35,323 nucleotides of DNA from Ichthyobacteriaceae bacterium (GTDB lineage Bacteria > Bacteroidota > Bacteroidia > Flavobacteriales > JADGDT01), in the NCBI GenBank assembly GCA_016744755.1, contig JADGDT010000001.1:1-35323 (forward strand). The letters are read 5' to 3'. Positions 1-35,323 of this stretch are shown in pieces (the first letter of the stretch is position 1; each line of letters opens with the position of its first letter). A program made the translations under genes and the position numbers. Below the pieces are notes generated by a model that worked only from the letters and a program-made list of their open reading frames with translations, did not search any database and had not been told where the DNA came from.

Positions 1-623
1 TACCTGCCACGATGTTGAAAAGTGTCTTTCCTGTTTTTAACAAGGTTGCGATTGAAGTTTGCGAAGGTCAGCAATACGATATGAATTTCGAGACTCGTAA
101 CGATGTAACAATTGCGGAATACATAAATATGATTACTCTAAAAACATCAGTTCTACTTGGTGGAGCTATGAAAATTGGAGCTTTGGCAGGAAACTCTTCA
201 GTAGAAGATGCTGAGAATTTATACGATTTCGGAAAATATTTGGGAGTATCATTTCAACTACAAGATGATTATTTAGATTTGTATGGCGATCCAAAAAAAT
301 TCGGAAAACGAATTGGAGGCGATGTTGTTTCCAACAAAAAAACATTCCTTACACTTAAAGCTTTTGGTAAAGCTCAAGATGAAGATCTAGAACAATTAAA
401 TACTTTATTTTCTGAAACCGATTTAACTACACCCGAAGAAGAAGAAAAGATAAATACAGTTAGAAAGATTTTTAACAAACTTGGAGTTGTCGACGATATG
501 AAATCAGAAATTAACAACTACTACAAGCTAGCTTTAGAATCATTAAATAAAGTAAGTGTTGATGATAATAAAAAATTGGCTCTTAAAACTTTTGCAGAAA
601 AATTAATTCAACGCGATGTCTAA
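1..623 (+). CDS. Polyprenyl (geranylgeranyl/farnesyl-type) diphosphate synthase, C-terminal part
   Basis: The reading frame is open to the window's left edge (codons for Pro-Ala-Thr precede the Met at 12), so this is the 3' part of a longer gene and the ATG at 12 is internal. It belongs to the trans-isoprenyl diphosphate synthase family, which condenses isopentenyl diphosphate with an allylic diphosphate for quinone or carrier-lipid synthesis. The visible part carries the C-terminal half of the fold: the EVCEGQQYDM stretch, the KTSVLLGGAMKIGA helix, and the second Asp-rich motif DDYLD (residues 85-89 from the Met at 12) followed by YGDPKKFGKRIGGD. The first Asp-rich motif lies outside the window. 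Chain length cannot be told from this fragment. Its stop overlaps the start of the next gene by 8 nt, so the two are co-transcribed and probably translationally coupled. Confidence 0.9.
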   Translation, partial: PATMLKSVFPVFNKVAIEVCEGQQYDMNFETRNDVTIAEYINMITLKTSVLLGGAMKIGALAGNSSVEDAENLYDFGKYLGVSFQLQDDYLDLYGDPKKFGKRIGGDVVSNKKTFLTLKAFGKAQDEDLEQLNTLFSETDLTTPEEEEKINTVRKIFNKLGVVDDMKSEINNYYKLALESLNKVSVDDNKKLALKTFAEKLIQRDV

Positions 624-966
624 ATATATAGAGGAAGTAAACAATCATTTAGCAAATGGTGAGGAAGTAAGTTTCGAGGAATTGAAAAATCAAATCACAA
701 AAGACCTACAGCTAACGGGCATCTCGTATTTGCCAGACGACACAAATAACCTTCAAGAACTTATTACTTGGACAGCTAGTTTGTGTATGCATTTAATAGA
801 AAAAGAGTTTCAAACATACATGAATCTACTTTATAGAATTGATGTACCTGCTGAACGGTTTATGAAAATGAATGAAGAAAATCTAGAGTACAATTCAAAT
901 GAAATTGCGGCACTCCTTTTAATAAAAAGAGAAATTCAAAAAATTAGACTTAGGAAGAGTTATTAA
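616..966 (+). CDS. Small hypothetical protein coupled to the prenyl synthase
   Basis: A 116-residue soluble protein I do not recognise. It is largely helical in appearance, rich in Glu, Leu, Ile and Asn, with no signal peptide or membrane segment and one Cys near residue 57. The ATG lies inside the last codons of the prenyl synthase gene (8-nt overlap), which fixes the start and argues for translational coupling. The stop is only 8 nt from the stop of the convergent lipoprotein gene, so there is no room for a classical terminator; a short AT-rich dyad covers both stops. The overlap with a core gene and the convergent neighbour make it a real gene, but function is unknown. Confidence 0.75.
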   Translation: MSKYIEEVNNHLANGEEVSFEELKNQITKDLQLTGISYLPDDTNNLQELITWTASLCMHLIEKEFQTYMNLLYRIDVPAERFMKMNEENLEYNSNEIAALLLIKREIQKIRLRKSY

Positions 967-981
967 TAACTTTTTTAGTTA
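965..981. terminator. Possible weak bidirectional terminator over convergent stops
   Basis: AATAACT and AGTTA form a short dyad around a T-run between the convergent genes ending at 966 (plus) and 975 (minus). The same 17 nt, AATAACTTTTTTAGTTA, recurs at 7867-7883. The stem is short and AT-only apart from one C-G pair, so a terminator role is a guess. Confidence 0.25.
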
Positions 982-1565
982 GAATCATCAATAATATAAA
1001 CAGGACTTTCCACAACATTACTATAGTTATTATCTCTGTCGCACAATTGGAAATCGTATTTTATTGTATCTGATTTAAGTCCACGTACAACAACTTTATT
1101 TTCAATTTCGCCTACTAACGAATTTGCCTGACCTCTACCTTCGAGATAAGTAAGGAAAACATCTAATCCAATATTATCAGCGGTAAGTGAATCATTTCTA
1201 CCCGTAGAACTTTCTTCACATTGGTAATTTTCTTCGAAATCTCTTTTTACAAATTGTCCATCAATTTTCTCGTATAAATTCATGTAATAGTCATGAGTGT
1301 TAGAAACATCACACGGTCTAATAACTTTGCCATTGTATAATGAACCAATATTACCATCGCCATCTGTAAAATGTATCGTAGGAATATAAAGCAATACTTC
1401 GTTACCTAAAGTGTCTAATCCTTCCTGAAAAGATCCACTCTCAAATGTTATTACAGGCTCAGGAGGATAAGTTTCCAATTTTCTGCAACTAGCAAATGCA
1501 ATTATTACAAGTATTAGTAATAACTTTGCAAAAGTATTAGTTATATGTTTTTCTACTAAGGTCAT
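975..1565 (-). CDS. Putative lipoprotein of unknown function
   Basis: A 196-residue exported protein. The N-terminus is a basic segment followed by a hydrophobic run (LLLILVIIAF) and a lipobox ending ASC, with the lipidated Cys at residue 27, so it should be a periplasmic or outer-membrane lipoprotein. After the Cys comes a Pro-rich linker (ETYPPEPVI) and a domain with HFTDGDGNIGSL near residues 65-76 and a C-terminal CDRDNNYSN segment; such DGDGNIG and CDRDNN motifs occur in Bacteroidota surface lipoproteins with beta-sandwich folds, but I cannot name the family with certainty. It is divergent from the LuxE-like gene with only 23 nt between the two start codons, and those 23 nt hold a perfect 12-nt palindrome. 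Confidence 0.75.
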   Translation of the reverse strand: MTLVEKHITNTFAKLLLILVIIAFASCRKLETYPPEPVITFESGSFQEGLDTLGNEVLLYIPTIHFTDGDGNIGSLYNGKVIRPCDVSNTHDYYMNLYEKIDGQFVKRDFEENYQCEESSTGRNDSLTADNIGLDVFLTYLEGRGQANSLVGEIENKVVVRGLKSDTIKYDFQLCDRDNNYSNVVESPVYIIDDSN

Positions 1566-1572
1566 AAAAAAT

Positions 1573-1584
1573 AAACACGTGTTT
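1573..1584. promoter_or_regulatory. Palindrome AAACACGTGTTT between divergent starts
   Basis: A perfect 12-nt palindrome centred in the 23-nt gap between the start codons of the lipoprotein gene (minus) and the LuxE-like gene (plus). It would lie in both 5' leaders or at a shared operator. A separate TAnnTTTG match on the plus strand (TAACTTTG, 1521-1528, inside the lipoprotein gene) could serve the LuxE-like gene, but no -33 box was found for it. Regulatory role is inferred from position only. Confidence 0.3.
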
Positions 1585-1588
1585 AGGA

Positions 1589-2566
1589 ATGCTTAAAAAT
1601 AAGATATTTAATATTAATAACTCAGAAAAGTTTAAATCTATTGCTCTAGAAGTTTTCAGACTTCAAGCAGCAGAAAATAGTGTGTACAAAGAGTTTATTA
1701 ATTATTTGAATATTGATGTTAATCAGGTTAAAGAACTCAATCAAATTCCTTTCCTTCCTATTCAGTTTTTTAAATCGCACAAGATTGTAACTGGAAATAA
1801 ATCTGAGCAAGATATTTTTTTGAGTAGCGGTACTACCAGCATGAGTCAGAGTAAACACTACGTTACCGATCTTAAAATATATGAAGATAGTTATAGCAAA
1901 GCATTTGAATACTTTTATGGAAATATTGAAGATTATGTTGTTCTGGGTCTTTTACCTGCTTATTTAGAACGCAACGGATCATCTTTAATTTATATGGTTG
2001 ATGATTTAATTAAAAAGAGTAACCATCCCGAAAGTGGTTTTTATCTCAACGACCACGATCAGTTAGTAGAAAATATTATCAGGCTAGAAAATAGAAAACA
2101 GAAAATATTATTGATAGGTGTTTCCTTTGCATTGTTGGATTTACTAGATAACTACAATCTAGATTTGCAATACACTACAATTATGGAAACTGGCGGTATG
2201 AAAGGCCGTAGAAAGGAATTGATTAGAGAAGAACTTCACAGTGAATTTATTAAAGGTTTTGGTGTAGATGCAATTCATTCGGAATATGGGATGACAGAAC
2301 TACTTTCTCAAGCATACTCCAAAGGGAATGGAATTTTTAATTGTCCGCCTTGGATGAAAGTTCTTACCCGCGATACAGAAGATCCTTTTTCTTATCTCAG
2401 CAATGGCAAATCAGGAGGGATAAATGTAATCGACCTTGCCAATATTAATTCTTGCTCATTCATTGCTACTCAAGATTTAGGTAGAATTTATTCTGATGAA
2501 TCGTTTGAAGTGATTGGTAGATTTGACCATAGCGATATCAGAGGATGTAATCTGATGGTGTTGTAG
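1589..2566 (+). CDS. LuxE/PaaK-family acyl-protein synthetase-like protein
   Basis: A 325-residue member of the acyl-protein synthetase (LuxE) branch of the adenylate-forming superfamily. It has the Ser/Thr/Gly-rich nucleotide-binding loop SSGTTSMSQS (79-88), a METGGMKGR segment (199-207) and the A5-like YGMTE motif (233-237), and ends with a GRFDHSDIRG segment typical of the family end. By homology it should activate a carboxylate as an acyl-adenylate and pass it to a protein or carrier acceptor; the substrate is unknown. Bioluminescence is not implied, since no luxCDAB genes are nearby and such stand-alone LuxE homologues are common in Bacteroidota. The ATG at 1589 is the first in frame. 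Translation ends 72 nt before the next gene, which has its own promoter candidate. Confidence 0.8.
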   Translation: MLKNKIFNINNSEKFKSIALEVFRLQAAENSVYKEFINYLNIDVNQVKELNQIPFLPIQFFKSHKIVTGNKSEQDIFLSSGTTSMSQSKHYVTDLKIYEDSYSKAFEYFYGNIEDYVVLGLLPAYLERNGSSLIYMVDDLIKKSNHPESGFYLNDHDQLVENIIRLENRKQKILLIGVSFALLDLLDNYNLDLQYTTIMETGGMKGRRKELIREELHSEFIKGFGVDAIHSEYGMTELLSQAYSKGNGIFNCPPWMKVLTRDTEDPFSYLSNGKSGGINVIDLANINSCSFIATQDLGRIYSDESFEVIGRFDHSDIRGCNLMVL

Positions 2567-2576
2567 AATACTTAAC

Positions 2577-2607
2577 TTGCTGATTACTAATTTTATTCCT
2601 ACATTTA
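2577..2607 (+). promoter_or_regulatory. Candidate promoter for the SQR-like gene
   Basis: TTG at 2577-2579, a 20-nt spacer, then TACATTTA at 2600-2607, close to the Bacteroidota pair TTTG / TAnnTTTG (last base differs). A start site a few nt further on would give a leader of about 25 nt to the ATG at 2639. Confidence 0.35.
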
Positions 2608-2638
2608 GTTCTTACTAACATTATAAATCAGCTCTCAC

Positions 2639-4099
2639 ATGTCGACAATTGTAATACTTGGAGCAGGTATATCAGGTCATACTGCAGCATTAGTAGCACG
2701 CAGGAAACTCTCCAAAGAACACGAAGTTATTGTAGTAAGCCCAAATTCAAATTATCAATGGGTACCATCTAATATATGGGTGGGTGTTGGGTTAATGAAA
2801 CCCGATCAAGTAACATTCCCTTTAGCTCCAATATATAATAAAAAAGGGATAAAATATATTCAAGCTAAAGCTGTATCTATCTATCCAGAAGGAGCGATGA
2901 AAAATCAACGTGCTTTTGTGAAGGCTGAATATGTGGTTGGCGATAAAAAAGGAGAAGTTGAACAGGTAGAGTATGATTACCTAATTAATGCAACGGGTCC
3001 GAAACTTAATTTTGATGGCACCGAAGGATTGGGACCACATAAATTCTCTCAATCGGTTTGTACTTATGGTCACGCCGATGAAGCGTGGAAAAATTTGGAT
3101 GCTTCATTTAAAAAGCTAGAGCAAGGCGAAAAACAAACTTTCTTAATTGGTACTGGCCATGCAATGGCAACATGTCAAGGTGCTGCTTTTGAATACGCTT
3201 TGAATATTGCTTTTGAGATAAATAAAAGAAAATTAGATCACTTAGCCGAAATAATTTGGATATCGAATGAGTATGAACTCGGCGATTTTGGTATGGGAGG
3301 CGCATACATAAAAAGAGGAGGTTACATTACTCCTACCAAAATTTTCACGGAATCTATTTTACATGAATACGGTATAAAATGGATAAAAAGAGCTGGAGTT
3401 AACAAGATTGAAAAAGGTAAAGCTCATTACGAATTATTAGATGGGACTTACCACGAACAAGAATTTGATTTTGCCATGCTTATCCCAGGTTTTGCAGGTG
3501 CAGGTTTGAAGGCGTTTAGTCATGGAAATGAAGATATTACAAGCAGTGTTTTTGCAGCAAATGGGTTTATGAAAGTTGATGCCGATTACACTGTAAAACC
3601 TTACGAAGAATGGAAGGCTTCCGATTGGCCAAGTATTTATCAAAGCACAAAATATGCTAATGTTTATGCAGCAGGTATTGCTTTTGCTCCACCTCATGGC
3701 ATGTCTAAACCAATGCAAAGTCCTAATGGAACAAAGATATTCCCTACTCCACCACGTACAGGAATGCCATCGGGTGTAATTGGTAAAATAATTGCCGAGA
3801 ATATTGCTCATCAGATAAAATCAGGTAATATAAAAGAGCATCCTCACAAAGCATCTATGGCAAAAATGGGAGCAGCGTGTATAGTTTCGGCAGGCTATGG
3901 ATTGCGAAATGGCGCAGCAGCAACCATGACAGTTTTTCCTATTGTTCAAGACTGGGAGAAGTATCCTAAATGGGGTAGAGATATAACTTATACCGTTGGT
4001 GAAGCCGGGCTGGCAGGACATTGGATAAAATTAATCCTGCACTACATGTTTATGTACAAAGCAAAAGCCTATCCATTTTGGTGGTTGATACCAGAGTAG
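2639..4099 (+). CDS. Sulfide:quinone oxidoreductase-like FAD-dependent oxidoreductase
   Basis: A 486-residue two-dinucleotide-fold flavoprotein. The N-terminal FAD-binding GAGISG (8-13) follows a beta-strand, the first NATGP motif (117-121) closes the first domain, and NVYAAGIAFAPPHG (341-354) is the second FAD-contact segment. Cys141 (in SVCTYG) and Cys179 (in TCQGAAFEY) sit where sulfide:quinone reductases carry redox-active cysteines; a third Cys is at 414 (GAACIVSAGYG). The C-terminus is hydrophobic and aromatic (LILHYMFMYKAKAYPFWW), suiting the monotopic membrane anchor of the family. Expected role: oxidise sulfide to polysulfide or sulfur and reduce the quinone pool, at the inner membrane. 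Which SQR subtype it is, and whether all three cysteines are catalytic, I cannot settle. A type II NADH dehydrogenase is less likely because of the paired cysteines. Confidence 0.85.
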   Translation: MSTIVILGAGISGHTAALVARRKLSKEHEVIVVSPNSNYQWVPSNIWVGVGLMKPDQVTFPLAPIYNKKGIKYIQAKAVSIYPEGAMKNQRAFVKAEYVVGDKKGEVEQVEYDYLINATGPKLNFDGTEGLGPHKFSQSVCTYGHADEAWKNLDASFKKLEQGEKQTFLIGTGHAMATCQGAAFEYALNIAFEINKRKLDHLAEIIWISNEYELGDFGMGGAYIKRGGYITPTKIFTESILHEYGIKWIKRAGVNKIEKGKAHYELLDGTYHEQEFDFAMLIPGFAGAGLKAFSHGNEDITSSVFAANGFMKVDADYTVKPYEEWKASDWPSIYQSTKYANVYAAGIAFAPPHGMSKPMQSPNGTKIFPTPPRTGMPSGVIGKIIAENIAHQIKSGNIKEHPHKASMAKMGAACIVSAGYGLRNGAAATMTVFPIVQDWEKYPKWGRDITYTVGEAGLAGHWIKLILHYMFMYKAKAYPFWWLIPE

Positions 4100-4202
4100 A
4101 AGTAAAATAGCTAGAGGGTGAAAGCTAAAAGCTCGAAGTACGTGATATTTTAGTCTTAAAACATTATTGAATTATTGCATTAACTCATCAAAATAAAAAA
4201 TT

Positions 4203-4373
4203 ATGAATCCATATAATAAAGATATTAAAACAAAAGCATACAGTAGTAATTCGTATTCTACTCTACCTACTCGGACAACTAGATTTTTCAGAAAATGTGT
4301 AATCTGGCAATTCTTAAGATTCCTAGTTTTAAATTTGAAGATAATGAGAATTATTGTTGGAGGACATTCGTAA
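4203..4373 (+). CDS. Possible 56-residue basic protein downstream of SQR
   Basis: A short ORF (ATG at 4203, TAA at 4371) about 100 nt after the SQR-like gene. The product starts with a polar Ser/Thr/Asn-rich segment (MNPYNKDIKTKAYSSN) and then a regular alternation of aromatic, basic and aliphatic residues (RFFRKCVIWQFLRFLVLN) ending IMRIIVGGHS. This looks like an amphipathic or membrane-associated helix, not random translation. The ORF ends before the terminator at 4399, so it fits as the last gene of the SQR transcript. I have an impression that short Bacteroidota proteins with a WQxxRFxxxNxK pattern exist but cannot verify it. The opposite-strand ORF over the same bases reads through the terminator stem and is the less likely choice. 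Confidence 0.5.
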   Translation: MNPYNKDIKTKAYSSNSYSTLPTRTTRFFRKCVIWQFLRFLVLNLKIMRIIVGGHS

Positions 4374-4398
4374 ATCACTGTCCTACGTAATATAATAA

Positions 4399-4431
4399 AA
4401 AAGGTCTTAGTTTTAAAAACTAAGACCTTTT
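4399..4431. terminator. Strong bidirectional intrinsic terminator
   Basis: Perfect 16-nt arms AAAAGGTCTTAGTTTT (4399-4414) and its complement (4416-4431) around one base, with A-runs on the left and T-runs on the right. It lies just beyond the stop of the minus-strand protease gene and after the short plus-strand ORF, so it can stop transcription from both sides. Confidence 0.85.
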
Positions 4432-4461
4432 CTCTTTTCAATAATTAGAAATAAATTATAT

Positions 4462-6552
4462 CTAATTTCTCAAATCATTAAGTACGTTAACTGCTTCTTC
4501 AACATAAGCATCTTTCTTGAGATTTTTATGCCATGCTTCACGTTTTACAGCCAAAGAACTATCCTTTTCTATAAGTTTAATTTCATAACTAGGCGATACA
4601 AATAAAAGCTTATTATCGTATTTACTCAAAGGCTTGAACTTCTCAATCTCCTTCTGAAATTCATCATTTTCCTTCTCGAAAGAACTTAGATCTAAAGCTA
4701 TTTTATCGTTGTCTCTTCTATTTTTAAGCCATTTTGCATTTTCGTCTATCAAACTGAATTGGTCAGATTTGTCAACCCGCTTAGCGCTTTTTTCTTTAAT
4801 GAAATCCATGTCGTGTTTCATATGCCATTTATTGTAAGTTAACGATGCAATAGTGTCCCATGGCAAAGGCTTTTCTTGTTCCTTTTCTCCAACATTCAAA
4901 TAAGTATATCTGTCTGGAAGTGCAATGTCCGAAGCAACTCCTTTTAATTGAGTAGCACCACCATTAATTCTATAGAATTTCTGAATGGTAAGTTTTATAG
5001 CTCCTAAAGGTTTAACGTCTAATCTAGGGTTGATTAAGTTATCTAGATCCCAAACATTTTGAACAGTTCCTTTTCCGAAAGTATGGTTACTACCTACAAT
5101 TACAGCTCTTCCGTAATCTTTTAAAGCTGCTGCTAAAATCTCTGAAGCAGAAGCAGAATACTCGTTTACCATAATTACCAATGGCCCATCCCAAAGTATA
5201 TTTGGGTTGTTGTCTTTAAGAATATTAGGTTCTTTATCTCTAGATTTTACTTGAACAATAGGTCCTTCATCAATAAATAATCCCGACATTTTAATTGCGG
5301 TTTGTAAAGATCCACCACCATTATTTCTAAGATCGAGAATTATTCCTTCTACGCCTTCATCCTTTAAATATTTCACTTCTTTTTCTACATCATCTCCAGA
5401 ATCTCTAGCATCTTTATCTTGGAAATTAATGTAAAATTTAGGTAGATGAATTAATCCGTATTTTGTGTCATTATGTTCTATAACCGAACTCTTAGCGAAA
5501 GTTTCTTCTATTTCTACAATATCTCTAACTATTGGAATTACTTTTGTACTACCATCAAGCTTCTTTACAAACAATCTTACTTTAGTACCTTTCTTTCCTT
5601 TAATTAAATCTACAGCATCATCAAGACGCATTCCCACAATATTCACAGGTTCTTCGTCGTTTTGAGCAACTTTGGTGATTTTATCTTCAACTTCTAGGTC
5701 GCCTTGTTTCCAAGATGGACTACCACTTATAACTTCTATTACTGTTACGTAACCGTCTTTTGCTTGCAATCGAGCTCCAATACCTTCTAGCTGACCAGAC
5801 ATATCTTGGTCGAAACGTTTTTTATCTCTAGGAGCAAAGTAAGATGTATGCGGATCGAATTGTGCAGTAAGTACATTTAGATAAATAGCAAACCAGTCAT
5901 CACGGTTCAATTCTGATAATCTGTCATTCCATCCGTCAAATGTTTTCTTTACAGCTTCGCGAGAGTCTTTCTCCATTTCTTCGAAAGTTTTTACTTCGAA
6001 TTTAGGATCGTCCTTTAATTCTTTTTCTTGAGCTTCTAGTGCATCGCTAAGTCTAACTAAGGTATTATATTTTAGGTACAACCTCCACCTGTTAACTAGT
6101 TCCTCATGGTTTTTAGCATAAGCCATACTGTCGATATTCGACTGCATGTATTCTTTCTTGTTGAAATTGAAAGGCTTACTAAGTATATCGGTATAAATAG
6201 TTTTTACTTCCTCTATACGCTTATTAACTCTAAGATAAGTAAGGTCAAAAAATGTTAAATCGCCAAACTTTAGTTGATCATCAATTAAAGTATTGAAAGG
6301 CTCAAACTCATTTATGTCTGATTGAAGGAAATATCTTTTTGAGTAGTCTAAATTTTTAATAAAGTCAGTATAAAAAGATTTTGAAAAATCATTATCAATA
6401 ATACTTGGGCTGTAGTGCCCCTCTTCTAGTACGTATTGTACTAGTTCTAGTAGAACTCTGTCTTTATCTGGTTTACGGCCATAAAAACCGTAAGCAGCAC
6501 CTATTCCTATTACAAGTGAGAATATTATTACTAGTCTGTGTATCTTTTTCAT
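4462..6552 (-). CDS. prc: Carboxy-terminal (tail-specific) protease, S41 family
   Basis: A 696-residue S41A peptidase. An N-terminal signal or anchor (LVIIFSLVIGIGAAYGFYG, about 7-25) sends it to the periplasm. The family's N-terminal helical region is at about 30-235, including QFDPHTSYFAPRDK (231-244). A PDZ domain follows (about 246-330, with GQLEGIGARL and VISGSPSWKQGDL). The catalytic domain has DLRNNGGGSL (407-416), SASAS at 466-470 with Ser468 aligning with the E. coli Prc nucleophile, and Lys494 in TFGKGTVQ as general base. The C-terminal part (about 560-696) matches the DUF3340-type tail of Prc. It degrades or trims envelope proteins by their C-termini. The gene is single, with a strong terminator behind it. 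Its promoter was not clear: a near-match TATCTTG reads on the minus strand at 6579-6585, about 27 nt before the ATG. Confidence 0.95.
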   Translation of the reverse strand: MKKIHRLVIIFSLVIGIGAAYGFYGRKPDKDRVLLELVQYVLEEGHYSPSIIDNDFSKSFYTDFIKNLDYSKRYFLQSDINEFEPFNTLIDDQLKFGDLTFFDLTYLRVNKRIEEVKTIYTDILSKPFNFNKKEYMQSNIDSMAYAKNHEELVNRWRLYLKYNTLVRLSDALEAQEKELKDDPKFEVKTFEEMEKDSREAVKKTFDGWNDRLSELNRDDWFAIYLNVLTAQFDPHTSYFAPRDKKRFDQDMSGQLEGIGARLQAKDGYVTVIEVISGSPSWKQGDLEVEDKITKVAQNDEEPVNIVGMRLDDAVDLIKGKKGTKVRLFVKKLDGSTKVIPIVRDIVEIEETFAKSSVIEHNDTKYGLIHLPKFYINFQDKDARDSGDDVEKEVKYLKDEGVEGIILDLRNNGGGSLQTAIKMSGLFIDEGPIVQVKSRDKEPNILKDNNPNILWDGPLVIMVNEYSASASEILAAALKDYGRAVIVGSNHTFGKGTVQNVWDLDNLINPRLDVKPLGAIKLTIQKFYRINGGATQLKGVASDIALPDRYTYLNVGEKEQEKPLPWDTIASLTYNKWHMKHDMDFIKEKSAKRVDKSDQFSLIDENAKWLKNRRDNDKIALDLSSFEKENDEFQKEIEKFKPLSKYDNKLLFVSPSYEIKLIEKDSSLAVKREAWHKNLKKDAYVEEAVNVLNDLRN

Positions 6553-6689
6553 TTTATAAATGGTAATTATTTTTTTCGCAAGATATTAAAATCTATGTTT
6601 TTAGTCACATAAATAAACATAAACTGTCAATGAATTAGATATAACGTAATATCTTCGTCAATTATTATTACAATCATAAATACTATCCT

Positions 6690-6697
6690 TAATTTTG
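6690..6697 (+). promoter_or_regulatory. Candidate -7 box for surE
   Basis: TAATTTTG matches the Bacteroidota TAnnTTTG element. It is about 85 nt before the surE start in the 230-nt gap after prc. No good TTTG is found 19-21 nt upstream, so the call rests on the -7 element alone. Confidence 0.35.
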
Positions 6698-6782
6698 CGT
6701 GATAATATAAACTAGTGGATATATCTTATAACTTAAAAGTTTACTTTAGAAAATAATATTTAAATTACCGAATAAAATAATT

Positions 6783-7556
6783 ATGGCAAACGAAAGACCT
6801 TTAATATTAATATCCAACGACGATGGAATTACTGCTCCAGGAATAAGGACTTTAATTTCGGTGATGAACGAACTAGGAGATGTTTGGGTTGTTGCACCAG
6901 ATAAGGGACAATCAGGAATGGGTCATGCTATAACTGTAAATTCAACTCTTCACGTAGATGAGGTTAAGATTGACGATGGCCCTCAAAAAGAATTTAGTTG
7001 TTCTGGTACTCCTGTGGATTGTGTTAAACTTGCAATTAGTGAGTTGTTGCCAAGAAAGCCAGACCTTTGTGTTTCGGGAATTAATCATGGTTCAAATTCT
7101 GCTATTAACGTTATCTATTCAGGTACCATGTCGGCCGCAATTGAAGCAGGAATGGAAGGTGTTCCGTCCATAGGTTTCTCTTTATTAGATTTTTCTTTGG
7201 ATGCCAATTTTGAGCCTAGTAAAAAATATATAAAGAGTATAGCAGAAAGTGCCTTAGAACAAGGATTGCCTCAAGGAGTTATTCTCAATGTAAATATTCC
7301 GAAATTAGAAGAAGACAAAATTAACGGAGTTAAGATATGTCGTCAAGCCAAAGCAACTTGGGAGGAAGAGTTTGACAGACGAGTTGATCCGAGAGGGCGA
7401 ACATATTTTTGGCTTACAGGTAAATTTGTAAACCTCGATAAAGGAGAGGATACCGATGAGTGGGCTTTAGAAAATGGTTACGTATCAGTTGTTCCTGTAC
7501 AATACGATTTAACAGCGTATTTTGCCATGCAACATTTAAATTCTTGGGATTTATGA
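6783..7556 (+). CDS. surE: 5'/3'-nucleotidase SurE
   Basis: A 257-residue SurE phosphatase, which dephosphorylates nucleoside monophosphates with a divalent metal. The metal-binding SNDDG (Asn12, Asp13, Asp14) is near the N-terminus, followed by GITAPGI, the VVAPDKGQSGMGHAIT segment with the metal-binding Ser of QSG, and CVSGINHGSN with the conserved Asn; GTPVDCVKLA is also present. Length is normal. The last codon overlaps the start of the next gene as ATGA, so the downstream membrane-protein gene is translationally coupled. In many Bacteroidota surE lies next to lpxB; here lpxB is found 6.4 kb downstream, beyond a restriction-modification island. Confidence 0.95.
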   Translation: MANERPLILISNDDGITAPGIRTLISVMNELGDVWVVAPDKGQSGMGHAITVNSTLHVDEVKIDDGPQKEFSCSGTPVDCVKLAISELLPRKPDLCVSGINHGSNSAINVIYSGTMSAAIEAGMEGVPSIGFSLLDFSLDANFEPSKKYIKSIAESALEQGLPQGVILNVNIPKLEEDKINGVKICRQAKATWEEEFDRRVDPRGRTYFWLTGKFVNLDKGEDTDEWALENGYVSVVPVQYDLTAYFAMQHLNSWDL

Positions 7557-7837
7557 TAGATAAAAAACAAATTCTTTTAGGTGCATTTTTCGGGATATTA
7601 GTTCCGCCAATTGCTTTTGTAATTTGGGTATTGTTGCTAACAGATTACAGTATTATTAAAGCAGTAGAACTTGTTGTAGATGGAAATCTGTACAGCGAGG
7701 TTTTGAGTCTTTCGGCAATAGCAAACATGATTATTTTTTATCTGTTTTTGAATAAAAATAAAATATTTTTAGCTCGGGGAGTGTTGTTAATTACCATATT
7801 TTTGGCAATCGTAGTTTTGGTGACAAAATTTATTTAA
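7553..7837 (+). CDS. Small three-helix membrane protein of the surE operon
   Basis: A 94-residue protein starting at the ATG of an ATGA overlap with surE; an in-frame upstream start at 7460 would lie deep inside surE and is rejected. It has three hydrophobic segments: GAFFGILVPPIAFVIWVLLL, LSAIANMIIFYLFL, and GVLLITIFLAIVVLV. The spacing suggests an inner-membrane protein with short loops. No catalytic motif is visible and I do not know its function. The coupling to surE and original position before lpxB suggest an envelope role. After its stop the sequence passes into a 136-nt gap (7838-7973) with an AATAACT dyad and no recognisable att or direct repeat before the restriction gene. Confidence 0.8.
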   Translation: MIDKKQILLGAFFGILVPPIAFVIWVLLLTDYSIIKAVELVVDGNLYSEVLSLSAIANMIIFYLFLNKNKIFLARGVLLITIFLAIVVLVTKFI

Positions 7838-7866
7838 AAAAGCTTATGGTTTAATATGTAAGAGTT

Positions 7867-7885
7867 AATAACTTTTTTAGTTATT
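7867..7885. terminator. AT-rich dyad after the surE operon head, possible weak terminator
   Basis: AATAACT (7867-7873) and AGTTATT (7879-7885) flank a T-run, 30 nt after the membrane-protein stop. Its first 17 nt equal 965-981. If it terminates, it would separate the surE pair from the restriction island. Confidence 0.3.
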
Positions 7886-7973
7886 TTTCAGTATGTAATA
7901 CTTACTTCCATATATTGTTGCTATAATATGAAATTGATTTTAACACGAAAATTTTAATTCCCCATTAAAAAAA

Positions 7974-10832
7974 ATGCTTAATAATATAATTAAAATAAAG
8001 ACCACTCAATGGCTACAATCAACTGATTGCAGTGTTATTGATTTGATTAAATACATACGAGAAAAAAGGGAGTTAAGAGATACGCAAATAGAAGCTATTG
8101 AGACTTATCTTTTTCTTAAAATTGAAGGACAAAACAAACCTCTTTGGAAATTATTTGCAGAAGGGTTTTTTACAAATGGCACAGACCTTTCAAAATTAAA
8201 TATAAATGAAAAAGCTCGTACTTTCTTAGGTAGTAATGCAAACGCTTTTGCTCTTTACGATTTTTCGAGACAACCATCAGGTAAAACAACATTGCTTCCT
8301 AAACTTGAAAAAATGATAGTTGATGATTGTGAAAAAATCGACTATAATAAAATTATTAAAAGCATCTTTTACAATGTAAGTTATGCAGATTATCTATTGA
8401 GCTTACCAATGGGTTCAGGTAAAACTTACTTAATGGCTGCTTTCATCTATCTAGATTTATATTTTGCAGCCAATGAACCCGAAAACAAAAACTTCTCTCA
8501 CAACTTCTTAGTTCTAATTCCATCAGGACTTAAAACTTCTATTGGTCCAAGTTTACGGACAATTGAGAATTTTGACCCATCTTGGGTAATTCCCGAACCA
8601 GCAGCAAGCAACCTTAAAAAACAACTTATTTTTGATGTATTAGACGAACAGAAATCTGCTAAAAAAAGTAATAAAGCCCGTAACCCAAACGCTCAAAAAG
8701 TAAATAAATGCTTACCTAATCCGTTCGGACAAGTATTTGTTGTGAATGCTGAAAAAGTAATTCTAAATAGAGTTGATACAACGGGACAAAAATCTCTTTT
8801 TGAAGATGATGAAGATAAAAAAGCCAATGAGCTTAGAAATTTAATTGGGCAAATACCTAACCTTTCAATCTTGATTGATGAAGTACATCACGCAGCAAGT
8901 TCCGACATAAAACTACGACAAGTTGTAAACAGTTGGAATGAAAAAGGAAACATAACTACCGTTCTTGGATTTTCAGGAACTCCTTACCTCTCTTCTCCCG
9001 AAAAAATACAGTTGACGGAATATGAAACTTTAAAAATTGCGGAAATAACCAATACAGTTTATTATTACCCACTTACAACAGCTATTAAAAAATTTCTGAA
9101 AACACCTACGGTAAAAATTGCCGAAAATCTTGACCATTTACAAATTGTAAAAAAAGGAATTGAAGATTTTAATCAACAATTTGGCAAGTTGGTTTACGAA
9201 GACAATACCATTGCAAAAGTTGCTATTTATTGTAGTAGTATTGAAATGTTGGAAAACGAAATTTATCCTTATTTACAAAGTGAATTAAATATTAATCCAA
9301 CTGAGATTTTACGCTTTCACGGAGGGAATAAATCATACAGTTTACCCAAAGAAAATGAATTACAATTCAGGTCGTTAGATACGCCTTTGTCTAAAAAAAA
9401 ATACATCTTACTTGTTGGAATTGGAAAAGAGGGCTGGGATTGTAAAAGTTTAACTTCTGTAATCCTTCCTCAAAAAAGTAAGAGCTCTTCTAAAAATACT
9501 ATTATCCAAACTACTTGTAGATGTCTTAGACAAGTAACCAGAGGTAATGATGAAAGTGCTTTGGTTTGGCTTAATAAAGAGAATGCTAACATATTAAACA
9601 AACAACTTCAAAAAGAGCAACAAACCTCTATTGAAGAAATCAATAGTATTACTCGAACATCAAAACCTGAAATGATTGAGCGAGTTTCAAGAATGGATTT
9701 TTTAAAATTACCAAAAGTCGATTTCTATCAACTAAAAGTTTCATATCAATCTATTGAGGAAGAAGAAAAAGCCAACACAAAAAAGAAACTACAAGAATTA
9801 CTCACAAACATTAGTAAATATAAATCAACAGCTTTAATCACAACAACAGGTTTAGAGCATTTAGAGGATGGCGAATTGGAGTATTTAGAAAATTCTGGAG
9901 CTAATTTCGCCAATTTTAACACTTGGGTTTTCAATATTGCAAAAGAGAGTTTTGAGACAACAACAAGTAATAAATTACACCAATTCGATACGGAATTAAA
10001 AGAAGTTTTTGAAGCCATTACTTTTGAAAAAGACAAACAACTTTTCTTTAACGAACAGTTTGATTTATACTTAATAAATTCTCAGATACGTGTTGCTTTT
10101 AGCATTAAAAAGAGTTTAAAAACTAAACAAGAAATAATTCCACAAGAAGCTAACTTATTGATTGTTGATAAACTAAAAGCTATTGTGCAAAATAAAAACA
10201 TTTTCCCTGGTAAAGATATTAGCAAGCAAATTTTAGATTTTGATAAAAATCCATTGTCTTCTGAAACATTTAACAAGCAGAAGCAAGAAAAAATATTACA
10301 ATTAACTCAAGAAGGTAAGTTTGAGGAAATTGCAAAAGTGGCTTCCGAAACAATACATCCAATTATTGGACAGAAAGACAAATCCTTTCACTTATTACCC
10401 TACAATTTTGATAGTTCTTTTGAATTAAACATCCTCAACAAAGCTCTACAGCTAAAAAATTTTAAAGAGAAAAACTTAGAAATCTATTTTAACGGAGAAA
10501 GAGGAATTACAGAATTTGTAATCAACTGTTTTGCTAAAAAAGGTAAGAATTGGAGAAATGTAGGGAAATACACTACAGATTTTCTAATTCTAAATAGAAC
10601 TTCTGAAAACAAAATACACAAAGCCTTAATTATTGAAACCAAAGGAGAAGGTTTTTCCAATGACCAAAGTTTTATTAAAAAGAAAAACTTTGTGGAAACC
10701 GAATTTTTAGAACAAAACAATGAGAAGTTTGGCTATCAAAAATTTGATTTCTTGTACTTAGAAGATAGCGAAAGCCTAACCAATAATGTTGGAAAATTGA
10801 ACACTAAAATCAATTCGTTTTTTAGCGAGTAA
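7974..10832 (+). CDS. Type III restriction enzyme, Res (helicase-nuclease) subunit
   Basis: A 952-residue SF2 helicase-nuclease with the length expected for type III Res. Walker A PMGSGKT is at 145-151, the motif II box DEVH at 302-305, motif III GFSGTP at 332-337, and the C-terminal RecA-like domain holds GKEGWDCKSL and the arginine-containing QTTCRCLRQV. Near the C-terminus Asp869 (TTDFLIL) with Glu888 and Lys890 (ETKG) form a PD-(D/E)xK nuclease core. It would translocate or switch along unmethylated DNA and cut together with Mod. No promoter was confidently found; TATTGTTG at 7913-7920 is one base off consensus. It is unusual that res precedes mod and that two other genes lie between them, since type III operons normally read mod then res. 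Confidence 0.9.
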   Translation: MLNNIIKIKTTQWLQSTDCSVIDLIKYIREKRELRDTQIEAIETYLFLKIEGQNKPLWKLFAEGFFTNGTDLSKLNINEKARTFLGSNANAFALYDFSRQPSGKTTLLPKLEKMIVDDCEKIDYNKIIKSIFYNVSYADYLLSLPMGSGKTYLMAAFIYLDLYFAANEPENKNFSHNFLVLIPSGLKTSIGPSLRTIENFDPSWVIPEPAASNLKKQLIFDVLDEQKSAKKSNKARNPNAQKVNKCLPNPFGQVFVVNAEKVILNRVDTTGQKSLFEDDEDKKANELRNLIGQIPNLSILIDEVHHAASSDIKLRQVVNSWNEKGNITTVLGFSGTPYLSSPEKIQLTEYETLKIAEITNTVYYYPLTTAIKKFLKTPTVKIAENLDHLQIVKKGIEDFNQQFGKLVYEDNTIAKVAIYCSSIEMLENEIYPYLQSELNINPTEILRFHGGNKSYSLPKENELQFRSLDTPLSKKKYILLVGIGKEGWDCKSLTSVILPQKSKSSSKNTIIQTTCRCLRQVTRGNDESALVWLNKENANILNKQLQKEQQTSIEEINSITRTSKPEMIERVSRMDFLKLPKVDFYQLKVSYQSIEEEEKANTKKKLQELLTNISKYKSTALITTTGLEHLEDGELEYLENSGANFANFNTWVFNIAKESFETTTSNKLHQFDTELKEVFEAITFEKDKQLFFNEQFDLYLINSQIRVAFSIKKSLKTKQEIIPQEANLLIVDKLKAIVQNKNIFPGKDISKQILDFDKNPLSSETFNKQKQEKILQLTQEGKFEEIAKVASETIHPIIGQKDKSFHLLPYNFDSSFELNILNKALQLKNFKEKNLEIYFNGERGITEFVINCFAKKGKNWRNVGKYTTDFLILNRTSENKIHKALIIETKGEGFSNDQSFIKKKNFVETEFLEQNNEKFGYQKFDFLYLEDSESLTNNVGKLNTKINSFFSE

Positions 10833-10844
10833 ACAATATTTAAA

Positions 10845-11690
10845 ATGAAATCAGAAATTATACAATCATTAACCAAAAATTTTGAAGAGCACTCTTTTAC
10901 AACAGAAGAAGGTATTGAATTTTGGTTTGCTCGTGATTTACAGCACTTATTAGGTTATGCGAAATGGGAGAATTTTAGTAAAGTTATTACAAAAGCCAAA
11001 ATTTCTTGTGAAGTGAGTGGTAATGATGTTTCTAATCATTTTCCTGACATCAGGAAAACGATAGCAATGCCTAAAGGAGCATCAAAAGAAATTGATGATT
11101 TAATGCTAACAAGATATGCTTGTTATTTGATAACCCAAAACGGAGACCCAAGAAAAGAAGCCATTGCATTTGCTCAAAACTATTTTGCTATTCAAACCCG
11201 AAAATTTGAATTGATAGAACAACGCATAAAAGATTGGGAAAGATTACAGGCAAGACAAAAACTAACCTATTCTGAAAAAGAACTTTCTGAACTGATTTAT
11301 GAGCAAACAGGAAATGACAGGAATTTTGGAATTATAAGAAGTAAAGGTGACCAAGCTTTATTTGGTGGTAAATCTACCAAGCAAATGAAAACCAAATTAG
11401 GTATTCCTCAAAACAGACCTTTAGCCGATTTCTTGCCAACTATTACCATAAAGGCAAAAGATTTTGCTACAGAAATTACCGTTTTTAATACCAAAGAAAA
11501 AAGCTTAGGAAACGAAAGACAAATATCTGCAGAACACATTACCAATAATCGTTCTGTTAGAAAAATACTATTAGAAAGAGGTATAAAACCAGAAGAATTA
11601 CCCGCAGAAGAAGACATTAAGAAACTGGAAAGACGAGTGAGCTCTGAGGAAAAGAAATTGGGTAAAAATCCTGATGGATTGAAAAAGTGA
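10845..11690 (+). CDS. dinD: DNA damage-inducible protein D (DinD) family
   Basis: A 281-residue DinD homologue. The N-terminal Bro-N-like part has FWFARDLQHLLGYAKWENF (about 27-45) and KAKISCEVSGNDV; the middle has LTRYACYLITQNGDPRKEAIAFAQ, and the C-terminal half has LTYSEKELSELIYE and the DRNFGIIRSKGD segment. E. coli DinD is LexA-regulated and the protein is reported to inhibit RecA-mediated recombination. The gene starts 12 nt after res and precedes the four-helix-bundle gene, inside the restriction-modification operon. No LexA-type operator was seen at its start, so its expression probably follows res. DinD-like genes do accompany restriction loci in Bacteroidota, to my recollection; the role there is unproven. 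Confidence 0.85.
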   Translation: MKSEIIQSLTKNFEEHSFTTEEGIEFWFARDLQHLLGYAKWENFSKVITKAKISCEVSGNDVSNHFPDIRKTIAMPKGASKEIDDLMLTRYACYLITQNGDPRKEAIAFAQNYFAIQTRKFELIEQRIKDWERLQARQKLTYSEKELSELIYEQTGNDRNFGIIRSKGDQALFGGKSTKQMKTKLGIPQNRPLADFLPTITIKAKDFATEITVFNTKEKSLGNERQISAEHITNNRSVRKILLERGIKPEELPAEEDIKKLERRVSSEEKKLGKNPDGLKK

Positions 11691-12086
11691 AGAATTAAAA
11701 GATAAAAATGAAGAATAACATCATACAAGAAAAAAGTTTTGATTTTGCTATTCGCATTGTAAATCTTTACAAATACTTAAAGGAAGATAAAAAGGAATAC
11801 GTTTTATCTAAGCAACTTTTAAGAAGTGGTACTTCGATAGGAGCAAATATTGAAGAAGGAATTGGAGGGCAAAGCAAAAAAGATTTTATTGCCAAATTGC
11901 AAATTTCACTAAAAGAAACAAGAGAAACACACTATTGGTTACGCTTATTAAAAGCAACGGATTACTTAACAGAAAACGAAACAAAAAATATACTTACAGA
12001 ATGTGAAGACATTAGGAACATACTTACAGCCATACTAAAAAGTGCAAAAGCCAATTCTTAATTTTTCATTCTTAATTTTTAATTAT
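11691..12086. mobile_element. IVS-like cassette: inverted repeats tightly bracketing the four-helix-bundle gene
   Basis: Left arm 11691-11716 and right arm 12061-12086 are inverted repeats with 21 of 26 positions complementary. The left arm contains the gene's ATG (11708) and the right arm begins at its last stop base (12061). The right side also holds a direct repeat, ATTCTTAATTTTT, at 12054-12066 and 12068-12080. Removing 11691-12086 leaves the dinD stop about 7 nt from the mod ATG. The arms are AT-rich, which raises the chance of a fortuitous match, but their fit to the gene ends is notable. 23S rRNA intervening sequences that encode this protein family are also closed by terminal complementary arms. 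Confidence 0.5.
11708..12061 (+). CDS. Four-helix bundle protein (23S rRNA intervening-sequence protein family)
   Basis: A 117-residue helical protein with the family signature: SFDFAIRIVNLYKYL at the N-terminus, LSKQLLRSGTSIGANIEEG (about 37-55), KKDFIAKLQISLKETRETHYWLRLL (about 60-84), and a last helix around DIRNILTAILKSAK. The basic, conserved face is thought to bind nucleic acid, and the fold is shared with Avd accessory proteins of diversity-generating retroelements. No reverse transcriptase or template/variable repeat is present here, so a retroelement is not supported. Members are found inside 23S rRNA insertions and as stray genes scattered through many genomes, including next to restriction genes. 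Whether it takes part in restriction or is a passenger is unknown; the flanking repeats favour a passenger. Confidence 0.9.
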   Translation: MKNNIIQEKSFDFAIRIVNLYKYLKEDKKEYVLSKQLLRSGTSIGANIEEGIGGQSKKDFIAKLQISLKETRETHYWLRLLKATDYLTENETKNILTECEDIRNILTAILKSAKANS

Positions 12087-12093
12087 AATAAAG

Positions 12094-13980
12094 ATGCCAA
12101 TAAAATACATACCATACACGCCAAATACAGTTGAAGGGCAAGCCGTTTTAGATAACATTACCCGTACACAACGAGTATTGCGTTATCGTGAAAACAATGA
12201 GGTGTATAACCGTATTAAAAGAGGAATGCCCTACTATGAAGTAGAAACCATAGAACAAGTAGGTAAAGCATCTGAAAACATGGTAATGAGAGGCGAATGT
12301 ATTTCTGCTTGTGCGTATTTAAAAGAGCAAAACATAAAAGTAGATTTGGTATATATTGACCCACCTTTTGCAAGTGGAGCAGATTATGCTAAAAAAGTAT
12401 ATATCCGTAAAAACCCGAAACTTGCCGAGAAGATAAAACAAGCCGAGCAAGAAATGGAAATGGACGAACTAAAGGCTTTTGAAGAAACAATGTATGGCGA
12501 TATTTGGGAGAAGGAAGATTACCTAAATTGGATGTACGAAAACTTACAAGCCATTAAAAGTATAATGAGTGATACCGCAAGTATTTATGTTCATTTAGAT
12601 TGGCATATTGGACATTATGTAAAAATATTGATGGATGAGGTTTTTGGAGAGGAAAGGTTTCTAAATGAAATAATTTGGTGCTACACGGGTCCAACAAATC
12701 AAAAGAATAATTTCCCAAGAAAGCACGATAATATCTACATATTTACTAATTCAGAAAATTTTATATTTAATGGTGATGATGTTAGAGTTGACTTTAAAAA
12801 AAGCACAAAATCAGGAGGTAAAACATCTTTAGCAGGAAAAGGCACAAATGAAGTTTTAGAAGCATTAGATAAGAAAGGTAAAATAATTGAAGATTGGTGG
12901 GCTGATGTTGCAGATTTAGGGAAAGTACATAATGAATCTGTTGGCTATTCGACTCAAAAACCACATAAATTACTAAACAGAATAATTAGTGCAAGCTCAA
13001 ACAAAGGAATGTTTGTAGCCGATTTTTTTGGAGGTAGTGGTGTAACGGCAAAAGTAGCTAATGATTTGGGACGTAAATTTATACATGTTGATATTGGTGT
13101 AAACAGCATACAAACCGTAAGAGATAGATTAATTGCCGAAAAAGCCGACTTTAAAATATTAGAGGTAAAAGATGGTGTGAGTTTGTTCCGAAACCCACAA
13201 CAAACAATGGATAAATTGGCAACATTAATTACTGGTTTACAGCAAAAAGTAGAAGGCGTTTCTAAGTTTTGGTTTGGAGCAATTAACGATAGTAAATTAG
13301 GTACAGTACCTGTTTATGTTCCTAACTTAATAGATAGCAAACAAAAGGTGTTGGATATACCTACCATCAACAGAATTATCAACCAAGAAATACAAGAATT
13401 AAACATTACAGCTAAAAAGGTAATCGTTTATTACATTGATATTGATGATGAAAAGGAATTAAAGAAATTTATAAAAGATAACAACGCTACTACGGTAGAT
13501 ATAGAACTTAAAGACCTTAAAAATTTGCTACACGAAACAGTAGTAAATGATGAGGTTGAATTTACGTGCAAAAAAGTAAAAGTAACCAACGAGAATAAAA
13601 ATCTTTTTGATACAGCCGATGCCAAAGAATTGTACGAAGTAAGCATTGACCGATTTGTAAGCGACAGACTAATACAAAAAATAAATGCCTTTAACGAAAA
13701 AGGAAATTCACAATCCTTAAAAAACGGAAAAGCATTTAATCCAATCGGAATAAGTGAAGAAGGATTGGAATTAATAGAACTCATTTCTTTGGACTGCAAG
13801 AACAAAAAAGGAGAATGGCTTAGCTCAACTGAAATTAAAATTGACAAATTAGGTTATACAATCTCAAACGGAGAAAAATCAAAAAGTTTTTGGAACGGAA
13901 AAATTACTACAACTGAAAAGCCTTTGAGAATAAAAATAAGAAATATAAGTGGAGACGAATTAATTGCAGAGATAAAATAA
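12094..13980 (+). CDS. Type III modification methyltransferase (Mod), adenine-specific
   Basis: A 628-residue amino-methyltransferase of the beta class: catalytic motif IV DPPF at 89-92 comes before the AdoMet-binding FFGGSG at 311-316. Between them is the STQKP segment (286-290, motif X) and a middle portion with [11 protein letters not shown] (190-200) and [12 protein letters not shown]6-adenine methylation is expected from DPPF. In type III Mods the specificity region lies between the catalytic and AdoMet motifs; the target sequence cannot be read from it. The C-terminal 290 residues are likely for dimer and Res contact. With res it should make one type III system, although separated from it by dinD and the four-helix-bundle gene. 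No simple-sequence tract that could cause phase variation was noticed. The stop lies 5 nt before lpxB. Confidence 0.9.
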
Positions 13981-13985
13981 CAACA

Positions 13986-15098
13986 ATGAAATATTACATA
14001 ATTGCAGGAGAAGCTTCGGGAGATTTGCACGGTGCAAATTTAATGAAAGCTTTAAAGGAAGAAGATGAAAAAGCAGATTTCAGATTTTGGGGAGGAGATT
14101 TAATGACAGAGCAAGCTGGCAAGCCTGTGAAACATTATAGAGACTTAGCATTTATGGGGTTTGCAGAGGTGATTATGAATTTAAAAACCATTCTCGGTAA
14201 TATTTCCTTCTGTAAAAATGATATTCTTAAAACAAAACCAGATGTATTAATTCTAATAGATTACCCTGGCTTTAATCTTCGTATAGCCGAATTTGCAAAA
14301 AAAAATAATATAAAAGTTTACTATTACATTTCTCCACAAATTTGGGCATGGAAAGAGGGTAGAATAAAAGAGATAAAGAAAAATGTAGATAAAATGTTTG
14401 TAATCCTTCCTTTTGAAAAGGATTTTTATAGCAAACACAATTTAGAAGTTGATTTTGTTGGTCATCCATTAATTGACGCTGTTAATTCTCGTACTAGAAT
14501 TGACGATGAAACTTTCAGAAAAGAATTTAATTTAGACGAAAGACCAATAGTTGCAATTCTGCCAGGAAGTAGAACACAAGAGATCAAGAAATCTCTTCCT
14601 CTGATGCTTAGTGTGAAGGAAAATTTCGACAACTATCAATTTGTTATTGCTGGAGCACCATCTCTTGGTGTAGATTATTATCAGCAATTTATAAAAGATA
14701 ACCAAGTGAAATTGATAAGCAATAGGACATATGATTTGCTCCAACATTCGGAGGCTGCGTTAGTTACATCGGGCACGGCAACATTAGAGACGGCTCTTTT
14801 TAGAGTGCCAGAGATTGTATGCTATAGGGCTAATTTTATTTCGTACTATATCGGCAAAAAACTAATTAAAATCGACTATATTTCGCTCGTTAATTTAATA
14901 ATGGATTCTGAAGTTGTTACTGAACTTATTCAAGATGAATTCAATACAAAAAGATTAACATCGGAATTGAAAAATATACTAGTGGGGGATGGAAGAAGAA
15001 GTATGTTAGAAAATTTTGATAAACTAATCTCAATTTTAGGAGGGTCTGGAGCATCAGCAAAAACAGCTCAACTAATGGTAAAATATTTGAATGAATAA
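13986..15098 (+). CDS. lpxB: Lipid-A-disaccharide synthase
   Basis: A 370-residue GT19 glycosyltransferase that joins UDP-2,3-diacylglucosamine and lipid X to form the lipid A disaccharide at the inner membrane. Diagnostic stretches are AGEASGDLHGANL (7-19), FWGGDLM, YYISPQIWAWKEGRI, FVILPFEKDFY, VDFVGHPL, AILPGSRTQEIK, and TSGTATLE at 261-268. Length is typical. The gene starts 5 nt after the mod stop, with no room for a promoter in the gap, and overlaps the next gene by 8 nt. Its natural partner is likely the surE pair upstream, now separated by the island, so expression of an essential gene may depend on a promoter inside the island. Confidence 0.95.
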   Translation: MKYYIIAGEASGDLHGANLMKALKEEDEKADFRFWGGDLMTEQAGKPVKHYRDLAFMGFAEVIMNLKTILGNISFCKNDILKTKPDVLILIDYPGFNLRIAEFAKKNNIKVYYYISPQIWAWKEGRIKEIKKNVDKMFVILPFEKDFYSKHNLEVDFVGHPLIDAVNSRTRIDDETFRKEFNLDERPIVAILPGSRTQEIKKSLPLMLSVKENFDNYQFVIAGAPSLGVDYYQQFIKDNQVKLISNRTYDLLQHSEAALVTSGTATLETALFRVPEIVCYRANFISYYIGKKLIKIDYISLVNLIMDSEVVTELIQDEFNTKRLTSELKNILVGDGRRSMLENFDKLISILGGSGASAKTAQLMVKYLNE

Positions 15099-16299
15099 AT
15101 TTTTAGTTTTATTGGTGTTTTTAATCTCTTCTCTTTCATCAGTTGTTGGAGGAGAAATACAAGATATCAAAGTAAGATTATTCTCGTCTTACAATGGCAC
15201 ATCAGCAATGTTGTCTGCTAAAAATGGAATATATTTCCTGATAGCACAGGACTCTCATGGCAACGCAATAGATACAATCACCAAATTAGATTCAAAAGAT
15301 AAAAATAGAGGGCTCCTTTACTTATGGATGAGTTCTGGCAAGGTTGTTTTCAAAAAGAATGGGGTAATTTTAGGTAGCTACAGTAATGTTAATTTGAAAG
15401 CCGCAGACGATAATTCTACATTCACAGTTAGATATTCGAAACAGAAAGAAAGGATTTACGATGGATCGTTGAATGTTAAATTGAATGAAAGAAATATAGA
15501 ATTAATCAACAATGTTCGCATGACTAGCTATGTTGCGGGAGTTATCGAGTCAGAAATTGGGAGTAAGGGAAATCTAGAGTTTTATAAAGTTCAGGCAATA
15601 TTGGTAAGAACTTATGCCCTTAAAAATATTAACAAATTTATTGATAAAGGATATAATCTAACCGACGATGTAAGGAGTCAAGTTTATTTTTCTAAGAGTT
15701 ATTTTTCTAAAAACAGTAAGATTATAAAGAAAGCAGTAGCACAAACTAAGGATATGGTTATTGTGGGTGATAATAATAATATTATAGATCCTGTTTTTCA
15801 TGCAAATAGTGGAGGGCAAACAATGAAAGCAGCAGATGTTTGGAATTTCGAATTTCCATACCTTCAATCTATCAACGACCCTTATAGCTCTTTAACTAAA
15901 TCATCAAGTCTATCGTGGAAAAAAGAGGTTTCAGTAGATAGATACTTACAATATTTCTATAAAGAAGCTCCAAAATATAGAAATAATAAGTCCTATAAAA
16001 ATGCAGTATTGTCTTTTAAACAATTAAGTAGAAAAGCTAGTTTCAAATATAAAGATGTAGAAATTCCTTTAAAAAGAATACGCTCTGAGTTTAAACTGAA
16101 ATCTACATTTTTTAATGTTTCTACTAAGAATAACAAAGTAGTTATATCAGGAAAAGGATATGGTCATGGAGTAGGTCTTTCGCAAATAGGGGCAATAAAT
16201 ATGGGTAAAAAGGGTTTTAATTACAATCAGATTATAAAGTTTTACTTTAAAGGTGTAAGTGTAGTAGATGTTAACGACACTACTCTAGCTTATAAATAA
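15091..16299 (+). CDS. SpoIID/LytB domain protein, secreted
   Basis: A 402-residue exported protein. A signal peptide (FLVLLVFLISSLSSVVGG, about 4-21) is followed by a beta-rich N-terminal region and the SpoIID/LytB domain (about 135-395): MTSYVAGVIESEIGS, VQAILVRTYALKN, FHANSGGQTMKAADVW, and near the end the conserved ISGKGYGHGVGLSQIGA and MGKKGFNYNQIIKFYFKGV. SpoIID is a lytic transglycosylase of denuded glycan in sporulators; in Bacteroidota the homologues presumably act on peptidoglycan, and the catalytic Glu is probably in the ESEIG segment. The start overlaps lpxB by 8 nt, indicating translational coupling within the envelope operon. The 251-nt gap after it (16300-16550) has a CCTTAAT/ATTAAGG hairpin at 16405-16428 without a proper T-run and nothing else I can name. 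Confidence 0.9.
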   Translation: MNKFLVLLVFLISSLSSVVGGEIQDIKVRLFSSYNGTSAMLSAKNGIYFLIAQDSHGNAIDTITKLDSKDKNRGLLYLWMSSGKVVFKKNGVILGSYSNVNLKAADDNSTFTVRYSKQKERIYDGSLNVKLNERNIELINNVRMTSYVAGVIESEIGSKGNLEFYKVQAILVRTYALKNINKFIDKGYNLTDDVRSQVYFSKSYFSKNSKIIKKAVAQTKDMVIVGDNNNIIDPVFHANSGGQTMKAADVWNFEFPYLQSINDPYSSLTKSSSLSWKKEVSVDRYLQYFYKEAPKYRNNKSYKNAVLSFKQLSRKASFKYKDVEIPLKRIRSEFKLKSTFFNVSTKNNKVVISGKGYGHGVGLSQIGAINMGKKGFNYNQIIKFYFKGVSVVDVNDTTLAYK

Positions 16300-16550
16300 A
16301 GTGGTTCTACCCTTATTTGTGTGGAAAACAAAAAAGTATTAGAGTAAAAATTAGATTATAAGATTACATAGTAAAGACAAAATAGGTACAGTAATCCTTT
16401 AAACCCTTAATCTTTTATTTTATTAAGGATGTAATTTATTCAAATTTCCACAACATTCGTGGTAGTACCAATAAAGTAATATAAAGGATAGAGTGTTTTT
16501 GAGATTTAACATTATATTAGCCAAAAATTAAATTCAAACAGAAAATAACA

Positions 16551-17144
16551 ATGAAAAAAATAGTTTTAATATTATTAGTGGCATCAACAGCTTTGTTAAG
16601 TAGTTGTGGATCAGGAATGGACGTAAGTTACGATTACGATAGAAGTGTTGATTTCACAAAATTTTCTACTTATGCAATTGCTGAGTGGAATGAAGATAAT
16701 TCGGAACTTGTTGATCAATTCACAAAAAATAAATTGCAAAATGCTATGCGTACTCAAATGGAGTTACGTGGAATGACAGAAGTAAAAGACAACCCTGATT
16801 TGGTAGTTGATGTTTTTATCGTTACTAGTACTGAGGAATATACTACTGCTTATACTACTCACATGGGTGCTGGTGGTTACGGTGGCTGGGGAGGCTATGG
16901 TGGCTGGTACGGTAGAGGATACGGTTATGGAGGAATGAACTATGGAGTCGCTTCAACACAATATGTAGAGCACGAAAAACTAATGGGAACTGTTGTAATT
17001 GATGTTTATGATGAGCGTACAAAGAAACTTGCATGGCAAGGGGTAGCTAAAGGTGAGCTAAATCAAGATTCTAAACCAACAGAGAAAGGAGTAAATAATA
17101 TGATGGATAAGATTTTTTACAAATATCCAATAAGCAAGAAATAG
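16551..17144 (+). CDS. DUF4136 family lipoprotein
   Basis: A 197-residue lipoprotein: hydrophobic signal (IVLILLVASTALL) and lipobox ending SSC with the lipidated Cys at 19. The mature part matches the DUF4136 pattern, with YDYDRSVDFTKFSTYAI near the start, a middle NPDLVVDVFIVTSTEE, and a C-terminal GTVVIDVYDERTKKLAWQG strand pair. A Gly/Tyr/Trp-rich insertion at about 106-131 (GGYGGWGGYGGWYGRGYGYG) is a flexible loop seen in many Bacteroidota members. Cell-envelope location is expected; biochemical function is unknown. It is probably a single gene, followed by a strong terminator at 17165. Confidence 0.9.
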   Translation: MKKIVLILLVASTALLSSCGSGMDVSYDYDRSVDFTKFSTYAIAEWNEDNSELVDQFTKNKLQNAMRTQMELRGMTEVKDNPDLVVDVFIVTSTEEYTTAYTTHMGAGGYGGWGGYGGWYGRGYGYGGMNYGVASTQYVEHEKLMGTVVIDVYDERTKKLAWQGVAKGELNQDSKPTEKGVNNMMDKIFYKYPISKK

Positions 17145-17164
17145 AGAGTTATAACTCCAAAGAT

Positions 17165-17204
17165 AAAAAATAGGTCACTAAATTTTTAGTGACCTATTTT
17201 TTTT
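17165..17204. terminator. Intrinsic terminator after the DUF4136 gene
   Basis: Arms AAAAAATAGGTCACTAAA (17165-17182) and the exact complement at 17185-17202 with a T-run to 17204, 20 nt after the stop. The A-run at its left end would let it work on the other strand as well. Confidence 0.85.
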
Positions 17205-17241
17205 GCCTAAATTTCAAGTACTAACATTCAATAAATCTGAG

Positions 17242-18228
17242 ATGAAAAATGCATTGAAAATTGTACTTGTAATAGTTGTAGCCATTGGGGTATTTTATAT
17301 CTACAGTACAAGTAATTATAGAGATGGTAATTATTACCCAATTACAGTATTCGACAATGACGTAAAAGAAGTTGGCGATACATTAACAATAATGACATAC
17401 AATATAGGGTGGCTATCTGGTCTAACAAATAATCTACCCGTTGAGAGGAGCGAAGAATTATATAAGAATAACTTAGAGAGTGTAATAAAATCTTTGGATA
17501 GTTTTCATCAGAACATCATTGCTTTTCAGGAAATAGATATTTATTCTGATAGATCTTACAATTACAATCAACCTGATTCTTTGGCAAAATACCTTGGTTA
17601 TAAATATGGTGGATTAGCAGTAAACTGGGATAAAATTTTTGTTCCATTTCCTGGTTACAACCCAAAATACTTTTTTGGTAAAACAGTTTCAGCTCAGTAT
17701 ATTTTATCAGATTTAGAGATTCTAGATAATAAAGCCGAAAAGTTAATAAAACCAATTAATGCACCTTTTTACTACAACGCATTTTACCTTGATAGGTTAA
17801 TCCAAAAAACACTGATTAAAACTAAAAAAGGTAATCTTATGATTTTGAATGTACACCTCGAAGCGTTTGACGAAGAAACTAGAGTTAACCATATAAAACG
17901 GACTATTGAAGTATTTGATATATATAGAAACCAAATACCTACAATCTTACTTGGCGACTTTAATAGTCCGCAGTGGGAAGAAGGATCACGTAATGAATTG
18001 TTGAATAAACTATTTGAAATGGATAATGTTTCCAATGCAATTTCAGATTCTATCTACAAACAGAATATGGTTAAGCACAACACTTATCCAACAGAGAATC
18101 CTTATGAAAAAATTGACTTTATCTTTTATAATTCAGACAGAATTAGGGCAATTGATGCCGATGTAATGCAAGAAATTGGTACACCTTCCGACCACTTCCC
18201 AGTTTGGATGAAGTTTGTTGTTAAGTAA
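17242..18228 (+). CDS. Endonuclease/exonuclease/phosphatase-family protein, membrane-anchored
   Basis: A 328-residue protein from the ATG at 17242; the longer frame from a TTG at 17203 begins inside the terminator T-run and is rejected. An N-terminal hydrophobic helix (IVLVIVVAIGVFYIY) anchors or exports it. The EEP fold follows with TYNIGW (52-57), the metal-binding Glu97 in AFQE, LNVHLEAF, LLGDFNSP, and SDHFPVW (316-322) with the catalytic Asp-His. Family members hydrolyse phosphodiesters in nucleic acids, phospholipids or phosphoinositides with Mg2+; the substrate is not deducible. Export suggests a lipid or an external nucleotide. A weak -7 variant TAAATTTC (17208-17215) lies in the short leader. 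Confidence 0.85.
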   Translation: MKNALKIVLVIVVAIGVFYIYSTSNYRDGNYYPITVFDNDVKEVGDTLTIMTYNIGWLSGLTNNLPVERSEELYKNNLESVIKSLDSFHQNIIAFQEIDIYSDRSYNYNQPDSLAKYLGYKYGGLAVNWDKIFVPFPGYNPKYFFGKTVSAQYILSDLEILDNKAEKLIKPINAPFYYNAFYLDRLIQKTLIKTKKGNLMILNVHLEAFDEETRVNHIKRTIEVFDIYRNQIPTILLGDFNSPQWEEGSRNELLNKLFEMDNVSNAISDSIYKQNMVKHNTYPTENPYEKIDFIFYNSDRIRAIDADVMQEIGTPSDHFPVWMKFVVK

Positions 18229-18270
18229 TTTTCAACAAAACTTGATCTACGCGTAGAATCAAAATACAAA

Positions 18271-18308
18271 AAAAGCACAAAGGAATAAGAAATTTTCTTT
18301 GTGCTTTT
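18271..18308. terminator. Bidirectional terminator between convergent genes
   Basis: AAAAGCACAAAG (18271-18282) pairs with CTTTGTGCTTTT (18297-18308), with A-runs and T-runs outside. It serves the plus-strand gene ending at 18228 and the minus-strand gene ending at 18335. Confidence 0.75.
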
Positions 18309-18334
18309 CTATAAATTATAAGTGTTATAAACTA

Positions 18335-19381
18335 CTATTTTTTCACTGCTACTGGAACAATTAACTTAACCTTATCAACAATAAGAGATTCTGGCAAGTC
18401 CATCATACAAGCATAGCTCCCATTTTTGCTACATTCTTTATTCCCAAATACAGAACATGGACGACAATCCATATCTAATTGAGCTGCCCATTCTATAGAT
18501 TGGCCATAACCCATAAACCCAGCATAAGGATGAGTTGCTCCCCAAACAGAAACTACTTTCGTTCCAACCAAAGATGCCATGTGCATATTTGCAGAATCCA
18601 TGCTAATCATAGTGTCAAGGTTTGACATTAAATTTAACTCTTCGCCTAGGTTCATCTTTCCTGCAGCCAAAATTGTTTGAGGGTACTTATCCCAAAGACC
18701 TTTTAGTTTCTGAACTTCTGCTTCTCCTCCTCCAAAAAGAAAAATTTTAGATTTAGGATATGTTTTTTGAAGTTCTTCTATAAGAATTCCAACTTTATCA
18801 AATCTATATTTTTTTCCTTTGTACTGAGCAAAAGGTGCAATACCAAGCCATGGACCAGCTTTTGCCCCTGCTTCTTTTCGTACAATTGGAGAGACTTTAG
18901 CTCTTTTTTTACGAGGTAATTTATGAGATAACTTTACAGGGATATCTAATTTTCTAAATACATCAGCATATCTCTCGGTAGTTAGTTTCAACTGCTTAGA
19001 GTTTTGTGCTGATTGTTTTACAAGATTACCTTTATCTGTTCTTCCTTTGTGTATAGAGGCAACATTTATTCCTCTCATACGGAATAACCCACTTAAAACC
19101 TGCGAACGCATTACACTGTGCAAGTCTACAACAGCATCAAAATTTGTATCTTTTCTTAGTTCCTGGAATAATTTGTACATCCCAGTAAGACCTTTATGAT
19201 CACCATCTAAGTCGGGAGAAACAAATTTAAATCTTTTAATACCATCAAAAAACACCTTGAATCCATCCCTAGAAACATATGTAATGTTTATGTCGGGGTT
19301 AGATTTCAAGACCTCTTTAATTACTGGAACAGTCATCGCAACGTCTCCCATTGCCGACATTCGTATTACCAATAGATTCAT
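18335..19381 (-). CDS. Glycosyltransferase family 9 (heptosyltransferase-like)
   Basis: A 348-residue GT9 enzyme. The N-terminus LVIRMSAMGDVAMTVPVI (3-20) is the family's first helix with the conserved Ser and Gly-Asp. The C-terminal nucleotide-sugar half has IFLFGGGEAEVQKL, the MISMDSANMHMASL acceptor/donor signature and VVSVWGATHPYAGF. A Cys-containing tail (MDCRPCSVFGNKECSK) is typical of Bacteroidota GT9 proteins. GT9 enzymes of this phylum act in LPS core synthesis and need not use heptose. It lies 34 nt downstream of the DUF4254 gene on the same strand; the two form a conserved-looking pair, suggesting a joint role in LPS core assembly. Confidence 0.85.
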   Translation of the reverse strand: MNLLVIRMSAMGDVAMTVPVIKEVLKSNPDINITYVSRDGFKVFFDGIKRFKFVSPDLDGDHKGLTGMYKLFQELRKDTNFDAVVDLHSVMRSQVLSGLFRMRGINVASIHKGRTDKGNLVKQSAQNSKQLKLTTERYADVFRKLDIPVKLSHKLPRKKRAKVSPIVRKEAGAKAGPWLGIAPFAQYKGKKYRFDKVGILIEELQKTYPKSKIFLFGGGEAEVQKLKGLWDKYPQTILAAGKMNLGEELNLMSNLDTMISMDSANMHMASLVGTKVVSVWGATHPYAGFMGYGQSIEWAAQLDMDCRPCSVFGNKECSKNGSYACMMDLPESLIVDKVKLIVPVAVKK

Positions 19382-19415
19382 ACTCGTTGTAGTTTAAGGT
19401 TGTAGTAGGTTTTTT

Positions 19416-20021
19416 CTATTTTTTATCTTTATACAATACAGGATTTAAGCTGTCATCATTATACATCTTCATCTGTTTGTATTCTTTCATATACTTTTTT
19501 CCAGACTCCATATCTGCCAAAAGATCATCCATAGCTGAAGTTAGGTCTTTTTCTTGCTCCAACAAAATATTTAATTTTTTATTACAAGCCTCTACATGAG
19601 ATTCAGAAACACCATCGCGAGTTGTTTCCTGACGCATGTGATATATCTTTAAATATAAAATAGATAATCTATCTGTTGCCCAAGCTGGACTTTCGGTATT
19701 TATTGAAGCATTGTCTTCAACTTTTATACCTTTAAATTTTTCGAGAAAATAACTATCGATGTACTCAACCATATCTGTTCTCTCTTGATTAGAAGCATCA
19801 ATTTTACGTTTAAGAACTAAAGCTGCAACGGGGTTAATTTCCGGATCGCGGATAATATCTTCGTAATGCCACTGAACAGTATCTATCCAGTTTTTGTGAT
19901 AAAGAAGTGCTTCTATACTACCTTTCTCAAAAGGATTATTTATAGGGGTTTCAACCCTATCAGTAATGTGATAAGTATCTATACTCTGGTTGAAAATCTC
20001 TCTGCAAAGTTTTGTAAACAT
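19416..20021 (-). CDS. DUF4254 domain protein
   Basis: A 201-residue soluble, mostly helical protein recognisable as DUF4254 from IFNQSIDTYHITD near the start, NPFEKGSIEALLYHKNWIDTVQWHYED (about 28-54), EINPVAALVLKRKIDASNQERTD, and a C-terminal half rich in charged helices. No catalytic motif, signal peptide or membrane segment is seen. It precedes the GT9 gene by 34 nt in one operon, which is the usual company of this family in Bacteroidota as I recall. Likely an accessory or regulator of LPS glycosylation; no biochemical function is known to me. A TATATTTG box at 20045-20052 (minus strand) lies about 24 nt before the ATG. Confidence 0.85.
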   Translation of the reverse strand: MFTKLCREIFNQSIDTYHITDRVETPINNPFEKGSIEALLYHKNWIDTVQWHYEDIIRDPEINPVAALVLKRKIDASNQERTDMVEYIDSYFLEKFKGIKVEDNASINTESPAWATDRLSILYLKIYHMRQETTRDGVSESHVEACNKKLNILLEQEKDLTSAMDDLLADMESGKKYMKEYKQMKMYNDDSLNPVLYKDKK

Positions 20022-20044
20022 AATTAGTTTTGATTTTGTGTGAG

Positions 20045-20052
20045 CAAATATA
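20045..20052 (-). promoter_or_regulatory. Candidate -7 box for the DUF4254-GT9 operon
   Basis: Read on the minus strand, TATATTTG matches TAnnTTTG exactly and is followed by a C, then about 23 nt to the ATG. No TTTG lies at the usual distance upstream. Confidence 0.45.
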
Positions 20053-20278
20053 ATAAGTAGGAATTAATATCTAGAATAAATATGATGAATAGTTTTTTAG
20101 TGGTGAGTAATGTAGTTGCTAATGAACAGTACCCAGTTAATAGTAATTACTGATCCAGTAATGTTGTAATACAGTTAATTTAATGTTGCCACAATATTTG
20201 TTCTTTAAAACTATATTTTCCTGTTATACTAATCATAATTTACTACCTCACTTCTTTACTGTATTACTGTTTCACTAC

Positions 20279-20309
20279 TTTACTGTTTCACTACAAACTC
20301 CTATATTTG
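20279..20309 (+). promoter_or_regulatory. Candidate promoter for mfd
   Basis: TTTA at 20279-20282, 19-nt spacer, TATATTTG at 20302-20309, then C. The -7 element is an exact match; the -33 element is three of four. The predicted leader before the ATG at 20328 is about 13 nt. Its position after the TTG at 20307 argues against the longer in-frame start there. Confidence 0.55.
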
Positions 20310-20327
20310 CACTTTCAAAAAATCAAT

Positions 20328-23300
20328 ATGACGCCAAAGGAACTTATTACTTTATACAAAAGCTCTTCAAATGTTGAGCGAATAGTCAAAGAACTAGATA
20401 AAGACAGCAGAGCAAAAATTTGTTTTAGCGGGTTAATTGGTGCCATGAAATCTTTTTATGGAACAGCTTTATTTCGTAAAGTAGATAAACCTTTCCTTTT
20501 TGTGTTAAACGACAAGGAGCAAGCAGCATATTTTTTGAACGAAGCTGAACAAATTGTCGGTCAAAAAGATGTTCTTTTTTATCCTGGTAGCTATCGTCGT
20601 CCGTATGAGATAGAAGAAACAGATAATGCTAATGTGCTTCTAAGAGCTGAGGTTTTAAGTAGAATAAACAGTCATCGTAAACCAGCAATTATTGTTACTT
20701 ATCCTGATGCACTTTTCGAGAAAGTTATTACTCGTAAAGAGATGGATAATAATTCTTTGAAGGTAGCTCTGGGAGATAAATTATCTATAGATTTTCTTAA
20801 CGAAATGCTTTTTGAATATCGTTTCAACAGGGTTGATTTTGTTACAGAACCAGGCGATTTTTCTGTTCGGGGAGGTATAGTAGATGTATTCTCATTCTCT
20901 AACGATAATCCTTACCGTATAGAGTTTTTTGGTGATGAGATTGAAAGCATCAGAACATTTTCGGTATCTAATCAGTTGTCTTTAGAAAAGGTAACTAAAT
21001 TCAAAATAATACCTAACGTAGAGGAAAAACAAGTAGATGAAGTAAGAGAGAGTTTCCTTAAATATATTTCCGAAAAATCAGTTGTAATCTTAGATAATGC
21101 CCAATATGTTGGCGATAGATTAGATTTACTTTTCAGTAAAGCTGTTGTTGCATTTGAATCTCTTCAAGGAGAATTAAAACACCTTGAGCCATCGGAGTTA
21201 TTTATTGACTCTAAAAAACTTTACAAACAATTATTAGATTTCTCGCTGGTAGAGTATTCTACTAAGCCGTTGTTTAAAGCAGATTTGTTTGTAAAAGTAG
21301 ATGCCAAACCTCAACCATCCTTCAATAAGAATTTCAATTTACTTACTCAGAATTTGGCTGAGAATTCACACACAGGAATTCAGAATTTATTGTTGTGTGC
21401 AAACGAGAAACAAGTAACTCGTTTTAAGGAGATTTTCGAAGATATTGGACACGATGTAAAATACACAGCAAAAGAATTCCCTATACACGAAGGGTTTGTT
21501 GATAACGATAATAATTTGGCTATTTATACCGATCATCAAATTTTTGAGAGATACCATAAATTCAGCCTAAAAAACAGTAATAGAGATAAGCAAGATGTTA
21601 CTCTAAAAGAACTGAGTAAACTTGCTATTGGAGATTTTGTAACTCACATCGATCACGGAATTGGAAAGTTTGGAGGACTTCAAAAAATAGAGGTAGAAGG
21701 GAGGTTGCAGGAAGCGATAAAACTTGTTTATTCTGATAGTGATTTGCTTTATGTGAGTATACATTCTTTGCACAAGATATCTAAGTTCAACGGTAAAGAT
21801 GGGAAAGTGCCAAAGGTTAATAAACTTGGTACTCCTGCTTGGAATGCTCTTAAGAAAAAGACTAAGAAAAAAGTAAAAGAAATAGCTTACGATTTAATAA
21901 AGTTATACGCAAAACGTCGTTCTCAAAAAGGGTTTCAGTTTACACCAGATTCATATTTGCAACACGAGCTCGAAGCATCTTTTATGTACGAAGATACTCC
22001 TGATCAGTTTACAGCTACGCAAGATGTGAAAGCTGACATGGAGAGTGAAAGACCAATGGATAGATTGGTTTGTGGCGATGTAGGTTTTGGTAAAACAGAA
22101 GTGGCTATACGTGCGGCATTTAAGGCAGCTACCGATGGTAAGCAAGTTGCAATTCTTGTACCTACTACAATCCTTGCATTTCAGCATTACAAAACATTTA
22201 CCGAAAGGCTGAAAGATATGCCTGTAACTATAAATTATCTTAACAGATTTAGATCAGCTAAACAAAAGAGAGAGACTTTGGCAGGACTTAAAGATGGAAC
22301 TGTTGATATTGTAATTGGCACCCATCAGCTAGTTGGTAAAAGTGTTGAGTTTAACGATTTGGGATTGCTAATTGTTGATGAAGAACAAAAATTTGGAGTA
22401 TCTATTAAGGACAAGCTAAAAACTATAAAAGCCAATATTGACACCCTCACCCTAACGGCTACACCTATTCCACGAACATTACAGTTTTCGTTGATGGCTG
22501 CTCGTGATTTATCGGTAATTAACACACCGCCACCAAATAGACATCCTATAGATACACAGGTTGTAACATTTAACGAAGAAGTTGTGAGAGATGCTATTTC
22601 TTACGAAATTTCTCGTGGTGGTCAGGTATTTTTTATTCACAACCGTATAGAAAATATTGGAGAAGTTGCTGGTATGATCCAGCGATTGGTGCCAGGTGCA
22701 AAAGTTGCAATTGGTCACGGTAGACTCGATGGTAAAACTCTTGAAAAATTAATACTTGATTTTATTTCAGGAGAGTTCGATGTGTTTGTTTCTACAACCA
22801 TTGTAGAAAGTGGAATTGATGTTCCGAATGCTAATACAATGATAATTAACAACGCCAATAATTTCGGACTATCCGATTTACATCAAATGCGAGGAAGAGT
22901 TGGACGCTCAAATAAAAAGGCATTTTGTTATTTTATTGCACCGCCGTATTCTGTACAAACCGAAGAGGCTAGAAAACGTTTGCAGGCGCTAGAGCAACAT
23001 TCTGGTTTAGGCGAAGGATTAAATATAGCTATGAAGGATCTAGAAATTCGTGGTGCTGGCGATATGCTTGGCGGAGAACAAAGCGGATTTATGGCTGATA
23101 TGGGTTTCGAAACCTATCAGAAAATTATGGCCGAAGCTATAGAAGAACTTAAAGAAACTGAGTTTAAAGAGCTGTTTGATGATGCCGATAAAACCGAGGA
23201 CAAAGCATTTGTAAAAGATTGCCAGATAGATACTGATTTCGAGATTTTATTACCAGACGATTACGTGAATAATATTTCGGAAAGACTACTTCTTTACAAT

Positions 23301-23675
23301 AAACTAAACACAGTTAAAACTGAAGAAGACCTTACCAAATTCGAAAATGAACTGGTTGATAGGTTCGGAAATATTCCATTACAAACAGTTGATTTGCTCA
23401 ACTCTATGAAAATAAAATGGATAGCAACAGATTTAGGTTTCGAAAGATTAATAATGAAACAATCTAAACTGATTTGTTATTTTATTAGTAATCCAGAATC
23501 GGAGTATTACAAATCGGAAATTTTCACTAAAATACTTGGTTTTGCACAACTTAACCCACGCGATTGTAAACTAAAAGAAAAGAAGAATAAAGCAGGAATA
23601 CCAGTATTGACCTTGGTTTTTGAAAATATTAACTCAATAGATATGGCATTAACTATCTTTGAGAAAATGGAATAA
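20328..23675 (+). CDS. mfd: Transcription-repair coupling factor
   Basis: A 1115-residue Mfd from the ATG at 20328, slightly shorter than the roughly 1150 of E. coli. The UvrB-like N-terminal part contains FYPGSYRRPYE and the DFVTEPGDFSVRGGIVDVFS segment; the RNA-polymerase-interacting CarD-like domain is at about residues 430-490 (LAIGDFVTHIDHGIGKFGGL). The SF2 motor has GFGKTE (about 586-591), DEEQ (about 684-687), TLTATPIPRTL, VESGIDVPNANT and QMRGRVGRS; the C-terminal TRCF domain is from about 950 on, starting near DTDFEILLPDDYV. It removes stalled RNA polymerase from lesions and recruits UvrA. The gene has its own promoter; downstream lies a palindromic repeat rather than a standard terminator. 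Confidence 0.95.
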   Translation: MTPKELITLYKSSSNVERIVKELDKDSRAKICFSGLIGAMKSFYGTALFRKVDKPFLFVLNDKEQAAYFLNEAEQIVGQKDVLFYPGSYRRPYEIEETDNANVLLRAEVLSRINSHRKPAIIVTYPDALFEKVITRKEMDNNSLKVALGDKLSIDFLNEMLFEYRFNRVDFVTEPGDFSVRGGIVDVFSFSNDNPYRIEFFGDEIESIRTFSVSNQLSLEKVTKFKIIPNVEEKQVDEVRESFLKYISEKSVVILDNAQYVGDRLDLLFSKAVVAFESLQGELKHLEPSELFIDSKKLYKQLLDFSLVEYSTKPLFKADLFVKVDAKPQPSFNKNFNLLTQNLAENSHTGIQNLLLCANEKQVTRFKEIFEDIGHDVKYTAKEFPIHEGFVDNDNNLAIYTDHQIFERYHKFSLKNSNRDKQDVTLKELSKLAIGDFVTHIDHGIGKFGGLQKIEVEGRLQEAIKLVYSDSDLLYVSIHSLHKISKFNGKDGKVPKVNKLGTPAWNALKKKTKKKVKEIAYDLIKLYAKRRSQKGFQFTPDSYLQHELEASFMYEDTPDQFTATQDVKADMESERPMDRLVCGDVGFGKTEVAIRAAFKAATDGKQVAILVPTTILAFQHYKTFTERLKDMPVTINYLNRFRSAKQKRETLAGLKDGTVDIVIGTHQLVGKSVEFNDLGLLIVDEEQKFGVSIKDKLKTIKANIDTLTLTATPIPRTLQFSLMAARDLSVINTPPPNRHPIDTQVVTFNEEVVRDAISYEISRGGQVFFIHNRIENIGEVAGMIQRLVPGAKVAIGHGRLDGKTLEKLILDFISGEFDVFVSTTIVESGIDVPNANTMIINNANNFGLSDLHQMRGRVGRSNKKAFCYFIAPPYSVQTEEARKRLQALEQHSGLGEGLNIAMKDLEIRGAGDMLGGEQSGFMADMGFETYQKIMAEAIEELKETEFKELFDDADKTEDKAFVKDCQIDTDFEILLPDDYVNNISERLLLYNKLNTVKTEEDLTKFENELVDRFGNIPLQTVDLLNSMKIKWIATDLGFERLIMKQSKLICYFISNPESEYYKSEIFTKILGFAQLNPRDCKLKEKKNKAGIPVLTLVFENINSIDMALTIFEKME

Positions 23676-23676
23676 A

Positions 23677-23758
23677 TAACCACAAAGTTCTACAAGGCTT
23701 AATATTCAGAGAACTACTTTGTGTTCCTTTGTGAAAAACTTTGAGGTCTTTGTGGTTA
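23677..23758. repeat. CTTTGNG-rich palindromic repeat, copy A
   Basis: Perfect 11-nt outer arms TAACCACAAAG (23677-23687) and CTTTGTGGTTA (23748-23758). The right half is a run of four CTTTGNG units. The 41 nt at 23717-23757 match 33 of 41 positions of copy B at 25082-25122. It starts right after the mfd stop. It could act as a terminator or be a dispersed non-coding repeat; similar AACCACAAAG sequences are common between genes in Bacteroidota, to my recollection. Confidence 0.75.
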
Positions 23759-23844
23759 AAAACACAAAATGTTCAGTTTTAATATTAGAAACTTAAAAGC
23801 AACTAATGTTACTAAAATTATTTTAGTTTTGCCATTCACATTTA

Positions 23845-23852
23845 TATATTTG
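23845..23852 (+). promoter_or_regulatory. Candidate -7 box for metZ
   Basis: TATATTTG, an exact TAnnTTTG match, ends only 6 nt before the ATG at 23859, so a transcript from it would be leaderless or nearly so. TTAG at 23823-23826 is a poor -33 candidate. It supports the internal start over the ATG at 23769. Confidence 0.4.
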
Positions 23853-23858
23853 AATACG

Positions 23859-25028
23859 ATGAAGGCAAAAGGTAATTTCGAAACATTAGCTATAAGAACA
23901 CAATCTGAGCGTTCTAAAGAGAAAGAGCATTCTACTGCTTTACACCTAACATCTAGCTATGCTTATGAGAATGCCGAGGAAATGAAAAATATCTTTTCGG
24001 GAGAACAACAAGGTAATTTATATTCTCGTATTTCAAATCCGAATACAGCCGAGTTAATTGAAAAAATTTGTTTGATGGAAGGTGCCGAAGATGGTATTGC
24101 TACAGCTACAGGCATGTCGGCAATATTTACAGCATTGGCAGGTGTTTTAGAAAATGGAGATCATGTATTGGCTTGCCGATCTATTTTTAGTTCTACAAAT
24201 ACAATTCTTACTAAGATGTTGCCAAAATGGGGTATTTCTTATACTTATGTAGATGTTGATGATACCAAAAATTGGCAAAACTTTGTTCAAGAAAATACCA
24301 AAGTTGTTTTTATTGAAACACCTACAAACCCTAGTTTAGATATAATAGATTTAGAATGGTTGGGAAAGTTTAGCGCAAAAAACAATCTTATTTTTATGGT
24401 AGATAATTGTTTTGCTACCCCATATTTACAACAACCAATAAAATATGGAGCAAACATAGTTATCCACTCTGCTACCAAATATATCGATGGGCAAGGAAGA
24501 GTTTTAGGAGGATTAATTGCAGGCGATAAAATTTTAATTGATAAAATTTTCGGGTTTTCAATTCACTCAGGTACAGCCATGTCTCCATTCAATGCATGGG
24601 TGTTGTCTAAAAGTTTAGAAACTCTTGCAGTAAGAATGGATAGGCATTGCGAAAATGCTTTTAAACTTGCAGTAATTCTAGAGAAGCATCCAAAAACGGA
24701 ACAGGTAAAATACCCATTCCTTGAATCTCATCCCAATTTCGAAATTGCAAAAAAGCAAATGAAACAAGGAGGAGGATTAATATCTTTTGTAGTGAAAGGA
24801 GGAATAGAAGGAGGTAAATCATTTATCGATAAATTATCTATGATTTCAATCTCTGCAAACCTTGGAGATACAAGGTCAATTGTTACTCATCCTGCTTCTT
24901 CTACACATTCGGGATTAACAGACGAGGAAAAACTAGAATTAAGAATTCTACCAGGGTTAATTAGAATGTCGGTAGGATTAGAACATGTTGATGATATAAT
25001 TGCTGATATTGAGCATGCATTGAAGTAG
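23859..25028 (+). CDS. metZ: O-succinylhomoserine sulfhydrylase-type PLP enzyme
   Basis: A 389-residue Cys/Met-metabolism PLP enzyme. The frame extends upstream to an ATG at 23769, but those 30 residues are a hydrophobic stretch foreign to this cytosolic family, while homology starts at about NFETLAIRTQSER; a TAnnTTTG box also precedes the ATG at 23859. Features: YSRISNPNT (55-63), TGMSAIF with the phosphate-binding turn (84-90), Asp182 in VDNCFATPYLQ contacting the pyridine, Lys207 in HSATKYIDGQG forming the Schiff base, and SANLGDTRSIVTHPASSTH. The overall pattern suits MetZ, which makes homocysteine directly from O-succinylhomoserine and sulfide; O-acetylhomoserine sulfhydrylase or cystathionine gamma-synthase cannot be fully excluded. 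The gene lies alone between two palindromic repeats. Confidence 0.85.
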   Translation: MKAKGNFETLAIRTQSERSKEKEHSTALHLTSSYAYENAEEMKNIFSGEQQGNLYSRISNPNTAELIEKICLMEGAEDGIATATGMSAIFTALAGVLENGDHVLACRSIFSSTNTILTKMLPKWGISYTYVDVDDTKNWQNFVQENTKVVFIETPTNPSLDIIDLEWLGKFSAKNNLIFMVDNCFATPYLQQPIKYGANIVIHSATKYIDGQGRVLGGLIAGDKILIDKIFGFSIHSGTAMSPFNAWVLSKSLETLAVRMDRHCENAFKLAVILEKHPKTEQVKYPFLESHPNFEIAKKQMKQGGGLISFVVKGGIEGGKSFIDKLSMISISANLGDTRSIVTHPASSTHSGLTDEEKLELRILPGLIRMSVGLEHVDDIIADIEHALK

Positions 25029-25030
25029 AA

Positions 25031-25125
25031 TTTAACCCCAAAATACACTAAGACCTTAACTAAGACCTCAAAGATAATTTTCTTAGTACTCCTTTGAGCA
25101 AACCTTTGAGTTCTTAGTGGTTAAA
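25031..25125. repeat. CTTTGNG-rich palindromic repeat, copy B
   Basis: Left part has TTTAACC (25031-25037) and CACTAAGA (25046-25053), which together pair with TCTTAGTGGTTAAA (25112-25125) apart from an 8-nt interruption. The right half has the same unit order as copy A and matches it at 33 of 41 positions. It lies between the convergent metZ (plus) and RNA methyltransferase (minus) genes and may terminate both. Confidence 0.7.
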
Positions 25126-25139
25126 ATTACCCCTTCTTC

Positions 25140-25667
25140 TTATCCCAATTGCTTAAACATCTCCCAAATTACTACTCCAGCACTTACCGAGATATTTAAA
25201 GAATGCTTAGTGCCATATTGAGGGATCTCAATAACTTTGTCTGATGCCGAAACTATTTGTTGCTCAACTCCTTTTACCTCGTTACCAAAAATAATTGCAT
25301 ACTTTTTGTTTTTATCAGCTATAAAATTATCAAGCATTACCGCATTTTCTGCTTGTTCTATAGAAATTATTTCTACACTTTCTGCTTTCAGTTTATTTAC
25401 AACATCAAAAGTGTTTTCAGAATACTCCCAATCTACAGAATCGGTAGATCCAAGTGCAGTTTTATGAATTTCTTTATTGGGGGGAGTAGCTGTTATTCCA
25501 CATAAATAAATCTTCTCAACCAAAAATGCATCAGATGTTCTAAATACAGATCCAATATTATTTAAGCTTCGTATATTATCTAAAATTACAATTAAAGGTG
25601 TTTTATCTGATTGCTTAAACTCTTCTAAATTTTTACGATTTAACTCGCTATTTTTTAACTTTCTCAT
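25140..25667 (-). CDS. SpoU/TrmH-family RNA 2'-O-methyltransferase
   Basis: A 175-residue SPOUT methyltransferase with the family's knot motifs: NIRSLNNIGSVFRTSDAF (31-48, motif 1), FGNEVKGV (about 126-133, motif 2), and IPQYGTKHSLNISVSAGVVIWE (about 147-168, motif 3). It lacks an N-terminal L30e-like substrate-binding domain, so it is a minimal catalytic unit resembling tRNA (guanosine or cytidine/uridine) 2'-O-methyltransferases; the target is not certain. It is transcribed alone from a candidate TAACTTTG box (25720-25727, minus strand). The next gene upstream, trpB, is divergent. Confidence 0.9.
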   Translation of the reverse strand: MRKLKNSELNRKNLEEFKQSDKTPLIVILDNIRSLNNIGSVFRTSDAFLVEKIYLCGITATPPNKEIHKTALGSTDSVDWEYSENTFDVVNKLKAESVEIISIEQAENAVMLDNFIADKNKKYAIIFGNEVKGVEQQIVSASDKVIEIPQYGTKHSLNISVSAGVVIWEMFKQLG

Positions 25668-25719
25668 TATCCAATATTATTAAAAATGGCTCTGCCACAA
25701 CGTTGCGGAATTATTTACA

Positions 25720-25727
25720 CAAAGTTA
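25720..25727 (-). promoter_or_regulatory. Candidate -7 box for the RNA methyltransferase gene
   Basis: On the minus strand TAACTTTG matches TAnnTTTG; leader about 50 nt. No matching -33 box is seen. Confidence 0.4.
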
Positions 25728-25764
25728 TTTAAGTTTTCAAAAGTACATATCGAAACTGATTATT

Positions 25765-25846
25765 TTATTGCGATGTATTTCTTAAATATTTATTTGTAAG
25801 ACAGTAATGTTTTTAATGGCAATTTCATATATTGCAAATCGCAATA
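25765..25846. promoter_or_regulatory. TATTGCGAT half-sites upstream of trpB
   Basis: TATTGCGAT at 25765-25773 and its exact complement ATCGCAATA at 25838-25846 form a 9-nt inverted pair 64 nt apart. The second also forms a closer dyad, TATTGC-N5-GCAATA (25830-25846). Three related half-sites in the 284-nt gap between divergent genes suggest an operator, perhaps with looping, about 105-185 nt before trpB. Confidence 0.4.
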
Positions 25847-25951
25847 CAAAAACCCCTTGACTTGGACAATACAACTTGTTTTGATGGTGTTTTAATTGTC
25901 AGAACAAAGCAATTTTAATATTTATATTAACAGATTATAATTGAATTAATT

Positions 25952-27172
25952 ATGAGTAATAAACTAGATGCATCGTTAATGCCAGACGAACAAGGTTTTT
26001 TTGGTGAATACGGTGGTAGGTTTGTTCCTCCAATGCTTGAGCCTATTATGCAAGAAATTGGAGATGCCTACGAGAAAATTAAAGATGATCCTGTGTTTAA
26101 AGAGGAATTATTCTATTTACAGAAACACTACACAGGTCGCCCATCGCCAATTTTTCACGCCAAAAATATTTCCAATAATATAGGTGGAGCTCAAATCTAC
26201 CTGAAGCGTGAAGATCTAAACCATACTGGAGCACATAAAATAAACCATTGTTTAGGAGAAGCTCTTCTAGCTAAAAAAATGGGAAAGAAGAAATTAATTG
26301 CCGAAACTGGAGCAGGACAACATGGAGTTGCTTTAGCTACAGCGGCAGCTTTGGTAGGTTTGGAATGTGATATTTACATGGGTGAAGTTGATATTGCAAA
26401 GGAAGCTCCAAATGTTACAAGAATGAATATTCTGGGAGCAAAAGTTATCCCTGTAACCCATGGACTAAAAACATTAAAAGAAGCTGTAGACTCAGCTTTT
26501 GAAGCTTATGTTGGAGATCCTATAACGCAATTCTATGCAATTGGTTCTGTTGTTGGGCCTCACCCTTTCCCGCAAATGGTTAGAGATTTTCAATCGGTTA
26601 TAGGTCGTGAAGCTAAGGAGCAGTTTCAAGAATTAACAGGTAAACAACCTGAAAACCTTGTTGCTTGCGTTGGTGGAGGATCTAATGCTATGGGTTTATT
26701 CACAGAATTTCTTAACGATGAGGATGTAAATATTTTTGGGGTAGAACCTGCAGGAACAAGTTTCAAAACTGGCGATCATGCAGCAACCCTAAAACTAGGC
26801 ACACCTGGAATGATTCACGGATTTAAGTGTTATTTGTTGCAAGACGAAAATGGAGAACCATCGGCAGTAAATACAATTGCTAGCGGATTGGATTATCCTG
26901 GAGTAGGACCTCAGCACAGTTACTTGAAAGATGTAAAAAGAGTTAATTACGAAACTATAAACGATAAGGAAGCAATAGATGCTTTCATGCGTTTATCTCG
27001 CGAAGAAGGAATTATTCCTGCATTAGAAAGTGCCCACGCTGTAGCCCATGCTATGAAAATGGCTGCAACAATGAGTAAGAATGAAACTATTTTAGTTAAT
27101 CTTTCTGGCCGTGGCGATAAGGATATAGATTATATAGTTGAAGTTTATGGCAAGGAATTAGGTCTGGCATAA
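25952..27172 (+). CDS. trpB: Tryptophan synthase beta chain
   Basis: A 406-residue fold-type II PLP enzyme making tryptophan from indole and serine. It has the TrpB1 N-terminus [10 protein letters not shown], the Schiff-base Lys96 in HTGAHKIN (91-98), the catalytic Glu118 in [14 protein letters not shown] (241-246) for the PLP phosphate, and a C-terminal SGRGDKD. Length and motifs fit canonical TrpB1 rather than the longer TrpB2. No trpA or other trp gene is in the window; the neighbours are an RNA methyltransferase and an unknown secreted protein, so this is a stand-alone copy, or the pathway is scattered. It has its own terminator at 27196. Upstream repeats of TATTGCGAT may be its control region. 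Confidence 0.95.
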
Positions 27173-27195
27173 TTTTCTTATAAATATATTATTCT

Positions 27196-27232
27196 AGTGG
27201 GAATTTTGCTTTTGCAGAGTTCTCACTTTTTT
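27196..27232 (+). terminator. Intrinsic terminator after trpB
   Basis: AGTGGGAA (27196-27203) pairs with TTCTCACT (27220-27227) with one G-U pair, followed by a T-run to 27232. Confidence 0.7.
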
Positions 27233-27423
27233 ATTTACAAACCATTATCAATATTTTAAGTCTAATGGCTTTTCTTCTTTTTTTGGTTCTACCCTTTTTT
27301 TAAAAGCATATACTTTGATATAGTCAGTAATTTGAATACTATACTAATGCTATAGATCATAAAAATTCAGAAAACAGTAAGACCCTATTGATTACTTCTG
27401 AAATTGCCTAGATATTCTTGTTT

Positions 27424-27894
27424 CTATTCTAAAGAAGCTACTGTTTCATGCATCTGACTTAAAAGTTGTATTTCAATCCTAGTTCGTAGTTCTCTTTCAA
27501 TATTAAAATAAGAAACTACCTTTATAGGAGACATACCTTCTACCATTTTCTTGTAATACTTTTTATCTAGTTTTAATAATTTTTGTTTAACATCCATTGT
27601 TTCTTCCCATAAATCCATTGCTTGATCAAAATTTAATACTCCTTGTCTTTCTGAATATTCTTTTAGCAAAGTGATGTACTGTGTGTTAAGGTTATTCAAT
27701 TTAGAGTTGTACTCTTCATAAAGTGGCCAAAAGAAATTAGCATCTTCATTAGTAATAACAATTGACTTTTTCACAACAGATTTCTTATTATCTTTTAAAA
27801 CCTTGTTCTCTAGGTCTTTGTAATTAGGTGTTTCCTGTGATTTTGCTACTATTGATAGCATGAATACGAATAAAAGTAAAAATGTATATTTCAT
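27424..27894 (-). CDS. Small secreted protein, possibly Spy/CpxP-like
   Basis: A 156-residue protein with a signal peptide (MKYTFLLLFVFMLSIVAKS) and an all-helical, strongly charged mature part. The segment FFWPLYEEYNSKLNNLN (about 54-70), the helix LLKLDKKYYKKMVEGMSP, and the end FNIERELRTRIEIQLLSQM resemble Bacteroidota periplasmic proteins with a Spy/CpxP-like (LTxxQ-type) helical hairpin, but the classic LTxxQ itself is not visible, so the assignment is tentative. A near-consensus box TATATTTA (27927-27934, minus strand) precedes it. The partner sensor-kinase or sigma factor usual for such genes is not nearby. Confidence 0.65.
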   Translation of the reverse strand: MKYTFLLLFVFMLSIVAKSQETPNYKDLENKVLKDNKKSVVKKSIVITNEDANFFWPLYEEYNSKLNNLNTQYITLLKEYSERQGVLNFDQAMDLWEETMDVKQKLLKLDKKYYKKMVEGMSPIKVVSYFNIERELRTRIEIQLLSQMHETVASLE

Positions 27895-28254
27895 AATTTT
27901 AAGATTAAATTTATTATTTAGGACATTAAATATACGAATTTTAAACTATTTTTTGTAGGATTATTCTTATAAAAGTAAATTATTGTTATTTTGAATCAAA
28001 ATGAGATTCATGAGATGAGGGAGGGAAATGATTGCTTCAAACTCTAATATCTTAAAATAATACTTAAAAATATTAAATATTGCTTTTAGGACATTTCTTT
28101 GTAAATTATTAATAATTGTAAGTTTAATAAGAAACTTACCTTATTATAAGTAATGATGCATAAATCAGTGTTTTATTTACAGAGTTTAATAAAAATGCAA
28201 TATTATATTTTAAATTGAAATTAAAATACTAATTTTGAAGCAAATTATATTTAT
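27895..28254. other. 360-nt intergenic region before the Lrp-type regulator
   Basis: Very AT-rich, no convincing ORF. It holds an 11-nt direct repeat TTTAGGACATT (27917-27927 and 28085-28095), a TGAATC/GATTCA dyad (27992-28010), a 14-nt palindrome AATTATTAATAATT (28104-28117), a stem-loop GTAAGTTT-N6-AAACTTAC (28118-28139), and the regulator's own promoter/dyad (28206-28237). Such density of dyads fits regulatory DNA. Confidence 0.5.
28206..28237 (+). promoter_or_regulatory. Candidate lrp-type promoter with overlapping dyad
   Basis: TATTTTAA (28206-28213), 7-nt spacer, TTAAAATA (28221-28228) form a perfect dyad immediately before the -7 box TAATTTTG (28230-28237), 17 nt from the ATG. The dyad covers the -33 region, as expected for a repressor or autoregulatory site. 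AT-rich dyads suit Lrp/AsnC proteins. Confidence 0.5.
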
Positions 28255-28719
28255 ATGAAAAAGGATAGTTTACATATGGACGGTATCGATAAAGTTATTG
28301 TAAGAGAGCTTATGATGGACGCCCGTACACCTATTCTAGAAATAGCTAGAAAAGTAGGAGTTTCTGGAGCTGCAATTCATCAGCGTCTAAGAAAATTAGA
28401 GAAGACAGGTTTATTATCGGGTCATCATCTACATATCGATCCAAAAGTACTGGGGTATAAAACTACAGCTTTTGTTGGATTATTTCTTGATAAAGCAGAC
28501 GATAACGATAGAATCATTGCAGAATTAAATAGGGTGCCAGAGATATTGGAATGTCATTATACAACTGGAAATTATTCATTGTTTATAAAACTTACTTGTT
28601 TTGACAATGATCATTTAATGGAGGTATTGAATAAGCAAATTCAAAAAATAAATGGTGTTTCTAGATCAGAAACATTTATTTCTCTTACTCAAAATATAGG
28701 TCGTCAGATTGAAGTTTAG
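28255..28719 (+). CDS. Lrp/AsnC-family transcriptional regulator
   Basis: A 154-residue feast/famine regulator. A winged helix-turn-helix is at about 10-60 (DKVIVRELMMDARTPILEIA then VGVSGAAIHQRLRKLEKTGLL), and the RAM ligand-binding domain at about 70-150 (TTAFVGLFLDKA, PEILECHYTTGNYSLFIKL, MEVLNKQIQKINGVSRSETFISL). It should bind DNA as dimers or octamers and respond to an amino acid; which one is not deducible. The start is the ATG at 28255; a second Met at residue 8 is possible. It is a single gene with its own promoter and terminator, and a perfect dyad covers its -33 region, suggesting autoregulation. Confidence 0.9.
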   Translation: MKKDSLHMDGIDKVIVRELMMDARTPILEIARKVGVSGAAIHQRLRKLEKTGLLSGHHLHIDPKVLGYKTTAFVGLFLDKADDNDRIIAELNRVPEILECHYTTGNYSLFIKLTCFDNDHLMEVLNKQIQKINGVSRSETFISLTQNIGRQIEV

Positions 28720-28740
28720 AAGTAATTAAAATTACCTATT

Positions 28741-28775
28741 AAGCTATTGCAAATTATTTGTAGTAGCTTTTTTTT
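28741..28775 (+). terminator. Intrinsic terminator after the Lrp-type gene
   Basis: AAGCTA (28741-28746) pairs with TAGCTT (28764-28769); the inner GCAAAT/ATTTG extends the hairpin; T-run to 28775. Confidence 0.75.
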
Positions 28776-28949
28776 GGATGAGGTTAAAATCTACAGTACA
28801 AAACATTAAGCTTTTCTCGGGTTATGTATACCTTAAGGTAGATTCGTACCCCAAAAGATTAAAAACAGGCATATTACCATTACCTATGTTTTCATCACTA
28901 AAAATTCAAAGAGGCTATGAATTTGTAACTTTACAAAAATATATAAAAT

Positions 28950-29174
28950 ATGTTTAGGTTAGCTTGTGGATTATACGATCAACTAGAAATTTTCTCTATG
29001 AGAAAAACTAAAGTTGAAATATCATACATCAACGATGATGGAAAGGAATTTGATGAGGAAGGGGTAATTACCGATATAATTGCCAAAGATGGTGTTGAAC
29101 TAATAGTTTTCAATAATCAGAGACAAATTAAAACACAAGATATCATCAAGGTTAATAGTTTGGAATTTCGATAG
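28950..29174 (+). CDS. Putative Rho-binding antiterminator (Rof/YaeO-like)
   Basis: A 74-residue protein. Its start LACGLYDQLEIF (Cys6, Tyr9, Asp10, Leu12, Glu13) resembles the CxxYDxLE signature at the start of E. coli Rof (YaeO), and it is followed by the same arrangement of an alternating beta-sheet protein: a first strand (VEISYINDDGK), a second pair (GVITDIIAKDGVELIVF), and a last strand with QIKTQDIIKVNSL, equivalent to Rof's RLDKITSF. Rof binds the primary RNA site of Rho and blocks termination. The assignment comes from pattern memory, not a search. It is a single gene between the Lrp-type terminator and accD; a variant -7 box TAACTTTA (28926-28933) lies 16 nt before the ATG. Confidence 0.65.
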   Translation: MFRLACGLYDQLEIFSMRKTKVEISYINDDGKEFDEEGVITDIIAKDGVELIVFNNQRQIKTQDIIKVNSLEFR

Positions 29175-29265
29175 TTGAAGTTCTAAAAACCACCTTCTTC
29201 TTATTTTTGAATATGAAGATATTTGATAATTACGTTTGAATTAATTTACATAACTTGCCGTGCTA

Positions 29266-29292
29266 AAATAATACTAATAATTTGTATTATTT
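29266..29292. promoter_or_regulatory. Perfect dyad upstream of accD
   Basis: AAATAATAC (29266-29274) and GTATTATTT (29284-29292) with a 9-nt spacer, 39 nt before the accD ATG. The spacer and right arm contain TAATTTG, one base short of the TAnnTTTG box, so the dyad would overlap the promoter. A regulator of fatty-acid synthesis is a possible ligand, by context only. Confidence 0.4.
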
Positions 29293-29331
29293 ATTAACGA
29301 AACAAACAATAATAATATAGATCAATCGGAT

Positions 29332-30177
29332 ATGGCTTGGTTTAAAAGAACTGAAAAAGGAATTACCACTACTACTGAGGAAAAATTAGACGTTCCTAAA
29401 GGGTTATGGTATAAAACTCCAAGTGGCAAAATTATTGATACGGACATGCTAAAAAAGAATTTTTATGTAAGTCCTGAAGATGGTTACCACGTAAGAATAG
29501 GTAGTGAAGAGTATTTCGAAATCATGTTTGATGATGGTAAATACAAAGAGATTAACGCAAAATTAGATTCGTTAGATCCACTTAAATTTGAGGATAAGAA
29601 AAAATATCCAGATAGATTGAAGGAGGTTCAGAAAAAGACTAAACTAAAAGATGCAATTAGAACAGCAATAGGTAAATCTGATGGGGAAAATTTAGTTATA
29701 GCTGCTATGGATTTTAGTTTTATAGGAGGTTCTATGGGAGCTGTAGTAGGAGAGAAAATAGCTAGAGCTATTGATTATTCTATCAAGCACAAAGTCCCTT
29801 TTATGCTTGTTTCTAAATCTGGAGGAGCTCGTATGATGGAGGCAGCTTTTTCGTTGATGCAATTAGCGAAAACATCTGCTAAATTAGCATTGTTATCAAA
29901 AGCAAATGTGCCTTACATCTCGTTACTTACCGACCCTACAACGGGAGGAGTTACAGCATCGTACGCAATGCTTGGAGATATAAATATTGGAGAACCTGGA
30001 GCCCTAATAGGCTTTGCAGGACCACGTATTGTAAAAGAAACAATTGGTAAAGATTTACCAGAAGGGTTTCAAACTGCAGAGTTCGTATTAGAACATGGTT
30101 TTCTCGATTTTATCGTTGAACGTAAAAATCTGAAAAGAGAAGTTAATAAGTATATTAAGCTTATACTAAATAGATAA
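29332..30177 (+). CDS. accD: Acetyl-CoA carboxylase carboxyltransferase beta subunit, zinc-ribbon cysteines lost
   Basis: A 281-residue AccD. The crotonase-like carboxyltransferase core is intact: [39 protein letters not shown] (biotin/CoA pocket), [20 protein letters not shown] and [14 protein letters not shown]. With AccA it transfers the carboxyl from biotin to acetyl-CoA to make malonyl-CoA. The N-terminal zinc ribbon of canonical AccD (CPxC ... CPxC) is present in outline but the metal ligands are gone: TPSG at 29-32 and SPED at 47-50 take their places, and the whole protein has no cysteine. The MAWFKR start and the GLWYK and [10 protein letters not shown] flanks are conserved, so this is substitution, not deletion. 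It stands alone with a dyad in front and a terminator behind. Confidence 0.95.
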
Positions 30178-30185
30178 GAAGTAAA

Positions 30186-30220
30186 AAAGAGCCTAGAATT
30201 TTAAAAATTCTAGGCTCTTT
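30186..30220. terminator. Strong bidirectional terminator after accD
   Basis: Perfect 17-nt arms at 30186-30202 and 30204-30220 (core GAGCCTAGAA), A-run left and T-run right, between convergent stops. Confidence 0.85.
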
Positions 30221-30236
30221 CTAATTTGCAAGTTGT

Positions 30237-31172
30237 CTATTTCAACATCATTTCCGTTTCTCCAATAAATTTACCATCGGTATAAACAGCAACTAAGTAT
30301 ACTCCTTTTTTAAATTCGTATTGATTTGTTCCAACAAACACACAAACATCAAGTGATTCTTGCTCGTAGTACACATCTGTTTTAGCGCTGTAATTCATTT
30401 TCTCACCATCAACTACAAATGAGTTTCCTCCTGGCCCTGACAGTAAAACATTATCGGGTGTAGCCACGCGTACGTAAATAGATTTATTGCCTGTTTTTGT
30501 AAGCTTATTTCTCCCTAAGGTCATACAAACTCTAATTTTATCTGTTCTTCTAACTCTATCGGTAGTGCTAATTTTACCACTAGAACTAATTTTTACTCCT
30601 TCGGATTTAAGGTTGAATACGTCTAATACTGCTCCTTTCTCCACAGCTTTAGCTAAATCTAAATTCTGATTTGCCAATCTTTCTGTCATAAGAGTTTGTT
30701 CTTGAAGTTTCATTTCTGCACTATCTCTCTGAACAACCAGAATTTGATTTACTCTATCAAGCGAGTCAGCTAGAAGAAACAATTGACGTTTTTCGCTCTT
30801 CATCCTATTCACCATCCTCTTATACTTTCTAAGCAAAGCAGGATATGCTTTCATTTGATCTAAAGAATCTCTCATACTCGAAATTCTTTCTTGTTGATCT
30901 AGCATTTCAGTATTCAGAGAATCGTTACTCAATTTAACTCCTTCGTATTGTAATTCCATTTGGGCTAACTCTCCAACAATTTCTTCTTTCTGCTGGATTA
31001 AGTATTCCTCATTTTCCTTATTAATACCATACGAGTAAAAAATATAACCTAAAGCAGAAATAAGTAAGATGCCAAATATCCAAACTAATACTTTTAGTTT
31101 ATGATCTTTTTCGGCCTTTTCTTGAGATTGCCTAGGTGTCAAATTATTTTCTTTCATTATTTGATCAGACAT
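30237..31172 (-). CDS. Membrane-anchored coiled-coil protein of unknown function
   Basis: A 311-residue protein from the ATG at 31172. The frame is open to 31232, but an ideal promoter at 31203-31233 lies inside that extension, so the shorter start is chosen. A short cytosolic tail precedes one membrane helix (VLVWIFGILLISALGYIFYSYG, about 28-49), then a long charged coiled coil to about residue 180 with heptad-like Leu/Met and repeated DSL words (NDSLNTEMLDQQ, DSLDQMKA, DSLDRVNQ), and a C-terminal beta-rich domain of about 120 residues (RTDKIRVCMTLGRN, IYVRVATPDNVLL, YLVAVYTDGKFIGE). I do not recognise a named family. The topology suggests an envelope scaffold, possibly with the beta domain in the periplasm. 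Confidence 0.75.
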   Translation of the reverse strand: MSDQIMKENNLTPRQSQEKAEKDHKLKVLVWIFGILLISALGYIFYSYGINKENEEYLIQQKEEIVGELAQMELQYEGVKLSNDSLNTEMLDQQERISSMRDSLDQMKAYPALLRKYKRMVNRMKSEKRQLFLLADSLDRVNQILVVQRDSAEMKLQEQTLMTERLANQNLDLAKAVEKGAVLDVFNLKSEGVKISSSGKISTTDRVRRTDKIRVCMTLGRNKLTKTGNKSIYVRVATPDNVLLSGPGGNSFVVDGEKMNYSAKTDVYYEQESLDVCVFVGTNQYEFKKGVYLVAVYTDGKFIGETEMMLK

Positions 31173-31202
31173 TGTTTTAAATTTTATTAAATTTAATAAT
31201 AA

Positions 31203-31233
31203 CAAAAATAGTGTAAACATATCATAGCACAAA
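31203..31233 (-). promoter_or_regulatory. Consensus Bacteroidota promoter for the coiled-coil gene
   Basis: Read on the minus strand: TTTG (31233-31230), 19-nt spacer, TATTTTTG (31210-31203). Both elements match TTTG / TAnnTTTG with correct spacing. A start site near 31197 gives a leader of about 25 nt to the ATG at 31172. Confidence 0.7.
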
Positions 31234-31247
31234 TAATTCTTGTCATT

Positions 31248-31931
31248 ATGAATGCCATTTCATCATTTTTTGATATTCTTTTCCCTGATTTATGTAAGTC
31301 GTGCAATAGACCTATAAATAAAGGAGAAAAAATTATATGCACAAGTTGCAGACATAAATTGCCTCAAACAGACTACCATTTATATAAAAACAACAAAATA
31401 GAGAAAATATTTTATGGAAGGTCAAAAATTGAATTTGCCAGTTCCTTTCTATTCTTCAATAAAAATAGTCTAACTCAAAACCTAATTCACAAATTAAAAT
31501 ATAAAGGACATCAAGAAATAGGTACACTAATAGGCAATTGGTATGGGACCAAGCTAAAAGAAGAAAGCAACTTGTACTTTGATTTTATTGTGGCTGTACC
31601 TCTTCACAGACATAAGGAACGTAAAAGAGGATATAATCAGGTTGATACTTTTGGCAAATCTCTTGCAGAAATCTTTGAAGCAGAATATTCTAAAAATAAC
31701 TTAGTTAGGATTTACAAAAGCGAAACACAAACTAAGAAATCTAGATTTGCTAGATGGCTTAATGTAAAAGAGATATTCGATTTAAATGACCATGAATTAT
31801 TTCAGAATAAAAGAGTATTATTAATCGATGATGTTGTAACCACAGGCGCTACGCTTGATGCATGTTGTAATGAATTATCAAAATCTACGGGAGTAAAAAT
31901 AAGTGTTGTTACTATGGCAATAACCAGTTAA
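31248..31931 (+). CDS. ComF family phosphoribosyltransferase-like protein
   Basis: A 227-residue ComF protein. The N-terminal zinc-binding segment has paired cysteines C16xxC19 and C31xxC34 around short basic loops; a middle part holds LIHKLKYKGHQEIG and VAVPLHRHKERKRGYNQV, and the C-terminus carries the PRPP-loop signature VLLIDDVVTTGAT. In naturally competent bacteria ComF is needed for uptake and handling of transforming DNA; its enzymatic activity is not established. It is divergent from the coiled-coil gene, whose promoter reaches to within 15 nt of its ATG. The gap to the next gene has an AATAACT/AGTTATT dyad at 31953-31968. Confidence 0.9.
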   Translation: MNAISSFFDILFPDLCKSCNRPINKGEKIICTSCRHKLPQTDYHLYKNNKIEKIFYGRSKIEFASSFLFFNKNSLTQNLIHKLKYKGHQEIGTLIGNWYGTKLKEESNLYFDFIVAVPLHRHKERKRGYNQVDTFGKSLAEIFEAEYSKNNLVRIYKSETQTKKSRFARWLNVKEIFDLNDHELFQNKRVLLIDDVVTTGATLDACCNELSKSTGVKISVVTMAITS

Positions 31932-31952
31932 AATATCATGTTTTTTTAGATT

Positions 31953-31968
31953 AATAACTAGAGTTATT
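31953..31968. terminator. AATAACT/AGTTATT dyad after comF, possible weak terminator
   Basis: A 16-nt palindrome, AATAACT-AG-AGTTATT, 22 nt after the comF stop, with no downstream T-run. The arms equal those of the dyad at 7867-7885. Confidence 0.2.
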
Positions 31969-32020
31969 GTATAATATATCCCAAATTTGTAATCATTAAT
32001 TTTTAAAAAATCGATAATAA

Positions 32021-33208
32021 ATGAAATTAGCAAAGATTATATTCACAATAAGTATTGCATTGATTTTTAGTACTGATATATTAGGACAAGGCTACAAGGA
32101 TGGTAAATACAGCAAGGAAAAAGAATCAGATGTTTTTGTTCTTGAAAAAATTTATGAAGTTCAAAAAATATCACCATACAAAGGAGGTGATAAGCCAGTA
32201 AAAAATATAATATTATTAATTGGCGATGGCATGGGTAGCTCTCATGTTTTTGCGGGGATTACTGCCAATAAAGGAGATACGTACTTTCAACAATTCACCA
32301 ACAACGGATATTCAAGAACAGCTTCTGCAAACAAATACAAAACAGATTCGGCTGCTGGTGGAACCGCAATTTCTACAGGAGCTAAAACAAATAATGGTTC
32401 TGTAGGTATTGATGTTAATAACAAACCCGTAGAAACAATACTTGAAATTGCAGATAAAAATGGTAAAGCAACAGGTATGGTTGTAACCTCATCAATTACA
32501 CACGCTACGCCTGCTTCGTTTATTTCTCATCAATTACACAGAAAAATGTATGAAGAAATTGCACATGATTTCCTTAGCACTGATATTGATGTATTTATTG
32601 GAGGAGGAAAGAATAATTTCGATGATAGAAATGATGGATTGAATCTATTAGATAGTTTAAAAAATAAAGGTTATTCTATTATTGATAATGAAAGAGATAT
32701 AATGAAATTTAGTGGAGATAAGCTAGCAGGATTTATAGCAGATGGACATCCAAAAGGAATTTCAGAGAGAGGAAATGTTTTAGTTCCATCAACAACTAAG
32801 GCAATCGAAATATTATCGAAAAATGAAAATGGTTTCTTTCTAATGATAGAAGGATCACAGATCGATTGGGCCGCTCATGATAATGATGCAGGTGAATTAA
32901 TAAAAGAAATTGCCGATTTTGATAAAGCAATTGGTGAAGCGCTAAAATTTGCCGAAAAGGGTGGAAATACTCTTGTAATAGTTACTGCAGATCACGAAAC
33001 TGGGGGTTTTATTGTAAAAGATGGAAATGATAAAACGGGGGAAGTAGATGGTGTTTTCGCATCAAAAAGCCATACACCTACTATGGTTCCAGTATTTGCT
33101 TATGGACCAAGCGCTGATAAATTTAGAGGTATCTATCTGAATATTGAGATTTTCAATAAGATGTTAGAGGCTTATGGTTTTAATAAAACTAACATATCTA
33201 AGAAGTAA
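32021..33208 (+). CDS. Secreted alkaline phosphatase
   Basis: A 395-residue alkaline phosphatase of the PhoA type. A signal peptide (MKLAKIIFTISIALIFSTDILG) exports it. Metal and catalytic features: Asp69 in LLIGDGMG, the nucleophile Ser110 in KTDSAAGGTA, THATPASF for the second Asp/Thr site, EGSQIDWAAHDND, and VTADHETGG with zinc-binding histidines, plus a final His in SKSHT. It hydrolyses phosphomonoesters to supply phosphate. No Pho box was recognised and the promoter is unclear. A single gene, with a strong terminator behind it. Confidence 0.9.
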   Translation: MKLAKIIFTISIALIFSTDILGQGYKDGKYSKEKESDVFVLEKIYEVQKISPYKGGDKPVKNIILLIGDGMGSSHVFAGITANKGDTYFQQFTNNGYSRTASANKYKTDSAAGGTAISTGAKTNNGSVGIDVNNKPVETILEIADKNGKATGMVVTSSITHATPASFISHQLHRKMYEEIAHDFLSTDIDVFIGGGKNNFDDRNDGLNLLDSLKNKGYSIIDNERDIMKFSGDKLAGFIADGHPKGISERGNVLVPSTTKAIEILSKNENGFFLMIEGSQIDWAAHDNDAGELIKEIADFDKAIGEALKFAEKGGNTLVIVTADHETGGFIVKDGNDKTGEVDGVFASKSHTPTMVPVFAYGPSADKFRGIYLNIEIFNKMLEAYGFNKTNISKK

Positions 33209-33227
33209 AAAAGATATATATTTATCA

Positions 33228-33258
33228 AAGCCCGTCATTTAAATTAAATGACGGGCTT
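33228..33258. terminator. Strong intrinsic terminator after the phosphatase gene
   Basis: Perfect 15-nt arms at 33228-33242 and 33244-33258 (core AAGCCCGTCATTTAA), 20 nt after the stop. The T-run is broken by a C. Confidence 0.8.
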
Positions 33259-33422
33259 CTTATTTACATGAATTATTGTGAATGTAATTATGAGATATTC
33301 ACTTAATTTCATATATAATTCCGATTAACAAAAAAACAACTTTGAGGTTTTAGAATACAAAAGATTATAGGTACTTTCGCCGTTTGATAGAAACACTACT
33401 TTAGTAATATTTATTTATAGTT

Positions 33423-35321
33423 ATGAGTGAGCCAATTAAACACGAATGTGGTATTGCATTAGTAAGGTTATTAAAACCAATTTCTTTTTATAAAGAGAAA
33501 TACGGAAGTGCATTTTATGGATTAAATAAAATGTACCTGATGATGGAAAAACAGCACAACCGTGGGCAAGACGGAGCAGGTATAGCAAACATTAAATTAG
33601 ATGTTCCAGCAGGTAAACGATACATTAGTCGTGTGCGTTCTAACAATCAACAACCTATACAAGATGTTTTTGCTAAAATCAACGGAAAGTTGAACGAGGC
33701 AATGGAAAACAATCCTGATAAAGTTAACGATATGGAGTGGCTAAAAAATGAATTGCCTTTTTCTGGTGAGTTATTTTTAGGACACGTTCGTTACGGTACT
33801 TTTGGTAAAAATAGTATAGAGAGTGTTCACCCATTTTTGCGTCAAAACAACTGGATGAGCCGTAATCTTATAGTTGCAGGTAACTTCAACATGACAAACA
33901 CTCAAGAGCTTTTTGAGAGTTTAGTAGATTTAGGACAGCACCCAAAAGCTGAGGCAGACACCGTAACTATTATGGAAAAAATTGGTCATTTTTTGGATGA
34001 GGAAGTTGAAAGACTTTACTACGAACACAAAGCTCACGGTGTTTCTAAAAAGGAAGCAACTCCACTTATTGCAAGAGATTTAGATCTAGAAAACATACTT
34101 AAACAAGCATCTCCTCGTTGGGATGGCGGATATGCTATGGCTGGATTAGTTGGTCATGGAGATGCCTTTGTTCTTAGAGATCCTTGGGGTATTCGCCCTG
34201 CTTATTACTATGCCGATGATGAGGTTGTAGTGGTAGCATCGGAGCGTCCTGTTATTCAAACTTCTTTCAATGTTGCTTTCGAGGATGTTAAAGAATTAGA
34301 AAGAGGAAAAGCTCTAATTATAAAAAAAGATGGTAGGATTTCTACTCCTCAGGTTTTAGAGAAAAGAGAAAATAAGGCTTGTTCTTTCGAGCGAATTTAT
34401 TTCTCGAGAGGTAGTGATAAAGAAATTTACAACGAGCGTAAGGATTTAGGAAAAAGAATGGTTCCTGCAATTGTTGATGCAGTTGAAGGTGATCTTAAAA
34501 ATACTGTTTTCTCTTTTATACCAAACACTGCCGAAACTGCATACTACGGAATGATAGAAGGAGTGTCTGATTACATGAAAAAGCAACAGAAAAAACTAAT
34601 ATTAGAATGTGGTGCAAATATTACTCCTGAAAAATTAGAGGAGATTATGGCTATGACTCCAAGAGTTGAGAAAATTGCTGTTAAGGATGCTAAGCTTCGT
34701 ACTTTTATTACCGAAGACGATTCTAGAGATGATCTTGTGGCACACGTTTACGACATTACATACGGGTCTGTAAAAGATAATGATAACCTTGTAATTATCG
34801 ACGATAGTATCGTTCGTGGTACTACGTTAAAACAAAGTATAATTAGAATTTTGGATAGATTAAATCCTAAGCGTATTGTTATTGTTTCTTCTGCTCCACA
34901 AATTCGTTACCCCGATTGTTATGGTATAGATATGGCTAAGCTTGAAGAATTTATTGCTTTCCGTGCAGCGTTAGAATTGTTGAAAGACACAAAGCAAGAA
35001 GGTATATTAGATGATATTTATAAGAAATCAAAAGCTCAAGTTGGCAAATGCGATTCTGATATTGTGAATTATGTGCCAGCTATGTTTCTACCTTTTACCA
35101 ATCAGCAAATTTCTGATAAGATTGCTGAAATGTTGAAGACACCAGAGATAAATGCTGAGGTTAAAATCATCTATCAAACAGTAGAAGATTTACACAAATC
35201 TTGTCCTACAACACCAGGCGATTGGTATTTCACAGGAGATTATCCAACACCAGGAGGAAATAGAGTTGTAAACAATGCGTTTATCAACTTTATGGAAGGA
35301 AATAAAGGACGTGCATATTAA
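33423..35321 (+). CDS. Amidophosphoribosyltransferase, long Bacteroidota form
   Basis: A 632-residue protein, complete to the TAA 2 nt before the window end, longer than the usual 470-510 of PurF. The N-terminal Ntn glutaminase domain begins at Cys9 after an 8-residue leader ending in Glu (as in processed PurF), with QHNRGQDGAG, GHVRYGTFG, and VAGNFNMTN. The phosphoribosyltransferase domain has the PRPP loop VIIDDSIVRGTT (457-468). It should make 5-phosphoribosylamine, the first step of purine synthesis. Differences from short PurF: about 120 extra residues, an altered flexible loop (AKLRTFITEDDSRDD in place of NRYVGRTFI), and no paired Fe-S cysteines near the C-terminus. Some Bacteroidota carry both forms, so a PurF paralogue is possible; therefore no symbol is given. 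Confidence 0.85.
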   Translation: MSEPIKHECGIALVRLLKPISFYKEKYGSAFYGLNKMYLMMEKQHNRGQDGAGIANIKLDVPAGKRYISRVRSNNQQPIQDVFAKINGKLNEAMENNPDKVNDMEWLKNELPFSGELFLGHVRYGTFGKNSIESVHPFLRQNNWMSRNLIVAGNFNMTNTQELFESLVDLGQHPKAEADTVTIMEKIGHFLDEEVERLYYEHKAHGVSKKEATPLIARDLDLENILKQASPRWDGGYAMAGLVGHGDAFVLRDPWGIRPAYYYADDEVVVVASERPVIQTSFNVAFEDVKELERGKALIIKKDGRISTPQVLEKRENKACSFERIYFSRGSDKEIYNERKDLGKRMVPAIVDAVEGDLKNTVFSFIPNTAETAYYGMIEGVSDYMKKQQKKLILECGANITPEKLEEIMAMTPRVEKIAVKDAKLRTFITEDDSRDDLVAHVYDITYGSVKDNDNLVIIDDSIVRGTTLKQSIIRILDRLNPKRIVIVSSAPQIRYPDCYGIDMAKLEEFIAFRAALELLKDTKQEGILDDIYKKSKAQVGKCDSDIVNYVPAMFLPFTNQQISDKIAEMLKTPEINAEVKIIYQTVEDLHKSCPTTPGDWYFTGDYPTPGGNRVVNNAFINFMEGNKGRAY

Positions 35322-35323
35322 TA

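Follow-up and report, generated by a model that had tools for sequence, protein, structure and literature searches.

DinD has for decades been a poorly understood product of an SOS gene. The E. coli protein is reported to inhibit postsynaptic RecA filaments and to limit RecA strand exchange (PMC4129442 and PMC4849656, citing Uranga 2011), and DinD has been found joined to a restriction-modification (R-M) system in Bibersteinia trehalosi, where a dinD-hsdS fusion, Btr190I, is described as retaining methylation of its site (PMC4996451). Experiments on a separate, R-M-linked DinD were not found in the literature searched. Here we describe a window of 35,323 nt (the whole stretch of DNA analysed) from an Ichthyobacteriaceae bacterium, in which dinD stands as a separate gene within a type III-like operon, whereas Btr190I is type I and has DinD fused to the specificity subunit. 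PrrC is an example of an accessory gene of R-M operons. DinD resembles RhuM, PrrC and similar genes in being a non-essential gene lodged in an R-M operon, and differs from them in that no recognised nuclease or toxin domain was found in it with Pfam and NCBIfam profiles. Our preferred reading, to which we give a probability of about 0.4, is that this dinD is a portable DNA-conflict accessory which was captured into the gap between res and mod, is made with the nuclease and would act on the DNA that the nuclease cuts.

The reading frame at positions 10845–11690 (+ strand) encodes 281 amino acids and had been called DinD in the initial annotation. The assignment was upheld by a match to NCBIfam NF008573 (DNA damage-inducible protein D) at 372 bits, above the curated cut-off of 242, with residues 1–279 of 281 aligned to profile positions 1–287 of 288. 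A Bro-N domain (Pfam PF02498, 41.5 bits) occupies residues 20–110, and the C-terminal part is helical, as judged from profiles and AlphaFold. The window copy is approximately 37% identical to E. coli DinD; the likeness lies in the full-length family match and in invariant residues common to both subfamilies and to viral copies. Two PADLOC models were also matched, namely the candidate family PDC-S13 at 391 bits, of which we found no mention in the literature searched, and a type I specificity model over residues 13–278; the latter match would be expected if that model includes a DinD-HsdS fusion.

The order of genes in the window is surE, a small membrane ORF, res (7974–10832), dinD, a gene for a 117-aa 23S_rRNA_IVP/four-helix-bundle (S23) protein (11708–12061), mod (12094–13980) and, from 13986, lpxB. 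The four genes from res to mod are all on the + strand and tightly spaced. The ATG of dinD lies 12 nt downstream of the end of res, a distance given in the initial annotation and reproduced from the ORF coordinates, and the close co-directional layout makes co-transcription with the nuclease gene probable, as had been proposed there. The S23 gene between dinD and mod is an addition to the gene list of that annotation. Two other genomes of the genus lack res-dinD-S23-mod, and in them nothing separates surE, the small membrane ORF and lpxB; this uninterrupted arrangement identifies the four genes as an island. An Rfam search of the window gave no match, and the repeats found at the edges of the res-mod gap were short ones only. 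Elsewhere in the same genome there is a broken second dinD, an N-terminal fragment with three stop codons (G000:C64:257-502, L002).

The restriction context was confirmed by Pfam, which placed ResIII in the protein upstream of DinD and N6_N4_Mtase in the protein encoded at 12094–13980. Res (952 aa) has the ResIII helicase of a type III-like restriction subunit; the residues G147, G149, K150, T151, D302, E303 and H305 of the helicase are invariant in an alignment of three relatives, as are D869, E888 and K890 near the C terminus, which make up an endonuclease-like motif (D869...E888-x-K890). Mod (628 aa) shows the beta-class motif order, with DPPF (residues 89–92) preceding FFGGSG (residues 311–316); its best PADLOC model is the type III methyltransferase, and it matches EcoP15I Mod in the PDB (E 1.9e-14). 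The operon hence combines a ResIII helicase subunit bearing an endonuclease motif with a beta-class Mod, the combination by which we recognised type III. No PADLOC model matched Res, and NCBIfam gave only a weak, below-cut-off match. Judged by its sequence, Res is a divergent subfamily; since no curated type III Res model recognises it, we refer to the system as type III-like.

To place the operon among its relatives, genome contigs were scanned with the Res alignment, resulting in 401 relatives, of which 80 were kept. The 3' end of res was present in 74 of these 80 loci and mod was also in view in 68, in all of which (68/68) res precedes mod. The res-mod gap, which in the window spans 10833–12093 (+ strand), holds no gene in 42 loci (43 systems, as L061 has two); in these, mod begins –5 to 43 nt past res, with a median of 4 nt. 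The system with the nearest Res (84% identity, L026) belongs to this group. A larger gap was observed in 26 of the 68 loci, and 24 of the 26 contain an ORF of at least 60 aa. The occupants, assigned to classes partly by Pfam or PADLOC and partly by resemblance to a tested member, are RhuM-like (7 loci, L046 tested), S23 (4 loci by tblastn, and three further loci whose sequence stops short of mod), MNT-HEPN (4 loci, L037 tested) and Schlafen/AlbA (2 loci, L045 tested); single loci carry AAA with a PtuB-like HNH, AAA with an unknown gene, a Dcm-like gene with GmrSD_N and an unknown gene, PDDEXK_3, a GIY-YIG-like gene (by eye), a transposase-like gene (by eye) and an unknown gene. The gap is therefore a variable cargo slot in which DinD is a rare occupant: dinD was found in none of the other 80 loci of this Res family. 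The same count rules out DinD as a conserved third subunit of the type III-like enzyme. A dedicated partnership between the two was not supported, given this count and the closest relatives of the window DinD on the tree described below. The slot can also be read as an inventory of the small conflict modules carried along by type III-like systems. In one locus (L052:10872-13188), it contains two RhuM-like genes and, between them, a fragment that opens with the first 38 codons of mod and continues into the final codons of res; the sequence gives the impression that a circle made up of the res end, the cargo and the mod start had integrated there.

These data bear on the preferred reading in an unfavorable way, because type III-like systems evidently exist without dinD. 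They also bring in a competing explanation which, for the operon of the window, is almost as likely: DinD and S23 could both be independent mobile or selfish genes of phage, satellite or plasmid origin, for which the res-mod gap is a safe, transcribed landing site; they would then have no functional connection to restriction, and the R-M system would provide expression and persistence only. That the slot occupants are unrelated to one another, and that the window is alone among 81 loci in having dinD in the slot, are observations in agreement with such independent cargo.

We next considered the distribution of DinD at large. DinD proteins over the cut-off were present in 50 of 395 Bacteroidota genomes. 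For comparison with 60 DinD loci, taken with flanks of up to 8 kb, 40 control stretches (17 kb each) were placed by hand in the same genomes, mostly at round coordinates. Excluding the window's own, 58 of the 63 over-cut-off rows (hand count) were fetched, with five partial or broken ones omitted; two further full-length rows came from another search, and G114 was left out. ORFs were labelled using iterated HMMs that started from the hsd genes of E. coli and from R-M proteins that had been tested. Three loci (L156, L158 and L164) were dropped from the R-M-linked group since their "HsdR" matches covered just 98–116 aa, which lowered the count from 29/60 to 26/60, and a stretch in L151 and L152 that was initially labelled HsdR was counted as HsdM in line with a later label. 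An R-M gene was located within 5 kb of 26 of the 60 dinD genes and of 1 of the 40 control centres (Fisher p 1.9e-6), in a sample that is uneven, with many loci from genus code g108 and at least one linked locus in 12 of 21 genus codes (hand tally). Random scatter of DinD relative to R-M genes is thereby excluded, and the non-random association anticipated in the initial annotation is substantiated. For the remaining 34 loci, some of which adjoin housekeeping genes such as feoB, no R-M gene lies within that distance, which counts against the preferred reading.

By type, the linked loci comprise 19 of type I, six of type III, one of which (L185) has only a Mod-like ORF 3.4 kb away, and one of type ISP. 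Pfam and PADLOC checks of selected neighbours identified HsdR in L149, L159 and L146, a type III Mod or Res in L171 and L176, Mod in L195 and the ISP enzyme in L168. The gene arrangements are diverse: hsdM-dinD-hsdS in type I loci, res-dinD-mod (L195), mod-dinD-res (L176), SNF2-dinD-mod-res (L171) and dinD-type ISP (L168), and, on viral contigs, dinD-mod-res (L241) and SNF2-DUF4391-dinD-mod (L239). In 24 of the 60 loci the R-M gene is no more than 400 nt from dinD, and all 24 pairs are co-directional. This uniform orientation, the overlapping or touching reading frames on both sides of dinD in L195 and the known dinD-hsdS fusion (PMC4996451) all argue against DinD being a mere passenger of R-M operons. 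Two of these rows have further features of their own: in L171 (2498-11796) the SNF2-type helicase, for which DrmD is the best PADLOC model, is followed by dinD, mod and res, and an SOS-associated SRAP gene lies upstream; in L239 (2013-7873) the SNF2-type helicase, dinD and mod stand in one row with a DUF4391 gene.

A tree was built from the C-terminal part of DinD with 101 rows, the viral rows having been thinned at 88% identity. Eight rows carry the type III label, which required seven changes, at least five of them forced by starred branches; for the 19 rows labelled type I the figure was 12, with at least seven forced. The nearest rows to the window DinD (L165 at 88%, L194 and L172) are all without R-M linkage. 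Taken together, the label changes and the unlinked nearest rows indicate repeated capture into R-M operons and not a single R-M-dedicated lineage. Within the tree, one type I-linked clade looks stable, 9 of its 10 rows having that linkage; such persistence speaks against independent cargo, with which the unlinked nearest relatives of the window DinD are in turn in accord. One of these relatives (L194:2559-8840) lies behind a gene whose 1765-aa product gave weak matches to STAND-type NTPases and also matched a PADLOC candidate.

The structure predicted for the window DinD offers a clue to function. AlphaFold with 27 aligned family members gave a model with pLDDT 90.8 and pTM 0.72 (pLDDT 43.9 without the alignment), and its best PDB matches were all DdrC of Deinococcus radiodurans. 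Foldseek returned E 1.1e-6, probability 1.00, TM (query) 0.38 and rmsd 10.3; VIA returned Z 16.0 and rmsd 10.2 over 191 aligned residues, the next unrelated structure being a designed helical repeat at Z 8.3. The DdrC-like fold is thus a topology found by two aligners with a large rmsd, which may reflect domain placement or swapping. The predicted fold is shared over DinD residues 9–245. The sequence match is weak: a profile of the same 27 proteins searched against all PDB sequences placed DdrC first, at E 0.025 over residues 132–244, and a single-sequence search found nothing. In the alignment, read by eye, 7 of the 10 family-invariant DinD residues of 132–244 recur in DdrC (R137, L147, L172, D195, T212, H231 and R239). 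Based on the predicted fold and the weak profile match, DinD and DdrC are taken to be distant relatives; the weakness of the sequence match and the large rmsd count against the preferred reading. We know of no link between DdrC and R-M systems, and in the literature searched the two proteins occur together in a review on solar radiation only. DdrC is described as Deinococcus-specific and controlled by DdrO/IrrE. It binds single-stranded and double-stranded DNA without sequence specificity, shields DNA against nucleases, condenses and circularises DNA, anneals strands and may keep fragments together (PMC5436757).

Three possible roles had been put forward in the initial annotation: restraining repair, preventing recombination of phage DNA after cutting, and sensing of damage. 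A role of DinD at DNA ends or on single-stranded DNA is plausible from the DdrC-like model, and the following course of events would account for the operon. The dinD gene would have been captured, together with or next to the S23 gene, into the variable res-mod gap of a type III-like operon, so as to be produced along with the Res nuclease. DinD would, like DdrC, bind DNA ends or single-stranded DNA, for which a catalytic site is not needed; made with Res, it could hold the ends of Res-cut DNA away from RecA-driven recombination, with the result that cut invading DNA would not be rescued. What DinD recognises would depend on its Bro-N part, which is exchangeable. The DdrC analogy could also lead in the opposite direction, in that protection of ends, if DinD acts alike, could favor repair rather than block it. 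DinD might then hold the ends left by accidental cuts in the host chromosome and so reduce the cost of the nuclease. The shielding of DNA from nucleases reported for DdrC, which may keep fragments together (PMC5436757), and the co-expression implied by the gene layout suit such self-protection, but E. coli DinD reportedly inhibits RecA strand exchange (PMC4129442, PMC4849656), which would hinder repair, and most systems of this Res family manage without DinD; we consider self-protection improbable.

DinD is also found outside chromosomal R-M loci. Matches occurred in 251 of 50,697 phage records, only 42 of which cover at least 80% of the protein, and in 35 of 72,556 plasmids, only 26 with such coverage; in Thiothrix plasmids, dinD follows parA-parB. 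In two viral contigs, Pfam places DinD with an S24-peptidase repressor on one side and an integrase on the other. These are prophage or satellite copies behind a repressor of the LexA/CI type (L253:6332-9169 and L281:6137-10223), with a spacing of 8 nt in the former. A dinD beside int in a streptococcal island had already been noted in a review (PMC4129442). In pneumococcus, deletions covering the dinD-like gene of a satellite are reported not to have the large effect on transformation that removal of the whole element has (PMC10602874), a result that counts against the preferred reading. The common occurrence of DinD beside an integrase in prophages and satellites (also PMC4129442) is a further point in favor of independent mobile cargo. 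Another reading concerns regulation: were Bro-N a DNA-binding domain as in phage antirepressors, DinD might control transcription or establishment of the R-M operon in the manner of a C protein. Such a function would fit the Bro-N domain assigned by Pfam, the structural neighbours of DinD among viral proteins, which are antirepressor, KilA-N and regulatory proteins, and the placement of DinD after an S24 repressor in prophages. It is difficult to reconcile with the 43 related systems that lack any slot gene, with the position of dinD behind res, which is late for an establishment regulator, and with the absence of sequence specificity in DdrC, the best fold match (PMC5436757), and we regard it as quite improbable.

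The SOS connection suggested by the initial annotation was not borne out for this operon. In E. coli K-12, dinD is a solitary gene flanked by yicC and yicG and has a LexA box (CTG-N10-CAG) at –61, as seen in three E. coli strains, while the window dinD belongs to an R-M operon in which this motif, the sole LexA motif sought, is absent from the upstream and intergenic stretches. No LexA over the cut-off was detected in the window's genome (best score 33 against 110.95 bits). With neither this box nor a LexA over the cut-off found, SOS co-regulation of the operon was rejected.

Sequence comparisons revealed that the N-terminal part of DinD is exchanged in other lineages. In E. coli, dinD of K-12 (L322:3761-4585) and of STEC309 (L323:10385-11209) share 59% DNA identity over nt 1–246, the first 29 nt being identical, and 97% beyond, i.e. 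two N-terminal cassettes (nt ~30–246) are attached to near-identical C-terminal parts. A dinD match was obtained in 4668 of 5426 E. coli genomes, nearly all of which are divided between the two cassettes (K-12 version, 1881/5426; other version, 2782/5426); strain TR01 is counted for both, the stretches matched being largely complementary. The gene of strain 1919D62 has a cassette 100% identical to that of STEC309, while its C-terminal part resembles K-12 (99.3%) more than STEC309 (97.2%), a mixed parentage demonstrating that the two parts recombine. Likewise, among type I-linked copies, L136 is 97–98% identical to L137, L138 and L142 in the C-terminal part and 41–43% identical in the N-terminal core; the neighbours in L136 and L137 are 98% identical in HsdM and 35% in HsdS. 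From these sequences, the N-terminal part looks like a recognition part under diversifying exchange. It is conceivable, though in our view doubtful, that DinD and DdrC make up one family of DNA-break-binding conflict proteins, recruited by R-M operons to the ends that nucleases make and carried by prophages and satellites beside integrase, with Bro-N as an exchangeable cassette for specificity, akin to HsdS target domains and present in two common versions in E. coli. If so, the textbook SOS gene dinD would have been domesticated from an anti-phage or mobile-element family. The repeated capture by R-M operons, the DdrC-like fold and the two E. coli versions open the way to cheap, direct tests of DinD function: whether it binds DNA ends, whether it inhibits RecA when phage DNA has been cut, and whether its alleles differ in phage phenotype in laboratory E. 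coli.

In STEC309, the resident dinD has genes for SNF2, DUF262/DUF1524, mod and res immediately upstream of it (L323:22-9931). More than 80% of a mod-res-dinD query was present in 2 of the 5426 E. coli genomes, STEC309 and one other. That E. coli dinD might be what is left of a former type III locus was considered and rejected, since about 230 bp of the usual upstream DNA, LexA box included, precedes dinD in STEC309; the SNF2-DUF262/DUF1524-mod-res segment looks like an insertion beside the resident gene.
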